Source of the DNA: Candidatus Peregrinibacteria bacterium
Lineage (GTDB): Bacteria; Patescibacteriota; Gracilibacteria; UBA1369; UBA12463
Direction of reading: 5' to 3'
DNA length: 64,000 bases
Assembly: GCA_026395555.1 (NCBI GenBank)
Contig: JAPLYO010000015.1
Span: forward strand, 1-64,000
The position numbers and the translations under genes were made by a program. The notes beneath the pieces were generated by a model that was not told the DNA's origin, did no database searches, and was given only the letters and a program-made list of their open reading frames with translations. Below, in pieces: positions 1-64,000 of the stretch (position 1 is the stretch's first letter; each line of letters opens with the position of its first letter).

Positions 1-6
1 GCATGG

Positions 7-627
7 ATGAATACCGCCATGAAGGGTTTTTCCTGGACGCCATGGAATTATGCTCAGTATTTTGTCGTACTTCTTGTCGGAATTTATATTGCAAATGCTC
101 TCAGGGCAGCACTCATTCATCTCGTTATGAGAATTTTTACGGAAAAAGGTGCACTTCTTGATGCTTTCAAGGTCTCAACCGTAAATTGTTTCTTGATGTC
201 GGTATACCTTCTACTCGCTGTTATTTTAGCTGCTATTCCGATGGTAGGACTTGGACTTGCCGTTGTGGTAATCATGCTTGGTATGCTCATTACGATATCA
301 GTTTCCCTGAAAACACTCGCCGTACTCTACAAGACGGATATCATTACGTCATGTATCGCGATCGGTATCATCATGGTAACAGCAGTATGTGCTATTCACC
401 TGGGACTTCTTGGTGCTATGTCTACGAAGGGACTTAGCATAAATGAATATGGCTATGGAACACCTCGTATGATGCAGCAGTGGGGGGCGAAGCAGGGGCA
501 GTACCAGTATTATCCTGGAATGATGACACCGTACTTCAACAATCAAACTGCACCGACGATTACTACGACTCCTACCGCACCAGCCCCAGCCGTTACGACT
601 CCAAAACCGGTCACAAAGAAAAAGTAG
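7..627 (+). CDS. Hypothetical multi-pass membrane protein
   Basis: This 206-residue protein is not recognised. It has long hydrophobic stretches at about residues 15-40, 58-107 (enough for two helices) and 112-138, so roughly four membrane segments. A polar tail rich in Pro, Thr and Ala follows, ending in the basic run KPVTKKK. The tail composition resembles the low-complexity tails of other surface or envelope proteins in this window. The ATG lies only six bases from the window edge and the frame is open upstream, so the true start may lie outside. It is followed by another low-complexity envelope-type gene. Function unknown. Confidence 0.6.
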   Translation: MNTAMKGFSWTPWNYAQYFVVLLVGIYIANALRAALIHLVMRIFTEKGALLDAFKVSTVNCFLMSVYLLLAVILAAIPMVGLGLAVVVIMLGMLITISVSLKTLAVLYKTDIITSCIAIGIIMVTAVCAIHLGLLGAMSTKGLSINEYGYGTPRMMQQWGAKQGQYQYYPGMMTPYFNNQTAPTITTTPTAPAPAVTTPKPVTKKK

Positions 628-686
628 AAATAGCAAAGCTGTGAATCAGCTTGCAACGCAAGCACGAGACCCGTAAAATACCCACG

Positions 687-1569
687 ATGTCAGATAATCA
701 AGATCCACAAAATCAGGGAACAGCAGGCCAGCAAGGCGGCTTCCAGCCAACACCTCCACCTCAGGATAATACCTCGGGTGCTTCTGCTGGCGCAGGACAG
801 CCACTTCCTCCTCCTCTTCCTCCCGTGCAGCAACCTCAGCAGGATGCTACTTTTCAACTACCACCACAGCCATATTATCAGATGCCTCCTCAGCAGCAGC
901 CGATGGCTCAGCCACCGATGCCACCTCAGGGGATGTATCAACAACAGCCACCCCAGGGATATTATGGCGATTTCCAACAGCAACCACCTCAACAGCCAAG
1001 AATATCAGGGCGGATACCCTCAGCCGGGAATGGGAATGCCGATGCCACCACAGGGCGGCATGATGCCTCCAGGCGGAGGCATGCCGATGGATCCATACGC
1101 TGGACAGCAGGGGCAACAAGGCGGGATGCAGGGCGGATACGCCGGAGCCGGAACGCCAATCCCACCACCACCTCCGCAAGAGGACGAGACTCCTGCTAAT
1201 TTCAAGGTTGGCGATAAACTTCCAGCTGTATTACGCGTAAAGATTCCACCACACGAACTCTCGTTTGATGAACAGTATTTCCTTCATATGCTTGCCGGAT
1301 CGATCTCCCTTACAAAGGACGAGAAAAAGAAAATTGTCGAGTCCGTTCCGAAACTTAAACAGTCCCAAATTGACGAATTAATCCGCATCTTTGAAGAAGA
1401 ACGTGAGAAGTTCGCACAGCTATCCAAGAAGCACGTCGAGCAGCTCGAAAAGCTCGCGCAAAAGCACTATGAAGAGTGGATGGATCTCGAGGGCGAGTTT
1501 GAGCAACAGGGCAAGGCTGACGAAGACGCCAAAAAGGCCGAAGAGATCAGAAAACAGCTCGGCCTCTAA
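687..1569 (+). CDS. Pro/Gln/Gly-rich protein with helical C-terminal domain, interrupted by a frameshift
   Basis: The first frame starts at ATG 687 and encodes about 103 residues of Pro/Gln/Gly-rich sequence. The same composition continues without a break in the +1 frame from about position 997, running through a Gly/Met/Pro-rich stretch into a charged helical domain that ends at 1569. Dropping one C from the CC at 996-997 joins the two frames into one product of about 293 residues. The C-terminal ~120 residues are rich in Glu and Lys with heptad-like spacing, so a coiled coil or helical bundle is likely. No family is recognised. The break may be a sequencing error, a real mutation or, less likely, programmed frameshifting. 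A TTG at 651 is a poorer start. Confidence 0.6.
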
Positions 1570-1620
1570 AAAAAACTACAACTACAATTCGGCAAACCTC
1601 ATAAAATCTCACCTCACATT

Positions 1621-2139
1621 ATGAAAAAAACCTCTCTCATTCCGCTTACCCTTGCCCTATTAATTTTGGCAGGCTGTTCGGCAAATAAGCCGATTTCTAC
1701 AGTAGGCGATGATATTACAAAAAAAGCCCTAACTTCCAAGAGCGTTAATGTGTGTAAAAGTCTAACAGAGAACCTGGCGAAACAGAATTGTATAGATACC
1801 GTCAACGATTCGCTGTTAACGGATCGCGCTATAGCAGCAGGCGATAAGTCTATCTGTGTCAGTATCAAAAACGCAGATTACAAAAAAGCATGCGAGTTAG
1901 GTGCCACTGTAAAGGAGACAGAGGCGAAGACAAGACAGCAGGAAGAGCAGAAGTTTATGGCCGCACAAAGCGGATCATCTCTCCAAGATTGCGATAGTTT
2001 AATAACTGACGCATACAAAGAGCAATGCAGAGATAATGTTCTTATTTTACAGGCTCATGACCAGGGTAACGCAAATATCTGTAATCAAATTAAGAACACG
2101 GATGTTCAGAAAATCTGCATAAGCGGAGCCTCGAAATAG
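1621..2139 (+). CDS. Lipoprotein with two four-cysteine repeats
   Basis: The 172-residue protein starts with a lipoprotein signal peptide: basic MKK, a hydrophobic core and the lipobox LAGC with the acylated cysteine at residue 19. The mature part contains two homologous units. Unit 1 has Cys45, 57, 79 and 91 and unit 2 has Cys124, 136, 154 and 166. Each is two C-x11-C pairs, and both share an IC..IKN.D..K.C pattern. The cysteines probably form disulfides or a small disulfide-stabilised helical hairpin outside the membrane. A charged, Gln/Glu-rich linker (about 97-116) joins the units. The family is not identified. Confidence 0.75.
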   Translation: MKKTSLIPLTLALLILAGCSANKPISTVGDDITKKALTSKSVNVCKSLTENLAKQNCIDTVNDSLLTDRAIAAGDKSICVSIKNADYKKACELGATVKETEAKTRQQEEQKFMAAQSGSSLQDCDSLITDAYKEQCRDNVLILQAHDQGNANICNQIKNTDVQKICISGASK

Positions 2140-2148
2140 GGGGAATTT

Positions 2149-3273
2149 CTAGTTGTTCTGTGAAGGGTCAAAGCATGTAGCCTGAGCTGCATAGGTAACT
2201 TGCGCAGCTGTCTTGCTCATGCCGATAACATAGCAGGTCGTATTCAGACCTCCAGTCAGAACACGTGCCCTAACTTCAATATTCTGAAGTGGATCAGCCG
2301 TAACCGCTTCGCATCCTACGATTTTTGCTGGAGCAATACATGCGCTGTCAACGATAGCCGCCGCACCAGTCTGATTAACACCGGAAACCGTACGATTTCC
2401 TGAGGTTGGATAGTACCATGCTCCGATGGCCTTTTTCGCCTTGATGCCATTAAGCGCACTAACATTGTATCCAGTAACTGCTCCACTGTATGCCGATAAA
2501 TCACCGCCTACTCCCACATTTCCAGTAAAAGCACTTACAGGAGTGTTTCCGCTATAAGTAGTAAGAAAATCACTATTAAACTCTACGCCACTACCCAGGG
2601 TAAATTGAGGAGACTTTACAGTAGTAGTATAGCCATCCAATGTAATATCATCCCCCTGGGGCAAGCCGCTTGTGGCACTAATACCCGTCGTTTCCAGACT
2701 CGGTGAATGGGTAACATTACTTACGTAAATATCATTACCAACGTATGCATTAGATTTAGTTCTAAGGTCACCATCTGTCGTTAATTTTCCGCTGCCATTT
2801 GGGCCTTTATTGATAAATAGTCCTTCACTGCCAAATCCAAATGACAAGGCATCGGATGCGGCCAATTGTACGGCATCGTATGCCGTTAATGAAGTTCTAG
2901 CACCTCCTTGACCTACAACCGGTTTGTTAATTTGTAACCCATTAATACGTACATAATTTAACAGTGAACTGATGATATCCGTCTTAACCGATCCCTTTAC
3001 CTCGACGTCCTTCGTGAAGTTTACCTTATCGGCCTTGATAGCGAAGCTTGTTCCACTATTTGGCATAATAGAGTCACCAATACGGAGATTCTTCCCGACG
3101 ATTACGTCAGTAGCCGTGGTGAGATTGGTAAATGTTGGAGAGATATTTCCACCGGGTGGATTGGCGATTGGGGCGCCTGCGCTAGCGCTAAAACTCGTCA
3201 TGGCAAAAATTGATGCGAGAACAAGAGTAGAAGCGGCAGTCCACTTGAATCCGAAGTCTTGGTAGAATTTCAT
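2149..3273 (-). CDS. Secreted beta-rich protein of unknown function
   Basis: This 374-residue protein has a Sec-type signal: a short basic start, a hydrophobic stretch at about residues 12-30 and an Ala-X-Ala-type cleavage region near 31. The mature part is rich in Gly, Thr, Ser, Asn and Val with few charges, as expected of an extracellular beta-structured protein. Three or four cysteines lie in the last 90 residues and could form disulfides. A promoter (TGGACA, 18 bases, TATAAT) lies just upstream on this strand. It is convergent with the lipoprotein gene. It could be a fibre or surface-coat component, but no domain is recognised. Confidence 0.6.
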   Translation of the reverse strand: MKFYQDFGFKWTAASTLVLASIFAMTSFSASAGAPIANPPGGNISPTFTNLTTATDVIVGKNLRIGDSIMPNSGTSFAIKADKVNFTKDVEVKGSVKTDIISSLLNYVRINGLQINKPVVGQGGARTSLTAYDAVQLAASDALSFGFGSEGLFINKGPNGSGKLTTDGDLRTKSNAYVGNDIYVSNVTHSPSLETTGISATSGLPQGDDITLDGYTTTVKSPQFTLGSGVEFNSDFLTTYSGNTPVSAFTGNVGVGGDLSAYSGAVTGYNVSALNGIKAKKAIGAWYYPTSGNRTVSGVNQTGAAAIVDSACIAPAKIVGCEAVTADPLQNIEVRARVLTGGLNTTCYVIGMSKTAAQVTYAAQATCFDPSQNN

Positions 3274-3296
3274 ATTTGTTTGGTTATTTTTTTATT

Positions 3297-3326
3297 ATTA
3301 TACCACGATTTAGGCATATTTGTCCA
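3297..3326 (-). promoter_or_regulatory. Promoter of the secreted 374-residue protein
   Basis: Read on the minus strand: -35 TGGACA (3321-3326), an 18-base spacer and a perfect -10 TATAAT (3297-3302). Transcription would start near 3290, giving a leader of about 17 bases before the ATG at 3273, with no Shine-Dalgarno sequence. Confidence 0.55.
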
Positions 3327-3365
3327 GATGGTAAAATAGGTGATGAATAGCCGCAGAATACGGCA

Positions 3366-5144
3366 TTATGGAGACGATACGAGCTCAACGCTGATGTTAT
3401 CGGGAATGCCAGGGATGGTAGGTGCCCAGATAGGCCAGTTCTTGATTTCGACCGTCGCGATCTCAGGAAGGCTCAAGATATAGTCTTTGGCATCTTGCGT
3501 CTTACGGCCGACGATATGGTCTTTGATTTTTTGAATAAGCCTCTCTCCATTTTCTCGAGATGGATTGATGTCGTACTCCTCAAGTCCCTTGAGTGTAGCG
3601 GTAACTTTGATCTTCTTCGTCGCAGGATCAACATCGAAGATACGATACGTGATAGTGGACTCATCGATTTTTACGATTCTCTTATCCGGACTTTTTCGAA
3701 TTTTGAGCTCGGCCTTCATGATATCGAGAACTTCTTGGAGGTTGAAATAGACACCGGTAACGTCCATCTCTCCTACAGCCTCGAACTGATCCATTTCTTT
3801 GCCAACCACGTCAGGCGCGATGGAGATTCGTGGCTCTGAGAGCGTATAAGCGAGCTTACCCTTGAGGAGGGAGAATTTAGATCGATCGGCAAGATCGTTA
3901 TTTTTTTCCTGAATAGCGCGATCAAGTTCGGACTCGACAGAGTCTTCTAGATCTTTTTTGAGTTTATTCGTAGCGGCTGCGACGTCTTCCGCGGAGACTT
4001 TTTTCTTCACGGCGGTAGAGCCACCGACGAAGGCGACTTTTGACTCGGCAAAAATCTTCTTTTGGTTATCGGCATTAAGTCCCGGGAGGAAGAGCTTGGA
4101 TGGTTGAATATTACCACGATCACCGGCGGGCTGATTGTAGGCATCGAGCCCATCGGCCGTCACATCGACGTCTATTGATCCATTTATACCACCACGATTA
4201 GGCGGAACAGTAACGAACTGCTGAATGCGGAAGATGATACCATCGCTTGTCTGGAAGCGGGTATTCGGGATGAGTGGCCATGGCTTTGGCTGTGTATTGT
4301 AGACCGTGAGACGTCCGCGTGCATTCTGTCCCTGGAAGATCTTGCCGGTTGAGCCCTGAAGGATGGTTCGGTGAATAGTCGTCATGATCTTATGTGAGCC
4401 GAGTACTTTCGGAGGGTGACTATCAAGTTCTGTTTTGTTCGACTCATAGTCAGCAAAAACCAAATTCACCGAGTGGTCGATCACATTCGATTTTGGTGTA
4501 AGGTAGAGCGTAGAACCGGGAAGGGCGATATAAAAGATAATAAGCACAAGGAGAATACTGATCGTTACGAGTGCGATAAGCGCCTGTCTATTAGGGGAAA
4601 CAACGACAAACTTCATATCTTTTTCCTTTTTTTCTTTATGTTTTATGAAATGAAGAGCGCTACTTACAAATGGAATTTTGCGCTTGCGGCCGCGGCCGAG
4701 AAGTTCGGAAATAGAGAGTTTTTTCTCAGAAAGTCTGGTAGGAGTCTCATCTTCTAAGGCATTTACCGTAGCCTTCAGTGGAGTAATTCGCATCTTCTCA
4801 TCTTCCGGTTTTGGTACGTATCCACCTTGCGTCTCGAGTCGCTCATAGACGGGGATTCCGGCTTGGTGCGTGAGATGTACGCCATTTACATCATCAGTAA
4901 TAATATGAAGCTTCTTGCCAGCCTCTTCTACTTTTCTCTTAAGAATTTTTAAATTTACGAGACTCTGAAACATCGTAGCCTGTCGTGGAATAACCAAGTA
5001 CACATCTTTGAGTTTTGTGCCTTTTACGCGATCAAAAATCATCGTCACCTCGTCATCAATATCGCAATAAAAAATCTTGCGAGATGATACGGTTTTTGTC
5101 GAATCGATAATCTTTTCCTTGTTGGTTTCTTTTTTTTCAGCCAT
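3366..5144 (-). CDS. Membrane-anchored BaseplateJ-like protein
   Basis: The 592-residue protein has a cytoplasmic N-terminal region of about 190 residues, one membrane helix at about 200-220 and a large extracytoplasmic part. The outer part contains charged helical stretches (about 400-440) and alpha/beta segments. The overall plan, an N-terminal nucleotide-metabolism-like fold, one helix and a baseplate J-type outer domain, matches proteins annotated as BaseplateJ-like in CPR genomes. I base this on the architecture, not on a diagnostic motif. It lies 25 bases downstream of the FtsA-like gene on the same strand, so they are probably co-transcribed. A role linking a cytoplasmic actin-like filament to an envelope structure is inference. 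Confidence 0.55.
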   Translation of the reverse strand: MAEKKETNKEKIIDSTKTVSSRKIFYCDIDDEVTMIFDRVKGTKLKDVYLVIPRQATMFQSLVNLKILKRKVEEAGKKLHIITDDVNGVHLTHQAGIPVYERLETQGGYVPKPEDEKMRITPLKATVNALEDETPTRLSEKKLSISELLGRGRKRKIPFVSSALHFIKHKEKKEKDMKFVVVSPNRQALIALVTISILLVLIIFYIALPGSTLYLTPKSNVIDHSVNLVFADYESNKTELDSHPPKVLGSHKIMTTIHRTILQGSTGKIFQGQNARGRLTVYNTQPKPWPLIPNTRFQTSDGIIFRIQQFVTVPPNRGGINGSIDVDVTADGLDAYNQPAGDRGNIQPSKLFLPGLNADNQKKIFAESKVAFVGGSTAVKKKVSAEDVAAATNKLKKDLEDSVESELDRAIQEKNNDLADRSKFSLLKGKLAYTLSEPRISIAPDVVGKEMDQFEAVGEMDVTGVYFNLQEVLDIMKAELKIRKSPDKRIVKIDESTITYRIFDVDPATKKIKVTATLKGLEEYDINPSRENGERLIQKIKDHIVGRKTQDAKDYILSLPEIATVEIKNWPIWAPTIPGIPDNISVELVSSP

Positions 5145-5169
5145 GAGTAAGAGGAGGAAGAATGAAAAA

Positions 5170-6420
5170 TTATATCTGCATCAAGCGAACAACTTTCTTA
5201 AGAAGGGTGGAGAGAATGTGCTCCTCTCCGGCAAAATCGAGAGCCATATTGGCGAGCGCCATCGGGGTAACATCTTCGATGTCTTTAAGCATTTTTGTCT
5301 CATCAAACATATTGGCAACCATCTTAGGACTCAGGAAGCTCACCTGCGGTTTTTTCGCAAAGGGAAGCGTTTTAACCCACTCGCGTGAGTCGAGAACTTC
5401 AAAGATTTCCGGCAATCTCGATCCGCCTCCGCATAAATAAATCTTCGTCGGAAGGCTCTCAGTTGCGTACTCACTTAGTGTCAAAATTATGCCGCTGAGC
5501 CACACATCGCAATCGCTCTTCATCGCCTCGCGTACAATTTTTTGAGAATGTTTTTCTAGTCGATTATCGCTATAGGTGAGCTTAATCGTCTCCGCCTCTT
5601 CATAGGAAATATTGAGACTATGACTCAATCGTTTGGTGAATGTTCTTCCACCCAGAGTGAACATTTTCGTTCCATCGACTCTGCCATTTTGCACGAGAGC
5701 GACATCGGTCGTTCCACCTCCAACATCGATAAAAATGGCGTTCACATTTCCGCCACCATCTTCTTCTCGTAAGCATCGGCTCACCGCATAGGGCTCAGCA
5801 ATAACAGAAAGAAGCTCAATATCTAACTCAGCCGCAATCGTCTGGAGAGCTCCGTAATGTACGAGTGGCGCAAAGGCATTGAAGATACTCATGACTACCT
5901 CGCGACCCTGGAAGCCAATCGGATTACTTACCTTGTAACCATCGATTCGCACATCGACAATGGCTGCATTTACGAGCTTCACGTCTATTTCGTTGTATCC
6001 GGTTTCTTCAGAGAGCTGTGAGCGAACCTGTTCAAAAGCCTTCCATTGGACCTTGTGGACGATATTCTTCAACTCAGATAAATCAATTTTTGTATCAGGG
6101 TCTCGTCGAGTATAGCTCGTGGTAATAGTGGCGCCTTTGACGAGCTCACCCGCTATACCGATAACCATCTGCTCGGGATGAACTCCCGCTATTTTTTCAG
6201 CATCACGAATAGCATCTTGGCAGTTACGAATGACACTCGCAATATCAGTAACAACACCGCTGTGCATATCGCCAACACGCTGAGATTTGCGTCCAACGCC
6301 TATGACCTTACCCTTTGCGCCTTCAGCAGAGCAAATAAGGGCTTTTACAACATCAGTTCCAATGTCGAGAGCGAGATAAAAATTGCCTCTTCGTCGAATG
6401 CGGCGAGAAAAAAAGCCCAC
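5170..6420 (-). CDS. ftsA: FtsA-like actin-family ATPase
   Basis: This 416-residue protein shows the actin/Hsp70 ATPase motifs: phosphate 1 (LALDIGTDVVKALI, residues ~16-30), phosphate 2 (AIFIDVGGGTTDVAL, ~228-242) and an adenosine motif (IYLCGGGSRLPEI, ~328-340). A region between phosphate 1 and 2 matches the SHS2 insert of FtsA. FtsA tethers FtsZ to the membrane at division, and its C-terminal amphipathic helix could be the last ~15 residues (LSTLLKKVVRLMQI). The start is GTG at 6420; no ATG lies upstream in frame. No ftsZ is next to it; its partner is the BaseplateJ-like gene. PilM or another SHS2 ATPase is an alternative. Confidence 0.75.
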   Translation of the reverse strand: MGFFSRRIRRRGNFYLALDIGTDVVKALICSAEGAKGKVIGVGRKSQRVGDMHSGVVTDIASVIRNCQDAIRDAEKIAGVHPEQMVIGIAGELVKGATITTSYTRRDPDTKIDLSELKNIVHKVQWKAFEQVRSQLSEETGYNEIDVKLVNAAIVDVRIDGYKVSNPIGFQGREVVMSIFNAFAPLVHYGALQTIAAELDIELLSVIAEPYAVSRCLREEDGGGNVNAIFIDVGGGTTDVALVQNGRVDGTKMFTLGGRTFTKRLSHSLNISYEEAETIKLTYSDNRLEKHSQKIVREAMKSDCDVWLSGIILTLSEYATESLPTKIYLCGGGSRLPEIFEVLDSREWVKTLPFAKKPQVSFLSPKMVANMFDETKMLKDIEDVTPMALANMALDFAGEEHILSTLLKKVVRLMQI

Positions 6421-6539
6421 AAGAAGGAAAAAATGAGGTAAAAATAGTCACAAATAGTAAAGCACACTATGCTTTGAAACTCAAGGCAGGGAGACCGCCC
6501 TTTTTCATCCTTCTTTTAAGTCTGCTATACGAATTTATA

Positions 6540-6554
6540 AAAATATGATACAAT
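6540..6554 (+). promoter_or_regulatory. Extended -10 promoter upstream of the 88-residue protein
   Basis: The sequence TATGATACAAT gives an extended -10 element (TG, one base, TACAAT at 6549-6554). I see no good -35 at 16-18 bases. Transcription would start near 6561, about 60 bases before the ATG at 6624. The rest of the 203-base gap between ftsA and this gene holds nothing else I recognise. Confidence 0.4.
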
Positions 6555-6623
6555 GTAGTATTGAAATCGGCATACGTTGCTCACTTCAAAACAAAAATAC
6601 ATATATCCTAATCTCGACAAATC

Positions 6624-6890
6624 ATGGCAAAGAAACGTACCTCTGCCCCAAAGAAGCGCTCTACGAAAGCTCGTAAGGCCGCTCAGTGGCATCTGCCGCA
6701 CCTCATGGTAGCCGCAGGAATTTTAGTCGCACTCATGGCATCTGTACCGGTAGGCGCCTTTCTTAGAGCCTCAGTACTTGCTGCTCAGGAGGGCACTCAG
6801 TATCAATCTTCCGTTCGGGTTGAGCCATGTCCAATGTTTAGGACTCCATCAGGCGCTGACATTACGACCGCACCTTGCGCAACAAAATAA
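6624..6890 (+). CDS. Small basic single-pass membrane or secreted protein
   Basis: The 88-residue product starts with a strongly basic stretch (Lys/Arg/Ser/Thr, residues 2-22), followed by one hydrophobic segment at about 29-55 that could be a membrane anchor or an uncleaved signal. A short polar tail with two cysteines follows. No family is recognised. It stands alone between divergent ftsA and convergent alr, with its own promoter and a terminator hairpin just downstream, so it is very likely a real monocistronic gene. Confidence 0.55.
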   Translation: MAKKRTSAPKKRSTKARKAAQWHLPHLMVAAGILVALMASVPVGAFLRASVLAAQEGTQYQSSVRVEPCPMFRTPSGADITTAPCATK

Positions 6891-6913
6891 AGAGATAGCG
6901 CATTATACATGTA

Positions 6914-6946
6914 CAAAACCTCTCCCTGAAATAAGGAGGGGTTTTT
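6914..6946 (+). terminator. Rho-independent terminator after the 88-residue gene
   Basis: An imperfect GC-rich hairpin pairs AAAACC-CTCCC with GGAGGGGTTTT and is followed by a T run. It lies 23 bases after the stop codon. Confidence 0.55.
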
Positions 6947-6951
6947 AGAAA

Positions 6952-8109
6952 TCAAACTTCAATTCTCGGAATGTCCTCGCGAATTCTCGTCACGATTTCA
7001 TAATGAATCGTTCCAATTTTTTCAGCCATCTCGCCAGCGGTGATTTCATCGTTACCGTCACGACCAATGAGCGTTACCTCGTCTTCGACATGAAGATCGT
7101 TAATATCAGTTACGTCTACCATAATCATATTCATACACACACGGCCGCATAATTTTGCACGTCGTCCATGAATAAGTACCTCTCCATTATTCGAAAGACC
7201 GCGATCAAATCCGTCATAATATCCCACGGGAATAATAGCAATGGTCATATCTCTTTCGGCTCTATAAGAGCAGCCATATCCGATGAGTGAACCCTTTGGA
7301 ATTGGACGAACTTGTGCGATTCGTGCCCTCCAGCTCAGAACAGGGGCTAAGATAATGGTATCTTTTCGTAATTGATTCACCTCATGATTTACCTCATCTG
7401 AAGGCCACAAACCATAGAGCGCAACGCCTGCTCGCACCAGTGTTCCGTGAGTTTTTGAAAATAAAATAGTAGCCGCGCTGTTTGCGGAGTGAAGATATGG
7501 AATAGGTATTCCTGCCTCGCGAAATATCGAGAAGTATCCGTCAAAACGTTGTATCTGTTGCTGTGCATAGGAGTGATCGTGAGTATCTTCGATGTTCGCG
7601 AAGTGCGTTGATAGTCCTTCCAGGACTACGTGTTTACATGTATTGAAGAGTGTAATCCAAGAGGGAATATCGTGTTCGTACACACCCTGACGATGATTGC
7701 CAGTTTCTACCTTCAAGTGCACCCGAGCAATTTTTCCCAGTCTTTTCCCGATCTCCTCCAGTCGAATAACCGTCTCTTGGTTGTAAACGACAATACGTAC
7801 GTCATGGGCGAAAACACCCTCGAGCTCAGGTAAGGGAATGTATCCCATAATATATAGGGGAAGAGTAATCCCATGCGCGCGAAGCTTTTCTGCCTCCCAT
7901 AAGGAGTTTACGGCAATCCAATCGGTTGCATCCTCTCGCTGCAAGATTTGTGCGCAAAGTATGAGTCCATGTCCATAGGCATTTGCCTTGAGAGCACTAC
8001 AAAAAGTAACGCGAGAATCAGTTTGTGCACGTAGAGCTCGAGCATTGGCGACAAGCGCTTTGCCATCAATTTCAACCCATGAGAGGAGGCTCTTTGTAAG
8101 CTGATTCAT
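6952..8109 (-). CDS. alr: Alanine racemase
   Basis: Alr interconverts L- and D-alanine with PLP for peptidoglycan synthesis. The 385-residue length is typical. The PLP lysine is Lys41 in the motif SALKANAYGHG. The second catalytic residue, a tyrosine, lies in GYGCSYRA at about residue 275, at the start of the C-terminal beta domain. The C terminus includes the usual CGRVCMNMIMVD motif. The gene ends on TGA exactly where the family ends, showing UGA is a stop in this organism. The ATG lies six bases from a TATAAT box, so the transcript is probably leaderless. Confidence 0.95.
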   Translation of the reverse strand: MNQLTKSLLSWVEIDGKALVANARALRAQTDSRVTFCSALKANAYGHGLILCAQILQREDATDWIAVNSLWEAEKLRAHGITLPLYIMGYIPLPELEGVFAHDVRIVVYNQETVIRLEEIGKRLGKIARVHLKVETGNHRQGVYEHDIPSWITLFNTCKHVVLEGLSTHFANIEDTHDHSYAQQQIQRFDGYFSIFREAGIPIPYLHSANSAATILFSKTHGTLVRAGVALYGLWPSDEVNHEVNQLRKDTIILAPVLSWRARIAQVRPIPKGSLIGYGCSYRAERDMTIAIIPVGYYDGFDRGLSNNGEVLIHGRRAKLCGRVCMNMIMVDVTDINDLHVEDEVTLIGRDGNDEITAGEMAEKIGTIHYEIVTRIREDIPRIEV

Positions 8110-8115
8110 GGGTGC

Positions 8116-8121
8116 ATTATA
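8116..8121 (-). promoter_or_regulatory. -10 box of alr, leaderless geometry
   Basis: On the minus strand a perfect TATAAT is followed by six bases and then the alr ATG at 8109. The expected start of transcription falls on or next to the A of the ATG. No clear -35 is seen at 16-18 bases. Confidence 0.5.
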
Positions 8122-8214
8122 CAGAAAAGGTTGAATTGTAGGAAAACTGGAAACTTCTTGCCATCTCTGCTAGAATGTCGGCCTGTAGAACTACCATACT
8201 CACCAAAAATACAT

Positions 8215-8883
8215 ATGGAAATCACACGTGTACAATCAGGATCTACGCAAATATCAACGACATTTTTCGGTCGCGTCATGATGCTCTTCGGGCTCGCGCT
8301 CGGAGTGTCAGCGCTTGGCACCTATATCGGATTCAATCAGGGGCTCGATGTGATGATCGCTCATCCGGGATATATGTGGGCCGTATTCGCCGCTGAGATA
8401 GTGCTTATTTTTACCTCACGAATGTGGCAAAAAATAAAACCACTGAATTACATACTTTTTTCAGTATTTGCCTTTATAAGCGGTATAACATTAGCTCCGA
8501 TTATATATATGTACATGACGCAGAGTGGCGGCGGCGAGATTGTTTTCCGCGCGCTTACCGCGACCATGCTCACCTTCGCCGCCGCAGGCCTCGTCGCCTG
8601 GAAGACCAATATTGATATGTTCCGCTTCCAGGGCCTCCTCTTTTTCGGAGTGATCGGTCTGATCGTCGTGGGGCTCCTCGGCGTCTTTTTTCCTTTTAGC
8701 TCAGCCATGGAAGGTGTTTACAGCTTTTTTGGTGTCATGATATTTACCGGCTTTGTCATGTTCGACATGCAGCGAGTGAAGTACGCGGTGGCGCAGAATG
8801 AAATGGACCTCGCGCTGCAGCTCTACCTGGACATTTTCAATCTCTTCCTCTATATTCTCCGCTTCACCTCCCGCGATCGCTAA
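8215..8883 (+). CDS. Bax inhibitor-1 family membrane protein (YbhL/YccA type)
   Basis: The 222-residue protein has about seven hydrophobic helices and the family's characteristic end: helix 6 with FVMFDMQRVKYA followed by ALQLYLDIFNLFLYILR. Members of this family (TMBIM/UPF0005) are pH-sensitive calcium leak channels or partners of the FtsH protease. The Asp in FDMQ corresponds to the conserved C-terminal di-aspartyl region. ATG 8215 was chosen because homology and the first helix begin there, while the open frame before it has no family sequence. A weak promoter (TGGAAA, 17 bases, TAGAAT at 8171-8176) precedes it. Confidence 0.9.
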   Translation: MEITRVQSGSTQISTTFFGRVMMLFGLALGVSALGTYIGFNQGLDVMIAHPGYMWAVFAAEIVLIFTSRMWQKIKPLNYILFSVFAFISGITLAPIIYMYMTQSGGGEIVFRALTATMLTFAAAGLVAWKTNIDMFRFQGLLFFGVIGLIVVGLLGVFFPFSSAMEGVYSFFGVMIFTGFVMFDMQRVKYAVAQNEMDLALQLYLDIFNLFLYILRFTSRDR

Positions 8884-8926
8884 AAGTCGCCCTATTGATA
8901 CCATCACAAACTATTATTACCATTGT

Positions 8927-9634
8927 ATGAAGGAACTATCGAAGAAGACCAAAAACAAGACAACGAAGAAGCTCTTAGAGGCAGCTCCCAAAAAGCTTCA
9001 CCGGGAGCCGACCAAGAAGAAAATTCTCAAGAAAGAGCCTATAGAATTGGCCAAGAAGAGCGATGCCGATGAGGGTGATAAAAATCTTACCTTCGATGTG
9101 TCGGATCTTATTCGAGCCGATGTAGGGCAGAGTCGCGAGTTTCACCTCGAGGTATCGGAAGATTTTGATCCCAAGGACTTCGTGCTGACTTCTGACATCG
9201 CAACGGACGTTATATTCATGAAAACAGAGAATGGTATATCCGTTCAGCTTGAGGATTTCACCTATACAGTCAATATGACGTGTTGCAGGTGTCTCAAGGT
9301 GTTTGGGCAGGAGGTAGTCATTCCGTTGGCTCAGAGGGAGTTCCTCTTCCTTCGTCCGAAGGATATTGCCGACGTCGAGGACGTCTATACGACCGATCTG
9401 AAGCGGATGGAGGTCGACCTCCGGAACATGTTCCGTCAAGAAATTCTCTTGCATTTTGATGCTTTTCCAGTATGCTCTCCTTCGTGTAGAGGGATCTGTC
9501 CCGTCTGCGGCAAGGATCAGAACAAAGCTAAATGTGGTCATGAGCTCGTCGAACAGGTCGACAATCCACACAATCAGGAAGAGTCGGTGAAGCCGTTTCA
9601 AGGCCTGAAGAACATTATACAGCGTAAAAAATAG
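8927..9634 (+). CDS. DUF177 family protein (YceD-like)
   Basis: The 235-residue protein has a Lys-rich N-terminal extension of about 50 residues and then the DUF177/YceD domain. Its two CxxC-type sites are visible as MTCCRCLKVF in the middle and CSPSCRGICPVCGK near the end. DUF177 proteins almost always precede rpmF, as here with a 20-base gap, and are linked to 23S rRNA/50S maturation. ATG 8927 was chosen over upstream codons because the upstream part overlaps the previous gene. The long basic extension is unusual for the family. Confidence 0.85.
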   Translation: MKELSKKTKNKTTKKLLEAAPKKLHREPTKKKILKKEPIELAKKSDADEGDKNLTFDVSDLIRADVGQSREFHLEVSEDFDPKDFVLTSDIATDVIFMKTENGISVQLEDFTYTVNMTCCRCLKVFGQEVVIPLAQREFLFLRPKDIADVEDVYTTDLKRMEVDLRNMFRQEILLHFDAFPVCSPSCRGICPVCGKDQNKAKCGHELVEQVDNPHNQEESVKPFQGLKNIIQRKK

Positions 9635-9654
9635 ATCAGTAATACCCTAAAACC

Positions 9655-9894
9655 ATGGCTAAACATCCTACCACCAAGCAAAAACTAACACGTTCACGTG
9701 TTAGATCTCGCTATACTACATTTGCGACAAACGCTCGAAGAAAGTTGAGCAACTCAGCTCCAATTGTTACTTGCACCCAGTGCAAGCAGCCAAAGGTAAA
9801 TCACCGTATCTGCCCAACTTGTGGTTACTACCGAGGAAAGAAGGTGGTCAACAAAGCTAGCGCCCTCGATAAAGTAACGAAGATAAAGGCTTAA
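9655..9894 (+). CDS. rpmF: 50S ribosomal protein L32
   Basis: This 79-residue protein carries the L32 zinc ribbon: CTQCKQPK followed by [16 protein letters not shown], four cysteines that bind one zinc ion. The N terminus is basic, as in all L32 proteins. A C-terminal extension of about 15 residues ([14 protein letters not shown]) goes beyond the common length of 57-60. It follows the DUF177 gene and precedes nusB, so it is probably in one operon. Confidence 0.95.
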
Positions 9895-9965
9895 TAAGGC
9901 TTAGTCGCACCTTGTGAAAGGTAAGATATGAGCTTCTTTATATAAACTTTACCAGTTTTCTACCG

Positions 9966-10412
9966 ATGCCAAGCCCACGTCGTGCAGCTCGAATAGCAGT
10001 TATGCAGACGCTCTTTGCCTATGAGACCCATGGAGGAGTGCCTCAGGACATTTTGCAGTACGTGGTAAATGAATATCCTGCTGGACCTGATGTCATAACG
10101 TTTGCCTCAACGACGCTTGAGGGTGTTTTGAAGTATAGAGAAGAGATCCTCCCCCTCATACGTGAGTTTGCGGTTGAGTGGCCATTGGAGAAAATTGCTC
10201 CGGTTGATCGAGGTATCCTCGAAATTGGAACATATGAAATTATGTTCTCTACAGAAGTTCCGCCTATTGTAGCCATCAACGAAGCCATTGAGGTGGCAAA
10301 AGATTATGCCGACGTCAATGCGCCGAAATTTATTAATGGTGTTTTAAGTAAAATTTTGGAAAAATACTGTGTGCACCGTGATCACAAAACAGGAAGTCCA
10401 ATAGTAAAATAA
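9966..10412 (+). CDS. nusB: Transcription antitermination factor NusB
   Basis: The 148-residue all-helical protein begins PSPRRAARIAVMQTLFAYE, the standard NusB start, and ends with the family's conserved segment EIMFSTEVPPIVAINEAIEV followed by APKFINGVLSKI. NusB binds boxA RNA with NusE (S10) to form the rRNA antitermination complex. It lies between rpmF and rnc, with 23 bases to rnc, so rRNA transcription, processing and ribosome assembly functions are grouped. Confidence 0.93.
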   Translation: MPSPRRAARIAVMQTLFAYETHGGVPQDILQYVVNEYPAGPDVITFASTTLEGVLKYREEILPLIREFAVEWPLEKIAPVDRGILEIGTYEIMFSTEVPPIVAINEAIEVAKDYADVNAPKFINGVLSKILEKYCVHRDHKTGSPIVK

Positions 10413-10435
10413 GTATTATACGCTATAGTATTTCT

Positions 10436-11131
10436 ATGCACGACTACACAGCCCTCCTCAAAAAAATTGGTGTCCAGATTCATAACGAAGACCTTCTCAA
10501 GTTAGCCTTCATCCACAAGTCATATGTGAACGAGCAGAAGGGACTCAAGGAGCACAACGAGCGTCTCGAATTTCTCGGGGATGCTGTTTTGGAGCTCGTA
10601 ACGACCGAATACTTATTCAAAAACTATCCACTCAAACAGGAAGGTGAGCTAACGAACTGGCGCTCCGCCCTCGTGAAAGGAAATCACCTGGCCGAGGTCT
10701 CACGCGAACTCAGTCTCGGGAAGTACCTCAATCTCAGTCGTGGCGAAGAGCACTCTGGTGGCCGCGAAAAGCCACACATTCTTGCCAACGTTCTCGAAGC
10801 GGTTATTGGTGCAATATTTCTCGATCGCGGTTACAGAGTAAGTCGGAAATTTATCGATGATTTCATCCTAACCAAGCTCGATGTGATTATCGAAAAAGGG
10901 CTTCATATCGACGGAAAATCACTCTTCCAGGAAATGGCGCAGGGAAAACTCAATACGACACCACACTACGTACTTCTCAGCGAAACTGGCCCGGATCACA
11001 ACAAGGTGTTTACAATGGGAGCCTATATTGGCGAAGAGCTGATCGCAAAAGGAAATGGCGCGAGTAAACAGAAGGCCGAAGAAAACGCCGCTATGGAGGC
11101 GGTCAGGGCGCAAGGATGGGATCAGGCTTAA
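10436..11131 (+). CDS. rnc: Ribonuclease III
   Basis: RNase III cleaves double-stranded RNA in rRNA and mRNA maturation. The 231-residue protein has the signature HNERLEFLGDAVLELV (about residues 40-55, with metal-binding Glu and Asp), a second acidic site in NVLEAVIGAIFLDRG (~120-134), and a C-terminal dsRNA-binding domain (~157-228) ending in GASKQKAEENAAMEA. Length and domain order are standard. It is the last gene of the DUF177-rpmF-nusB-rnc run and is convergent with a lipoprotein gene six bases away. Confidence 0.95.
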   Translation: MHDYTALLKKIGVQIHNEDLLKLAFIHKSYVNEQKGLKEHNERLEFLGDAVLELVTTEYLFKNYPLKQEGELTNWRSALVKGNHLAEVSRELSLGKYLNLSRGEEHSGGREKPHILANVLEAVIGAIFLDRGYRVSRKFIDDFILTKLDVIIEKGLHIDGKSLFQEMAQGKLNTTPHYVLLSETGPDHNKVFTMGAYIGEELIAKGNGASKQKAEENAAMEAVRAQGWDQA

Positions 11132-11137
11132 AAGTCC

Positions 11138-11908
11138 CTACAGCTGTTCGAAAACAATATCGGAAACTTTCACTGCAGCATCCTCGGAATAAAAACCGAC
11201 TCGACCTTCAGGAGGTAACGTATCAGTAGATCCAGGAGCAAACATGGTGTAGTCCTTGATCTTTTCGCCGTTAACCGTAATGGAAATGACATTATCTCTC
11301 ACCTCGATAACTTGGCGGTAATCAGCACCGATCGGATAAATTCCCGGAGTAAAAGGCGCCGTATATGGAAAAGTTTGTTTATCATTGAGAAGCGACTCTC
11401 CGATTTCCAAACCATTGGTTTTTAAGGTCGCGTATTTGAATTTTCCACTTTCTTCATATCCAAAAACCGCCCATCCTACCTCCCACTGACCAGGCTCGGC
11501 TCCAGTGCGGAGTTGCGCCATCGTATTCATCGTGAAACTCATTCGAAATGGCTGCTTGAAGACTTGATTACTTACAACGAGCGCAGAGTGTTCTTCATCA
11601 GGGCCATTGGGGGCTTTTGGTATCATGACAAGCTCTTGAAGTTTTGGATTCCAACCCACCTTACCGTATCCATCCCACACAGTTTTTCCCCAAGGAATAG
11701 CACTTTGAAGCGCATTGAGATCGACGTCGACACCTGTAGGCGAGGCATCAGCAACAGATACGGGCTGCATACCGTCCGTAGCGCAACCGGTAATGCCTGC
11801 CACCATGAGATTCACGGCCGCTAGACCGCTAGCGATTTTTCCTGAAATTTTTGATCGGGGCGTAGCAGGTACCGGAGGTGTGTGTGATGAAATGGGCTCT
11901 TTATCCAT
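11138..11908 (-). CDS. Probable lipoprotein with concanavalin-like fold
   Basis: The 256-residue protein has a polar N-terminal stretch, a hydrophobic segment and a lipobox-like VAGITGC. The long (about 25 residue) pre-segment is atypical, so lipidation is likely but not certain. The region from about 75 to the end has the feel of a LamG/DUF1080-type jelly roll: a repeated pattern of hydrophobic beta strands, a VIEVRDNVISITVNGEKI strand pair and a final EGRVGFYSEDAAVKVSDIVF. Such domains bind or cleave glycans. No catalytic residues are recognisable. ATG 11908 is chosen because a TATAAT box ends six bases before it. Confidence 0.6.
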   Translation of the reverse strand: MDKEPISSHTPPVPATPRSKISGKIASGLAAVNLMVAGITGCATDGMQPVSVADASPTGVDVDLNALQSAIPWGKTVWDGYGKVGWNPKLQELVMIPKAPNGPDEEHSALVVSNQVFKQPFRMSFTMNTMAQLRTGAEPGQWEVGWAVFGYEESGKFKYATLKTNGLEIGESLLNDKQTFPYTAPFTPGIYPIGADYRQVIEVRDNVISITVNGEKIKDYTMFAPGSTDTLPPEGRVGFYSEDAAVKVSDIVFEQL

Positions 11909-11914
11909 GGAGCA

Positions 11915-11920
11915 ATTATA
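11915..11920 (-). promoter_or_regulatory. -10 box of the jelly-roll lipoprotein, leaderless geometry
   Basis: A perfect TATAAT on the minus strand lies six bases from the ATG at 11908, the same geometry as alr. Confidence 0.45.
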
Positions 11921-11981
11921 GCACAAAATAGCAAAAAAATGAAGCCAGGATTAATAAAACCACTGAAGCTCAGGCGCGCAA

Positions 11982-12596
11982 CTAACGTATCTGAGGCGCT
12001 CGCTCCGGGTAGGTCAAAACGTAATCGGTATTGAGAACCACTCGGACCGCGTCGTGAATCTGCCGAAGGGAGTCAACAATCAAATATGGTTGTGCTTTTC
12101 CGATGTTAGAGTTCGCGAACTCTCTAGCCTTCGCTGGAACAGGAAACCACAGCCTGGTTTGCGCCGATGTATCGCCCTTGCCAACGTACACCGTTTCTTG
12201 AAGCTCCCGTTTGTTGAGCGACACAGGCTCGAATCCATACTTATGTAAAATAGCACCCATTAACGGTTTTCTCTGTGGCCAGGCATGACATATTTCCCTT
12301 CCCGAAGCATGCGCCACGCGAAAAAGTGACTCCATAAGTGCTCCGGAAATGCCGCGCGAACGAAGTGCCGGTTCGATAAACATACCAGAAAAAATAATTT
12401 CCGATCCGTATGTATCTGAAGTGAAAAAGGTAAATCGTCCTACCGCCTCACTCCCGGACGAAACGAAAACATTATATTTTCCATTTAAATAATCATTTTT
12501 CCAATCCAGCTTCACTCCGCGAAATTCAAACCCAGCATGTTTATAGCTGAATTCTCTCTCCTCTGGCAGTACTAATTCTGGCTTTGCGCTAAGCAT
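11982..12596 (-). CDS. GNAT family N-acetyltransferase
   Basis: The 204-residue protein contains the acetyl-CoA-binding motif A of GNAT enzymes: strand EIIFSGMFIEPALRSRGISG followed by helix ALMESLFRVA (about residues 65-95), with the R-x-x-G-x-G/S-like loop as RSRGIS. The following HKYGFEPV segment is the usual motif B. The substrate is unknown. The C-terminal ~60 residues are extra to the core and not recognised. It is a single gene between the lipoprotein and tRNA-Leu. Confidence 0.75.
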   Translation of the reverse strand: MLSAKPELVLPEEREFSYKHAGFEFRGVKLDWKNDYLNGKYNVFVSSGSEAVGRFTFFTSDTYGSEIIFSGMFIEPALRSRGISGALMESLFRVAHASGREICHAWPQRKPLMGAILHKYGFEPVSLNKRELQETVYVGKGDTSAQTRLWFPVPAKAREFANSNIGKAQPYLIVDSLRQIHDAVRVVLNTDYVLTYPERAPQIR

Positions 12597-12679
12597 AATA
12601 GGTGATACAAAATACTAATGGATCCTCATTTAAACACAATTAATAAAATAGGTCAATACGACCATAGAATATTAATTTC

Positions 12680-12765
12680 TGGTGCGGATGAGAGGACTTG
12701 AACCTCCATGGGGTTGCCCCCACTACGACCTGAACGTAGCGCGTCTGCCATTTCGCCACACCCGC
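12680..12765 (-). tRNA. tRNA-Leu (anticodon CAG)
   Basis: The minus strand folds as a class II tRNA. The acceptor GCGGGTG pairs with CATCCGC, the anticodon stem CTACG/CGTAG holds the loop TTCAGGT (CAG at 34-36), a long variable arm TGGGGGCAACCCCA follows, and the T loop is TTCAAGT. Discriminator A is followed by an encoded CCA. It reads CUG codons. Confidence 0.95.
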
Positions 12766-12820
12766 ATGTCTGTTTTTAATGCTGGCTAAATTGAACCTGC
12801 GGCGGTAATATTACAGCCAG

Positions 12821-13324
12821 ATGAATAAAATACAAACCTCAGTTAAGAAAAAGCCATATGTGACAACTCCGGTTGCACACCTGAAGACGCCGCCAAAAAA
12901 TGCTATTTATGAGAAATCATGCGGCGTAGTTCTTTTTCGTATAGAGAAAGGCGAGAGGTATTATCTCCTTTTGCACTACCCTGGAGGTCATTGGGATTTT
13001 GGAAAGGGCCACGTAGAGAAAGATGAGAACGAAATCGAAACAGCACTTCGAGAAATGAAGGAGGAGACAGGGATCTCAAAAATTGTCCTCAGAAAAGACT
13101 TCCGATACAAAGTTGATTATTATTATCGCCGTGAGCGAAGGCTTTATCACAAAGATGTAATTTTCTTTATTGGAAAAACATCCGAGGAAAAGGTAAAAAT
13201 ATCCCATGAACATCAAGGTTCCACGTGGCTTCCCTATGAGGAGGCAATGAAAGAGCTTACGTTTGATAACGCACAGAAACTTCTCAAGAAGGCGGAAAAC
13301 TTTTTGCGAAAAGAGGATAAGTAG
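12821..13324 (+). CDS. Nudix hydrolase
   Basis: The 167-residue protein contains a complete Nudix box, G-x5-E-x7-REMKEETGI, at about residues 66-88, with catalytic REMKEE acidic residues in place. The surrounding pattern (KSCGVVLFR, LLHYPGGHWDFGKGHVEKDE) resembles diadenosine tetraphosphate hydrolases and related housekeeping Nudix enzymes that cleave nucleoside diphosphates linked to X. The basic 25-residue N terminus is extra. It stands alone between tRNA-Leu and pepA. Confidence 0.88.
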   Translation: MNKIQTSVKKKPYVTTPVAHLKTPPKNAIYEKSCGVVLFRIEKGERYYLLLHYPGGHWDFGKGHVEKDENEIETALREMKEETGISKIVLRKDFRYKVDYYYRRERRLYHKDVIFFIGKTSEEKVKISHEHQGSTWLPYEEAMKELTFDNAQKLLKKAENFLRKEDK

Positions 13325-13371
13325 GCTATCGTGTTGAAGTAAAAAATCTACTTCATTACACACGAAATGGT

Positions 13372-14862
13372 ATGCAAATTTCATTTTCTCCGTCACTTCC
13401 AGCAGGATTAGAGGTTCTCATCTGCCCGGTTCTTTTCGATAAGAAACATCCTGAGATTTCTAAATATCCAAAAGCTCTTCAGGAGCTCATCAAGTCCGCT
13501 TTGAAAAATAAGCAACTTTTAGAAAAGGCGGAAAGTGCCTTTGATATGCAGGTATATGCACCACGACTGCCCAAAGATATTATTTTGGTAAGTTTGGGAG
13601 ATGTGAATAAGTTAAAAAAATCTACCGTCCGAAATGCAGTAGCAACAGGAATTAAGATGGCTCGCGCCAAGTCGAAGAAGGAGGTTGCACTCTACTATAC
13701 CGAGGAGATGGACGCTTACGCACGTGTTGTCGGAGAGGTACTGCTTATGGCAAATTATCTCGTAGCAAGATACAAGACGGGAAAGAGTTTGGACGTCGAG
13801 AAGAAAAAGATTCTATCAGGGCTGACGCTCGTAACATCGCATAAGGCTGCGATTGAAACTGAATTAAGAAAGGGAATGGCTGTTGGCGCTGTAGTGAATA
13901 CAACACGAAGTTTGATTAATGATCCGCCTAATATATTGACGGCTCGCACACTCGCCGAGCACGCACGTACGATCTCAAAAGATGCGGGTCTTAAGTGCAT
14001 TGTTATCGAAAAGAAGGAGTTAACAAGAATGAAAATGGGCGCTCTCTTAGCGGTAAATCGCGCGAGCGACTCCGAGGAAGACGATGCACGACTCGTCGTA
14101 ATCGAACACCTTCCAAATAAAAATGAGAAGCCAATCGCGCTCATCGGAAAGGGAATTATTTTTGATACAGGCGGATATGATCTCAAGCCATCGAAGCACA
14201 TGGGTGATATGCAGACCGATATGACGGGTGCTGCAGTTATTATGGGTGTCATGAGTTTATTGAAAAAACTTGGAATTAAACGCAACGTCATCGGCGTCGC
14301 GGCAATTACCGCCAACCTCGTAGGTCCCAAAGCCTATAAATCATCAGAAATTATCACATCCTATTCGGGAAAGACGATCGAGATTACAAACACAGATGCG
14401 GAGGGTCGTGTCGTTCTCTGCGATGCAATTAGCTATGCGATCAAGCAGTACAAGGTGAAGCAGATCATCGACCTCGCTACACTTACGGGCGCTTGCTGTG
14501 TCGCTCTCGGCGATCGCTACGCCGGCATGATGGGAACAGACAAGAAGGGCATGAAGCTTATGAGAAAAATGGGACGCATGACCGATGATCTCGTCTGGCC
14601 GCTTCCTATTCATCCGGACTTCGAGGAGAAGATGAAGAGCAAGATCGCCGACATCAAGAACACGGAAGAAGGATACTACGCTGGCGCTTCCAAGGCCGCC
14701 GCCTTCCTCAAATTTTTCGTCGAAAAAACTCCATGGATCCATCTCGATATCGCGGGAACGGCCTACACGCACGACCCTAAGAAGTATGAATCAATTCTTG
14801 GAACAGGTTTTGGTGTCCGTCTCGTCTCATCGTATCTCGAGGCACTAGAACAGCAGGCGTAA
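13372..14862 (+). CDS. pepA: Leucyl aminopeptidase (peptidase M17)
   Basis: The 496-residue protein has the M17 family signature NTDAEGRVVLCDA (about residues 338-350) with Asp and Glu metal ligands, and upstream GKGIIFDTGGYDLKPSKHMGDMQTD, which carries the Lys and Asp that bind two metals. It removes N-terminal residues from peptides in the cytosol. The last part ends with HLDIAGTAYT, as in the family. msrB follows after 21 bases on the same strand and may be co-transcribed. Confidence 0.93.
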   Translation: MQISFSPSLPAGLEVLICPVLFDKKHPEISKYPKALQELIKSALKNKQLLEKAESAFDMQVYAPRLPKDIILVSLGDVNKLKKSTVRNAVATGIKMARAKSKKEVALYYTEEMDAYARVVGEVLLMANYLVARYKTGKSLDVEKKKILSGLTLVTSHKAAIETELRKGMAVGAVVNTTRSLINDPPNILTARTLAEHARTISKDAGLKCIVIEKKELTRMKMGALLAVNRASDSEEDDARLVVIEHLPNKNEKPIALIGKGIIFDTGGYDLKPSKHMGDMQTDMTGAAVIMGVMSLLKKLGIKRNVIGVAAITANLVGPKAYKSSEIITSYSGKTIEITNTDAEGRVVLCDAISYAIKQYKVKQIIDLATLTGACCVALGDRYAGMMGTDKKGMKLMRKMGRMTDDLVWPLPIHPDFEEKMKSKIADIKNTEEGYYAGASKAAAFLKFFVEKTPWIHLDIAGTAYTHDPKKYESILGTGFGVRLVSSYLEALEQQA

Positions 14863-14883
14863 GTGCTCGTATAACGAACAATA

Positions 14884-15249
14884 ATGGACTACAACGAACT
14901 TACTCCCGAAGAGGAGCGGATAATCGTGAACAAGGGGACAGAGGCGCCATTTACGGGCGAGTACGATAACTACTTCGCCAATGGCACCTATGTCTGCCGA
15001 CGGTGCAACACACCCCTCTATAAATCCGAGGACAAGTTTGACGCCGGTTGCGGCTGGCCAAGCTTCGACTCCGAAATCCCTGGAGCTGTTCGTCGCATCC
15101 CCGATTCCGACGGTCAGCGTACCGAGATCGTTTGCAATGCCTGCTCTGCCCACCTCGGCCACGTCTTCACCGGTGAGCACCTCACCGCCAAGGACACCCG
15201 CCACTGCGTGAACTCTCTCTCGATGAAGTTTATTCCGGAGAAACGCTAG
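14884..15249 (+). CDS. msrB: Methionine-R-sulfoxide reductase MsrB
   Basis: The 121-residue protein reduces methionine-R-sulfoxide. It has two CxxC zinc sites, CRRCNTPL and CNACSAHLGHVF, the substrate motif FDAGCGWPSFDSEI, and the catalytic cysteine in RHCVNSLSMKF, equivalent to RYCINS. A possible resolving cysteine lies in AGCGWP. It follows pepA closely. MsrA is not nearby. Confidence 0.95.
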   Translation: MDYNELTPEEERIIVNKGTEAPFTGEYDNYFANGTYVCRRCNTPLYKSEDKFDAGCGWPSFDSEIPGAVRRIPDSDGQRTEIVCNACSAHLGHVFTGEHLTAKDTRHCVNSLSMKFIPEKR

Positions 15250-15413
15250 GCGACTTTAGCCACTGTGCTGACTTTAAATTCCTATAATACATATAAGAAA
15301 CATATTAGAATTATATAGAGAATATATAAGGAATTGATGTACTCCATAAAAAGGTGAAGATATCTCTCGCTTCATTTTTAGCTTTACTTAGCTTTGGTAT
15401 GCAAATGGATACA

Positions 15414-15441
15414 TTGACAAAAACATAAAAAGAACTAAAAT
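15414..15441 (+). promoter_or_regulatory. Promoter of the 404-residue SLH protein
   Basis: A perfect -35 TTGACA (15414-15419), 16-base spacer and -10 TAAAAT (15436-15441). Transcription would start near 15448, 22 bases before the ATG, with no Shine-Dalgarno. The upstream 160 bases of this 220-base gap are very AT-rich and hold nothing else I recognise. Confidence 0.6.
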
Positions 15442-15469
15442 AGTAAACCAATCCATATATTAATCAGAA

Positions 15470-16684
15470 ATGAACACTCGATCACTCAAATTTGTCACGA
15501 CATTGACACTCGCACTAGCTTTCATGCTCTCCAGCTCAAATATCACATCGGCCGCATCATTTCGTGATGTAACCGATGGAAGCCCTCGTGATAAGGCGAT
15601 ACAGTACCTTGTGAACGCCAGCGTAATCAGTGGTTATGGAGATGGGACGTTCAAGCCAACGAAACTCATCTCACGTGCAGAAATTATTAAAATGCTTGTG
15701 GCTTCTCAGCCGGGCGTTTCTACCGATGAGCTCAACGCAAATCTCTACGAAAATTACATCTCAAAGAACTATAAATACGTGCAGTTCAAGGACGTTCCGA
15801 CGAATCAGTGGTACGCCAAGTATATCGTGTATGCCTACGATCATCAGTGGATCCAGGGCTACCCTGACAAGACATTCAAGCCGAATCAAAATGTGAATAT
15901 GGCCGAGGCGCTCAAGATGATCCTCAGATTCAACGATGTTCAGCCGGATACCGACACGACGAGATATCTTATTCAAAAATATCCAAACTGGTATAACCAG
16001 TTTCTCTTCACGGCGATTGAGAAGAAGATATTTGCCACGCCGGAACTCAACGATATCGGTGTAACCTTTATGGATCGCGTAAATCAGATCATGTACCCAT
16101 GGACCACACTCACGCGGGAAAACGTCGCAGAGATTCTCTACCGCGTCCTCTCCATGAAGCAAAATTATGCCGCCTGCTACGAGCCAGAGGACTACGTATG
16201 GCAGACCTATAATGATACGAACATGGGATTCTCAATTCGCGCGCCATTTGCGAACTATGAGATAACGCATGGTGAAAAATTTGAGTGGAACTACAGTACA
16301 CCCGTACATATTACCTCACGCCGTGAGGTGAAATTTCAGATCAAAAGTCAGAGTGGCGCGCTCGTAACGCCAAGCTTCACGGTAATGGCCTATACGGTTC
16401 AAGATCCAAATTTATCGCTCCAGGATTTCGCAAACGCTCTCGAGATGAACGATGAAAATACGGAACTTCGAAAGCGTCATTATGATTATTACGACTCATC
16501 TGAGAGCTCAGTGAAATATAGCTCACAGCTTCTCAATGACGACCGTATGCTCACATCCCACGGTCGAATTATCAAAAGAGGAAACACGTTCTTCCACATC
16601 TTCTCTCTCGATTGGCACGCGCCTTGTGACTTCGACAAAGTCCTCGACTCGTTCTCGTTCGACTCAAGCGGTACAATATATTAG
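15470..16684 (+). CDS. Secreted S-layer homology (SLH) domain protein
   Basis: The 404-residue protein has a Sec signal peptide (about residues 1-30, cleavage near SAASFRD) followed directly by SLH motifs. The first is FRDV...GYGDGTFKPTKLISRAEIIKML (residues ~31-75, only partly quoted), the second FKDVPTNQWYAKYIVYAYD with GYPDKTFKPNQNVNMAEALK, and a third, degenerate, at about 175-230. SLH triplets bind pyruvylated cell-wall polymer and tether proteins to the surface. The C-terminal 170 residues form an unrecognised beta-rich domain. It is monocistronic with a strong promoter and convergent with phosphoketolase. Confidence 0.85.
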   Translation: MNTRSLKFVTTLTLALAFMLSSSNITSAASFRDVTDGSPRDKAIQYLVNASVISGYGDGTFKPTKLISRAEIIKMLVASQPGVSTDELNANLYENYISKNYKYVQFKDVPTNQWYAKYIVYAYDHQWIQGYPDKTFKPNQNVNMAEALKMILRFNDVQPDTDTTRYLIQKYPNWYNQFLFTAIEKKIFATPELNDIGVTFMDRVNQIMYPWTTLTRENVAEILYRVLSMKQNYAACYEPEDYVWQTYNDTNMGFSIRAPFANYEITHGEKFEWNYSTPVHITSRREVKFQIKSQSGALVTPSFTVMAYTVQDPNLSLQDFANALEMNDENTELRKRHYDYYDSSESSVKYSSQLLNDDRMLTSHGRIIKRGNTFFHIFSLDWHAPCDFDKVLDSFSFDSSGTIY

Positions 16685-16686
16685 AC

Positions 16687-19071
16687 CTACACATTTTCCC
16701 ACTTCCATTTCTCAATTTCCGGCATATCCGTGCCATGAATGAGGATGTATCTGGAGTGCTCCTTTAATTGTTGTTCAAAAAATTTGATCAGTTTATTAGC
16801 CTTCTTGGCAACTGATGGGTTTGCCTCGGAGGCATGCTTCACGGCCTGTATGGCGAGATGGAAGCGACTCGTTTTATTGCGAACAACCATATCGAATGGC
16901 GTTGTAGTCGTACCCTCCTCGATATAGCCTCGAATGCAGAAGCGAGCAAGTGCACCGTGCCCGAACATAAGTTTCTGGATGACACTCGGATATCCGTGGA
17001 AATTAAAGATTACATGTTTATCGGTCGTGAAGTAGTGATGGAAGTGCTTATCCTCGAGTGCAAGGGGATGACGCTCATCGCCAATACCCAATGCGGAGAT
17101 CTCTGAAACATTCACGAATCGAATCTTCAACTCGGGACATAACTTCCTCAGCCACCAAATAGCGGCCATAGACTCCTGCACCGGCACGTCACCAGCGGCC
17201 GCCATGACGATATCAGGGTTAGCGGCATGCGAAGGATTAATCCAGTCCCATCGTCCAATGCCAAGTTTGAGTTCTTCGCGTGCTTCTTTGAGCGTGAGCC
17301 ACTGGGGCATTGGCTGTTTTCCCGAAACGATAACATTGATGGAGTCCGTTCGCTTAAAGCAGTCTTCCAGGATAACAAGCATGCTATTCGCGTCGACAGG
17401 GAAGTAGACGCTACAGAAAGCGCCATGTTTTTCTACTAAGTTACTAATAAATGATGGATTTTGGTGAGAATATCCATTATGTTCCTGCCTCCATCCGACG
17501 CTCGTAAGGAGATAGTTCAAAGAAGAGATCGGCTTCCTCCATTTCACATGAGATGACTGTTTAAGGAACTTTGCATACTGGTCGACCATACTCGCCACAA
17601 TGGTAGCGAACGCCTCATAGGTTGCGAACATACCGTGTCTGCCAGTAAGTAAATATCCCTCCAGCCAGCCCTGCAGCGAGTGTTCATTGAGAACCTCCAT
17701 TACGCGCCCATCAACGGCGAGATTTTCATCATACGATTTCACGGGCCACATAAAAGCACGCTTTGTGACTTCAAATAGCGCCGTTAATTTATTCGATTCC
17801 GTCTCGTCAGGACACATAAATCGGAAATTTTTATTCTTGGCGTTGAGTTTAAAGATATCCCGTATATATTTCGCGCCAATCGCAGTATTACTAACATCAA
17901 TCTCGCAATATTCTTTCGAGCATTTTACCTCGTACTTCGCGAGAGCTGGAAGTTTGAGGGGTTTCCGGATATTTCCTCCTAATGCATGCTTGTTCATTCC
18001 CATGCGGCTTTTTCCTTGTGGGACAAAACGCATAACTTCAGGCTTTGGTCGGCCCTTCTCGTCAACGAGTTCGGTAAAATTATAGCTCATAAGCCAGTCT
18101 CGCACCTTTTTGAACTCCTCGGGATCGGTCTTGGGATGACCGGCAGGAATGCCATGTGCGTGATACGTTCCCTCCACTTTTTTGCCATGGAGCGTCTTAA
18201 TTCCGCTCCAACCCTTTATGGATCGGAAGAGAATCATCGGCCACTGAGGTTTCAGGTAAGGCTCACTGCTCCCTCGTGCTTTTTTCTGGATTTTTCGTAT
18301 CATGCCATACGCCTTTTCAAGGGCGCTTATCATTTTTTCGTGATGATTTTTTTTATTCAAATCCGTAACATCCACCAGAATCGGCTCATACCCTAGCCCA
18401 GTAAAATACTGATGCAGCTCATCATCACTCATCGTGCCGTAAATCGTCGGTCCTGTGATTTTATAGCCATTAATATGCAAAATAGGAAGCACGGCGCCTG
18501 ACTCGGCCGGATTCAAGAACTTATTGCTGTGCCATGAGGCAGCCAGTGGACCGCTCTCGGCCTCGCCATCCCCCACGACGCACGCGACGATTAAATCTGG
18601 ATTATCCAGCACTGCACCGAAGGCCGTAGAAAGACAATATCCCAGCTCGCCTCCCTCCAAGATTGCTCCCGGAGTTCCAGGATTGGTATGACTCGGAAAT
18701 CCGCCCGGCCAGCTGAACATTTTAATCAACGCAGATGTCCCTTTTTCATCGAGTTTTAAATCAGGATAGTACTCATGCAGACTCGCCTCGGCAAATAAAT
18801 TGGCAATGACGCCGGGTGCGCCATGCCCAGGTCCCGCAATAAACATCATGTTCAGATTATGTTTCTGGACGAGGTAGTTGAGATGCGCATAGATGAAATT
18901 TAAACCGGGAACGGTTCCCCAGTGACCGAGAATGCGATCCTTGATGTCATTTTGCTGTAACTCCTGACGGAGAAGGCAGTTGCTCTTGAGGTATAACTGA
19001 GCAGCTCCGAGATAATTCACGTAGCGCAGATAGAGATCGAGCCACTTAAGGGCCTTACTTCGTTCAAACAT
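16687..19071 (-). CDS. xfp: Xylulose-5-phosphate/fructose-6-phosphate phosphoketolase
   Basis: This 794-residue ThDP enzyme splits xylulose-5-P (or fructose-6-P) with phosphate into acetyl-P and glyceraldehyde-3-P (or erythrose-4-P). Length and features are those of the family: the N-terminal GHWGTVPGLNFIYAHLN, GPGHGAPGVIANLFAEASLHE, the ThDP-binding VVGDGEAESGPLAASWHSNKF, and in the C-terminal half the YSHQNPSFI region. The last residues match the family. It lies apart from the pentose phosphate operons but feeds from them: with zwf, gnd and pgl it would complete a heterofermentative route giving acetyl-P. Confidence 0.95.
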   Translation of the reverse strand: MFERSKALKWLDLYLRYVNYLGAAQLYLKSNCLLRQELQQNDIKDRILGHWGTVPGLNFIYAHLNYLVQKHNLNMMFIAGPGHGAPGVIANLFAEASLHEYYPDLKLDEKGTSALIKMFSWPGGFPSHTNPGTPGAILEGGELGYCLSTAFGAVLDNPDLIVACVVGDGEAESGPLAASWHSNKFLNPAESGAVLPILHINGYKITGPTIYGTMSDDELHQYFTGLGYEPILVDVTDLNKKNHHEKMISALEKAYGMIRKIQKKARGSSEPYLKPQWPMILFRSIKGWSGIKTLHGKKVEGTYHAHGIPAGHPKTDPEEFKKVRDWLMSYNFTELVDEKGRPKPEVMRFVPQGKSRMGMNKHALGGNIRKPLKLPALAKYEVKCSKEYCEIDVSNTAIGAKYIRDIFKLNAKNKNFRFMCPDETESNKLTALFEVTKRAFMWPVKSYDENLAVDGRVMEVLNEHSLQGWLEGYLLTGRHGMFATYEAFATIVASMVDQYAKFLKQSSHVKWRKPISSLNYLLTSVGWRQEHNGYSHQNPSFISNLVEKHGAFCSVYFPVDANSMLVILEDCFKRTDSINVIVSGKQPMPQWLTLKEAREELKLGIGRWDWINPSHAANPDIVMAAAGDVPVQESMAAIWWLRKLCPELKIRFVNVSEISALGIGDERHPLALEDKHFHHYFTTDKHVIFNFHGYPSVIQKLMFGHGALARFCIRGYIEEGTTTTPFDMVVRNKTSRFHLAIQAVKHASEANPSVAKKANKLIKFFEQQLKEHSRYILIHGTDMPEIEKWKWENV

Positions 19072-19104
19072 GAGTGAGGGTGTTTGAGAATGTTTACGGA
19101 AATA

Positions 19105-19791
19105 CTATATACCACCTGCAAGAGTTTCATCAATCATTCCATCACTTAACTCATGATAATTATTTACCACAATATCCGCACCCACATTTCGTAAATCCAT
19201 CTCGGGAATGCGAGTAGCAATACCGACACTGGTCATACCTGCCGACTCCGCCGCAGTAATACCATTTACGGCATCTTCAAAAACCACACACTCTTCCGGC
19301 TCAAATCCAAACTTTTTCGCGGCTGCCAGGAAAATATCAGGGGCTGGTTTTGGCTTATCAGCGTCTTTATTCGTCACGATGAACTCGAAGAATGTGCGAA
19401 CATGAATAGCATCAAGCAGATATTCAATCGACTCTAGTTTATTTCCCGAAGCGACGCACATTCGATATCCGCGGCTCTGCATCCTCTTCAGGAAGTCCTC
19501 AACTCCCGTGACGGGTTCGATCTTTTCAGAACGAATAATTTTGTCATAAATTTCCTTTTTCTCATCGGAATATTTCTTGATTTGCTCTGGGGTAAGCGTA
19601 AGTCCGTGATCAGCAAATACGGTCGGAAAGATAATACCGGACCCCATGCCCGCATATTTATAGAGATCATCATTTTCGGTGTAGGTGATACCGTATTTCG
19701 CGAAAACTTGCGAAAAAGCCTGATAGTGAAATTGCTGCGTTAAGGTAATAGTTCCGTCGAGATCAAATATAAGTCCGCGAATTTTCGTCAT
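19105..19791 (-). CDS. HAD family hydrolase, beta-phosphoglucomutase-like
   Basis: The 228-residue protein shows all HAD motifs: motif I GLIFDLDGTIT (Asp nucleophile near residue 9), motif II MCVASGNK, motif III in NKDADKPKPAPDIFLAAAKK and motif IV VVFEDAVNGITAAESAGM. This pattern belongs to the beta-phosphoglucomutase/phosphatase subgroup acting on sugar phosphates or glycolate-P. ATG 19791 is chosen, as motif I follows at once; upstream codons are outside the family. It lies just upstream of phosphoketolase on the same strand, a link to sugar phosphate metabolism. Confidence 0.85.
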   Translation of the reverse strand: MTKIRGLIFDLDGTITLTQQFHYQAFSQVFAKYGITYTENDDLYKYAGMGSGIIFPTVFADHGLTLTPEQIKKYSDEKKEIYDKIIRSEKIEPVTGVEDFLKRMQSRGYRMCVASGNKLESIEYLLDAIHVRTFFEFIVTNKDADKPKPAPDIFLAAAKKFGFEPEECVVFEDAVNGITAAESAGMTSVGIATRIPEMDLRNVGADIVVNNYHELSDGMIDETLAGGI

Positions 19792-19842
19792 AGAGGTCCT
19801 ATAAAATAATACCAACACGAGTATACCCAACAAATTCGTTTG

Positions 19843-19871
19843 TTGCTATTCCTTCTCTCTCATCGTACAAT
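19843..19871 (+). promoter_or_regulatory. Promoter of the membrane-anchored SLH protein
   Basis: -35 TTGCTA (19843-19848), exactly 17 bases, then -10 TACAAT (19866-19871). Transcription would start near 19878, about 22 bases before the ATG at 19900. Confidence 0.55.
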
Positions 19872-19899
19872 AATAGCAATTTCCTTTACTCACAAATGT

Positions 19900-20814
19900 A
19901 TGGCAAAAACGGTTAAGAAAACCACGGCAAAACACCCTTCACGTAAAAAAAGTTCTCCTCCGAAGTCCTCATCAGCAATGCATAATAATATTGCTGGAGC
20001 GCACAGGTCGATGAGAATTAGTTTTTTGCTTTTTGCCTTTGTTATTATTCTTACAATTGGCGTTTTGATGTATCAGTACAACGTAAAACCTTCAGGAAAA
20101 GAAATACTCACGTCGGCAATGGACGCGACGCCTATGCCAGATTTTAAGGATATTAGTCCTGAGGACAAGAAGAATAATGATTTTATGGCTGCCCTTAAAT
20201 TCCTCGTAAGCAAGGGGGTAATTCTTGGCTATGGAGACAATACGTTAAAACCGAATAATCCGGTGAATCGTGCTGAGTTTATCAAGATGCTTACTATTGC
20301 ACTGAAGTCAGATGTAAGCGGTTTTGCGAAACCTTGCTTCAAGGATATCACAGGGTCAGAATGGTACGCTCAGTATATCTGCTATGCGAAAGATGCTGGT
20401 TGGGTAGGTGGATTTGCTGATGGAAAAATTCTTCCAGGAAATCAAATTAGTCTCGCTGAGGCGATTAAGATTATCGTAACCGCTCAGCAGTGGGATATCA
20501 CAAACACAAAAGACATGTCCCTGCCTACGAGCAAGAATATCGTGAAGACGGCATGGTACATCCCATACATGAAGGTCGCATTCTCGAAGTTCCTTTTGTA
20601 CTACTACAAGAATGATAATCTTGACCCGGCTATGCTTCTAACGAGAAAAGATGTAATTCTCATTATCTTCAGCGGAATGCTAGTTGATACAATCAAGGTT
20701 GAGAAGTATGATCCAAGTCTTATCCCTCAGCTGTATCAGCAGGAGGGTGTAGTGATGTCCGGGGAGGCATCAAAACCGGTTACGCCCGAGGCAACGCCAA
20801 AAAATAAGGGATAA
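19900..20814 (+). CDS. Membrane-anchored SLH domain protein
   Basis: The 304-residue protein starts with a very basic cytoplasmic stretch (residues 1-38), one membrane helix at about 39-58, and then SLH motifs outside: FKDISPEDKKNNDFMAALKF with GYGDNTLKPNNPVNRAEFIK (about 85-140), then FKDITGSEWYAQYICYAKDA with a related second half (~145-200), and a third degenerate segment. Unlike the secreted SLH protein at 15.5 kb, the membrane helix is not followed by a cleavage site. It could bridge the membrane and cell-wall polymer. A T-rich hairpin terminates it downstream. Confidence 0.8.
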   Translation: MAKTVKKTTAKHPSRKKSSPPKSSSAMHNNIAGAHRSMRISFLLFAFVIILTIGVLMYQYNVKPSGKEILTSAMDATPMPDFKDISPEDKKNNDFMAALKFLVSKGVILGYGDNTLKPNNPVNRAEFIKMLTIALKSDVSGFAKPCFKDITGSEWYAQYICYAKDAGWVGGFADGKILPGNQISLAEAIKIIVTAQQWDITNTKDMSLPTSKNIVKTAWYIPYMKVAFSKFLLYYYKNDNLDPAMLLTRKDVILIIFSGMLVDTIKVEKYDPSLIPQLYQQEGVVMSGEASKPVTPEATPKNKG

Positions 20815-20836
20815 ACGGTCCCATTGAAATATCTAT

Positions 20837-20874
20837 AAGGGGAGGGGTGCGACTAAAAGCCGCCTCCTCCTTTT
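20837..20874. terminator. Bidirectional terminator between the SLH gene and trxB
   Basis: A hairpin pairs AAGGGGAGG with CCTCCTCCTT across a 17-base loop, with T runs usable on both strands. It overlaps the last codons of trxB, which is convergent with the SLH gene. Confidence 0.5.
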
Positions 20875-21761
20875 ACAAATGAGAATCCAAAGTACGCTGC
20901 CGTCACGCCTTCTGCTGAGCCGGTAATGGCTTGTTTGAACGCGGTATCGGTACAGTCGCCACATGCATACACACCCCCTACATTCGTCTCGCTATGGCGA
21001 TTGATTACAATTTCACCCTTACTATTGAGCTCAACGCCGAGCGGCACGGCCAAGTCGGTCAAAGGAATCTGTCCGATCGCCACAAAAACGCCATGCATTT
21101 CTAGCTCCTTTCCAGACTTCAATCGGATTTTCTCGACATTTTGACTACCCATAATTTCCGCGACCTCCTCCTTGAAGAGAATCTCGATTTTTGGCTCCTT
21201 CTCGATAAGCTTCAGGTTAGCGGGCTCAGCTCGCAACACATCCTTTCGGACAATGAGATAGACCTTCGAGGCATGCTGCGCCAGGAAAAGAGCTTCCTTC
21301 GCCGCAGAATCTCCGCCGCCGACGATGCTCACGATTTTTTCCTTATAAAATGCGCCATCACAGAGGGCGCAATACGATACGCCGCGGTTAGCAAACTCTT
21401 CTTCGCCCGGGGCACCGAGATGCTTATGCTTGCTTCCCGTGGCAAAAATGACCGTCTTCGCGCTGTACTCATTTCTTCGACTTTTTGCCACAAATATATC
21501 TCCCTGTTTTTCTACACTCTGAATTACCTCACTTTTTATGTTCACGCCACTTACTTTTGCATGTTCCCATAAGTTCATTCCCAAATCCGGACCGGAAATG
21601 GAAATAATGCCTGGCCAGTTTTCTACCACGTGAGTTGTCGTGATAAGTCCTCCGGGCAACTCCGCAAAAAGTGTCGTTTTTAAACCCAATCTAGCGCTGT
21701 ACATGCCAGCAGAAAGACCGGCGCAACCGCCTCCAATAATGAGCATATCACTCGTTTCCAT
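20853..21761 (-). CDS. trxB: Thioredoxin reductase
   Basis: The 302-residue flavoprotein transfers electrons from NADPH to thioredoxin. It has the FAD motif IIGGGCAGLSAGMYSARLG at the N terminus, the redox-active CALCDGAFY (CxxC) at about residues 133-141, the NADPH motif VSIVGGGDSAAKEALFLAQ, and the C-terminal GVYACGDCTDTAFKQAITG. The gene is monocistronic. No thioredoxin gene is seen in the window. Confidence 0.92.
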   Translation of the reverse strand: METSDMLIIGGGCAGLSAGMYSARLGLKTTLFAELPGGLITTTHVVENWPGIISISGPDLGMNLWEHAKVSGVNIKSEVIQSVEKQGDIFVAKSRRNEYSAKTVIFATGSKHKHLGAPGEEEFANRGVSYCALCDGAFYKEKIVSIVGGGDSAAKEALFLAQHASKVYLIVRKDVLRAEPANLKLIEKEPKIEILFKEEVAEIMGSQNVEKIRLKSGKELEMHGVFVAIGQIPLTDLAVPLGVELNSKGEIVINRHSETNVGGVYACGDCTDTAFKQAITGSAEGVTAAYFGFSFVKGGGGF

Positions 21762-21789
21762 TTGATGTAGATGAAGATATAGGCGGCAA

Positions 21790-22254
21790 TTATGCGAGGA
21801 TGGTCTCGGCTCCGCTTGAGTTTACCTGGAATGAATCATTGATGAGATTTCTCCCCTTAAATCCTCCTTCCATCTCGTGCCAGTGACCGATCGCGTTCTC
21901 GCCAAACTGCCAGCACAAATATACATCTCTTGACTCGAAATGAGTAGGGAAGTCGACAATTCCGACTTGAAAATCTTTAAAAATGCAGCCAATCGTATGG
22001 AGCTCTTCGATATTGTGCGCGATGCGATCGAGAACCATATTCATCGCCTCATAATTGGAATCAATAACATGCTCAAGGGACTCATCCTCTTCTAATTTTA
22101 TCTCCATCCTTGCAATATCATTCTGAAGTACCACGAGCTGTTTGTGTCGCTCTAGGAGCTCTTTAACAATTGGGCGCACTAAAACAAGCGAACTTTGAGC
22201 TCTCTCGATTGAAAAGAATTTCTGTGATGACATTGGAGGAGGTGAGGTGTGCAT
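21790..22254 (-). CDS. DUF2203 family protein
   Basis: The 154-residue protein has the DUF2203 pattern: an N-terminal FSIERAQSSLVLVRPIVKEL, a central helical hairpin with many Glu and Leu, and the characteristic C-terminal GCIFKDFQVGIVDFP...WQFGENAIGHWHEMEGGF. The function of the family is unknown. A TATAAT box ends nine bases before the ATG. It lies between trxB and the HAD gene, all on the minus strand. Confidence 0.82.
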   Translation of the reverse strand: MHTSPPPMSSQKFFSIERAQSSLVLVRPIVKELLERHKQLVVLQNDIARMEIKLEEDESLEHVIDSNYEAMNMVLDRIAHNIEELHTIGCIFKDFQVGIVDFPTHFESRDVYLCWQFGENAIGHWHEMEGGFKGRNLINDSFQVNSSGAETILA

Positions 22255-22263
22255 ACTTCATTC

Positions 22264-22293
22264 ATTATAAAACAACATGCATGCGATGCACAA
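22264..22293 (-). promoter_or_regulatory. Promoter of the DUF2203 gene, near-leaderless
   Basis: On the minus strand: -35 TTGTGC (22288-22293), an 18-base spacer and a perfect -10 TATAAT (22264-22269). The ATG at 22254 is nine bases downstream of the -10. Confidence 0.5.
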
Positions 22294-22316
22294 TATGCAA
22301 ATCGATAAAATAAATA

Positions 22317-23192
22317 TTAAAAGGTTTTGAAAGAAAGTTTTCGCAATAAGTATGTCGTTGCGCTTGGTCCCATCAATCTCTTCCCATTTTCGTCAATAAC
22401 AGAAATCAAATCTTCACGCTCTGGGATATCTTCTCCTACCGTCACTGGTTTTCCAAGTTTTCCATTCAAGAAATACGCATCATTGCCGTAACGAACAGGC
22501 CGATCCCCGAATAAAATAATTTCTCGCAAATCATCGCTCAGTGCAACGCCTCTCGAGGCCAGCAACTTCCCAAACTCCGCAACGCCGCGATCCTTATCGC
22601 TATCAACTCCATAGAGAATCACCCCAAGACTTGAATTTCCCAATCGAATTTCATCCTCCAGTCCGTGTTCTTTGAGCATGTTTAGTCCAATATTTTGTAT
22701 TTTTTCACAGGCAATAGCGATCTCTTCAGCCGGTACGTTAACCTGCTGCGGTCGCAAAATAATCACACTCTCATTCACGTCAACTTCTGCAACCAGATTG
22801 TCAAATGTCGCGTGTACAAGCGCAATAAAATCTTCCTTACTCATAACGTTTGTCGGCCACGCGACCCGATAGAATTCCTTATATGTACCGGACTCCTCAT
22901 CATATAGATACCCTGCACCGCCATTTTCGCAGATCCACACCCACTTCGATCGCAGGTCATCGAAATGTTTTCCGAGCATATGATGCGCATCACGAAACGC
23001 TCCCTCAAAAGGCCGCGCCGTACAGATCGCCATATACGCCTTCCTCGAAGTGTCCTGTAATACCGAAGGAATATACTGCGGCAACGGCATGTGGTAGCCT
23101 CTTTCGACCAGCGTGCCATCGTAGTCGAACATACACGCCACATACTGTCGCTCTAGCGCTCGATCCATTCGTTTTTGTAATTCATGAGTCAT
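22317..23192 (-). CDS. HAD superfamily phosphatase
   Basis: The 291-residue protein has HAD motif I in ACMFDYDGTLVERG, a motif II region YMAICTARPFEG, and motif IV near the end as EIILFGDRPVRYGNDAYF. The cap insertion between motif II and III places it near the Cof/trehalose-phosphatase type. The substrate is unknown. ATG 23192 was chosen; the preceding open part starts with GTG and would overlap the -10 box. The gap to thyX is 131 bases. Confidence 0.75.
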   Translation of the reverse strand: MTHELQKRMDRALERQYVACMFDYDGTLVERGYHMPLPQYIPSVLQDTSRKAYMAICTARPFEGAFRDAHHMLGKHFDDLRSKWVWICENGGAGYLYDEESGTYKEFYRVAWPTNVMSKEDFIALVHATFDNLVAEVDVNESVIILRPQQVNVPAEEIAIACEKIQNIGLNMLKEHGLEDEIRLGNSSLGVILYGVDSDKDRGVAEFGKLLASRGVALSDDLREIILFGDRPVRYGNDAYFLNGKLGKPVTVGEDIPEREDLISVIDENGKRLMGPSATTYLLRKLSFKTF

Positions 23193-23200
23193 GTGCGCGA

Positions 23201-23206
23201 ATAATA
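23201..23206 (-). promoter_or_regulatory. -10 box of the HAD phosphatase, leaderless geometry
   Basis: TATTAT on the minus strand, eight bases before the ATG at 23192. Confidence 0.35.
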
Positions 23207-23323
23207 TCACAAAATTGGAGCCTCATAGAACATTCTCTAAAATTGAGATGGTATATACAAAGAGCATACAAAGTATATACAAAACGTATACGGCTTACAA
23301 AAAAACAACAGAGATGTCTCTAT

Positions 23324-24235
23324 CTAAAACGGCCTCTTCGTCTTTGGAAAATTCATCCACACATTAATCCCGCACCATCGTGGTCCTTCGGGACACGGGC
23401 CCTCTGTGGTCGCCAAATCCAAACTCTTATGCGTATTAGTACTGTCTCCCATGATCATCTTCATTCGGTCGCTACTTACATGTCCAACACCACCCTGATA
23501 TCGCGTGAAACATGGTGGTCCCAGATACTTGCCCAATAGAGGATGCACCTCTTTGACCTGCATTAACTCATCAACCGAGCAGTTATAAATTTCCAGCTGG
23601 GCCAAGAAGCAGCTACGCAGCCTCCACTTGTGCATGAAGTGTAGTAGGGAGCCACTTTGCGTGTATCGCAGCATCACCGCATTCGGCAGGATATAGCAGG
23701 CAAACTCCGCGGGCACACCCATTTCTATAAGTTTATTTTTCGCGCTCCACATCTCATTCATTACATCAGTATAGACCTTCATAGCCTCCTCATTTTTCTC
23801 AAACACAGGCGGCGTCATATAGTCCGGTCTCAGCGTATGCGTTAATCGTAATAAAGGCTTCGACCCCGGAGTCATGCGATGTCGCTGCTCCTGACTATCT
23901 CCCGTATGGGTCATTCTTTTCTTAAAAGTGTACTGCGCATGATTCAACGTCCTCATAAGAGGGGACATGTTCCACGAATTCAGCGCATCGTTCATATACT
24001 TATTTTTCGCTGGATTCACGACCCAGTCGATCGCCTCATCATCTCCAATCACGCTCGCCCCAACTCCCATCACCTCACGAACACTATCCGCAACAATATG
24101 CTCAGCTCTCGGATCAAACATCACCAGCTTCGACCATCTATCTCCCAGCTCCGCATCAAAACTCTCTCGAAACTGCTCATTCGCCTCATACATCTTCTCC
24201 TGCGTTAAGCCACGACCAGCTAATTCTGTATACAA
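23324..24235 (-). CDS. ThyX-like protein, C-terminal half of a broken two-domain gene
   Basis: This 303-residue frame carries the second ThyX-like domain. Key segments are DSQEQRHRMTPGSKPLL, aligning with the substrate loop of ThyX and containing RHR, and further on FACYILPNAVMLRYTQSG followed by LAQLEIYNCSVDELMQV, matching the C-terminal ThyX helix pair. It has no ATG where the domain begins: the frame opens at TTG 24235 and its first ~15 residues repeat the last residues of the upstream frame. Deleting one copy of the 71-bp repeat would join it to the upstream half as one 560-residue protein. On its own it lacks the first half, so activity is doubtful. Confidence 0.7.
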   Translation of the reverse strand: MYTELAGRGLTQEKMYEANEQFRESFDAELGDRWSKLVMFDPRAEHIVADSVREVMGVGASVIGDDEAIDWVVNPAKNKYMNDALNSWNMSPLMRTLNHAQYTFKKRMTHTGDSQEQRHRMTPGSKPLLRLTHTLRPDYMTPPVFEKNEEAMKVYTDVMNEMWSAKNKLIEMGVPAEFACYILPNAVMLRYTQSGSLLHFMHKWRLRSCFLAQLEIYNCSVDELMQVKEVHPLLGKYLGPPCFTRYQGGVGHVSSDRMKMIMGDSTNTHKSLDLATTEGPCPEGPRWCGINVWMNFPKTKRPF

Positions 24236-24322
24236 TTTGTGTTCAACTAAATCGCCTCATACATCTTCTCCTGCGTTAAGCCACGACCAGCTAATTCTGT
24301 ATACAATTTGTGTTCAACTAAA
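24181..24322. repeat. Perfect 71-bp tandem duplication inside thyX
   Basis: Two identical direct copies, 24181-24251 and 24252-24322, each beginning TCGCCTCATACATC and ending GTTCAACTAAA. As 71 is not a multiple of three, the second copy shifts the frame and ends the upstream reading frame. The flanks differ, so the copies are a clean tandem duplication. Confidence 0.95.
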
Positions 24323-25077
24323 TCTTTTTCTTCAAAAGCGTCATCCCCAATTCGTTCAATGAAATCCGGATCAATTTTTCTCACCTCCTCAACCATCATA
24401 TCGACAATCAATTTCGCCTCCGTAGGACAGTCGCTCGTCGCAGCCATGCGCACATATCGCTTCAGCACAATGCCGGAAATCGTGTGATACATCGTCGTAT
24501 GAGCACCCAATGGCAAAACATATCGAGCATTTTCAATCGCCTTCTTTTCGCTATCGGTCATAATCTGTTTCTCGTTTTGTCCCTTCAGCTTGCCGATCTT
24601 CTCCATCAGTCCATAGTTATCCCCAATCAATAATTGTGAAATCTTATTATACGCCTCCCAACTTTTCTGGACGGCACTCTCGTATATCTTCAACGCCTCA
24701 CCCTCGAGAGGTGGCACGTATACCGCTGCATCGTCCATCACCACATACCGCTGTGACTGCTGCTCGGAATTATAAAAAGGATGAGCATGGAAGAAACTCC
24801 ACACCACATGCCTCGAGATATTTTGAAGACCAAAAACGAACGTCGGATGCTGAAAAGGGGTATGATGTCCCGCCTCGTAAATACTCTTTCCAATACGATC
24901 TCTCTGCCCCGGAGTAATATCTTTTACGTACACTAAATCTGACGAATAGCACGTCCTCGCCGTCGCCATGGCGATATCGAAGGGATGGCCAGTATACGCC
25001 AACAACTCGACCTTCGCCACAGGGCTGACCACAGTAACATTCTTTCCCGAAAACTTCTCATTGGTATTCTTTTCCAT
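24247..25077 (-). CDS. thyX: FAD-dependent thymidylate synthase, N-terminal half
   Basis: ThyX makes dTMP from dUMP with methylene-tetrahydrofolate and FAD. This 276-residue frame carries the first ThyX domain: AYTGHPFDIAMATARTCYSS at the start, YEAGHHTPFQHPTF, then NISRHVVWSFF followed by YNSEQQSQRYV, and the C-terminal YVLPLGAHTTMYHTISG. The usual RHRx7S motif is altered to RHVV...SEQQSQRY. The frame ends inside the 71-bp duplication at residues MYEAI. Start ATG 25077 sits eight bases from a -10 box. The duplication splits what would be a 560-residue two-domain protein. dut and tmk, its pathway partners, are at 52 kb. Confidence 0.82.
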   Translation of the reverse strand: MEKNTNEKFSGKNVTVVSPVAKVELLAYTGHPFDIAMATARTCYSSDLVYVKDITPGQRDRIGKSIYEAGHHTPFQHPTFVFGLQNISRHVVWSFFHAHPFYNSEQQSQRYVVMDDAAVYVPPLEGEALKIYESAVQKSWEAYNKISQLLIGDNYGLMEKIGKLKGQNEKQIMTDSEKKAIENARYVLPLGAHTTMYHTISGIVLKRYVRMAATSDCPTEAKLIVDMMVEEVRKIDPDFIERIGDDAFEEKDLVEHKLYTELAGRGLTQEKMYEAI

Positions 25078-25085
25078 GCGCTCGC

Positions 25086-25114
25086 ATTCTATCCACGAAC
25101 CCTCCCTCACGCAA
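25086..25114 (-). promoter_or_regulatory. Promoter of thyX, leaderless geometry
   Basis: On the minus strand: -35 TTGCGT (25109-25114), 17 bases, -10 TAGAAT (25086-25091), then eight bases and the ATG at 25077. The transcript would begin within two bases of the start codon. This also argues for ATG 25077 as the start. Confidence 0.55.
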
Positions 25115-25169
25115 GTTATTGAACATTGCCCATAACCTGCTAATATACTCCCGACAAAACCACCCCTAC

Positions 25170-25245
25170 GGGCCCGTAGCTCAGTGGTTAGAGCAGTCCG
25201 CTCATAACGGATTGGTCCCTGGTTCAAGTCCAGGCGGGCCCACCA
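25170..25245 (+). tRNA. tRNA-Ile2 (anticodon CAT, lysidine type)
   Basis: The 76-nt cloverleaf has acceptor GGGCCCG/CGGGCCC, D-stem GCTC/GAGC, anticodon stem GTCCG/CGGAT around CTCATAA and T loop TTCAAGT, with an encoded CCA. The CAT anticodon could mean Met, but the TTGGTC variable loop and the CTCATAA loop match the minor isoleucine tRNA, in which C34 is changed to lysidine by TilS to read AUA. It ends one base before the trmB-like gene, which is on the other strand. Confidence 0.85.
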
Positions 25246-25246
25246 A

Positions 25247-26005
25247 CTATTTCTGAAAACAATCCACTCCCGCCCAAGCCAATTTGAAGGCGGTCTTCAT
25301 GGTTATATAGAACGATTCGTGCTCGATAATGACACCAATCATGTCGTCGACATTGTATGAGTAGAGAGCAACTTTATTATTGGGAAAAATATCGATATGG
25401 ATTTTGATGGGGAACTGTTTTTCATCAACGAATTTAAGTTGGCGCAGTTGACCGGCCTCATCTTTTTGATGCCGTTCTCCCATGGGAATATATCCCGTAA
25501 CGATACCTTGATAATGAATCCCCAGCTCGATTCTTCGATTAATAATATCCTCTTCGAAATATTTTTTTATTTCGGGATGTATCGTCTTTTCATTAATACC
25601 CATGAAACTTTCTCGGGTAGAACCGGGCACCTCCAGCAACGTCTCGCAAATTTGCTTAATGCCATTCACGCCTTCATAGAAGGTGATTTTTGGCTTTTGA
25701 CCATGCTGATTATTAATTGCCAGAAGTTCAGGGAGTAAATCTTTTAATGCTTTGGCCTCATCCATGAACCTTCCGATTAAAATTTTAGGGTCAGAAGGAC
25801 TGTAATATTTCACATTATTTTTAGTGAAATAGGATATGACGCCTTTTTTCTCCATCGAATTGAGAAGGCTGTATGTGGTGGTACGATTTTCATCGATCCT
25901 TTTGGACAAAGAATGAGCACCACTGGACCCCAGCTCCAAGAGCTTAAGGTATAATTTTATCTCTTTCGAGTTGAGTCCTAATTTTTCTAACTGACTGGTA
26001 TCCAT
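25247..26005 (-). CDS. TrmB family transcriptional regulator
   Basis: The 252-residue protein starts with a winged helix-turn-helix of the TrmB type: LEKLGLNSKEIKLYLKLLEL, then SLSKRIDENRTTTYSLLNSM as the recognition helix, and a wing (about residues 1-70). A coiled linker follows, then an effector domain ending in a beta-rich part. TrmB regulators respond to sugars or other small ligands. It is divergent from the PLP-fold gene with 137 bases between, and a dyad lies in that gap, so it probably controls itself and the neighbour. Its own promoter has a 17-base spacer. Confidence 0.85.
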   Translation of the reverse strand: MDTSQLEKLGLNSKEIKLYLKLLELGSSGAHSLSKRIDENRTTTYSLLNSMEKKGVISYFTKNNVKYYSPSDPKILIGRFMDEAKALKDLLPELLAINNQHGQKPKITFYEGVNGIKQICETLLEVPGSTRESFMGINEKTIHPEIKKYFEEDIINRRIELGIHYQGIVTGYIPMGERHQKDEAGQLRQLKFVDEKQFPIKIHIDIFPNNKVALYSYNVDDMIGVIIEHESFYITMKTAFKLAWAGVDCFQK

Positions 26006-26030
26006 GTTGACTTAATTAATCGACACGTAA

Positions 26031-26059
26031 ATTATACATTATTAAAGCTAATAAATCAA
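26031..26059 (-). promoter_or_regulatory. Promoter of the TrmB-type regulator
   Basis: On the minus strand: -35 TTGATT (26054-26059), a 17-base spacer and a perfect -10 TATAAT (26031-26036). The leader would be about 20 bases. Confidence 0.55.
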
Positions 26060-26070
26060 TATTAATGCAA

Positions 26071-26096
26071 TTGGTGTTGAGTATACATTGACACAA
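26071..26096. promoter_or_regulatory. Candidate TrmB operator in the divergent gap
   Basis: An imperfect dyad, TTGGTGTTGA and ATTGACACAA, is centred on the self-complementary GTATAC. It overlaps the -35 region of the PLP-fold gene, where a repressor would block transcription. The symmetry needs one gap, so it is only a candidate. Confidence 0.3.
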
Positions 26097-26124
26097 TTGA
26101 CGAAATGGTAGAGTATTGTATCTA
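26088..26124 (+). promoter_or_regulatory. Promoter region of the PLP-fold gene
   Basis: Two -35-like boxes lie nine bases apart, TTGACA (26088) and TTGACG (26097). They pair with GAGTAT (17 bases from the first) or TATCTA (16 bases from the second). Either places the start of transcription before ATG 26143, which favours that start over the codon at 26116. Confidence 0.35.
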
Positions 26125-26142
26125 CACAATTATTATGAATAT

Positions 26143-27255
26143 ATGAGAATACCAGAAACAAGATTTTCAACACGCCTTGAAAGGCGCGAGAAGGAGTTAG
26201 GATTGGGTAGACCAAGTCTTGTCGATGCAACGCGAGGACAGCTATATGATCGTCTCAAGTCCGCTATCGGACATAGTCCCATATGTGAGATCGCACTTCC
26301 GAACGGGAATACAATACTCCAAGTAAATGAGACGCATGGGCCAAGCGAGTCTCATTATGATCGAGTTTTTGTGTCGCTTTTGGAAAATCTAGAAAGAGAA
26401 GGAAGGATTGCAGTAGGCGCCGATGTGCTTGAAACAAGTACGGGCAGTGCCGGCATTTCATTCGCATGGGCAGCAAAAAAGCTTGGATTTAATCCATATG
26501 TTTTTATGCCAAGTTATGTCCCCGAACCAAGAATTGTCGAAACGCAACGATTGGCAGGTCGTGAGCATGTTATGCTGATTGACGATAGGAAAGAATATAT
26601 AAAAGCCTGTTCTGATGCTATGGTGGCTCATTTAAGAGTAAACAAAGCAAGAGTTAGTGTGGAAGGAAGGAAGATATGGATGGCAAATCACTCGCAGAAT
26701 CTAGTTGTGCCATCATTTTTTGCGCCAATTGCTGATGAAGCCCGCGCCTTTACAAGAGGAAGAGATATTGATTATTTTATTGGCGGAATTGGAAATGGCA
26801 GTACGCTACTTGGGATCGGTGAACGCTTGAAGCAATTTTCTCCGCAGACAAAAGTTATCGGCTTCGAACCTCACAGGGCAGCCACGTATTTTCATAATGA
26901 GCGTGAGCGGTGGGGAAATTTGGTTGCACCAATATTAGGAAAAAATGAATCAGTTCATGCAGAGTGGAGCTTCCATGACCTACCTGGTACAGGCGGATCG
27001 GGAAATGTAAATATGCCATTTATTAATTCGGCCATAGAGAACGGAATTATGGATGATATTGCGCCGGTTGATGAAAGATATATTTTGTCGAACTCACGAC
27101 ATAATGAAGCTCTTCCTGCTGAGGAAAGGCTTGGTAACTCTTCGCTTGTTGCAATGGCTATTGCAGAAAGAATGGCTATGGATGTAAGTAATAAAGTTTT
27201 TTTGGCGTTGGCCTACGACAGGGCTGATAGGTACGGGAAGCCACAGTATATCTAG
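26143..27255 (+). CDS. PLP fold type II protein lacking the catalytic lysine
   Basis: The 370-residue protein has the layout of cysteine synthase/threonine synthase-like enzymes. The glycine-rich phosphate loop is ETSTGSAGISFAWAAKKLGF (about residues 97-116) and a second loop is GGIGNGSTLLGIG (about 204-216). However, the motif that in active enzymes reads SxKDR is SHYDR here (residues 70-74), so the lysine that binds PLP is replaced by Tyr72. This predicts a pseudoenzyme or a PLP-independent binder. It is divergent from the TrmB-type regulator. No partner enzyme lies nearby. Start ATG 26143 fits the promoter. Confidence 0.75.
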   Translation: MRIPETRFSTRLERREKELGLGRPSLVDATRGQLYDRLKSAIGHSPICEIALPNGNTILQVNETHGPSESHYDRVFVSLLENLEREGRIAVGADVLETSTGSAGISFAWAAKKLGFNPYVFMPSYVPEPRIVETQRLAGREHVMLIDDRKEYIKACSDAMVAHLRVNKARVSVEGRKIWMANHSQNLVVPSFFAPIADEARAFTRGRDIDYFIGGIGNGSTLLGIGERLKQFSPQTKVIGFEPHRAATYFHNERERWGNLVAPILGKNESVHAEWSFHDLPGTGGSGNVNMPFINSAIENGIMDDIAPVDERYILSNSRHNEALPAEERLGNSSLVAMAIAERMAMDVSNKVFLALAYDRADRYGKPQYI

Positions 27256-27331
27256 GACAAACGATTCAGTAACAATCACGTTTAAGGCTAAAATGTAAAA
27301 AAACCGTGAATATATACTAAATAAGTACTAT

Positions 27332-27362
27332 ATTAACGTATTATTGACAATATATCGTTAAT
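27332..27362. promoter_or_regulatory. Dyad around the -35 box of the Fic gene
   Basis: Inverted arms ATTAACG (27332-27338) and CGTTAAT (27356-27362) flank the -35 box, with a 17-base gap. A further TAACG half-site lies at 27385-27389, just after the expected transcription start. A dimeric repressor would occlude RNA polymerase. Confidence 0.4.
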
Positions 27363-27372
27363 TTGATACAAT
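27344..27372 (+). promoter_or_regulatory. Promoter of the Fic gene
   Basis: A perfect -35 TTGACA (27344-27349), 17 bases and -10 TACAAT (27367-27372). Transcription would start near 27379, about 17 bases before the ATG at 27396. Confidence 0.7.
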
Positions 27373-27395
27373 ATAGACATATAATAACGAAAAAT

Positions 27396-28268
27396 ATGGC
27401 TACATCATTGTTGACTCAGCATAAAATCCAGGAGCTCAAAAAAGAATATGACAGGCTCAAAAAAGGAAAAGAATCGCTTATTCGCATGATCGATGAGGCG
27501 GAGATGCCGGAGAGTATTTATAATTCAAATGCGATCGAGAACTCAACGTTAACGCTTCAGGATACAGAAAAAATTCTGCTAGAAATGGAAGTTTCGAAAA
27601 ATCTTCCTTTGAGGGAGGTATATGAGGCAAAAAATCTGGCACGGGTCATGGAGTACATGAATAAAAAATGTATGACTTCGTTTGTGACCGTCGATCTGAT
27701 GAAGTTATTACATCAAATGCTTATTGGTGGAATAGACGATGAGATTGCGGGAAGGTTTAGATCAAAGGGTGAGTACGTACGTGTGGGAACTCACGTTGCC
27801 CCAGCGCCAGAGCATATAGAATCACAGATTACCGAAGCTTTGGGCTCATATAACGGCAGTATGATTTTATTTTTAATTGATCGCATAGCTAAATTCCATC
27901 TCGATTTCGAAACGACACACCCATTTAATGATGGAAATGGGCGAATGGGAAGAGTGCTCATCAACTGGCAATTGTGCCAGACTGGATTTCCGTTAATAAC
28001 CGTCAGAAACAAAGAAAAGAAATATTACTACCAGGCATTTCAGATCTACGGTAGGACAAAAAGCACGTCTGAAATGGAGAAGGTGATAAGCCTGGCGCTT
28101 ATGGAATCATTCCACAAGCGAATTACGTATCTCAAGGGGCAGAAGATTATGACACTTGCGGAATATGCCAGAAAAAAGAAGCAATCATTTTCAACCATTC
28201 TCAATGCCGCCCGACGTCAAACCATACCGGCCTTTCGAGAAAGGGCGGTATGGAAGATTGGTGTATAA
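27396..28268 (+). CDS. Fic family protein with N-terminal inhibitory helix
   Basis: Fic proteins transfer AMP (or another nucleotide moiety) to target proteins. The active-site motif HPFNDGNGRMGR starts at His175 and is complete, so the enzyme should be active. An N-terminal inhibitory motif S44-N-A-I-E48-N49 matches [S/T]xxxE(G/N), which marks class II Fic proteins that inhibit themselves. The last ~55 residues (about 238-290) resemble a helix-turn-helix, with MTLAEYARKKKQSFSTILNA, so it may bind DNA and regulate itself. No antitoxin-sized partner (FicA type) lies next to it. ATG 27396 fits the promoter. Confidence 0.85.
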   Translation: MATSLLTQHKIQELKKEYDRLKKGKESLIRMIDEAEMPESIYNSNAIENSTLTLQDTEKILLEMEVSKNLPLREVYEAKNLARVMEYMNKKCMTSFVTVDLMKLLHQMLIGGIDDEIAGRFRSKGEYVRVGTHVAPAPEHIESQITEALGSYNGSMILFLIDRIAKFHLDFETTHPFNDGNGRMGRVLINWQLCQTGFPLITVRNKEKKYYYQAFQIYGRTKSTSEMEKVISLALMESFHKRITYLKGQKIMTLAEYARKKKQSFSTILNAARRQTIPAFRERAVWKIGV

Positions 28269-28302
28269 TTCAGATTTGAATACTAATCTTAGTCGTATGT
28301 AC

Positions 28303-28587
28303 TTACGCCTCTAACTCGGGAACATTCACCACATTGGCTCTACTGTAGCCATGTGGATTTGTGCCAGTAGGCTGTCCAACCTCAATTCCAGCCTTATCGA
28401 CGAGTACTCTCGTACCGACTGTTAATTCGTCAATTGCTGCATTCTTAAGACCGTTGGCATGGAAGGCAAGCAATTGCGTTGAATTACCTTCTTTGACCTC
28501 TATAACTCCAACGCCCTGTTCGGTAAGAGTCTTTACTGTTCCCTCTAAGGTTCCTTCATTATTCGGTGCTTCATTTCCTTGTGCCAT
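28303..28587 (-). CDS. Divergent cold-shock-domain-like small protein
   Basis: The 94-residue protein has the strand order of a cold-shock OB fold: LEGTVKTLTEQGVGVIEV, then TQLLAFHANGLKN, then LTVGTRVLVD and RANVVNV. The usual aromatic nucleic-acid-binding residues are missing: the WF after GTVK is TL, GFGF is GVGV and VFVH is LLAFH. Binding of RNA is therefore doubtful. A consensus promoter (TTGACA, 17 bases, TATAAT) drives it. ATG 28587 or 28593 is the start; the codon at 28644 would lie inside the -35 box. The CSD assignment is from pattern only. Confidence 0.5.
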   Translation of the reverse strand: MAQGNEAPNNEGTLEGTVKTLTEQGVGVIEVKEGNSTQLLAFHANGLKNAAIDELTVGTRVLVDKAGIEVGQPTGTNPHGYSRANVVNVPELEA

Positions 28588-28615
28588 ATGCATAATATTA
28601 GTAAGTACTGGATGT

Positions 28616-28644
28616 ATTATAAAGCTTTTATAGCTATATGTCAA
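28616..28644 (-). promoter_or_regulatory. Consensus promoter of the cold-shock-like gene
   Basis: On the minus strand: perfect -35 TTGACA (28639-28644), exactly 17 bases, perfect -10 TATAAT (28616-28621). It is the only fully consensus promoter I found in the window, so this small gene is probably strongly expressed. Confidence 0.75.
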
Positions 28645-28662
28645 TCATTCAGGATCTGCAGC

Positions 28663-29292
28663 CTAAAGCTCGATGAACATCTCCTCCTTCGGAAATCGGA
28701 CCTTCTTGTTATTCTGGTCGCTGTCTTCAGGGGAACGGAAGCCGACGGCGAAAATAGCGCGTGACTTGAGTCCGAGAGCGCTGAGTCCGAGAAGCTCGTC
28801 GAACTTGGCGGTATCAAAACCCTCCATAGGGGATGAGTCGATGTGATTCTCGGCAGCTACGGCGACAGCAACGCCAAGGGCGATATAAACCTGTCGTGAG
28901 AGCCATGTTTCAAGCTGTTCAGGTGTTCTGCCGGAGACAGATCCAACCATCATATCTCTGAATCCTTTGAGTGCATCTGCGGGGATACCTCGAGTATCAG
29001 CAATAGATTTGATATATCGATCAACGAATGCCTCATCGATAGACGCATTAGTTGCGAGAATGAAAAGATCCGAAGCCTCAGTGAGTTGTGGCTGGTTCCA
29101 TGCTGCCTCACGTAGCTGCTGCCTGAGTTCAGGATTAGTGACGTGAACAAACTTCCATGCCTGAAGGCCAAAGGAAGAAGGCGTGAGACGGAGCGCTTCT
29201 TTGATAAGCTCTACCTGTTCAGGGGAGAGTTTTTTTGACGTATCGTAGTGCTTCGTAGCGTATCTCCAGTTGAGATTGTCGAGAGTAGACAT
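28663..29292 (-). CDS. NAD(P)H nitroreductase family protein (NfsB-like)
   Basis: The 209-residue flavoprotein matches the NfsB/dihydropteridine reductase branch: the N-terminal RYATKHYDTSKKLSPEQV, the FMN-binding TPSSFGLQAWKFVHV (about residues 37-51), and near the end LGLSALGLKSRAIFAVGFR. These enzymes use FMN and NAD(P)H to reduce nitro-compounds, quinones or similar substrates. It is divergent from an HxlR regulator with a palindromic operator between, the usual arrangement for oxidative or electrophile response. Confidence 0.88.
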   Translation of the reverse strand: MSTLDNLNWRYATKHYDTSKKLSPEQVELIKEALRLTPSSFGLQAWKFVHVTNPELRQQLREAAWNQPQLTEASDLFILATNASIDEAFVDRYIKSIADTRGIPADALKGFRDMMVGSVSGRTPEQLETWLSRQVYIALGVAVAVAAENHIDSSPMEGFDTAKFDELLGLSALGLKSRAIFAVGFRSPEDSDQNNKKVRFPKEEMFIEL

Positions 29293-29313
29293 AGTGGGAT
29301 TAGATTAAAAATA

Positions 29314-29342
29314 TTGAAGTAATGAATTATACTTGGTATAAT
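29314..29342 (+). promoter_or_regulatory. Promoter of the HxlR regulator
   Basis: -35 TTGAAG (29314-29319), 17 bases and a perfect -10 TATAAT (29337-29342). The palindrome 29343-29361 follows at once and covers the expected transcription start. The opposite strand carries the nitroreductase promoter (TTTGTA at 29348-29353, 16 bases, TATAAT at 29326-29331), overlapping the same operator. Confidence 0.6.
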
Positions 29343-29361
29343 TACTATACAAAGTATAGTA
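29343..29361. promoter_or_regulatory. Operator of the HxlR regulator
   Basis: A perfect 8+3+8 palindrome, TACTATAC-AAA-GTATAGTA. Its position at the start of one promoter and over the -35 of the other predicts that HxlR represses both itself and the nitroreductase. Confidence 0.65.
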
Positions 29362-29384
29362 TGAAGACATAAACGTCAAGCGCA

Positions 29385-29720
29385 ATGAAAAAGAAAATAT
29401 TGAATGTGAAAAATAGAGGATGTGTGGCTTTTGCTACAACCGTCCTGGGGGACAAGTGGACGCCACGTGTACTCTTTGCACTTGCTGGCGGACCGGTTCG
29501 ATTTTGCGCGCTTCAGCAAGAAGCTGGTGGAGTGAATCCACGCACGCTCTCAAGTCGTGTGATTGACCTGGAGGAGATGGGGATTATTTCAAAAGTTGTG
29601 TATCAAGAGATTCCTCCGCATACAGAATATGCGTTAACGAAAATGGGAAAAGACTTATTGCCAATACTTAAGAAAATGGCCGCATGGAGCGAGAAATATG
29701 GCCATGGAAAAACTAAATAA
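29385..29720 (+). CDS. HxlR family transcriptional regulator
   Basis: The 111-residue winged-helix protein has the family core: a cysteine near the start (RGCVAFATTVLGDKWTPRVL), the recognition region FCALQQEAGGVNPRTLSSRV and the wing ISKVVYQEIPPHTEYALTKMG. HxlR proteins often sense aldehydes, quinones or disulfide stress through the N-terminal cysteine. It is divergent from the nitroreductase gene, its likely target, and overlaps the convergent hemW end by eight bases. Confidence 0.88.
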   Translation: MKKKILNVKNRGCVAFATTVLGDKWTPRVLFALAGGPVRFCALQQEAGGVNPRTLSSRVIDLEEMGIISKVVYQEIPPHTEYALTKMGKDLLPILKKMAAWSEKYGHGKTK

Positions 29721-30810
29721 GTTTCTTCGTGATCATCTCCAATAGCAAAAATCCCTTCTCGGTCGCTTTCAGCGAGTTGCCAATTTTTCGTAAATGTCCC
29801 GATACAATAAACTCTTCTGCGCGAGCAGAAAGTTTGTTTACATCTCCCATTTTCCCATACTCCCTCAAGCTAATCCCTTTATTCGTGCGCAATCGAAGCA
29901 TAATGTATTCCATTCTTTTTAAATCCTGATCGATATGCATCTCATTGGCAACGAGCAGGGGATCTTTCAGATACGCATCAAAATCACTCCCGTCTTCCCA
30001 CATCTTCCCATCGACAATAGAGTGTGAGCCAAGTCCCAATCCCAGATAATCTTTTTGCTCCCAGTACCTCCGATTATGCTCGCACTCCTCACCTTTGAGC
30101 GCCCAGTTCGAAACTTCATAATGAGAAAATCCCGCCCGCTTTAGCCGTCCGCAGAGCCACTCATACATCGCGATCTGCTCTTCTTCTCCGGGGCACTCCT
30201 TCGCAAATAAATCAATCTTCTTCGTGTCATACGACAAGAAATAAAACGATGCATGGGTCGGTTTGTATGTCAGAATAGTTTCAACTTCTTCTTTGAATGA
30301 ATTCAACGTCTGCCCAGGCAAGCCCATAATGAAGTCCACACCGAAATGTTTCACGCGAGATTTTTTGAAAACTTCCAGCGCGCGGAAGATCATCTTCGCA
30401 TCATGTGGTCGTGCAATTCTCCATAATGTTTTTTTATTGAGACTCTGTACCCCCAGCGAAAAGCGTGTCACTCCGGCATCTCTCCATGTACGTACACGCT
30501 CGCTATCCACACTCTCGGGATTGCACTCTATCGTTATCTCGCAGTCTTTCTTTACGTCAAAATATTTCTTAACTTCTTGTATAACTTTTTTGATCAACTC
30601 AGGATTAATCAAGCTCGGCGTTCCTCCTCCGAAATAAATGGTCTGAATCTCGCGATCCCTGTATTTACTGCTCCGTTCGCGTATTTCACGCACGAGTGCA
30701 TCGACGTACTCCGGAATTTTCTTCTGCTTATTCGCAAACGTCAAAAAATTGCAGTACAGACAAATCGTCTTACAGAAGGGGATATGAATATAGAGTGAAA
30801 GATCTTTCAT
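29713..30810 (-). CDS. hemW: Radical SAM protein HemW-like (coproporphyrinogen III oxidase-like)
   Basis: The 365-residue protein starts YIHIPFCKTICLYCNF, where Cys13, Cys17 and Cys20 form the CxxxCxxC iron-sulfur site of radical SAM enzymes. It continues with IQTIYFGGGTPSLI and a VSFGVQSL-like strand, and ends with a HemN-type C-terminal domain. HemW is now thought to be a heme chaperone rather than an oxidase. No heme pathway gene is in this window. It overlaps the zincin gene by four bases (ATGA), so translation is coupled. Confidence 0.85.
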   Translation of the reverse strand: MKDLSLYIHIPFCKTICLYCNFLTFANKQKKIPEYVDALVREIRERSSKYRDREIQTIYFGGGTPSLINPELIKKVIQEVKKYFDVKKDCEITIECNPESVDSERVRTWRDAGVTRFSLGVQSLNKKTLWRIARPHDAKMIFRALEVFKKSRVKHFGVDFIMGLPGQTLNSFKEEVETILTYKPTHASFYFLSYDTKKIDLFAKECPGEEEQIAMYEWLCGRLKRAGFSHYEVSNWALKGEECEHNRRYWEQKDYLGLGLGSHSIVDGKMWEDGSDFDAYLKDPLLVANEMHIDQDLKRMEYIMLRLRTNKGISLREYGKMGDVNKLSARAEEFIVSGHLRKIGNSLKATEKGFLLLEMITKKLI

Positions 30811-31202
30811 GAATGGTTCTTTCTATGATGCTCTTCTTCCATAACTCTCAACTCGGCTTCGCCATATCCCAGACAGTGCCCAATCTCATGCCACACGACA
30901 TCGCGGATGAGATCCTTGAGTGTCTCCATGTCATGTGCCAAGCCCTCGATCGACTGCTTGAAGATAGAGATTTTATCCGGTGGAGTTTCCATATCCCCGA
31001 CTCCCCATGCTGTTTTGGGAACTCCCTGATAGAGACCTAGAAGCACCTCTCCTCGCTTAATTTCTACCTCGCCCGTACCGCCCGGCCTCGCCGTCTCCTC
31101 AATAATAAACGCCACATTGGCAATCGAAGCACGGAACTCTTCTGGCACCGCCGCGAGTGTATCATGAACCATTTTTTCGAAGTGCGAGAGGGGGATTTGC
31201 AT
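30807..31202 (-). CDS. Zincin-like metallopeptidase (PF06262, DUF1025 type)
   Basis: The 131-residue protein has the zinc motif HEIGHCLGYGEAELRVME (about residues 106-123), that is HExxH with a downstream Glu as third ligand, in the way of MPN-like zincins. The N-terminal half carries a conserved AFIIEETARPGGTGEV-like stretch. The family's substrate is unknown. It is upstream of hemW in a two-gene operon, with overlapping stop and start. It ends on TGA. It is divergent from mnmA. Confidence 0.82.
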   Translation of the reverse strand: MQIPLSHFEKMVHDTLAAVPEEFRASIANVAFIIEETARPGGTGEVEIKRGEVLLGLYQGVPKTAWGVGDMETPPDKISIFKQSIEGLAHDMETLKDLIRDVVWHEIGHCLGYGEAELRVMEEEHHRKNHS

Positions 31203-31259
31203 GAGATGAAGCTAAGGGATTTGCCCCTAGTATACATGATCTGATACCATGCCCGCGAT

Positions 31260-32375
31260 ATGAACATCGCCCTTCTTCTTTCCGGTGGAGTAGATAGCTC
31301 CGTTGCGTTGCGCCTGCTGCAGGAGCAGGGCCACACGGTCACAGCTTTTTACCTCAAAATTTGGCTTGAAGATGAGCTCGCTTTCTTGGGTGAGTGCCCG
31401 TGGGAAGAAGATCTTCGTTACGCTCGCGCCGTCTGCGAACAGGCGAACGTGCCCCTCGAGATCCTCTCTATGCAGAGGGAATATTTTGAGAAGGTCGTCT
31501 CGTATACCATCGACGAGGTAAAGCATGGCCGCACGCCGAACCCTGATATCATGTGTAACAATCAGGTGAAGTTCGGGCTCTTCCTCGATAAAATTCAGAG
31601 TAAATTCGGCCCCGATCATTTTGATAAGGTTGCCTCAGGTCATTACGCTCAGATTGTACAAAAAAATAGTACATACTACCTCCGACGTTCACCTGATCCT
31701 ATCAAAGACCAAACCTACTTCCTCGCACGTCTCTCGCAAAAACAGCTCAGTAAAATCGAATTTCCCATTGGGCATCTCCATAAATCCGAGGTTCGTGAAT
31801 TGGCGCAAAAATATAACCTTCCGAATAAAGACCGCAAAGACAGTCAGGGGATCTGCTTCCTGGGAAAGTTCAAATATAATGAATTCCTAAACCACTATCT
31901 TGGAGAGAAAAAAGGCGACCTCATCGAGTTCGAGACGAATAAAAAACTTGGCGAGCATAACGGCTTCTGGTATTTCACGATTGGCCAGCGCAGCGGAATA
32001 ATGCTCTCTGGCGGTCCGTGGTTTGTGGTGAAGAAGGATACAGATGCGAATATAGTCTACATATCAAAAACCTATTACGAACCAACAAAAGCTCGCGATA
32101 CGTTCACGATCACCGACTTCAACTGGTTCGATGGTCTCACTCGCACCGCAAAAAACTTCGGCGACGGCCTCGGCGTGAAAATGCGACATGGTGAGAAAAT
32201 CTATCGTGCCACGCTCGAATCAGCAGACGACACTCATGCCCAAATCCACATCGACGGCTCCGATCAAGGCATCGCTCCCGGCCAGTTTGCCGTTTTTTAC
32301 CATGATGATATTTGTCTCGGATCAGGTGTAATCACGGATGCAAAAACTGCATTCGCAGATAGTGCTATTGCGTAA
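31260..32375 (+). CDS. mnmA: tRNA-specific 2-thiouridylase MnmA
   Basis: MnmA thiolates U34 in the anticodon of Glu, Gln and Lys tRNAs. The 371-residue protein has the PP-loop SGGVDSSVAL at residues 8-17, the catalytic cysteine in NPDIMCNNQVKFG (about residues 95-107), the second catalytic cysteine in DSQGICFLGKF (~195-205), and the C-terminal beta-barrel domain. Length is typical. It is monocistronic, and the next gene lies 150 bases on. Confidence 0.94.
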   Translation: MNIALLLSGGVDSSVALRLLQEQGHTVTAFYLKIWLEDELAFLGECPWEEDLRYARAVCEQANVPLEILSMQREYFEKVVSYTIDEVKHGRTPNPDIMCNNQVKFGLFLDKIQSKFGPDHFDKVASGHYAQIVQKNSTYYLRRSPDPIKDQTYFLARLSQKQLSKIEFPIGHLHKSEVRELAQKYNLPNKDRKDSQGICFLGKFKYNEFLNHYLGEKKGDLIEFETNKKLGEHNGFWYFTIGQRSGIMLSGGPWFVVKKDTDANIVYISKTYYEPTKARDTFTITDFNWFDGLTRTAKNFGDGLGVKMRHGEKIYRATLESADDTHAQIHIDGSDQGIAPGQFAVFYHDDICLGSGVITDAKTAFADSAIA

Positions 32376-32469
32376 AGACCTGTATCCGTTTTGCTATCTT
32401 TTTGCTATACATTTGGATACACCCTCACGGGGAGTCACTACGGCCAGAGAATCTTTTTACGCGATACTC

Positions 32470-32498
32470 TTGAATAGCACGCAGTAACGGGGGATAAT
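32470..32498 (+). promoter_or_regulatory. Promoter of lemA-DUF3137
   Basis: -35 TTGAAT (32470-32475), 17 bases and -10 GATAAT (32493-32498), overlapping a GGGGATAATCCCC palindrome. Transcription would start near 32505, about 23 bases before the ATG. The first half of this 152-base gap holds no recognised feature. Confidence 0.5.
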
Positions 32499-32527
32499 CC
32501 CCACAGTATTATTCTTAAATCTTTCTC

Positions 32528-33094
32528 ATGGAAATTCTCATACTACTTCTCATTGTTGCTGCAGTTTTTTATGTTCTCTATGTAGGGCTTATTCATAAGC
32601 AAAATGCCGCCAAGGAGTCTTTTTCTGGTATCGATGTTCAGCTCAAGAAGCGACATGATTTAATTCCAAACGTACTCACGATCGCGCAGAAGTTCATGGA
32701 CCACGAGAAGTCATTGCTCACAGAGATCACGACCCTCAGGACGAAAGCAGAGAGTCCGGTAAATCCTGCAGATGCAGATGGTCTCAAACAGAAGTTCGCT
32801 GCAGAGGCGCAACTTGATGATAAAATGAAGTCACTTTTTGTAGCAGTTGAAAACTATCCAACACTCAAGTCTGACACGGTCATGGTTCAGGCGCAGCAGA
32901 CCTATAATGAAGTTGAAGAGCATATTTCAGCAGCAAGAAGATTCTACAACTCTGCCGTAACAGAGCTTAATAACGCCGTTAAAGTATTCCCGGGTAGCAT
33001 AGTGGCCGGAATGCTCTCTATCAAAGAAATGCCATATTTTGAGGCGACAGAAACGGATAGAAAGGAGGTAAATGCTGCCGATATTCTCAAATAA
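32528..33094 (+). CDS. lemA: LemA family protein
   Basis: The 188-residue protein has one N-terminal helix in the membrane (residues ~3-22) and the LemA helical bundle outside or inside it: FSGIDVQLKKRHDLIPNVLT, a conserved QTYNEVEEHISAARRFYNSAVTELN and the C-terminal FPGSIVAGMLSIKEMPYFEA. LemA is widespread and of unknown exact role, often next to membrane proteins of the DUF3137 or TPM type. The stop codon overlaps the DUF3137 start by one base, so the two are translationally coupled. Confidence 0.92.
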   Translation: MEILILLLIVAAVFYVLYVGLIHKQNAAKESFSGIDVQLKKRHDLIPNVLTIAQKFMDHEKSLLTEITTLRTKAESPVNPADADGLKQKFAAEAQLDDKMKSLFVAVENYPTLKSDTVMVQAQQTYNEVEEHISAARRFYNSAVTELNNAVKVFPGSIVAGMLSIKEMPYFEATETDRKEVNAADILK

Positions 33095-34071
33095 TGGAAA
33101 ATACTGCCACACAAGCAACTCCTGTTTTTATTGAACGTGCTCCATATGAAAAGGGCTTCGCTGACTTCTTTGAAAAAAATCTCAAGGAGCGTCTTCAGAA
33201 GGCGGAAACCGATCGTCTTGAGCTCTTAAAAGAATATGATCACCGCAAGACTGTCGGTTATCCCATGTATGTTCCAGTTATTCTCTTGGCGGGCATTCTT
33301 TTTTTATACGCAGATCCTCAGTTTGGGTTATTTGTTGGTATTGGGCTTGGTGCGCTTTTGTACCAGTGGATTCAAGGCCCGGTTCATAAGTATCGATCTA
33401 ATGTGAAGGAAGGAATTGTCGCTGAGCTAGTTACGTTTTTTGGCGAGTTGAGTTTTTCCGAATCGAGGAAGCTCGATACGCAGCTTTTGGAGGATAGCGG
33501 AATAGTTCCAGGCTTCACGACGTACAATGGAGGTGATCACCTAAGCGGAAACTACGATGGTGTTGATATGGAGATGTGCGAGGTAGAGCTCAAGCAGAAG
33601 GGGAATAAGGATAGGGAGTATGTGGTCTTCAAGGGCGAGATGTTTCATATAAAACTCAAAAAGACATTCACGGGCAAAACGATTGTTAAAAAGGATAGTG
33701 GGTTTCTGGGAAATGCTTTCGGTGGAATATTTACCAAGCTTGAGAGAGTAAAATTAGAGGACCCGAAATTCGAAAAGGAGTTTGAGGTGTATGGTACTGA
33801 CCAGGTTGAGGCTCGCTATTTGCTTACGACGGCATTCATGGAGAGACTTCTAACACTGAGAGATACCTTCGATAAGAATGGAACGATTCAGTGCGAGTTT
33901 AGTAATGATCATCTTTTTATCACTATCGCCACAAATCGTGATTTATTCGAGGCGGGTCCAATCGAAGAGTCATGTCTTGATACTGAGGATATTCATATAT
34001 TCCTTTCTCAGATGGAGTCGGTATTTCAGGTAATTGAGGTATTGAAACTGAATAAATATACTGGTCTTTAG
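33094..34071 (+). CDS. DUF3137 family membrane protein
   Basis: The 325-residue protein has a helical N-terminal part of ~45 residues, two close hydrophobic helices (about residues 52-90) and a large C-terminal region with a YNGGDHLSGNYDGVDMEMCEVELK stretch typical of DUF3137 (only partly quoted). The region is predicted cytoplasmic or extracytoplasmic, not known. It starts one base into the lemA stop (TAATG), and LemA-DUF3137 pairs recur in bacteria, so they probably form a complex. Function unknown. Confidence 0.8.
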   Translation: MENTATQATPVFIERAPYEKGFADFFEKNLKERLQKAETDRLELLKEYDHRKTVGYPMYVPVILLAGILFLYADPQFGLFVGIGLGALLYQWIQGPVHKYRSNVKEGIVAELVTFFGELSFSESRKLDTQLLEDSGIVPGFTTYNGGDHLSGNYDGVDMEMCEVELKQKGNKDREYVVFKGEMFHIKLKKTFTGKTIVKKDSGFLGNAFGGIFTKLERVKLEDPKFEKEFEVYGTDQVEARYLLTTAFMERLLTLRDTFDKNGTIQCEFSNDHLFITIATNRDLFEAGPIEESCLDTEDIHIFLSQMESVFQVIEVLKLNKYTGL

Positions 34072-34084
34072 ATCATGAAAGTTC

Positions 34085-34090
34085 TATACT
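34085..34090 (+). promoter_or_regulatory. -10 box of the gnd operon, leaderless geometry
   Basis: TATACT followed by seven bases and the gnd ATG at 34098. No convincing -35. It shares this geometry with tal and tkt. Confidence 0.4.
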
Positions 34091-34097
34091 CGAAGCA

Positions 34098-35489
34098 ATG
34101 AAAAGTGCTATCGGAATTATTGGCCTTGGTGTCATGGGCGCGAGTCTCGCGCAGAATTTTGCGAATAAAAAAATCCAAGTAAGCGCCTACAATCATCACA
34201 AGGATAAAGTTGATGCATTGGTGAAAAAAGCCAACTCACCTCATCTCATAGGATACGACGTGCTCAAGAAATTTGTTTCTTCTCTTGAAGCGCCGAGGAA
34301 GATTATTCTCATGGTTCCCGCTGGCGATCCGGTCGACGAGACGATCAAAAAGCTCAGTCCACTTCTCTTGAAAGGAGATATTATTATTGATGGGGGGAAC
34401 TCATTTTATCGCGACACATTGAGGAGAGTTGAAGAGTTGAACAAAAAAAGTATACACTTTGTGGGCATGGGAATATCCGGTGGAGAAAAGGGGGCATTAC
34501 AGGGACCGTGTATTATGCCAGGCACATCAAAAGCAATCTGGAAATCCCTCAAACCGCTTCTGGAAAAGATCGCTGCAAAAGATTTTTCCAAAAAACCTTG
34601 TGTAGTGAACGTAGGCGCGCCTGGAGCAGGGCACTATGTGAAAATGGTACACAATGGAATTGAATACGCCCTCATGCAGCTTATCGCAGAGAGTTACGGT
34701 CTACTGAGGGATCTTTATGGAATCTCGAACGATAATATTGCAACCGTATTTGAGTCTTTTAATGATAGCCGACTTGGATCGTACCTTCTTGAGATTTCTC
34801 AAATCGTATGTCAAAAAAAAGAAGGGAAGCGAAATCTGGTTGATATGATTATGGACGTCTCTGGCAACAAAGGAACGGGAAAATGGACGACGCAGGAAGC
34901 TTTGGATTTGGGAATAGCCCTGCCGATTATCACCGAATCTCTTTTTGCTCGGTATGTATCGTCCGATAAGAATCTTCGACTTACTCTTGGAAAAAGAATA
35001 AGTAAGAAAAAAACAGAAGATCTGCCGCCACTGACGGTATTTTTAGAAATGCTTGAAGGCGCGCTCTATGGAGCCTTTCTTCTCGCCTATGCCGAAGGAT
35101 TTATGATGCTGGATCGAGCGAATACTACGTATAACTTTGATCTGGATTTTCGAGAAATAGCGAGGATATGGCAAGGTGGATGCATCATTCGAGCGAAGGT
35201 ATTGAAAGATATTACCAAAGCTCTCCCTCGGAAGTCGGGTATGCTGCTTATGGACAAGAAATATTTTAAGGAGATTATTGCATGCATGGAGTCGCTCAAG
35301 AATATTACCGTCACAGGGGTTCTCACGGAGGAGCCGGTGGCAGCATATTCCGCAGCACTAAACAGTTTTTATAGTATGACTTCCGCGCAGCTCCCATCAA
35401 ATCTCATTCAGGGACTACGGGATCTTTTTGGGGCACATACCTATCAGCGTATCGATAAAAAAGGTACATTCCATACGGAATGGGAATAA
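34098..35489 (+). CDS. gnd: 6-phosphogluconate dehydrogenase
   Basis: Gnd oxidises and decarboxylates 6-phosphogluconate to ribulose-5-P. The 463-residue protein has the NADP-binding start IGIIGLGVMGASLAQNFAN, the substrate motif FVGMGISGGEKGALQGPCIM (about residues 122-141), and the catalytic Lys-His pair in VKMVHNGIEYALMQLIAESY. Length and C-terminal helical domain are standard for the long type. It begins a gnd-zwf-pgl operon (gaps of 9 and 34 bases). Confidence 0.95.
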   Translation: MKSAIGIIGLGVMGASLAQNFANKKIQVSAYNHHKDKVDALVKKANSPHLIGYDVLKKFVSSLEAPRKIILMVPAGDPVDETIKKLSPLLLKGDIIIDGGNSFYRDTLRRVEELNKKSIHFVGMGISGGEKGALQGPCIMPGTSKAIWKSLKPLLEKIAAKDFSKKPCVVNVGAPGAGHYVKMVHNGIEYALMQLIAESYGLLRDLYGISNDNIATVFESFNDSRLGSYLLEISQIVCQKKEGKRNLVDMIMDVSGNKGTGKWTTQEALDLGIALPIITESLFARYVSSDKNLRLTLGKRISKKKTEDLPPLTVFLEMLEGALYGAFLLAYAEGFMMLDRANTTYNFDLDFREIARIWQGGCIIRAKVLKDITKALPRKSGMLLMDKKYFKEIIACMESLKNITVTGVLTEEPVAAYSAALNSFYSMTSAQLPSNLIQGLRDLFGAHTYQRIDKKGTFHTEWE

Positions 35490-35498
35490 CATAAATAT

Positions 35499-36947
35499 AT
35501 GAGCAAATCGAACGACACTCCATTTCAGATTGCGCAGCATGATTTTACATTGATCATCTTTGGTGCATCAGGCTCGCTTGCGAAGTTGAAGATCTTCCCT
35601 TCGCTCTACCAGCTACAGCTTGAAAAGCGCTTGCCGGTCGACTTTCGCATCGTGGGATATGCGCGAACAGAGATGACCGAAAAGGCATTTCATGAGGAAT
35701 TTCAAAAATCCGTACGAGAAAAATTTAAAGAGATGACCGATGAAAAAATCCTCGCAAAGGTTTTAAAAAATGTCACCTATGTCTCCGGCCAGTATGACTC
35801 AGAGGCTGATTTTACGCGGTTGAAGGAGCATCTGGTCTCCATAGAAGGAAAAGGAAAGTTTATGCGTCTAGCATACTTTTCTACGCCACCGTCAGTGTTT
35901 GAATCGGTTATCACGCAGTTGGGAAAGGTAAATTTTGATACACAGGTTTCTAAACTTCGTCTGATTATCGAAAAACCCTTTGGGTACGATCTCAAGTCTG
36001 CAAAAAACCTAGAAAAGGTACTGCTGGAGCGATTTGATGAGTCTCAGCTTTTTCTCTTGGATCACTATTTGGGCAAGGAGGCGGTATTTAATCTTCTCTC
36101 GCTTCGTTATGCCAACCCTATTCTTACGACACTGATTCAGGGGTCATATGTTCGGAATATTCAGATTAATGGATTGGAAAACCTGGGTACCGAAGGACGT
36201 GCGAATTATTTCGAACACGTAGGGTCGCTTCGCGATATGGTTCAGTCGCACCTATTTCAGATTCTCGCATTTCTTACGATGGATCTACCGGAAAAAATAA
36301 CATCAGATACGATTCATCGCGGGAAGCGAAATCTCATAGAATCGCTTGTACTAAAGGATAAGAAGGCATCGGTCGTGCGTGGACAATATGATGGGTACAG
36401 AAAGGAGGAGGGTGTAAGTCCAAAATCGGATACAGAGACGTTCGCCGCGCTCCGTCTATTTATTGACGAAATGCGTTGGCATAACGTGCCGGTATATTTG
36501 CGAACGGGAAAGAAGATGAAGAAGCAACTCACGAGTGTTGTGATTGAGTTTAAGCCACAGGCGCTACAGAAGCTCCATAAAGATTTAGAACCAAACAAAT
36601 TAATTATTCAGTTGCAGCCAAATGAGAAGATTGAGTTTAGTCTCCTGACGAAGATGGGGGGATCGGAGGTGGACTTCACTCCACTCAATACGGGACGACC
36701 GATTTATTGTAGCGGAGACTGTCTTGACGAGCACGGTCGACTCCTGATTGAGGCGATTAAGGGCGACAAGATGCTGTTTCTCGACTTCCCGGAAATTTAT
36801 GCCTCATGGGGATTTGTGGATAAGATTATAGATGCTTTCGAAGAAAATGAAATTCCCCTTGTGCATTACAAACCTGGAACATATGGTCCAAAAGAGTCAT
36901 ATGAGATGCTAGAGCAGTATGGACATAAGTGGCATGACGTTGAATAA
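35499..36947 (+). CDS. zwf: Glucose-6-phosphate 1-dehydrogenase
   Basis: Zwf oxidises glucose-6-P to 6-phosphogluconolactone. The 482-residue protein has the NADP fingerprint FGASGSLAKLKIFPSLYQL (about residues 19-37), the substrate motif LLDHYLGKEAVFNLL (about 185-199) with the catalytic His region, and a C-terminal segment with IYCSGDCLDEHGRLLIEAI. It is the second gene of the oxidative pentose phosphate operon. Confidence 0.95.
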   Translation: MSKSNDTPFQIAQHDFTLIIFGASGSLAKLKIFPSLYQLQLEKRLPVDFRIVGYARTEMTEKAFHEEFQKSVREKFKEMTDEKILAKVLKNVTYVSGQYDSEADFTRLKEHLVSIEGKGKFMRLAYFSTPPSVFESVITQLGKVNFDTQVSKLRLIIEKPFGYDLKSAKNLEKVLLERFDESQLFLLDHYLGKEAVFNLLSLRYANPILTTLIQGSYVRNIQINGLENLGTEGRANYFEHVGSLRDMVQSHLFQILAFLTMDLPEKITSDTIHRGKRNLIESLVLKDKKASVVRGQYDGYRKEEGVSPKSDTETFAALRLFIDEMRWHNVPVYLRTGKKMKKQLTSVVIEFKPQALQKLHKDLEPNKLIIQLQPNEKIEFSLLTKMGGSEVDFTPLNTGRPIYCSGDCLDEHGRLLIEAIKGDKMLFLDFPEIYASWGFVDKIIDAFEENEIPLVHYKPGTYGPKESYEMLEQYGHKWHDVE

Positions 36948-36981
36948 ATAGCGCTAAAATATATCGTAAACAAACATAGTA

Positions 36982-37686
36982 ATGATCGAACAGATATTCT
37001 CAGTGAAGGACGAGCATGAGTTTTTGGAAAAAACTTCCATACATCTTTTAAATAAAATTCATGAGATTCTTGAAACACAAGAATTTTGTCGACTTGGGCT
37101 TTCTGGCGGATCAACGCCAAAAAAGCTCTATCGTAGACTTGCTGAGTTGCACATACCTTGGGAAAAAATGGTGCTTATTGTTTTGGATGAGAGAAATGTA
37201 TCACTTAGCGATCCCCATAGTAATTACGGCATGATTCGTGATGAACTTTTAAGTATGATAAAGATTCCAGATGAACAGGTTGTATTTTTTGATACAGAGC
37301 TTGGATATGATTCTGCGGTGCTTTCGACAGAGCAGAAATTGATACATTTAAAAAAAGAACGTCTTCCACTTTTTGATCATCTCATTCTTGGTGTTGGCGC
37401 AGATGGTCATATTGCTGGAATTTTCCCAGAAACACCCTCTCCACAGAAGGGATTTCTCACTATGAAGACTCACACTGATATGTTCGATGTCGGCGAACGG
37501 ATGACTGCGACAATGGAAGCTCTCACGTCCTGCGCCTCGGCCACGCTCCTTGTAAATGGCCATGAAAAGACCCGCGTGCTGAATGCGATAACGGGCAGCA
37601 CTGGAGCTATCGAGGGCCAAAATAATCTTCCAATCATGGAATTCATCGCAAAGGTTCCGACAACGGTGTATGCGGTGAACGTATAG
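36982..37686 (+). CDS. pgl: 6-phosphogluconolactonase
   Basis: Pgl opens 6-phosphogluconolactone to 6-phosphogluconate. The 234-residue protein is of the GlcN6P isomerase-like type: LGLSGGSTPKKLYRRLAE at the phosphate-binding loop, VLDERNVSLSDPHSNYGMIR and LGVGADGHIAGIFPET, all characteristic of DevB/NagB-like lactonases. It closes the gnd-zwf-pgl operon. Confidence 0.93.
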   Translation: MIEQIFSVKDEHEFLEKTSIHLLNKIHEILETQEFCRLGLSGGSTPKKLYRRLAELHIPWEKMVLIVLDERNVSLSDPHSNYGMIRDELLSMIKIPDEQVVFFDTELGYDSAVLSTEQKLIHLKKERLPLFDHLILGVGADGHIAGIFPETPSPQKGFLTMKTHTDMFDVGERMTATMEALTSCASATLLVNGHEKTRVLNAITGSTGAIEGQNNLPIMEFIAKVPTTVYAVNV

Positions 37687-37762
37687 GCCGCCAGCAAAAC
37701 TTTCCATGCGTAGGCATTTTTGCTGTAAAATATGTCTGTGTTTTGAACACTTACTGCAGCAA

Positions 37763-38194
37763 ATGGCCTTCCCGGGAAATTTCAACCACGATATATGTTT
37801 TACAAGAGGAGATATTGCTGTCCATTTCTATGCCGATGCACCGGAAACGCTCAAAAGTAAAATAAAGCGGGCGATAAGAAAAAACACAATAATCCAGCTC
37901 AAGAGGGGTCTTTATATCACCACGGACGCGTATCTGAAGGAGGTAAACAAGAAGACGCTCACGGAATATATCTCCTCAAGACTTCGCACGCCATCCTATA
38001 TCAGCCTCGAATATGCACTTGAAGAATATGGACTTCTTCCGATGCGACCAGTGAGAACCATCACGTGTATTGCCGCGAAAACACGAACGAGATATCGCTT
38101 TTCGGATAGCCTTTGCTCCAATGGCAAAATTTTTCTGAAGAAGATTTCAGGGAATTCGGTCATTACGTCTGGAAATCAAACTCCGCGAAAATGA
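37763..38194 (+). pseudogene. Truncated AbiEi-like antitoxin/regulator
   Basis: The 143-residue frame looks like the N-terminal part of AbiEi/type IV antitoxin regulators: an HTH with KSKIKRAIRKNTIIQLKRGL, then YITTDAY and the following PSYISLEYALEEYGLLP and MRPVRTITCIAAKTRTRYRF. Homologues continue for another 60-100 residues. Here, after residue ~125, the frame turns into unrelated Ser/Lys-rich sequence and stops. A different frame just downstream (38110-38271) encodes an acidic, family-like C terminus ending in VWAKELLS, so the gene seems broken by a deletion or frameshift. It stands between the two pentose phosphate operons. Confidence 0.5.
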
Positions 38195-38271
38195 TAGATA
38201 TATGGGAAATAATCAATAAGCACTTTGAAGGTAAGAAGTTTGATGTATGGGCGAAAGAGCTGCTCTCATAG
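38110..38271 (+). pseudogene. Out-of-frame C-terminal protein remnant
   Basis: In the +1 frame relative to the AbiEi-like gene, 53 codons encode a charged aromatic stretch with EEDFREFGHYVWKSN, MIDIWEIINKHF and KFDVWAKELLS, ending at TAG 38269-38271. It has no start codon of its own before ATG 38191, except that a 26-residue frame could start there. The amino-acid makeup is protein-like, so it is probably what is left of the 3' end of the AbiEi-like gene or its partner. Confidence 0.35.
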
Positions 38272-38288
38272 CCCGCGACATTCAAGTT

Positions 38289-40262
38289 CTATGCTTTTCT
38301 TTTCGCTAATTTTTCCACCTCTTTCGTAATGTCTTTCATGCCAAGGCCCGCCTCCTCGTACAACTCGTCGGCGGTCCCACTCAGCTGATAACCTCGAACT
38401 CCCATGGTAGCGAGCGGAACGTTAACATCCTCCTCTTTGAGTGCGGCAGTAGTAAGCATTCCGAGTCCAATATGCGGTTCGTGATCTTCTATAGTGAGAA
38501 CGGCGCCAGTTTTTTTAGCACTCTTTGCTACTGTTTCTGTATCAAATGGCTTCAATGAGCTCACGACAACGATTTCTACATCGATCAATCCCGCAAGGGC
38601 ATCTCGAACTTCCAATGCTCGTGTTACCATAGGTCCACTTGCTACGATCGTAATGTCTTTACCATTTCTCAAGACATCTGCTTTTCCGATCTTGAACTCA
38701 TAGGCGCCTCCGAAGAATGCACTGCCATCTTCTGTTGTAAGTATCGGTAACTTTGAGCGTCCCATACGGACATACACGTTTCCGTAGATGCTCGCCACGC
38801 GACGAATGATGCGATCACACTGATTGGCATCCGCAGGCTCAAAGATAGAAGTATTAAAGAAGCCCATGAATGAGCCAATATCATCAATCGCCTGATGAGT
38901 CGGTCCATCCTCGCCTACAGATAAACCGCAGTGAGTGGAAACCATTTTTGCATTCGTTTCATTGATATCATTTACACGTGCCTGATCTTTTGCGCGACTC
39001 GTCATGAACGCGCCAAACGTTGAACAGAAGGGGATAAACCCACGTAAACTCAAACCTCCGGCCGCACTTACCATATGCTGTTCGGCGATACCGCACTCAA
39101 TATGTCGCTCGGGGAAGGCTTTCTTCACACCATCTGTTTTTACTGATCCCGCAAGATCTGCAGTCATGGCAACAACATTCATGTTCAGACCAGCCAGATC
39201 CGTTAACGCGTTTCCGTAGGCGCCACGGCAGTCGAATAGTTCTTTGCCGACCGGATACTCCTTCGGCGTGCCGGCATTGAATCCTTCAATGGCAGAGCCA
39301 TTTTTTACAAAATCATAACTAAAAATCTTCTCCTTGAGGCTTCCTCCAAATCCACCAAGGAAATCGGTAATACTTTTTGCACCGGCCTCGTCGACAGTCA
39401 ATTCGCTCAACGCCTTTTCGGTAAGTTCTTTGTTGGTAGCATTTCCATGCCAGCTGGATTTTCCTGCATCCGCCTCGGCCTCCATGAAACTAACGCCTTT
39501 TCCCATAATAGTATGAGCTATTAAGCATACAGGCTTGCCTCCTTCGCCGCTCGTTCCATCAACACCGGAAACCATCTGCATCGCCTTTGCTCTCGAGAGA
39601 GCGTTCCACATAGCCTGATAGTCATGTCCATCTACCTCTATAACCTCCCATCCAGCTGCGCGATAATGTCCGGCAATATTTGTCGGCATGATGGTATCAA
39701 GGGATGCGCTGAGCTGAAGCTTGTTGTAATCAATAAATAAAACAAGATTTGAAAGGGCATATTTGCTCGCAAAATTCATCATCTCATACGCCTGTCCCTC
39801 TTGCTGCTCGCCGTCACCCATAAGGAGGTAAACTGACTCAGGGGATTTTTTTAAATGATTTCCGAGGGCGAACGCGCTGGCAACAGAGGATCCCACACCA
39901 AGCGGACCGGTAGAATAATGTACACCACGAACTTTGCGATTTACATGTCCCTCGAATACATCTGATGGCTTGCGAAAAAGCTTAATAGCACGCTCTTTGT
40001 CTACAACGCCCAGCTCGCCCAGAATGGCGTAAACAGCGGGGGAGACATGGCCATTTGAGACGACAACCGGTTCGTTTGATCGACTGATAACAAAAGCATA
40101 GAGCAGCGAAAGGTAGTCGATAACGGAGAGGGAGCCACCTGGGTGACCCGACTGCGCGTTCGAGACCATCTCAATAATCGATCGACGGCAAGCCGTTGAA
40201 AGCGTTTGGAGGAAGGAAATATGTTCGTCGTTAAGAGGCTCACCTAAATTTGGAATATTCAT
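38289..40262 (-). CDS. tkt: Transketolase
   Basis: Tkt moves two-carbon units between sugar phosphates with ThDP. The 657-residue protein has the ThDP motif LLMGDGEQQEGQAYEMMNFA (about residues 146-165), an N-terminal NAQSGHPGGSLSVIDYLSLL, and in the second half the pyrimidine-binding domain with IECGIAEQHMVSAAGGLSL. Its chain ends with the C-terminal Rossmann-like domain (EVVVVSSLKPFD). It is the last gene of the tal-pgi-tkt operon, 17 bases after pgi, but a -10 box also lies six bases before its ATG. Confidence 0.94.
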   Translation of the reverse strand: MNIPNLGEPLNDEHISFLQTLSTACRRSIIEMVSNAQSGHPGGSLSVIDYLSLLYAFVISRSNEPVVVSNGHVSPAVYAILGELGVVDKERAIKLFRKPSDVFEGHVNRKVRGVHYSTGPLGVGSSVASAFALGNHLKKSPESVYLLMGDGEQQEGQAYEMMNFASKYALSNLVLFIDYNKLQLSASLDTIMPTNIAGHYRAAGWEVIEVDGHDYQAMWNALSRAKAMQMVSGVDGTSGEGGKPVCLIAHTIMGKGVSFMEAEADAGKSSWHGNATNKELTEKALSELTVDEAGAKSITDFLGGFGGSLKEKIFSYDFVKNGSAIEGFNAGTPKEYPVGKELFDCRGAYGNALTDLAGLNMNVVAMTADLAGSVKTDGVKKAFPERHIECGIAEQHMVSAAGGLSLRGFIPFCSTFGAFMTSRAKDQARVNDINETNAKMVSTHCGLSVGEDGPTHQAIDDIGSFMGFFNTSIFEPADANQCDRIIRRVASIYGNVYVRMGRSKLPILTTEDGSAFFGGAYEFKIGKADVLRNGKDITIVASGPMVTRALEVRDALAGLIDVEIVVVSSLKPFDTETVAKSAKKTGAVLTIEDHEPHIGLGMLTTAALKEEDVNVPLATMGVRGYQLSGTADELYEEAGLGMKDITKEVEKLAKRKA

Positions 40263-40268
40263 GGGCAG

Positions 40269-40274
40269 ACTATA
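40269..40274 (-). promoter_or_regulatory. Possible internal -10 box before tkt, leaderless geometry
   Basis: TATAGT on the minus strand, six bases before the tkt ATG at 40262, in the short gap after pgi. It could give tkt an extra promoter. Confidence 0.3.
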
Positions 40275-40279
40275 AGAGA

Positions 40280-41596
40280 CTAGTGGGAACCAAGCAACAT
40301 CTTTTTTGTTAAAACTTTTCCAAGTTCAACCCCCGGCTGATTGTAGGCGTCAATGCCGTACATCTCCCCGAGAAAAGCGATACTTCCCTCAAGCATGACG
40401 AAGAGCTCGCCGAGGCTCTCTTCCGAGATACGATCGAGGGATATATTAGCGGTGGGGCGGTCGTATGCGGTAAGCGCCTCCTGGGTAGCTAACTGTTCGG
40501 TATGCATCAAAGTTGCGAACGAGACCCCGCTAAGGAATGCGAATGAACGCTCATTTGCGCCCGTACTCGGAATGGCGACTTTTGATCGGAATGATTTGGT
40601 TTCAAGAAAAAGTATGAGCTTATCGTATGGACCCTCGTTATAGAGCTGAACCTGAGAGTGCTGATCCGTAACGCCAAGCGCTTTGATGGGCGTGAGTCCA
40701 GTATGCACATCTTTACCCTCGCGGTTAACAGCCTTACCAATGCTTTCCGCCAAGAGCTGCCTATACCAATCAGCGACAGAATAGAGTGCCGACGAGTATG
40801 CCATCATAACGGTAGTAGTAACACCATATCGTTGCTGTAAGAGGTACTGTGCATGAGCGAGCTGATAGGCGGAATTATCGGCTATCTCAGTCGTAAGAAA
40901 TCTATCGGCCCCCTTACTCGCGCCCTTAAGAAGTTTGGAAATATCTATACCAATAAGCGCAGCAGGAAGCAGTCCAACAGCCGTAAGGACGGAAAATCGA
41001 CCTCCGACATTATCGGGAATAGGAAAATTGACGAACTCCTCGCGTCGCGCCTCCTCCCTCAGGAATCCCTTTTCAAGATCAGTAACCATAACAAAATGCT
41101 TCTTAAAAGAGGTACCCGCGGCGACCTTCTTCATTTTCTTTTTATAGTAGAGATATTGAGCCACCGTTTCAGGAGTTGTTCCAGACTTACTGATAACAAC
41201 AAAAAGTGTTTTTGAGTAGTTGAGAATCGAGTCGAGATTGGCAATGAGCTCAGGATCGACATTATCAAGGACGTGAAGTTGAGGTCCTCCTCTTTTTGAA
41301 GCGGGAATCTGATTCCATGAGAGTGGTTTTAGCGCCTGCATGAGCGCAGTAACGCCGAGAGCAGAGCCACCGATACCCAGCACGACAATATGTTCAAATG
41401 ATCCACGAACCTTTTTGGCATAAGATACAATATCCTTCGTAACGTCGGATGGATGCACTAGATCGAGAAATCCCTGCCCGCGACGTTGAATATCATGCAG
41501 GTATCCACGCAGGAGTAGACCCGAGGAAAGAATATCTTTCTGCTTCAGACCATGTGTCTTAAGGGCATGAAGATGTGTAAGGGAAAGACTAACCAT
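40280..41596 (-). CDS. pgi: Glucose-6-phosphate isomerase
   Basis: Pgi interconverts glucose-6-P and fructose-6-P, so it joins the oxidative branch to the tkt/tal products. The 438-residue protein has the signatures IVVLGIGGSALGVTALM (about residues 71-87), VISKSGTTPETVAQYLYY (the first SIS domain) and GKDVHTGLTPIKALGVTDQH. The family in CPR and thermophiles has this shorter form (430-450 residues). It follows tal by nine bases. Confidence 0.93.
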   Translation of the reverse strand: MVSLSLTHLHALKTHGLKQKDILSSGLLLRGYLHDIQRRGQGFLDLVHPSDVTKDIVSYAKKVRGSFEHIVVLGIGGSALGVTALMQALKPLSWNQIPASKRGGPQLHVLDNVDPELIANLDSILNYSKTLFVVISKSGTTPETVAQYLYYKKKMKKVAAGTSFKKHFVMVTDLEKGFLREEARREEFVNFPIPDNVGGRFSVLTAVGLLPAALIGIDISKLLKGASKGADRFLTTEIADNSAYQLAHAQYLLQQRYGVTTTVMMAYSSALYSVADWYRQLLAESIGKAVNREGKDVHTGLTPIKALGVTDQHSQVQLYNEGPYDKLILFLETKSFRSKVAIPSTGANERSFAFLSGVSFATLMHTEQLATQEALTAYDRPTANISLDRISEESLGELFVMLEGSIAFLGEMYGIDAYNQPGVELGKVLTKKMLLGSH

Positions 41597-41605
41597 AGGA
41601 AAGGA

Positions 41606-42286
41606 TCATTTTTTAGAAGATTTTTGCTTAGCTAATCCCTTAGTTTTTGAGGCTTTTTCCCAGTCCGCAAGAAACTTCTGAATGCCGATGTCGGTCAGCG
41701 GATGCTGAAATAGCTTCATAAAGATAGCATAGGGAATGGTGCAGATATGAGCACCCAATATTGCCGCCTCAGTAACATGTCGAGGATGTCGTACGCTGGC
41801 GACGATTATTTCTGTCTTGAACTCATACTCTCTATATATATCAGTGATTTCTTCGATAAGCGTCATGCCATCCTGACCTGCATCGTCTAGTCTTCCTATG
41901 AATGGGCTTACGAAAGTTGCTCCAGCTTTAGCAGCCAAGAGTGCCTGATTTGCAGAAAATACGAGAGTGATGTTAACGTGAATGCCCTTGGAGCGTAAGT
42001 AGCGGCAAGCTTTCAGGCCGTTTGGGGTCATTGGTAGCTTCACGCAGATGTTTTTCGCCCATTTACTATAAGCTAAACCCTCCTTGATCATTCCCTCATA
42101 GTCCAAAGAAATAACCTCGGCACTTACAGGACCATTAACTAGCTTTGAGATAGCTTTGACGCGAGACTCGAAATCAACACCTTCCAACGCGACGAGCGTA
42201 GGATTGGTAGTGACTCCATCTAAAAGACCAAGGGAAGCCGCGTCGGCGATCTCTTGGATATTGGCGGTATCGAGGAATAGTTTCAT
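41606..42286 (-). CDS. tal: Transaldolase (TalC/small type)
   Basis: Transaldolase moves a dihydroxyacetone unit from sedoheptulose-7-P to glyceraldehyde-3-P. The 226-residue protein is of the short type: [20 protein letters not shown] at the start, [14 protein letters not shown], the Schiff-base lysine in [15 protein letters not shown], and [19 protein letters not shown]. Distinguishing it from fructose-6-P aldolase needs more than the sequence alone. ATG 42286 is chosen, as it follows a TATATT box by six bases. It is the first gene of tal-pgi-tkt. Confidence 0.9.
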
Positions 42287-42292
42287 GAGCAA

Positions 42293-42321
42293 AATATACT
42301 CCTATTCAAAGCAGGATTCCA
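42293..42321 (-). promoter_or_regulatory. Promoter of the tal-pgi-tkt operon, leaderless geometry
   Basis: On the minus strand: -35 TGGAAT (42316-42321), 17 bases, -10 TATATT (42293-42298), six bases, ATG 42286. Confidence 0.45.
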
Positions 42322-42341
42322 CTCAAAATCGTAAATGAAAC

Positions 42342-42596
42342 TTAAGCTGTAGCTCGAGCCAAAAGTGACTTCTTTCTTGCAGCGTTGTTCTTGTGAATGA
42401 TGTTCTTCTTCATGGCCGTGTCGATGACAGAAAAGGCCTTAGGAAGCATCGTAATAGCAGTAGCCTTGTCTCCCTCCTTAGCAACCTTCAATACGTCCTT
42501 AACAGCCTTCTTGAGGTCTGCACGTGTCTTGTAGTTGCGTACTTTAGCCTTGAGAGACTGACGCATGGACTTCTTGGAAGCTGAAAGATTAGGCAT
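42342..42596 (-). CDS. rpsT: 30S ribosomal protein S20
   Basis: This 84-residue basic all-helical protein matches S20: MPNLSASKKSMRQSLKAKVR at the start, a Lys/Ala-rich middle and the conserved end KNIIHKNNAARKKSLLARA. S20 binds the 5' domain of 16S rRNA early in assembly. ATG 42596 was chosen because a strong promoter lies between it and the codons further upstream. Confidence 0.93.
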   Translation of the reverse strand: MPNLSASKKSMRQSLKAKVRNYKTRADLKKAVKDVLKVAKEGDKATAITMLPKAFSVIDTAMKKNIIHKNNAARKKSLLARATA

Positions 42597-42629
42597 AAAA
42601 GGATCGTTTTTCAAAAATAAAGCAGACCA

Positions 42630-42658
42630 AATATAGTGATGGTAGAGCCTGATGTCAA
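42630..42658 (-). promoter_or_regulatory. Promoter of rpsT
   Basis: On the minus strand: perfect -35 TTGACA (42653-42658), 17 bases, -10 TATATT (42630-42635). The leader would be about 27 bases. Confidence 0.7.
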
Positions 42659-42808
42659 ATATATTTGCATAAAGCACCCCAATTCAAGAAAAATTCAACA
42701 ATTATTCAAGAAAATGTCATGGTTTTGTTACTTTTGTGGTGTACAACGGGTATAGGTACACAGATTGAGGCAGCAGAAAAGAAGCATAAGGCCCTCAGGG
42801 GGAAAAAG

Positions 42809-42836
42809 TTGACAAGAGTACAAAAGTTAGTATAGA
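42809..42836 (+). promoter_or_regulatory. Promoter of the large SLH surface protein
   Basis: Perfect -35 TTGACA (42809-42814), 16 bases, -10 TATAGA (42831-42836; TAGAAT at 42833 is the alternative). The rest of the 273-base gap to rpsT holds the rpsT promoter, a duplicated ATTCAAGAAAA and a small inverted repeat, GTGTAC/GTACAC at 42739-42761. Confidence 0.6.
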
Positions 42837-42869
42837 ATCATCACCTTGCATCATTACTTCATTACTTTT

Positions 42870-45800
42870 ATGCATATGCAAAACGTAAACGCACGCAGAT
42901 TGGCGACGAAAATTCTTTCATCGCTCGTAGCTCTCACACTCGTCCTTCAGCCAATGGCTGCAGGTGCAACGGCTGTGTCTGACTCATGGCTCCAGATGAT
43001 CAATGGATCATCTTCATCCGTCGGTACATCTACATCTGCACCTCAGTATCCAAGTATCTCAGGTGTTTCCGCCTCAAAGTGGAAGGTTACCTCTTCGGAT
43101 ACGACAGTTGTTACGTATACACTTGGTGCCTATGCATCAAATCTTCAGGTAAATGTATATGGAAACAACGCGACTCGCCCTATCGCAACGCTGTATGATG
43201 CATTCCAGAATGCTGGAACATACACATCAAGTTGGAATACATCAGGCGTCGCAGTTGGTACGTACAAGATTGAAGTAAAAGCAACAAACGCACTCGGCGT
43301 CGTTGCAGTAGGTTCAACAAAAGTCTATGTCGTACCTAGTGCCTCAAAAGCAGCAACACTTACGAACGTAAACGTTGCCCCATCAGTATTCTCAATAGGA
43401 CAGTCTACACAGATTTCATTCACGACAGATGTTACATCACTCGTAACGGTAAACGTTATGCCGGTTGGATATGATGCTGTTACTACAGAGCCAATCTTTT
43501 CTCAGGATGTTTTGATGTCTGGTTCAAGTTCACGATCAGTCTCATGGAATGGAACAGATAAGAATGGTACATATGTAGCTGCCGCTGATTATATCGTTCT
43601 CGTTGCAGCGATAAATGATCAGGCCGCCGTATTCTCTCCAGAAAAGACAGTACGATTTGACGGTCAGGGCTATACGCCAATCGCCGTCCGACCAGGTGTC
43701 TCTATCTTCGATGCCGCACCAAATCCATTCGACTCAGTAAACCAGAGCATGGCAGTCAAGTTCAATCTTGACGCTCAGGCAACGATCTCGGTCGCCGTGA
43801 AGAACCAGTACGGCGCTACGGTATTTACCGATACAAAAGCAGCGAGCACAACACAGATTGGATTCAACCAGTATATGTATGGCGGACAGGTAACAACATC
43901 AGTCGATCAGGGTCGAACTGCTCCTTACGCTAAGGATGGTAACTACACTATTACACTTACAGCCGCAAACTCAGCCGGTACATCTACGGATTCACGCTCA
44001 TTCACGGTAGTGAACAACCCGGCACAGGCTGTAATTCAGGTCACACCAAGCACAACAATTTCCGGAACAACATTCACTCCAAATCCGTTCAATGTTCAGA
44101 CGCAGAACGCAACGGTAAGCTACACATTATCAGGAAGTGCACTCGTAGAGTTCAATGTCTACAGCAATGGTGGACTTGTATATACAACGGGAAAAGTAAG
44201 CAAAAGCGCGGGCTATAACTCAACGGTATACACTGGTTACAATCAGAGCGGATCACTTCTTCCTGCTGGAACGTATACGTACGATGTTCGTGTCTACGAT
44301 GTATCAACCGGTGCATTCACAACACAGTCACCAAATGGTTCATTCCAGGTTACAAATTATGTCGCCCCACAGCCACCAGTTATCCCTACAATTTCCGGAA
44401 CAACATTTACTCCATATGTTTTTCATGTAAAGACGGAGAACGCTACAGTAAGCTACGCATTATCAGGCAGTGCTCTTGCAGAATTCAATGTCTACAGTAA
44501 CGGGGGACTTGTATATACATCAGGCAAGGTGAGTAAGAGTGCAGGTACAAACTCAACGGTATACACTGGTTACAATCAGAGCGGATCACTTCTTTCATCT
44601 GGATACTATACCTACGACGTTCGTCTCTATGATGCATCAGGCGTATTCATGACACAGTCACCAAACGGTTCATTCCAAGTAGTGAATGATCCAACAGTCG
44701 TAACTCCACCAGCATCACCAAAGCCTTATTTTTCAGCAGTTTCATTCACACCAAATCCACTCAACGTAAGAACTCAGAATGCTACATTGAGCTACAATCT
44801 CTCAACAAGCGGATCAGTACGATTGAATGTGTTTACAAATTCCGGCTCATTGGTTTACTCCGGATCACAGACAAACGTAAACGCGGGCTTGAATAACCTC
44901 GTCTACCAGGGCTTCAACAATAGTAATTCACTTCTTCCTACGGGTAGTTACACCTATCAGCTGATCAGCTATGCCTCAACAGGCGAGCAGGTTGATACGG
45001 CTAACGGTTCATTCCAGGCTACGAACGACTCAGTTGTCGTTGTCACACCTCCTACGAATACAACTCCATACTTCCAGTCAGTAAACTTCACACCGTCAAC
45101 ATTTGATGTTCGAAATACGAACGCAAGTATCTCATTCTCTCTCCAGAATAACGGATATGTTGCCTTCAAGGTTGAGGATTTGAACGGAAATACCGTATAT
45201 AACATGTCTAGCCTCGGAGGTATTACGTACCTTCCGAATATGACACACACCCTTACCTACACGGGAGTAAACAATAATGGTACATTGCTCTCTTCTGGAA
45301 CATACCGATACGTCATCACCTCTACCGCACCGAACGGATCAGGTAGTGACGCTAAATCTGGCTACTTCACAGCGGTTAATAGCACACCAGCACCTACACC
45401 ATCATATGATGAGATCTCATCATACAGCTTTTCACCATCAACATTTGATCCACGATACGGATCCGCTACAGTATCATTCTCGCTTGTTGACTCAGTATTC
45501 GTCGTCTTCAGAACAGAGGATCTTAACGGCAACACTCAATACGAGAGATCAGCTTTCTACTCAAGCGGCTACAATAGCTTCTCATACGACGGCCGTGATA
45601 GTAACGGTAACATCCTGACAAACGGTACTTACACCTATAAGCTTCTCGTCTTCAAGGGAAACGGCACGCTCGAGGCAAAGCAGGGTAACTTTGGTATCAC
45701 AGGTCAGACACCAACGCCTACGCCTTCAAACGTTCCATACATTTCAGGTCAGTTTGTTACGCCAAATCCATACAATCCAGACCAGGGACCGTTGAGATTG

Positions 45801-46757
45801 AACTACACACTTTCCACTCAGGCATATACAACAGTAACGATCTTGAAGGATAGCAATATCGTAAAGACACTCAAGGTGAATCAGCTCGAGAATGGTGGAG
45901 CTAACTCAGCAGTATGGGACGGTAGATTCCCGGATAGCAGATTTGCAGCCGGCGCAACGGCCACTCCAGGTGCATATATCATGAGAATAGCTGCATACAA
46001 CAACTATGGCAGTGCTCAGACCACAGATGTCGTGTTCACCGTCTCAACAGCTGCCCAGGCAGTATGTGCAGGATTCAAAGACGTATCAGTAACATCTGCA
46101 TACTGCAGTGCTATTGAGGAGATGAAGAGACTCGGAGTATTCGCTGGATACAGCGATGGTACATTCCGTCCAGAAACTCCAATCAACCGTGCAGAAACAG
46201 TGAAGGTTATCATGATGGCCCTCAAGTATAACGTACCTACATCAGGATGGTGGTTTGACAGCGCAGGATTCAGAGATATCAACTCGGCCGCATGGTACAC
46301 TCCATATCTCGCAGCTGCTCGTATCTATGGAATCATCAATGGTTACCCAGACAATACATTCAAGCCAGCAAACACGGTAAATCGTGCTGAGATGTTGAAG
46401 ATCTTCCTCGAGGGCGCAAGCATTGGTAAAGCATACGTAAAGTGTGAAAAACCATATGCAGATAATACTGCAGGAAAATGGTTCACGGGCTACGCATGTA
46501 TCGCAAGACAGTACTCACTCGTCGATGCAGTTAACGGTCAGTTCATGGGCGCAAAGCTTATGACACGTGGCGACGTAGCAATCATGATCTATCGTGCTCA
46601 GATCCTTGGACTTCTCAACAATCTTCCTCCAAAGAAGCAGGTTCAACTTCCACAGCTTTCAAACTATGGAGCCGGAGTATTTAATCCAAGTCAGGTACAG
46701 ACAACAGTAGACAAGCTTGCGATATTTCCACCGCCAGCAGTCATTCCTAAGTACTAA
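42870..46757 (+). CDS. Large secreted surface protein with FlgD-like repeats and SLH domains
   Basis: The 1295-residue protein has a Sec signal (about residues 1-35, ending LQPMAAGATAV) and then about nine tandem beta-sandwich repeats of ~90-110 residues. Each ends with a GTYTYDVRVYD- or GTYRYVITS-like strand, as in FlgD Ig-like domains. Repeats 4 and 5 are almost the same. The last ~230 residues contain three SLH motifs, such as GYSDGTFRPETPINRAETVK and GYPDNTFKPANTVNRAEMLK, for wall-polymer attachment. It is probably the main S-layer or another surface fibre protein. The start is ATG 42870 (42876 possible), as the codon at 42846 lies next to the transcription start. A strong promoter precedes it. 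Confidence 0.85.
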   Translation: MHMQNVNARRLATKILSSLVALTLVLQPMAAGATAVSDSWLQMINGSSSSVGTSTSAPQYPSISGVSASKWKVTSSDTTVVTYTLGAYASNLQVNVYGNNATRPIATLYDAFQNAGTYTSSWNTSGVAVGTYKIEVKATNALGVVAVGSTKVYVVPSASKAATLTNVNVAPSVFSIGQSTQISFTTDVTSLVTVNVMPVGYDAVTTEPIFSQDVLMSGSSSRSVSWNGTDKNGTYVAAADYIVLVAAINDQAAVFSPEKTVRFDGQGYTPIAVRPGVSIFDAAPNPFDSVNQSMAVKFNLDAQATISVAVKNQYGATVFTDTKAASTTQIGFNQYMYGGQVTTSVDQGRTAPYAKDGNYTITLTAANSAGTSTDSRSFTVVNNPAQAVIQVTPSTTISGTTFTPNPFNVQTQNATVSYTLSGSALVEFNVYSNGGLVYTTGKVSKSAGYNSTVYTGYNQSGSLLPAGTYTYDVRVYDVSTGAFTTQSPNGSFQVTNYVAPQPPVIPTISGTTFTPYVFHVKTENATVSYALSGSALAEFNVYSNGGLVYTSGKVSKSAGTNSTVYTGYNQSGSLLSSGYYTYDVRLYDASGVFMTQSPNGSFQVVNDPTVVTPPASPKPYFSAVSFTPNPLNVRTQNATLSYNLSTSGSVRLNVFTNSGSLVYSGSQTNVNAGLNNLVYQGFNNSNSLLPTGSYTYQLISYASTGEQVDTANGSFQATNDSVVVVTPPTNTTPYFQSVNFTPSTFDVRNTNASISFSLQNNGYVAFKVEDLNGNTVYNMSSLGGITYLPNMTHTLTYTGVNNNGTLLSSGTYRYVITSTAPNGSGSDAKSGYFTAVNSTPAPTPSYDEISSYSFSPSTFDPRYGSATVSFSLVDSVFVVFRTEDLNGNTQYERSAFYSSGYNSFSYDGRDSNGNILTNGTYTYKLLVFKGNGTLEAKQGNFGITGQTPTPTPSNVPYISGQFVTPNPYNPDQGPLRLNYTLSTQAYTTVTILKDSNIVKTLKVNQLENGGANSAVWDGRFPDSRFAAGATATPGAYIMRIAAYNNYGSAQTTDVVFTVSTAAQAVCAGFKDVSVTSAYCSAIEEMKRLGVFAGYSDGTFRPETPINRAETVKVIMMALKYNVPTSGWWFDSAGFRDINSAAWYTPYLAAARIYGIINGYPDNTFKPANTVNRAEMLKIFLEGASIGKAYVKCEKPYADNTAGKWFTGYACIARQYSLVDAVNGQFMGAKLMTRGDVAIMIYRAQILGLLNNLPPKKQVQLPQLSNYGAGVFNPSQVQTTVDKLAIFPPPAVIPKY
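44060..44690 (+). repeat. Recently duplicated 333-bp repeat unit in the surface gene
   Basis: Two adjacent units of 333 bp (111 codons) are nearly identical in protein and share a perfect stretch of about 43 bases, starting with TCAACGGTATACACTGGTTA at 44220 and again at 44553. Neighbouring repeats have diverged far more. Confidence 0.75.
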
Positions 46758-46815
46758 ACACGGAGTAAAGCGAAGTGTTCTGTTCCCGTTTTTCTTCACT
46801 TAAAAAATAAGACAT

Positions 46816-46847
46816 AATCCACTCGGACCACACACGGGTGGATTTTT
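46816..46847 (+). terminator. Rho-independent terminator after the surface protein
   Basis: AATCCACTCG pairs with CGGGTGGATT (one wobble) around a nine-base loop, followed by a T run. It lies 58 bases after the stop codon. Confidence 0.8.
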
Positions 46848-46915
46848 GTATAGCGCAAATAAATGACATACAAAAAAAGTATGCTAACATTAGGCTACTC
46901 ATAACCTCAACTCAC

Positions 46916-47164
46916 ATGAAATTCAAAGGTCTCTTCACGGGCTTACTCGCCGGCACAGCCGTAGGCATGTTCTTCGCACCAAAAGCAGGAAAAGATATTC
47001 GTACAGGTATCCAGAAGGAACGTGCAGCAGGAGGTACGGGTCTCAACGAACTCGGTAAATCAGCAGGCGCTGTTGGAACTGGATTCTGGGGCTTTCTCAA
47101 AAAGAATTCCGCTAAGGCAGAGAAGGTAATAAAGAAGGAGATGAACGAGCTAAAGAAAAAGTAG
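46916..47164 (+). CDS. YtxH-like small membrane-associated protein
   Basis: The 82-residue protein has the YtxH pattern: one short hydrophobic helix, FTGLLAGTAVGMFFAPKAGK (about residues 6-25), ending in the typical FAPK-GK motif, then a Lys-rich helical tail. YtxH proteins are general-stress or envelope-linked and poorly understood. ATG 46916 begins the recognisable domain. A weak -10 TAACAT at about 46884 may serve as its promoter. It is convergent with purD. Confidence 0.7.
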   Translation: MKFKGLFTGLLAGTAVGMFFAPKAGKDIRTGIQKERAAGGTGLNELGKSAGAVGTGFWGFLKKNSAKAEKVIKKEMNELKKK

Positions 47165-47171
47165 AAACAGT

Positions 47172-48500
47172 CTACTTTCTCAATGTCTTCATCATAGCCA
47201 CCTTGGTATCGATGAGTTTTTTCGTACCGATATCTTTGCGATAGAAGACGGGGCCTTCAATGTGCGACGCCACGCTTTCGGCTAACTGTTCTGCCTCGGC
47301 GATAGTATCACCAACGCCCACAACGGCTATAGCACGCGATCCACAGAGCTCGAGTTCACCTGATTCGCGCTCATCAACTGATCCATAATATAAACGTACA
47401 CCGGCCGGAACATCAGACGGCAGCGTAACAAGCTCGCCTTTTGTCGGTTCATCAGGATAGCCATGAGGAACGATATATTTACAGACAGTCGCCTTCGATC
47501 CGAACGAGACATGAATCTGATCAAGTGATCGATCGATCATGGCGCTGCACAACTCCAAGAAGTCAGTTTCAAGGAGCGGTAGGGTATTCATCGCCTCGGG
47601 ATCCCCGAAACGCATGTTGTACTCGATCAAACGCACGCCATTTTTTACAGCAATAAAGCCTCCGTACATAATGCCACGATAGAACTCACCGGTTTCTTTG
47701 TGGAGAGCCTCCTGTACCATCTGCGTGATAACGCGCGCCTCGTCGGCATCCTCGGTTCGCAGAAACGGCAAGAGGTGGTCGCGGTCACTATAGGTTCCCA
47801 TACCTCCGGTATTTGGACCTTTATCATCAACGAATGCTCGCTTATGGTCCTGTACGATTGGCATATCGACAGTATGAATACCATCAGCAAAACTCATCAG
47901 GCTAAACTCCTGTCCAATGAGCTTTTCCTCAAGAACCACACGGCCAAACTTCGAGATACACTCACTCACGAAATCCATTCCTTCTGCGATCGTTTCAAAA
48001 TGGTCGCCCTGAACCCTCACACCCTTGCCACCCATGAGGCCATCAGCCTTAATGACAAATTCGAGTCCGTCCTTTTCGAGACCTTTCGCAAAATGCTCAG
48101 CTTCTTTTGCATCGCTAAACACGCCATATCGTGGATTGCCTGGAATCTTGTATTTTGCCAACAGATCCCTCGTAAAAGATTTGGAGGCTTCAAGCTGAGC
48201 CACTTTTTGGAACGGCGCAACCGCATCAAAACCAGCTACCAGAAGTGCATCGGCCAATCCATTACCGATCGGATCCTCGGGACCGATAACGACAAAATCA
48301 GGACACACCTCACGTGCATAGGTCACGACTTCTTCATTGCTCATGAGATTACCAAGATGATACCCCTGAGCCATGTGCATGATGCCTGGATTTTTCGTCT
48401 TCGCAAAAACATAAAGTTCAGCCCCTTGAGGGCTCCTCAAAATCGTCTCAGCCAAGACATGTTCACGGGCGCCGCTACCAACGAGTAGTATTTTTTTCAT
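47172..48500 (-). CDS. purD: Phosphoribosylamine-glycine ligase
   Basis: PurD adds glycine to phosphoribosylamine in the second step of purine synthesis. The 442-residue protein has the start ILLVGSGAREHVLAETILRS, the ATP-grasp segment FVIKADGLMGGKGVRVQGDH, and IEYNMRFGDPEAMNTLPLLE near the metal-binding Glu and Asn. It is the last gene of folD-purF-purD; purF ends 22 bases upstream. Confidence 0.93.
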   Translation of the reverse strand: MKKILLVGSGAREHVLAETILRSPQGAELYVFAKTKNPGIMHMAQGYHLGNLMSNEEVVTYAREVCPDFVVIGPEDPIGNGLADALLVAGFDAVAPFQKVAQLEASKSFTRDLLAKYKIPGNPRYGVFSDAKEAEHFAKGLEKDGLEFVIKADGLMGGKGVRVQGDHFETIAEGMDFVSECISKFGRVVLEEKLIGQEFSLMSFADGIHTVDMPIVQDHKRAFVDDKGPNTGGMGTYSDRDHLLPFLRTEDADEARVITQMVQEALHKETGEFYRGIMYGGFIAVKNGVRLIEYNMRFGDPEAMNTLPLLETDFLELCSAMIDRSLDQIHVSFGSKATVCKYIVPHGYPDEPTKGELVTLPSDVPAGVRLYYGSVDERESGELELCGSRAIAVVGVGDTIAEAEQLAESVASHIEGPVFYRKDIGTKKLIDTKVAMMKTLRK

Positions 48501-48522
48501 AATCCAGCGAGGGTTAAGAAAA

Positions 48523-50037
48523 CTAAATGAGAGTCAGTTGATCGTCGGAAGATTTATCAAACTCGCCATTATCCGATCTATCTGCTGTTGAACGGGCGAT
48601 GTCCATTTCTTCTATTCGCTGTTCGGTAATATCTTTTGTAGGATACTTACCATCCATGCAGGCCGCACAGAATTTGGTAATATTTTTATTTCCCTCATGG
48701 GCGGACCAGATCAGGTCCTCTAGTTTTTGGTAGAACAATCCATCGGCCCCAATAGTTTTGCATATCTCATCGATACTAAGCTTATTGGCGATGAAGTCCT
48801 TCTTGCTTGGCATATCGACACCATACACACACGGACTGCGAAGCGGAGGAGCGGAAGAGGCAAAGTACACGCTTTTGGCGCCGGCCTCGCGGACGATCTG
48901 AATAATTTTTTTACAGGTATTTCCTCGAACAATAGAGTCATCAACAAGGAGAATATTTTTCCCACGAATCTCTAACTCAATAGGCATTAACTTATACTTG
49001 ATGCTTTTTTTACGAATAGCCTGACCAGGCATAATAAATGTTCGGCCGATGTATCGATTTTTAATAAGTCCTTCTCGGTACTTAAGACCAAGCTCTTCGG
49101 CTACGGCAAGCGCACTAGAGCGTGCAGTGTCCGGAACCGGCATGACGACGTCGATCTCCAACTTATCTCGATCGATCGCCTCACGAATCTGTTTCGCCAA
49201 GGCGGTACCCATACGCAAACGAGTCTTGTATACGCTGATTTTATCGATAACAGAGTCGGGACGAGCCAAGTAAACAAACTCAAAGATACATGGCGCCCAG
49301 TCTTTCTCGACACACTGCTTGCGATGAAGATCGCGATTCATATCCACATAAACGACCTCTCCGGGCTGTACATCGGCGATGATATCAAATCCAAGACCAG
49401 CCAAGGCGACGCTCTCTGAGGCAAATACATATTCCGATCGCAATGAGTCATTTTTTCGCTCACCAATAACTAAAGGACGAAGGCCATTTGGATCACGGAA
49501 GGCGATCATGCCATGATCGGCAATCATCATAATGCAGGAGTAGCTACCCTTCAGTCGCTTAAAGACGATCTTCATAGCATTGAAGATATCCTCAGGATCC
49601 AATTTGAGCTTATTAATTTTAAGAATTTCATTGGCAACAACATTCAAGAGTACCTCGGAGTCAGATGAGGTATTCAAATATCGAATATTATCACGAACAA
49701 TCTCTTCCTTGAGTTGTTCGTAGTTCGTCAAATTACCGTTGTGAATCAGGGCGATTCCAAAAGGGGAGTTAACAAAAAACGGCTGAGCCTCTGCCGCATC
49801 GAAACTTCCTGCAGTCGGATATCGAACATGCCCAATACCCATTGGACCCTTGAGACGAAGCATATTTTTCGTGTGAAACACATCTCGAACGAGGCCATTT
49901 CCCTTCTTAAGGTTAAAGTGTCCATCGAATGTCATGATACCTGCAGAATCCTGTCCTCTATGCTGGAGTGTTGTTAATCCGTCGTAAATCTCTTGTGCGA
50001 TATCGCCGTTACCCATGATTCCGAGAATTCCACACAT
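48523..50037 (-). CDS. purF: Amidophosphoribosyltransferase
   Basis: PurF makes phosphoribosylamine from PRPP and glutamine, the first committed purine step. The 504-residue protein starts MCGILGIMG, leaving Cys2 as the N-terminal nucleophile without a propeptide. The glutaminase domain (HRGQDSAGIMTFD) is followed by the PRTase domain with the PRPP loop ILLVDDSIVRGNTCKKII. The C-terminal ~60 residues keep three cysteines (FCAACMDGKYP and further), as in Fe-S type PurF. It lies between folD and purD. Confidence 0.94.
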   Translation of the reverse strand: MCGILGIMGNGDIAQEIYDGLTTLQHRGQDSAGIMTFDGHFNLKKGNGLVRDVFHTKNMLRLKGPMGIGHVRYPTAGSFDAAEAQPFFVNSPFGIALIHNGNLTNYEQLKEEIVRDNIRYLNTSSDSEVLLNVVANEILKINKLKLDPEDIFNAMKIVFKRLKGSYSCIMMIADHGMIAFRDPNGLRPLVIGERKNDSLRSEYVFASESVALAGLGFDIIADVQPGEVVYVDMNRDLHRKQCVEKDWAPCIFEFVYLARPDSVIDKISVYKTRLRMGTALAKQIREAIDRDKLEIDVVMPVPDTARSSALAVAEELGLKYREGLIKNRYIGRTFIMPGQAIRKKSIKYKLMPIELEIRGKNILLVDDSIVRGNTCKKIIQIVREAGAKSVYFASSAPPLRSPCVYGVDMPSKKDFIANKLSIDEICKTIGADGLFYQKLEDLIWSAHEGNKNITKFCAACMDGKYPTKDITEQRIEEMDIARSTADRSDNGEFDKSSDDQLTLI

Positions 50038-50138
50038 AGGAGAGGGGGTTGTAAAAAGGAAAAATAAAAGCCTCTGAAGACTTTTCGGTACAGCTAGTAT
50101 ACGTGAATTTCAGCTTCGTGCAAGGTGGAAATGCACGA

Positions 50139-51008
50139 TTATGCCGAAGGAGACTCTTCCTCCTTTAGGCGCCTAGCGGCCTTGAGAATGTTTTCCATCA
50201 AGCAGGCGACCGTCATCTGGCCCACGCCACCTGGAACGGGTGTGATAAAGCTGGCCTTCTTTGAAACTTCCTCGAAATCAACGTCTCCACAGAGGGTTCC
50301 ATCGGCGCGACGATTAATACCCACATCCACTACGACGACTCCCTCTTTTACCATATCAGCCGTAATGAGCTTTTCCTTTCCAACGGCGACACACAGGATA
50401 TCCGCACGGCGAGTATGGGAAGCTAAATCTTTCGTGAGAATATGGCAGACCGTTACGGTGGCACCACGATTAAGGAGCATAATAGCCAGGGGTTTTCCTA
50501 CGATATTACTCGCTCCGACCATTACTACCTCCTTACCGGAGACCTCGATATCGTAGGCATTCAAAAGTTCGATAACACCCGTAGGGGTACATGGCGCGAG
50601 TTGTTCAAACTGACTACCCAAAACCATCTTTCCAATATTGTAAGCCGTAAAGCCATCTACGTCTTTCTTCGGATCGATGGCCTTCATGACGAGCGGCATA
50701 TCGATATGTTTCGGTAATGGTAGCTGTACTAATACACCATGAACGCTCTTGTCGGCGTTAAGCTCGTGAATCTTGCCAATTAAAAAATCAGTCATTACGG
50801 AATCGTCAAACTTCATATGTTCAGAAATAATATCACTTTCTTTACAGCGCTTAAGTTTTTGTCGAATATAAACGCTACTAGCCGGATCCTCTCCGCACTG
50901 AATAACGACAAGTTTAAGTTTCATGCCCTGTGAGCTAAGCTCCTCTACACCTTCTCGCACGCGAGCAAGTACCGTTTCAGCTACCATTCGTCCATCAAGA
51001 AGTTGCAT
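50139..51008 (-). CDS. folD: Methylenetetrahydrofolate dehydrogenase/cyclohydrolase
   Basis: FolD interconverts methylene-, methenyl- and formyl-tetrahydrofolate. Formyl-THF is used in purine synthesis and methylene-THF by ThyX. The 289-residue protein has the catalytic YIRQKLKRCKE (Tyr and Lys), VHGVLVQLPLPKHID, the NADP loop VVMVGASNIVGKPLAIMLLN, and the C-terminal FITPVPGGVGQMTVACLMEN. It heads the purine cluster 101 bases before purF. Confidence 0.95.
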   Translation of the reverse strand: MQLLDGRMVAETVLARVREGVEELSSQGMKLKLVVIQCGEDPASSVYIRQKLKRCKESDIISEHMKFDDSVMTDFLIGKIHELNADKSVHGVLVQLPLPKHIDMPLVMKAIDPKKDVDGFTAYNIGKMVLGSQFEQLAPCTPTGVIELLNAYDIEVSGKEVVMVGASNIVGKPLAIMLLNRGATVTVCHILTKDLASHTRRADILCVAVGKEKLITADMVKEGVVVVDVGINRRADGTLCGDVDFEEVSKKASFITPVPGGVGQMTVACLMENILKAARRLKEEESPSA

Positions 51009-51061
51009 AGGGATGTGAAAATGTTTAAAGTAAGAGCAAATTCAGCATAACAGATTTTTCT

Positions 51062-51928
51062 ATGTTGTGGAACATATTTTCATTCAAAACGTCAGACGGT
51101 CTCGATCTCTACGGTGGCTTAATTAAGGCTAAAAAGTCACAAGCGAAGCATAGTAAAGCAGAAAAAACGATCGTAGTTCACGTTCATGGCATGACGGATT
51201 TTTTCTATGATGGGAAGCTTGTAGAGACAGTGGCTCAGGCGGCAAATGCCGCCGGGTATGATTTTTTTGCCTTTAATAATAGGGGAATGGGATCCGTCTC
51301 GCTTATAAGTAAACAATTCCTTGGAACATCATTAGAGAAGTTCGAGGACTGTACCTACGACATCTCGGGGGCGCTCCAGGCGCTTCGAGGACTCGGCTAT
51401 GAGAAATTTATACTCTCTGGCCACTCTACTGGATGTCAAAAAATTACCTACTATGCGTCGGAGGTGAAGAAATTTTCTATTGAGGCATTGATACTCATGT
51501 CTCCCGCCGATGACCTCGCGGTGCAAAGGAAGGCACTCGGAAATAAGTTCGAAAAATATTTCAACGAGGCGAAGAAGTTAGTGCAAGACCATAATGGCGA
51601 CACAATTCTTCCGTCTGAATTCAAGACACCAATGTGGTCGGCCAAGCGTTTTTATCATCTCTTCAAGGAGACGTCGGTAGAAGGAAATATTTTTAACTAC
51701 GAAAGACCTATTACGATGACGGGAAAAATCAAGCGACCAATCATGGCTTTATTTGGATCAGAAGAACAGTACGCCGTAATGTCACCAAGTGACATGTTAA
51801 AGAAAATCGCGAACTCATTCGCAGATGCAAAATCAAAAACAGTCCTAATACCAGGCGCGGACCACAGTTTCCATGGCGAGGAAAAAGCTCTCTACGCTGC
51901 GCTCAGGAAGTTCTTCACCTCCTTATAA
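51062..51928 (+). CDS. Alpha/beta hydrolase family protein
   Basis: The 288-residue protein has the alpha/beta hydrolase fold: an oxyanion region VVHVHGMTDFFYDG, the nucleophile elbow LSGHSTGCQKITYYAS (GHSTG, Ser at about residue 122), a strand with MALFGSEEQYAVMSP, and the catalytic His in PGADHSFHGEEKAL. All members of the triad can be placed. It resembles serine aminopeptidase S33-type or UPF0227-like esterases. The substrate is unknown. It overlaps the convergent tmk gene by 37 bases. Confidence 0.8.
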   Translation: MLWNIFSFKTSDGLDLYGGLIKAKKSQAKHSKAEKTIVVHVHGMTDFFYDGKLVETVAQAANAAGYDFFAFNNRGMGSVSLISKQFLGTSLEKFEDCTYDISGALQALRGLGYEKFILSGHSTGCQKITYYASEVKKFSIEALILMSPADDLAVQRKALGNKFEKYFNEAKKLVQDHNGDTILPSEFKTPMWSAKRFYHLFKETSVEGNIFNYERPITMTGKIKRPIMALFGSEEQYAVMSPSDMLKKIANSFADAKSKTVLIPGADHSFHGEEKALYAALRKFFTSL

Positions 51929-52494
51929 ATATTTTCAGCGGACTCATCTCGTGATGCAGCGATACGAACGCGCTTCCAATCGTGTCTCATGGCTAGATGC
52001 GAGAAATTGACGCGTGCACGTTCGACAAGTTCATTGTCAGACTCGTGAATATGGGACTCTTCTCGTGCCTTCATAGCTCTCTCTCCCTCGAGCAGGAGCG
52101 CAAAGTCTTCATGCCGCAGATCGCGATTGAGCATTTCCAGCCACGCCTCGTCAGCTCCTTTCGTCATACCCCAGGCTATGCCAGTTCCAATATAATCCTC
52201 GGCAATCACGATCTTGCCTTCAGAAAGCCACGTATCGAGTGTCGGTTGAAATTGAAAACGGTTAAGTGCAAACCACATCTGGAGCTCCTCTTCGCTAATT
52301 GACTGCTTTTGATTGGTGCTATTTCGTAGGAAAGAATTGAGATATCTGCCGGTTGGCTCAAGGTCATACACGGGAAATTTGATGTACACGGCATCATAGC
52401 CTTCTTCGCATAGTCGCTTCGTCAGCAAATGCGCATGAGTCGTTTTTCCGATATTATTAATTCCGTAGAAGGTGATGAGTTTGCCAGATTGCAT
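51892..52494 (-). CDS. tmk: Thymidylate kinase-like protein
   Basis: Tmk phosphorylates dTMP to dTDP. The 200-residue protein has the P-loop FYGINNIGKTTHAHLL (GxxxxGKT) at about residues 8-23 and the family's DR-like region IVIAEDYIGTGIAWG (about 98-112), although the classical DRY is changed to EDY. It follows dut by 26 bases, which supports a dTTP role. Convergent overlap with the hydrolase is 37 bases. Start ATG 52494; the codon TTG 52500 is less likely. Confidence 0.8.
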   Translation of the reverse strand: MQSGKLITFYGINNIGKTTHAHLLTKRLCEEGYDAVYIKFPVYDLEPTGRYLNSFLRNSTNQKQSISEEELQMWFALNRFQFQPTLDTWLSEGKIVIAEDYIGTGIAWGMTKGADEAWLEMLNRDLRHEDFALLLEGERAMKAREESHIHESDNELVERARVNFSHLAMRHDWKRVRIAASRDESAENIYKEVKNFLSAA

Positions 52495-52520
52495 AATCAA
52501 TACGTAATGAAAACAAATAA

Positions 52521-52964
52521 TTATCCGTGGGTATATCCTCCGGTACTTCCAAATCCACCTCGGCTTTCCTTCGTCATCTCATTCACCTCTTCGAACTGGA
52601 ATTTTTCAATTTTTACAAATACTCCTTGTGCAATCTTCTCGCTACGAGCAACGGTTACAGCTTGATCACAAAAATTGTACACCTGAACCTTAATTTCATC
52701 TGTAGGTCCGCAGTAGTCATGATCGATAATGCCAATTCCATGGGGAGTAAGTAATCCTTTTTTCTTCGGCGCACTGCTCCTAGAGGCGACTACGAGCATG
52801 TATCCTTCTGGTACCTCAATCACTACATTCGCAGGAATTAAGCCGAGACTTTTTGCCTCGATGATAACCTCTTCTCTCGCGACAAAATCAAAACCAACCG
52901 CACCATCCGTTTCATACATCGGAAGGGGGAGCTTCGAATCAATACGTTTTATCTTTACCTGCAT
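52521..52964 (-). CDS. dut: Deoxyuridine 5'-triphosphate nucleotidohydrolase
   Basis: Dut converts dUTP to dUMP and pyrophosphate, which limits uracil in DNA and supplies ThyX. The 147-residue protein has all five motifs: DGAVGFDFVA (1), ASRSSAPKKKGL (2), GIGIIDHDYCGPTDEIKV (3), ARSEKIAQGVF (4) and RGGFGSTG (5). It is upstream of tmk in a short operon. A GATAGT box lies eight bases before the ATG. Confidence 0.95.
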   Translation of the reverse strand: MQVKIKRIDSKLPLPMYETDGAVGFDFVAREEVIIEAKSLGLIPANVVIEVPEGYMLVVASRSSAPKKKGLLTPHGIGIIDHDYCGPTDEIKVQVYNFCDQAVTVARSEKIAQGVFVKIEKFQFEEVNEMTKESRGGFGSTGGYTHG

Positions 52965-52972
52965 GCCGTCAC

Positions 52973-52978
52973 ACTATC
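52973..52978 (-). promoter_or_regulatory. -10 box of dut-tmk, leaderless geometry
   Basis: GATAGT on the minus strand, eight bases before the dut ATG. A loose -35 lies about 16 bases further upstream. Confidence 0.3.
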
Positions 52979-53047
52979 AACCGACCTCAAAAAAGGCAAT
53001 ATGGATACGAAAAGTATTCCAATAATATGAATTGGTGTAATAATGAT

Positions 53048-53069
53048 ATTTTCCGTACGTACGGAGAAT
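53048..53069. promoter_or_regulatory. 22-bp palindrome upstream of the DUF1385 gene
   Basis: ATTTTCCGTAC followed by GTACGGAGAAT is self-complementary, with one mismatch in eleven pairs. The core TCCGTACGTACGGA is perfect. It lies in the 162-base gap between divergent dut and the DUF1385 gene and suits an operator for a dimeric protein. Nothing else is recognised in that gap. Confidence 0.4.
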
Positions 53070-53126
53070 TGTAATCTTTCATAAAAAAGGCTATCCTCAG
53101 ACGCGCTCTATAACTTTAGCTAAAAT

Positions 53127-54137
53127 ATGACTACTCAAACACCGAGAAAAGACCTGCCCCAGGGGAAAGCATTGCTAGGTCTCCCCATCGACTTCGCGCC
53201 CGGAGGACAGGCGGTACTTGAGGGCGTGCTCATGCGCAGCCCGAACTACATTGCTGTAGCGGTACGTAACCCTCAGGGGAAGATTGTTTTTGACAAAAAA
53301 GCCTACAAGCCGTGGGGAAAATATTTCAAATTTCTCGCACTGCCACTTGTGCGTGGCATGATTGGTATTTGCGAAATGATGATTATCGGATTTAAGGCTC
53401 TCAACTTTTCCTCTGAGGTTTTTATGCAAGAAGAAGAACTTCCGGTAGACGCTCCCAAGAAAGAGACTACAGCAACTGATTCTGTTCTTTTTGCATTTTC
53501 ACTGATATTTGCTTTTGCGATGAGTATTTTTCTCTTTAAATTTGTTCCGCTTTTTATCACAACGCAACTGCAGAACTTCTTTCCGATCGTAAAAAATAAT
53601 TACCTCGTTTTTAATCTGATTGATGGGGTGATTAAGCTTGGGCTTTTCGTCGGCTATCTCGCGCTCATGCTTCTTTCGAAGGAGATGAAGCGCGTATTTG
53701 AGTACCATGGCGCCGAGCATAAAGCCGTCTGGACCTATGAAAAAAATCTCGACCTCACGGTAGAAAATGCCAAAATGCAAACTCGGCTCCATCCTCGTTG
53801 CGGCACGAGTTTTATTATTATTGTCTTTGTAATTAGTATTTTTGTGTACATGTTCCTTCCAAAACAGGACACTTTCATCATGAACTTCCTTCTCAGAATC
53901 GCCATGCTACCCCTTATCGGTGGCGTAGCCTATGAAGTCCTCAAATGGAGCGCCCGACGCACGGACAACGCCTTCGTACGCATCCTCGTAGCCCCGGGCC
54001 TCCTTCTCCAGAGGATAACTACTCAGGAACCCGACGACAGCCAGCTCGAGGTCGCCCTCCGCGCACTAGAGGCTACGATTGAATTGGAGCAGACCGGATT
54101 GGAGACTCCCGCAAAACTAGCTCCCGAGCTAGTCTAG
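53127..54137 (+). CDS. DUF1385 (YqhQ-like) membrane protein
   Basis: The 336-residue protein has the DUF1385 start GGQAVLEGVLMRSPNYIAVA (residues 27-46), a hydrophobic helical core with about five membrane segments between ~110 and 270, and the conserved YHGAEHKAVWTYE and RLHPRCGTSFIIIVFVIS motifs. The family is found in Gram-positive and CPR bacteria and has no known function. The C-terminal tail (about 290-336) is polar. It is monocistronic with a strong terminator. Confidence 0.88.
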   Translation: MTTQTPRKDLPQGKALLGLPIDFAPGGQAVLEGVLMRSPNYIAVAVRNPQGKIVFDKKAYKPWGKYFKFLALPLVRGMIGICEMMIIGFKALNFSSEVFMQEEELPVDAPKKETTATDSVLFAFSLIFAFAMSIFLFKFVPLFITTQLQNFFPIVKNNYLVFNLIDGVIKLGLFVGYLALMLLSKEMKRVFEYHGAEHKAVWTYEKNLDLTVENAKMQTRLHPRCGTSFIIIVFVISIFVYMFLPKQDTFIMNFLLRIAMLPLIGGVAYEVLKWSARRTDNAFVRILVAPGLLLQRITTQEPDDSQLEVALRALEATIELEQTGLETPAKLAPELV

Positions 54138-54165
54138 TCACATGATTCCGTAAGATCAAATAAAG

Positions 54166-54196
54166 AAAGAGCCACCCGACAGGAGTGGCTCTTTTA
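54166..54196. terminator. Bidirectional terminator between DUF1385 and rplA
   Basis: A perfect 10-bp stem, AAAGAGCCAC with GTGGCTCTTT, has a nine-base loop and T-rich tails on both strands. It ends the DUF1385 gene and the secE-rplA cluster. Confidence 0.9.
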
Positions 54197-54216
54197 AAAT
54201 TCAATATCGTAAACCC

Positions 54217-54921
54217 TTACTTCAACGCCTCCATAATGCTAGGAATAGAAACGTTCATTCCAGGTCCCATAGTAGTAGCAAGTGATACCTTCTGGAGGTA
54301 TGTGCCTTTTACTGAGGCAGGCTTGACGTCCATGATGGACTTCATAAGTGCGAGGAAGTTTTCCTCAAGAGCTTTTTCGCTGAATGATACTTTGCCGAAG
54401 AGGTTGTGAATAACGGCGAACTTGTCGACACGGAACTCAACCTGACCCTTCTTGATCTGTTCGATAGTCTTGACGATTTCTGGAGTGACCGTACCAGCCT
54501 TTGGGTTAGGCATGAGACCCTTCTGACCCAAAATCTTAGCAACCTTACCGAGAGACTTCATCATATCCGGTGAAGCAACAGCAACATCGAAGTCCAAGAA
54601 TCCCTTCAAAATCTTCTCAATAAGCTCCTCATTACCGGCCTCGATAGCACCAGCAGCTTTTGCCTCCTTTGCCTTGTCTTCTGTAACGAAGGCGATTACA
54701 CGAACCGTCTTACCTGTTCCATGTGGAAGGGCAACCGTTGAACGTACGTTCTGGTCTGTCTTCTTAGGATCGATACCCATCTTGGCGTGTACCTCAACGC
54801 TAGCATCGAACTTAACAGGAGATGTCTTCTTGAGCATCTCAATAGCCTCTTTCACGTCATAGATCTCTTTTGTCACCATGGCCTTGGCGGCGAGATACTT
54901 CTTTCCATGCTTCTTAACCAT
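54217..54921 (-). CDS. rplA: 50S ribosomal protein L1
   Basis: The 234-residue L1 forms the mobile L1 stalk and in many bacteria represses its own operon. It has the start MVKKHGKKYLAAKAMV, the conserved GTGKTVRVIAF, and the signature AKILGQKGLMPNPKAGTVTP (about residues 127-146). It is the last gene of secE-nusG-X-rplK-Y-rplA. rplJ and rplL, which commonly follow, are absent. Confidence 0.96.
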   Translation of the reverse strand: MVKKHGKKYLAAKAMVTKEIYDVKEAIEMLKKTSPVKFDASVEVHAKMGIDPKKTDQNVRSTVALPHGTGKTVRVIAFVTEDKAKEAKAAGAIEAGNEELIEKILKGFLDFDVAVASPDMMKSLGKVAKILGQKGLMPNPKAGTVTPEIVKTIEQIKKGQVEFRVDKFAVIHNLFGKVSFSEKALEENFLALMKSIMDVKPASVKGTYLQKVSLATTMGPGMNVSIPSIMEALK

Positions 54922-54995
54922 ACAATAGGGGGTTTATGTGGTACAAACGACTATCCAGAATTGGACGATCTCCCACGAAATAATAAGTAATACGT

Positions 54996-55448
54996 TTAGT
55001 CTTGCTTCTTGTTATCACGCTGGATAACAAACCAGTGATACAACCACATAGGAGTGCCGAGAATGATTGAGGCAAGCCCTTCAGCGATGGATCGTCTCTG
55101 CTCATTGTCCTGCTGTTTCTTCTGTTCGTCTTCTTGATCTTTTACGCAATCTTTGTAGCTCTGACTATTCACATCAACAGGTTTAATTTCTTCAGTCTTC
55201 GCAGGAACAGCAACGGGGGTTGCCATAGGAGCTTTTACGCCATAATAAACTCCACCGAGATAGTTAGGATCACGGCAGATCTGCTTGGCGGAAGTTCCAT
55301 AGTAATTTACATCAACATTCAGGAGTGCCTTCAGTGCCGTATTGACCAATCCGATGCCTCCAACCAAAAGAACGATAAGTCCGATGAGTGAGACAAGGTA
55401 GAGATATACGAGTCGAATGACCTTCCATTTGTGTGTTGTAGCTTCCAT
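54996..55448 (-). CDS. Membrane protein inserted between rplK and rplA
   Basis: The 150-residue protein has two membrane helices, one at about residues 12-38 (VYLYLVSLIGLIVLLVGGIG) and one at about 122-138, with a polar loop of ~70 residues, Gln/Asp/Glu-rich, between them. The ends resemble DUF5671-like envelope proteins of CPR. It is in the same direction as rplK and rplA with gaps of 20 and 74 bases. A membrane gene here is unusual, as rplK and rplA are nearly always adjacent. No function is assigned. Confidence 0.55.
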   Translation of the reverse strand: MEATTHKWKVIRLVYLYLVSLIGLIVLLVGGIGLVNTALKALLNVDVNYYGTSAKQICRDPNYLGGVYYGVKAPMATPVAVPAKTEEIKPVDVNSQSYKDCVKDQEDEQKKQQDNEQRRSIAEGLASIILGTPMWLYHWFVIQRDNKKQD

Positions 55449-55468
55449 GAGAGAGAAGTTATAAAAAA

Positions 55469-55900
55469 TTAACCCTCAACCTCGACACCCATATTTCGAG
55501 CTGTACCGGCGATAATGCTCATAGCTGCCTCGATGCTGTTAGCATTAAGGTCAGGCATTTTTGTCTCAGCAATTTCTTTGAGCTGAGCCTGAGTAATCTT
55601 ACCAACCTTCTGCTTATTAGGAACTGGAGATCCTTTTGGAATGCCAAGTGCCTTGCAGATAAGGTTAGAAGCTGGAGGAGTTTTGGTAATAAATGTGAAG
55701 CTGCGATCTTCATAAACCGTGACAACGGCTGGAATCGTCATATCTCCCATTGCCTTTGTTCGGGCATTGAACTGAGTACAGAACTCCTGGAGATTAAGAC
55801 CGTGAGGACCGAGAGCAGTACCAACTGGTGGTGCTGGATTTGCCTTTCCGGCAGGGATTTGAAGTTTAACGAGAGCCTTAATTTTTTTCACAGGAGCCAT
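55469..55900 (-). CDS. rplK: 50S ribosomal protein L11
   Basis: The 143-residue L11 is part of the GTPase-associated centre and binds 23S rRNA. It has the start [20 protein letters not shown], the conserved [20 protein letters not shown], and the C-terminal [19 protein letters not shown] signature. It lies between the 259-residue membrane protein and the 150-residue protein. Confidence 0.96.
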
Positions 55901-55981
55901 AAAGTTTTTCAGTCAAATATAAAAAAGTGCAGTGTATTTTTACAGGAACTCACGTAGATTTGCAAGCCAATATTCTCGAAA

Positions 55982-56761
55982 CTATGCCATCAAAAACTCA
56001 ATGAACTTCTTGAAGAACTCGTGGCTTGCTTTTGGGTAGGAGAATGAGTAGACCCGATTGCCCGATAACACGGTCAAAAAGGCAGTTCCAAGGCGCTTTG
56101 AGTCGTTCAGGTAGAAGGAGGTTGTCCCGAAGGAGTTCGTCTCATTCAGCTTTATATCTGGCGCATAAAGGGAAGCCTTCTGTCGTAAACTCTCGTAGAA
56201 TGACTTTGCCCTCGCATCGTCGGCGAGAAGGAACTCGCTGATGACGCCATAGACGTTTTTGCCATCCGTAAGATGAAACCGAACTTTTGAGAGATTAACG
56301 GTGCCACTAAGATCTAGAAGCTGAAAAAGAAGTCCCTCGGCGCTTACTCGCTCTAAATGCATGCCCTCAAAGCCCATCTGAACCAGCTGTTGCTCGGTAA
56401 TTTTCTCTATCTTATAAGAAGAGTTGTCTAAAAAAGAGGAGACCTCTGACTTTGGAGTGGCGCCCACGGCCGGCGGAGCGTCTGGGGAAGCAGGGGTTGT
56501 AGAGGTGGAAGGAGCGATATCTGGCTGAATGGTGCCGGTCTGCGTACCTCCAGTGCTCGTATCAGCCGCAATCTGCCCGCCGCCGGTAGAGGAGAAGGGA
56601 TCTGCCGCTCCAGGAGAAGTAGAAGACGCTGCATCCTGCATAGCACTCGGAGGGATAACGGAACTCCATCCATTTTGAAGCTGACTATTGGTCAAAAATT
56701 CAGCCAACAAGACAACGACCAACACGGAGAAAAATATGGTGAATACGGTTGTTTTTTGCAT
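55982..56761 (-). CDS. Membrane-anchored protein of unknown function between nusG and rplK
   Basis: The 259-residue protein has one N-terminal membrane helix (residues ~5-24), a Ser/Thr/Pro/Gly-rich flexible linker (about 35-105), and a C-terminal globular domain of about 140 residues with alternating beta strands and helices and no cysteine. The linker composition indicates an exported, surface-exposed protein. It is in the same direction as nusG and rplK. No family is recognised. Confidence 0.5.
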   Translation of the reverse strand: MQKTTVFTIFFSVLVVVLLAEFLTNSQLQNGWSSVIPPSAMQDAASSTSPGAADPFSSTGGGQIAADTSTGGTQTGTIQPDIAPSTSTTPASPDAPPAVGATPKSEVSSFLDNSSYKIEKITEQQLVQMGFEGMHLERVSAEGLLFQLLDLSGTVNLSKVRFHLTDGKNVYGVISEFLLADDARAKSFYESLRQKASLYAPDIKLNETNSFGTTSFYLNDSKRLGTAFLTVLSGNRVYSFSYPKASHEFFKKFIEFLMA

Positions 56762-56804
56762 AGTGAGGTAAGAAAAAACTATGTTTGAAGGATATTCTCA
56801 AAAA

Positions 56805-57353
56805 CTACTTCTTGCGAACCTGTGTAAAGTCGAGCTCGACAGGTGTCTCTCGGCCGAAGATACTAATAAGTACCTTAACCTTACCCTTCTCCTCATCTAC
56901 CTTCGTAATAATACCATCGTAGTTGACGAAAGGTCCCTCGAGAATAACGACATGGTCCGTAACGGAGAAGTCGATTTTGAACTTAGGCTCAGCTTCACCC
57001 ATACGTCGTTTAATGACTTTGAACTCGTCTTCTGAGACGGGAATTGGCATCGTGCCTCCCGCTCCTACGAATCCGGTAACATTTGGAGTATTTCGAACGA
57101 CATACCATGACTCATCGCTTACGATCATGTCCACGAGGACGTAGCCTGGAAAAATTCGTTTTTTGATGGTTTTTGGCTCACCCTTTTTGATGATAATTTG
57201 GCTTTCTTCAGGCACAACGACATCAAAAATAAAGTCCTGCATTCCAAAAGTCTCAACGCGCTGCATGAGGGACTCCTTTACGGCATGCTCGTATCCTGAG
57301 TAGGTATGAATAGCGTACCAATGTCGACCGGTGTGCTGTGCTTGTTTTGCCAT
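56805..57353 (-). CDS. nusG: Transcription termination/antitermination protein NusG
   Basis: The 182-residue protein has the NGN domain with HWYAIHTYSGYEHAVKESLM and IFPGYVLVDMIVSDESWYVV, a VRNTPNVTGFVG segment, and a C-terminal KOW domain (about 128-182, DHVVILEGPFVNYDGIITKV). NusG binds RNA polymerase and links it with ribosomes. ATG 57353 marks the family start. It follows secE by 25 bases. Confidence 0.95.
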   Translation of the reverse strand: MAKQAQHTGRHWYAIHTYSGYEHAVKESLMQRVETFGMQDFIFDVVVPEESQIIIKKGEPKTIKKRIFPGYVLVDMIVSDESWYVVRNTPNVTGFVGAGGTMPIPVSEDEFKVIKRRMGEAEPKFKIDFSVTDHVVILEGPFVNYDGIITKVDEEKGKVKVLISIFGRETPVELDFTQVRKK

Positions 57354-57378
57354 AAAAAATGAAGAAAAAGGGATTGAA

Positions 57379-57573
57379 TTATCGAAGATTGAGAAGGTAC
57401 TGATAGCCCATATTGAAGCCATAGTCCAAAACGGCAATAATGACAGCCGAAGCTAGAACAAAGCTAAGAACAATTCCGCTAAGTCTAATGGCCTGATTTC
57501 TGGTAGGCCAGGTTACTCGCTTAAACTCCTCGTAACTTTCACGTAAGTAAGTGATAAATGCATTGCTTTTCAT
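57379..57573 (-). CDS. secE: Preprotein translocase subunit SecE
   Basis: This 64-residue protein is of the minimal SecE type: an amphipathic YLRESYEEFKRVTWPTRNQA, the family signature in EFKRVTWPT, and one membrane helix (about residues 32-52). SecE stabilises SecY at the translocon. The position right before nusG is the usual one. ATG 57573 is the only start giving the standard length. Confidence 0.93.
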   Translation of the reverse strand: MKSNAFITYLRESYEEFKRVTWPTRNQAIRLSGIVLSFVLASAVIIAVLDYGFNMGYQYLLNLR

Positions 57574-57634
57574 AGAACGTTGGAGATTACGAAATGAAAA
57601 TAGTACCTCAAAAAAGCCTTCTCGGCCAAAGAAG

Positions 57635-57662
57635 ATACTACCAGCTTGGGGAGAATTTGCAA
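57635..57662 (-). promoter_or_regulatory. Promoter of the secE-nusG cluster
   Basis: On the minus strand: -35 TTGCAA (57657-57662), 16 bases, -10 TAGTAT (57635-57640). The leader would be about 55 bases. Confidence 0.45.
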
Positions 57663-57690
57663 GGAAAAGTGGGTGGACTCTATGCGCAGC

Positions 57691-57719
57691 TTTACAAACA
57701 GGGGAATACGTGATACAAT
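57691..57719 (+). promoter_or_regulatory. Promoter of the pilin-like/PKD gene cluster
   Basis: -35 TTTACA (57691-57696), exactly 17 bases, -10 TACAAT (57714-57719) preceded by TG. Transcription would start near 57726, about 20 bases before the first ATG. No other promoter is obvious between the three genes. Confidence 0.65.
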
Positions 57720-57745
57720 GACATGAAAAAATAAAAGCCAAAACC

Positions 57746-58816
57746 ATGTCATATAAGGTAATGTCACGCGAACAAAAATCGGAGGTGTACCGAAATTTGC
57801 GACAGATCGGAATGATGACGGCGCTTCTTGCACTTGTGCTACTCATGGCAGATAGTGCTATGGCGGCCAACGCCCTGCCTCTTGGCGACGTGACAACATT
57901 TAGTGGTGGTGGCGATAGTCTCGTAGGTGATCCAGGCGGTGCGACCATCGTCGAATCTCTTGCGAATCTCGTCGGAGGATTTACGAGTACCGATAGTGGA
58001 ATTATAGGAAAACTACGTGGCATCATGGCAGCAGTTGCTATCGCGATGACAATTTATTCCTCCCTCAAGATGCTTCTAGCTCAAGGAGAGGAGTCGAAAA
58101 TTACAAGTGCGAAAAAAGGCATATACATGGGAATTCTTGGACTTGCTGTCATAAGTATCGCGGGTGAGTTTACAAAAATACTCTCCGTAAATAAGGAGGC
58201 CGCGCAGTATATATTTGTCGATAAGGTTGGTGGAACGTTGGCATGTTCCTATGCGAGCACCTTTCTCGGAGGCGGCGGATCATCGACAGGTACGGAACTT
58301 CTCTGTCGTGTAAATTTATTTAATGCAACTGTGAAAATAGTTATCACGTTTATTAAGTATCTTATTTCCGGTATTGCTGTGTACGAAATTATCTCATCAG
58401 CGTATCGCATTATCACGCTGGGAAGCGAGGCGAGTAATTTGGAAAGAGATAAGAAGAATTTGATCTTTGGAGCGGTCGGACTTTTGTTGATTATATTTTC
58501 AGAATCGATTATCGCGAAGGTGTTTTATAAACTTAACTTTACCTCATACAGTCAGCTCGATGGAGTGAAGCCAGCAATTGATCTATCGGAAGGTGCTAAG
58601 CAGATAGCATCGGTAGCGAATCTTGCAGTAAGTATTATCGGGCCAGTATTGATTTTAATTATTATTGGTGCCGGGATCATGTACATGGCAAGCGGAGGAA
58701 ATGAGGAAAAGCAGTCACAGGCCAAGCGTGCTATTGGATTCGCTGCGGTTGGCATGCTCGTCGTGTATGGAGCATTCGGGCTAGTATCAACAGTTATTAG
58801 TGGTCAGTTTCAATAA
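57746..58816 (+). CDS. Membrane protein with three T4SS-pilin-like units (I)
   Basis: The 356-residue protein has a signal-like hydrophobic start (about residues 20-40, cleavage near MAANA) and then three similar units at about 88-146, 197-262 and 290-353. Each unit has a hydrophobic helix, a Gly/Ser turn with acidic residues, a short basic loop with Lys-Lys or Lys-Arg, and a second hydrophobic helix, for example IMYMASGGNEEKQSQAKRAI. This is the plan of TrbC/VirB2-like pilins, and CPR proteins of this kind are labelled T4SS_pilin. It is the first of three consecutive genes. Confidence 0.7.
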   Translation: MSYKVMSREQKSEVYRNLRQIGMMTALLALVLLMADSAMAANALPLGDVTTFSGGGDSLVGDPGGATIVESLANLVGGFTSTDSGIIGKLRGIMAAVAIAMTIYSSLKMLLAQGEESKITSAKKGIYMGILGLAVISIAGEFTKILSVNKEAAQYIFVDKVGGTLACSYASTFLGGGGSSTGTELLCRVNLFNATVKIVITFIKYLISGIAVYEIISSAYRIITLGSEASNLERDKKNLIFGAVGLLLIIFSESIIAKVFYKLNFTSYSQLDGVKPAIDLSEGAKQIASVANLAVSIIGPVLILIIIGAGIMYMASGGNEEKQSQAKRAIGFAAVGMLVVYGAFGLVSTVISGQFQ

Positions 58817-58825
58817 AAAATACAT

Positions 58826-59830
58826 ATGAAAATTATGCTTAGAAAAATATTGCCAACGCTTCTCATGACGATCGTCATGGTATCTATGCTGATTTTGCCA
58901 CAGATCACCGTTGCGCAATTTGCAGGTTTGGATGAGATTAATCAGCAAACGGGGCTTCCATCCGAAAAGGATTTTCTTCCACGTGGAACGAGTCCTGGAA
59001 ATGATTTAGGAATTAACCGCCTCGAGGGACTGCTGCTCACAGTAGTAGATCTCGTGAAGTATCTTATCTATGGTATCGCCATTTTTCTGTTAGTATTTCA
59101 AGGATTTAAGCTTATTATCGCCGGAAAAGATATTGATACATTTAGCGAAGAAGCGAAAAAAAATGCGAAGTATAGCTTGATGGCCATACTTATAGTTTTT
59201 GTGGCGGACACGGCCATACGAAAAGTATTTTTCCCGGAGAGCGGGGCGATATTTGAAAATAACGGAGCAAATATTCAGCTCTATGGAGAGGCGGGAATCG
59301 TTCAAATTCGTTCGATATACAACATTATGGCATACCTCTCAGGAGCAATCGCCCTAGCGACTATCGTCTTCAGTGGAGTAGGCATGGCTCTAAGCGCCGG
59401 AAGCGAAGAGGGATTCAAAAAACATAAAAACAGAATTCTTTGGGCGCTTGCAGGTCTTCTCCTTGTGGGTGTGGCAGAGTTTGTCGTCAAAGATGTGCTC
59501 TTCCCGGATATAGGAACAAAACTCCCAAATATCAGTAAAGGTATGCTTCTCTTGAAGAACTTTACGAACTTCATGGCAGGCTTCGTCACAACGATATCAT
59601 TCGGCGTCACGCTCTATGGTGGATTCCTCTATGTCGTAGGAGGAGTGAGCGAAGATAGTCTCGGAAAAGCAAAGAAGGCGATCGTCGGTGGCATAGTGGG
59701 TATTCTCCTCTCGGCCGCGGCGTTTGGCCTCGCTACAACGCTCATTCAGGCTGATAGTAGTGGTACTACTATCGCACCGGTCGGCCAGGCGCCGGCAGGT
59801 ATACCAAGTGTAGCTTCACCTACAAAATAA
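58826..59830 (+). CDS. Membrane protein with three T4SS-pilin-like units (II)
   Basis: The 334-residue protein starts with a signal peptide (about residues 5-30, VAQFAG cleavage) and has three pilin-like two-helix units at about 70-136, 162-226 and 243-309. The third, with TLYGGFLYVVGGVSEDSLGK and KKAIVGGIVGILLSAAAFGL, is the most typical. The C-terminal ~25 residues are polar and Pro/Ala/Ser-rich. It follows the first protein by nine bases, so the genes are co-transcribed. Confidence 0.7.
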   Translation: MKIMLRKILPTLLMTIVMVSMLILPQITVAQFAGLDEINQQTGLPSEKDFLPRGTSPGNDLGINRLEGLLLTVVDLVKYLIYGIAIFLLVFQGFKLIIAGKDIDTFSEEAKKNAKYSLMAILIVFVADTAIRKVFFPESGAIFENNGANIQLYGEAGIVQIRSIYNIMAYLSGAIALATIVFSGVGMALSAGSEEGFKKHKNRILWALAGLLLVGVAEFVVKDVLFPDIGTKLPNISKGMLLLKNFTNFMAGFVTTISFGVTLYGGFLYVVGGVSEDSLGKAKKAIVGGIVGILLSAAAFGLATTLIQADSSGTTIAPVGQAPAGIPSVASPTK

Positions 59831-59921
59831 TATAGCAATCAGTCAAACAAAGACGATGGATGATAAAGCCAAATAGGCGTACAATAGAGAGAAGTACAAA
59901 TAGCAAAATAAAGTATAAACA

Positions 59922-62900
59922 ATGAATCAGATCGCAAAACAACACGGAAAAAAGAAAAATAATTTTTTCAAAAAAGTGATCGTCTCGCTGACGATGCTTT
60001 TTATGATCAGTGGATCGATTCAAATGGTCGCGGCGGCAAGTATAACCGACACGCTCGGAAGCGTAGTTGATAAGTTATTTACGACGGATACCGGAACAGG
60101 CATCGTCTCACTTACAGATTTTAAAGGAGGTCTCTCGGCACCCTCAACAGAAGGATATGACGCGAAGCTTACTGAGGTTACAGACGCTCGTACATTTATC
60201 GTGAAGGTTGTTAAGTACGCCCTGAGTTTTTTGGGATTAATCGCCGTGTTGATTTCTATCTATGGTGGAGTGAGAATCCTCACCTCGGCAGGTGAGTCTG
60301 ATGGCGTAGAAAAAGGAAAAAAAGCAATCACCTATGCATTAATCGGTATCGTTGTAATCCTGGCATCATACGCCATCGTTAATACGGTACTGCAGGCGCC
60401 TGGTGGAGCACCGGCGAACGTACAGACACAGACAGGTACGCAGTCGGCGCTGGGCTTAGGACCGGCAAGTGGAAATAACTCACAGGCAAGTAGAGTGTAT
60501 AATTTAGCGATCAATGTAATTAAGACATACCAGAACTATGCTCAGGGGGCTCTCGCGATCGAGGGTATCCAGCAGAGTATAGACAAGATCTGGAATGGCG
60601 TAAGTTTTAGTAATCAGAGCGTTGCGAACAGCGCTCTTTCACAGATACAAAATAATTATAATTCCATCGCTGAAACGTTGAGCGCAGCGGCCAATCGTAG
60701 CACAGAGCTCTCGGTACTTACTGACATGGTTCAGTATCAGAGTTTATTCGTAAAGAAATGGATCGATACTCGAAGATCAGAGATGAGCGCAGTGGCAAAT
60801 GCAGCACTTTCTGGCGCAGGTGTAACGGCAGGTTCAACAGGTGATAATCTCACGACATTCAACGGAGACTTCGCGCTCTATGGTAAGTATTTCGTCGGAA
60901 AATATGGCGAACTTATTGTAGCCCTAAAGGATGGTTCATATGATATCAATGGTTCAAAGGTAGACATTGGAATCAACGCCATGAAGACACAGTTGGCCGG
61001 CGATTTTGATACTCAAATGGATAAATATTCTAAAGAGCTCGCTGATATCAAAAACAGCCTCTCTCAGGCAGATGGAACATTGACAATCACGGATGCGGGA
61101 AGAGCGATTTTTGAAAAAATATACACAACAGACTCCGGTGTGGCCGATATGATCCTCCAACTTAAGAAGGATAAATTGTCGCCAGTAGATAGTAAAAAAA
61201 CACTCAAGGATTTGGCAACAAATCTAGGAAGTCTGTATGAAATTCTTAAAGATCTAAAAGGCGTTGACGTTAAATTGGCGGCAAGTATCAAGGAGGGAAA
61301 CGCGCCGCTCATTGTTACCTTCAGAACACAGGGTTCAAAAGATCCATCAAACCTCTCAATTATTGATGATAATATTTTCTGGGATTTGGATGGTGACGGA
61401 AGCTTCGGTAAGACAGGAAAAGAGGTGAATAGTATTGGTTGCGTAGAGCCAAAATCAGCAGTAGCTACTTGTATTTACAAAAAACCGGGAACGTATCATG
61501 TTGCCGTAAGAATTAAGAGTGCATCGCCGGACAATAGTGTTATCGAGGGAATTCAGTATGTTGATATCAAGGTAAATCCGGCACGTGCTCGATTTAACTT
61601 ACAACTTATTTCTACGAATAATAATCATGAAGAGATAATTCCTATCACGGCATATGACAAGAATGGTCTGCTCAAGATCGATCGTGCTCGTGTTCAGCTC
61701 GCTTTTAGTGAGATTCAGAAGAGTCTAAAATTTAGTGCTACCGGAACGATTTCTGGTGATACTACGAAGCTTGATGATGGAACGGATCTTTCCAAACAGA
61801 CGCAGGATACAATCCAGCGAGTAAAATGGTCGTTCGGTGATGGTACTGAAATTGACGACTCGCCTGCGGAAAATCCAAATATTCTCGTAGTCGATCATCC
61901 ATATGCACGAAAAGGTAGTTATCAGGTCACACTCGAGGTGACGGGAAAGGATGGTATTGTAGACAGAAAGATATTTTCCGTAAATGTTGCCGATATATCG
62001 GCTATCATTAATGTCACTCCTGGATATACAGCAAAAGTGAACTCGCCAATCACCTTCACGAGTTCGGTAACGAGCGATGGAAGTAAGGTTATTGTGACAG
62101 AATGGAGTAGCACGCCGGAAAACAGCAAGCTCTCAAGTAAGCAGCCACAGTTCTCTGCGGCAATCGATAAGCCGGGAACATATACGGTTGAGTTACGAGT
62201 TCAGAACGAAAACAAGAGCGAGGCAGTTGATAAAATCGATATCACCATCGAATCAAATCCGCCCGTTGCAAAGTTTTCCGCAAAGGCCCCAGTAGCATCC
62301 AAGCCTGCAGAAATTCTGCTCGATGGATCGGAGTCGTATGATCCGGATGGAGTAGGTACAAAAATCTTGTATCAGTGGAAATTGGAGGGAGAAGAGAATA
62401 AGGATTACAAGATTCTTGACGGAAATGAAACAAATAAAACGATGCTTATTCGTTATCTTACGGTGGGAGACCACAAGGTAGAGCTCACGGTAGAAGACGA
62501 GAGTGAACGCGGAAAAACAACAAAATCATTACAAACGATTAGCATTAAATCATTACTCGATATTGTGTGGCTCGATAGCACGCAGTCGACAGGAATATTG
62601 GATGCATCCGGTGAGTCAGAGATTGCCATGGGCGTACAGAGCATAAATGGAAAGACATACTCATGGGACTTCGGAGATGGTGAGGTAGAGGACGGAGTCT
62701 TTACCACGACAGAGGCTCAGACGAAGCATATATATAAGAAGGCGGGAGTATTTACCGTATTTATGACGGTAAAAGATGATAATAACAATGAGCTCAAGGT
62801 GTCTCGTCGAATCTCCATCGGAGGAGGTGATGCTCCAATTATTTCTACGCAAGTATTGGTAAATGGTCAGGAGCCGGATGGTGCCCAGATGTTCACGGTA

Positions 62901-64000
62901 AATAGAGTCGACGTGATAACATTTGATGCAACGGCCTCAAAAAATCGCGATGGCACAACGAAAAATCTTGATTACTCATGGGATTTCGGTGACGGCAAGA
63001 AGAGTACAAAAGCGCTCGCGACATATTCATACAAAACGCTCAGCCCAAAAGATATTGGTTATTTCACGGCAAAGTTAACGATTTCGGATAAGTCTGATCC
63101 TACGAAGAAAGCCGAAGATACATTCAAAATAAATGTTGTCGCCCTAAAACCTCAATTGAAGACTCTCCTTGTTATTCCGCTCTCGGCCGAGTTTAAGACA
63201 CCGACTCGAGTTCAGCTCAAGGCTATCGAACCAAAAGCTCCGGAGGGTTCAATCGTCTCATACCGATGGTGGTATTACGATCCAAAAGACAATACAAATG
63301 AACTCGGATCTCAGATCACAACAACTCCGGAAACAACATTAACTATTGGAACGAAGGGCGAGGAGGGTGCTCAGATCACCTATGCATTTCAGGTTGAGAT
63401 GCGTGACACGGAGAATCAAACCATTACGGCATCCGACATACTTGGCGCCGAGAACCTCCCAACGCTTACCGTAACGAATGGTGCAAACAAACCGCCTGTT
63501 GCGGAAATCATTGCGAGCAAAACATCAGTGAATGCAGGGGAGGCGATTACATTTACCTCAAACTCCAAGGATGTTGATGGGAAGATCGTTTCATATGTAT
63601 GGGATCTCGACGGTAACGGGTTCCAGAACGACGAACCAACGACAAAGTCGAGCATTACAAAAGTATACGATTCAGTTGCTCCAGAGGGTATTAAGGTGCG
63701 ACTCAAGGTTATAGATGATAGCTATGCGGAAGGAATTTCACCTCCGATTACCATTTATGTAACCTCAAAAACCACGCCACCAAAGGCATCATTTACGTCG
63801 ACGCAAAAAGAAGGAACGATGGAGGTTGCATTCAATAGTACAACGATCGTCGATCCAACGCTAACATTGACTGACACGGTATGGGATTTTGATACAGCAT
63901 CAATGTATAACTCGGCCGATTCAGATGGTAATGGCATCAAGGACGATGACAAGGACGCAACGACGAAGAATCCTACGCACACCTATCAAGCGCCTGGAAT
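59922..64000 (+). CDS. Giant T4SS-pilin/PKD surface protein, continuing past the window
   Basis: The frame is open from ATG 59922 to the end of the window (at least 1359 codons). It has a signal-like helix (about residues 18-38), one pilin-like two-helix unit at about 90-158 with ISIYGGVRILTSAGESDGVE and KKAITYALIGIVVILASYAI, and a helical stretch up to about residue 450. From there come at least five and perhaps seven PKD-type beta-sandwich domains, recognisable by YSWDFGDG, VKWSFGDGTEID, YVWDLDGNGF and similar, as well as KAGVFTVFMTVKD-like ends. PKD domains mediate protein or glycan binding at the surface. Together with the two genes upstream it may form a single membrane-surface complex. 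Confidence 0.8.
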   Translation, partial: MNQIAKQHGKKKNNFFKKVIVSLTMLFMISGSIQMVAAASITDTLGSVVDKLFTTDTGTGIVSLTDFKGGLSAPSTEGYDAKLTEVTDARTFIVKVVKYALSFLGLIAVLISIYGGVRILTSAGESDGVEKGKKAITYALIGIVVILASYAIVNTVLQAPGGAPANVQTQTGTQSALGLGPASGNNSQASRVYNLAINVIKTYQNYAQGALAIEGIQQSIDKIWNGVSFSNQSVANSALSQIQNNYNSIAETLSAAANRSTELSVLTDMVQYQSLFVKKWIDTRRSEMSAVANAALSGAGVTAGSTGDNLTTFNGDFALYGKYFVGKYGELIVALKDGSYDINGSKVDIGINAMKTQLAGDFDTQMDKYSKELADIKNSLSQADGTLTITDAGRAIFEKIYTTDSGVADMILQLKKDKLSPVDSKKTLKDLATNLGSLYEILKDLKGVDVKLAASIKEGNAPLIVTFRTQGSKDPSNLSIIDDNIFWDLDGDGSFGKTGKEVNSIGCVEPKSAVATCIYKKPGTYHVAVRIKSASPDNSVIEGIQYVDIKVNPARARFNLQLISTNNNHEEIIPITAYDKNGLLKIDRARVQLAFSEIQKSLKFSATGTISGDTTKLDDGTDLSKQTQDTIQRVKWSFGDGTEIDDSPAENPNILVVDHPYARKGSYQVTLEVTGKDGIVDRKIFSVNVADISAIINVTPGYTAKVNSPITFTSSVTSDGSKVIVTEWSSTPENSKLSSKQPQFSAAIDKPGTYTVELRVQNENKSEAVDKIDITIESNPPVAKFSAKAPVASKPAEILLDGSESYDPDGVGTKILYQWKLEGEENKDYKILDGNETNKTMLIRYLTVGDHKVELTVEDESERGKTTKSLQTISIKSLLDIVWLDSTQSTGILDASGESEIAMGVQSINGKTYSWDFGDGEVEDGVFTTTEAQTKHIYKKAGVFTVFMTVKDDNNNELKVSRRISIGGGDAPIISTQVLVNGQEPDGAQMFTVNRVDVITFDATASKNRDGTTKNLDYSWDFGDGKKSTKALATYSYKTLSPKDIGYFTAKLTISDKSDPTKKAEDTFKINVVALKPQLKTLLVIPLSAEFKTPTRVQLKAIEPKAPEGSIVSYRWWYYDPKDNTNELGSQITTTPETTLTIGTKGEEGAQITYAFQVEMRDTENQTITASDILGAENLPTLTVTNGANKPPVAEIIASKTSVNAGEAITFTSNSKDVDGKIVSYVWDLDGNGFQNDEPTTKSSITKVYDSVAPEGIKVRLKVIDDSYAEGISPPITIYVTSKTTPPKASFTSTQKEGTMEVAFNSTTIVDPTLTLTDTVWDFDTASMYNSADSDGNGIKDDDKDATTKNPTHTYQAPG

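What the first reader, a model, noticed from the sequence alone, without database searches (positions are those of the whole stretch)
57746..64000. Seven T4SS-pilin-like membrane units in three consecutive genes, the last fused to a giant PKD surface protein
I count 3+3+1 two-helix units with the same plan (helix, Gly/Ser-acidic turn, Lys-rich short loop, helix) in three genes that share one promoter. Isolated VirB2/TrbC pilins have one such unit. Here they are concatenated and presumably stay in the membrane, with the third protein carrying a long PKD extension outside. No VirB4/TraG-type ATPase is in the window. The system could be a surface fibre, an attachment device or a host-contact apparatus built without polymerisation of free pilins. 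T4SS_pilin-type proteins are known in CPR genomes; the concatenated arrangement and its role are inference.
Basis: partly seen in the sequence, partly recalled or inferred. Interest (0 to 1): 0.65.

Follow-up and report, generated by a model that had tools for sequence, protein, structure and literature searches.

The report
Chained pilin units plus giant adhesin-like protein
In a group of ultra-small bacteria (Peregrinibacteria), the two-helix building block of secretion-system pili is chained three-in-a-row in two neighbouring genes and then fused to the base of a giant surface protein, in a layout kept across a whole bacterial order, which suggests a fixed membrane platform for holding or contacting other cells rather than a pilus that polymerises.

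Summary
ORF1 (57746-58816), ORF2 (58826-59830) and ORF3 (59922-64580, cut by the window end) hold exactly 3, 3 and 1 two-helix units, all clear PF18895 (T4SS_pilin) relatives with weaker, sub-cut-off TrbC/VirB2 similarity. ORF3 is a 1552-aa PKD protein. A fourth gene beyond the window (64608-66749) is a membrane-anchored PKD protein whose last two helices may be a degenerate eighth unit. The organism is a Candidatus Peregrinibacteria member. The 3-3-1+PKD-PKD order holds in all 20 relatives read; 58 of 59 genomes have ORF1-type matches. The seven units are position-locked: across 31 loci each groups with the same position elsewhere. Four internal units carry conserved charges in or near the membrane; three terminal units lack them and resemble single-gene pilins. 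The cassette is not beside VirB4 and persists in near-complete genomes where no VirB4 was found. Elsewhere in the phylum the same kind of unit roots giant Ig-like surface proteins. Best reading: a non-polymerising, pilin-derived membrane platform displaying a giant adhesin; the function is inferred. VirB2-like pilin gene arrays in Patescibacteria are published; the chaining and the PKD fusion were not found in the literature searched.

The parts
57691..57719 (+). promoter-like site TTTACA-17-TACAAT with extended -10 TG, 26 bp before ORF1
   Evidence: consensus match, 10 of 12; not evidence of function
57746..58816 (+). ORF1, 356 aa: signal-like N-terminus plus three T4SS_pilin-like two-helix units
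   Evidence: PF18895 46 bits; three units by own HMM; AlphaFold helix pairs
57995..58186 (+). unit 1.1 (internal class; K/R at column 12 in 100% and D/E at column 63/64 in 71% of 31 loci)
58328..58531 (+). unit 1.2 (internal class; K/R 94%, D/E 61%)
58601..58804 (+). unit 1.3 (terminal class, like single-gene pilins; none of these charges)
58826..59830 (+). ORF2, 334 aa: signal-like N-terminus plus three units
   Evidence: PF18895 63 bits, 3 stretches
59033..59236 (+). unit 2.1 (internal class; K/R 97%, D/E 90%)
59303..59506 (+). unit 2.2 (internal class; K/R 13%, D/E 100%)
59549..59752 (+). unit 2.3 (terminal class)
59922..64000 (+). ORF3, 1552 aa, continues to 64580: signal-like N-terminus, one unit, helical stretch, PKD domains, C-terminal hydrophobic helix and basic tail
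60195..60398 (+). unit 3.1 (terminal class; groups with the units of giant proteins in other Patescibacteria classes)
60462..61253 (+). helical stretch between unit 3.1 and the PKD domains (aa 181-444)
   Evidence: AlphaFold model, mean pLDDT 70
61269..64000 (+). PKD region of ORF3 (aa 450 onward, continues past the window end)
   Evidence: PKD_4 E 1.9e-60, 6 stretches, full-length ORF3

Best explanation
The four-gene cassette encodes a membrane-embedded, non-polymerising platform derived from VirB2/TrbC-type pilins that carries a giant PKD surface protein. ORF1, ORF2 and ORF3 are probably exported by Sec. Each unit spans the membrane twice, with its Lys-rich loop inside and both ends outside. 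ORF1 and ORF2 are read as covalent trimers (internal-internal-terminal) that pack together, helped by the conserved charges of the internal units. ORF3 adds one more unit and holds its helical and PKD ectodomain outside, tied to the membrane at both ends; ORF4 adds a second PKD partner. The likely role is to display a long adhesin or host-contact structure in a bacterium that probably depends on other cells. Shown: unit identity, 3+3+1 plan, conservation, position-locking, two unit classes, fusion to PKD, separation from VirB4. Inferred: topology, packing, uncut chains, adhesion or contact role.
For: PF18895 over cut-off in all three proteins; exact 3+3+1 by own HMM. Same four genes in order in 20 of 20 relatives; in 42 named loci, 40 intact 3+3. 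Nearest neighbour of each unit is the same position in 31 of 31 loci for all seven; five positions are exact clades, support 0.93-0.97. Internal units have K/R at column 12 (100, 94, 97, 13%) and D/E at column 63/64 (71, 61, 90, 100%); terminal units 0%. Loops are K/R-rich against the linkers, 0.205 v 0.085, fitting loops inside and PKD outside. VirB4 not adjacent, and not found in three genomes of 97-100% completeness that keep the cassette. Units of the same group root giant Big_5/TIG proteins in other classes. Published: T4SS pilins and a PKD protein among highly expressed genes of parasitic Patescibacteria (PMC10936435); giant PKD-bearing membrane proteins in Vampirococcus (PMC8080830).
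Against: No experiment. AlphaFold does not resolve the packing (pTM 0.47 and 0.56) and Foldseek gives nothing significant. Most relatives do have a VirB4 and PrgI elsewhere, so a link to a dispersed T4SS is not excluded. The charged columns may lie at the membrane surface rather than inside it. Adhesion is inferred from PKD domains only.
Confidence: 0.5

Rival explanations
1. The chained units are the divergent polytopic membrane platform (a VirB6-like role) of the dispersed T4SS of this lineage; the PKD proteins act as its adhesin, and the five single-unit pilins elsewhere form the pilus on it.
For: VirB4 in 52 of 57 relatives, PrgI in the own genome, no VirB6/TrbL over cut-off. Published survey: VirB6 homologues absent in class Gracilibacteria and no adhesin detected in Patescibacteria (PMC12102498). 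A conserved PilT plus five-pilin array exists in the same genomes.
Against: Cassette not adjacent to VirB4; kept in three near-complete genomes where no VirB4 was found. The units match pilin profiles, not TrbL.
Confidence: 0.22
2. The internal units form a membrane channel or force-transmitting complex (stator-like), with the PKD proteins as its external load; the conserved charges act in ion passage or gating.
For: Conserved K/R and D/E only in internal units, conserved D75 and K78 in ORF2.
Against: Charges by my estimate lie towards the outer interface; no family match to known channels or stators; no partner ATPase known.
Confidence: 0.1
3. Polyprotein pilins: the chains are cut between units after export and the released units polymerise as an ordinary VirB2-type pilus, with ORF3 as base or tip.
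For: Units are pilin-like and their linkers are predicted outside, where a protease could reach them.
Against: Internal units differ from every single-gene pilin seen here in the conserved charges; VirB4 not adjacent and sometimes not found. A conserved cleavage site in the linkers was not specifically tested.
Confidence: 0.06
4. Generic membrane anchors: the pilin-like hairpins were reused only as transmembrane anchors of surface proteins and no longer have any pilin-like or assembly function.
For: Single units root giant surface proteins in several classes.
Against: ORF1 and ORF2 carry no large ectodomain to anchor, yet are kept with fixed, position-specific units across an order.
Confidence: 0.12

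Closest known systems
VirB2-like pilin gene arrays of Patescibacteria (PF18895/PF04956; Quinonero-Coronel et al. 2025, PMC12102498)
   Same: Same unit family; several different paralogous units side by side; same phylum.
   Different: Published arrays are separate genes of one pilin each, 2-11 in number; here three units share one gene, twice, and a seventh is fused to a PKD giant; the paper's text does not mention PKD or multi-unit genes.
TrbC/VirB2 conjugative pilins (PF04956)
   Same: Two-helix plan with a short basic loop; sub-cut-off profile similarity, E 4.2e-5 to 1.8e-4.
   Different: Below the family cut-off (24.1 and 22.1 against 27.9 bits); one unit per protein; polymerised by VirB4/VirB11 on VirB6 (review PMC12624023), with no VirB4 adjacent here.
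Mbov_0395/MMCAP2_0565 pilin-like protein of mycoplasma ICEs (NF045849)
   Same: Same stretches of ORF1, ORF2 and ORF3 match (25.3, 24.4, 23.7 bits).
   Different: Below its cut-off of 40 bits; a single 80-residue unit, no PKD.
CPR pilus system RbmA-like protein PamR (NF058578)
   Same: Matches a PKD-like stretch of ORF3 (45.5 bits) and ORF4 (22.4 bits).
   Different: Far below its cut-off of 300 bits and only about 45 residues; a shared PKD fold, not membership.
Giant membrane surface proteins of Vampirococcus and other Patescibacteria (PMC8080830; L111-L117 here)
   Same: Very large exported proteins with PKD or Ig-like domains; in L111-L117 with an N-terminal unit of the same group as unit 3.1.
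   Different: Not preceded by 3+3 chained-unit genes in the loci read; Big_5/TIG instead of PKD in the two giants scanned (L111, L117).

Membership tests
PF18895 T4SS_pilin | Profile match over the curated cut-off | tested here: met
   ORF1 46, ORF2 63, ORF3 31.6 bits against 26.6
PF18895 T4SS_pilin | Each of the seven units matches on its own | tested here: met
   Six units found separately at or under E 2.5e-5 (1.3, 2.1, 2.2 and 3.1 over cut-off; 1.1 at 24.8 bits just under), three stretches in ORF2; unit 1.2 only by the own HMM at 62 bits, whose class matches single-unit pilins at hhalign 99.2%
VirB2/TrbC T4SS pilin (PF04956) | Profile match over the curated cut-off | tested here: not met
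   22.1 and 24.1 bits against 27.9
VirB2/TrbC T4SS pilin (PF04956) | One two-helix unit per protein | tested here: not met
   3, 3 and 1 (the last with about 1400 further residues)
VirB2/TrbC T4SS pilin (PF04956) | Encoded with VirB4 and other T4SS genes | tested here: not met
   VirB4 on another contig; 215 kb apart in single-contig G054
VirB2/TrbC T4SS pilin (PF04956) | Assembles into an extracellular pilus | not testable with these tools
   needs experiment
VirB6/TrbL platform (PF04610) | Profile match over the curated cut-off | tested here: not met
   only one sub-cut-off match in the genome, on contig C1
PKD-domain surface protein | Several PKD domains in one protein | tested here: met
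   PKD_4 6 stretches in ORF3 and 6 in ORF4
PKD-domain surface protein | Exposed at the cell surface | not testable with these tools
   signal-like N-terminus and C-terminal helix seen in the sequence only
CPR pilus PamR (NF058578) | Match over the curated cut-off | tested here: not met
   45.5 and 22.4 bits against 300

The most novel reading that the evidence does not exclude
A new kind of cell-contact apparatus: a covalently pre-assembled hetero-oligomer of seven or eight pilin units, with charge-bearing internal units and pilin-like terminal units, forming a permanent membrane pore or ring that carries a giant PKD arm and lets these bacteria dock to, and perhaps exchange material with, host cells without a polymerising pilus.
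Probability: 0.15. Interest if true: 0.88.

Novelty: new variant of a known kind. Interest (0 to 1): 0.62.

Why it matters
Patescibacteria are a large part of bacterial diversity and mostly depend on other cells, yet how they hold and feed on hosts is largely unknown. This cassette is a near-universal feature of one order and is a precise candidate. It shows the T4SS pilin unit turned from a polymer subunit into a fixed chain with specialised links. In this lineage it runs against reading paralogous pilins as freely varying (an idea raised in PMC12102498): here each unit is locked to its place. It also ties the ubiquitous but unexplained T4SS pilins of the phylum to its giant surface proteins. 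Both ideas can be tested with complex predictions and in cultured epibionts.

Tried and rejected
PDB sequence search with ORF1 and ORF2 profiles: no match up to E 10. Foldseek with both models: only chance helical matches, E above 0.2, so fold comparison neither supports nor refutes VirB2. VirB6 membership rejected on profile. PamR (NF058578) rejected as a shared PKD stretch. Recent tandem duplication rejected: units cluster by position across genomes, not within a genome. Eighth unit in ORF4: hhalign 77.7% to the single-unit profile against 2-5% for reversed controls, but the window genome's own ORF4 scores near zero with the unit HMM; left as possible. No papers found on PKD domain with Patescibacteria, or RbmA-like with CPR. 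Not done: co-evolution between ORF1 and ORF2, and a protease-site search in the linkers.

Full report
What is there. Three co-directional genes lie at 57746-58816, 58826-59830 and 59922-64580 (the last runs past the window). They diverge from the nusG/L11/L1 block. Pfam finds PF18895 (T4SS_pilin) over cut-off in all three. A unit HMM built from relatives finds exactly 3, 3 and 1 units at 52-73 bits each. Controls: one of 408 reversed membrane ORFs gave a hit, and 164 other membrane ORFs gave none above 12 bits. TrbC/VirB2 (PF04956; ORF1 and ORF2) and the mycoplasma pilin-like model NF045849 (all three) match the same stretches below their cut-offs. AlphaFold places a helix pair with a four-residue turn at the three ORF1 units and at the ORF3 unit. 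The packing is not resolved (pTM 0.47 and 0.56), and Foldseek gave nothing significant.

Beyond the window. ORF3 is 1552 aa: signal-like N-terminus, one unit, a helical stretch (aa 181-444), PKD domains (PKD_4 E 1.9e-60) and a C-terminal hydrophobic helix with a basic tail. No ATPase or SLH domain was found in the five downstream proteins scanned. ORF4 (64608-66749, 713 aa) has about three hydrophobic helices and six PKD stretches. As a family, its last two helices match the single-unit profile at 77.7% hhalign probability over 61 columns, against 2-5% for reversed controls. An eighth, degenerate unit is possible but not established. Two proteins further on end in PKTGPEM-like or KTGPEM-like sorting signals, and the genome has two sortase matches.

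Who has it. Named matches are almost all Candidatus Peregrinibacteria, with Peribacteria and a few Gracilibacteria or unclassified labels. ORF1-type matches occur in 58 of 59 genomes of the order, own genome included. All 20 relatives read keep ORF1-ORF2-ORF3-ORF4 in order on one strand (in one, ORF3 is split into two frames). In 42 named loci, which overlap that set, 40 show intact 3+3 units; the other two are a contig end and a frameshift. In other families of the class the 3+3 pair stands apart from PKD genes, and in one family (f17) the one-unit PKD gene and an ORF4-like gene sit together elsewhere.

Seven different units. In a tree of units from 31 loci, each unit's nearest neighbour in another locus is the same position, 31 of 31 for all seven positions (a few loci may be the same genome from two collections, which inflates this count, but the clades do not rest on it). 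Five positions are exact clades with support 0.93-0.97. Units 1.1, 1.2, 2.1 and 2.2 form an internal set. Units 1.3, 2.3 and 3.1 form a terminal set that joins ordinary single-gene pilins. Internal units carry K/R at column 12 of helix 1 (100, 94, 97 and 13%) and D/E at column 63/64 of helix 2 (71, 61, 90 and 100%). Terminal units have 0% at both; single-unit proteins have 4% and 0%. The plan is internal-internal-terminal, twice, then terminal plus PKD. By my estimate these charges lie towards the outer leaflet or interface.

Relation to secretion systems. The genome has one VirB4-type ATPase (C8), a PrgI (C8, 37 kb from it) and no VirB6/TrbL match over cut-off. VirB4 is found in 52 of 57 relatives; where it shares a contig with the cassette they are tens to hundreds of kilobases apart, 215 kb in single-contig G054. 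Three genomes of 97-100% completeness (G010, G021, G030) have the cassette but no VirB4 by two searches. A second locus in this genome holds five single-unit pilin genes behind a PilT-family ATPase (TIGR01420 over cut-off); the same layout is seen in 8 of 14 relatives.

Across the phylum. 232 of 240 Patescibacteria genomes have unit matches, many of them in short single-unit genes. In several families of other classes a giant protein of about 1900-3500 aa begins with one unit, followed in the two scanned by Big_5 and TIG domains, and is paired with a 550-850-aa one-unit partner. These units and unit 3.1 form one group (support 0.958). Chaining also occurs elsewhere: a 414-aa protein with four units (L124).

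How it most likely works. Sec export, two passes per unit with the Lys-rich loop inside (loop K+R 0.205 against 0.085 in linkers), and linkers and PKD domains outside are inferred from sequence by established rules. VirB2 pilins are known to be extracted with lipid and polymerised on VirB6 by VirB4 and VirB11 (review PMC12624023). A covalent chain of non-equivalent, charge-bearing units, kept where no VirB4 was found, fits poorly with that. I read the cassette as a fixed membrane platform for a giant adhesin-like arm. Host contact is the likely use: published work reports T4SS pilins and a PKD protein among highly expressed genes of parasitic Patescibacteria (PMC10936435) and giant PKD-bearing membrane proteins in the predator Vampirococcus, a relative of Peregrinibacteria (PMC8080830). 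The function remains untested.

What is new. Arrays of separate VirB2-like pilin genes in Patescibacteria are published (PMC12102498). In the papers searched I found no description of chained units in one gene, of the pilin-PKD fusion, or of the fixed 3+3+1 cassette; most subscription papers are not held, so this is not proof of novelty. I call it a new variant of a known kind.

Noticed in passing
G000 contig C2:12340-16723 (locus L011): Five single-unit T4SS_pilin genes directly downstream of a PilT/PilU-family ATPase (TIGR01420 over cut-off); PilT plus such an array recurs in 8 of 14 relatives read. A T4SS-type pilin array with a PilT-type ATPase is unexpected.
   Followed up: partly
L111, L112, L113, L114, L115, L116, L117: In other Patescibacteria families giant proteins (about 1900-3500 aa) start with one T4SS_pilin unit and sit beside a 550-850-aa one-unit partner, often after lepB- and hisS-like genes; the two giants scanned carry Big_5 and TIG domains.
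   Followed up: partly
L124:1292-2536 (-): A 414-aa protein with four chained units among single-unit pilin genes, in another class of the phylum.
   Followed up: no
window coordinates 64608-66749 (L009:7608-9749): ORF4: its last two hydrophobic helices may be a degenerate eighth unit (hhalign 77.7% as a family).
   Followed up: partly
window coordinates 67045-70260 and 71041-71553 (L009:10045-13260, 14041-14553): Proteins ending in KTGPEM/PKTGPEM plus hydrophobic helix and basic tail, like sortase sorting signals; the genome has two sortase matches (C29, C1).
   Followed up: partly
G010, G021, G030: Near-complete Peregrinibacteria genomes with the cassette but no detectable VirB4 by two searches.
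   Followed up: partly
G000 C8:171327-171971 and C17:10046-10405: Two further isolated single-unit T4SS_pilin genes, the first upstream of an AI-2E-family transporter gene.
   Followed up: no
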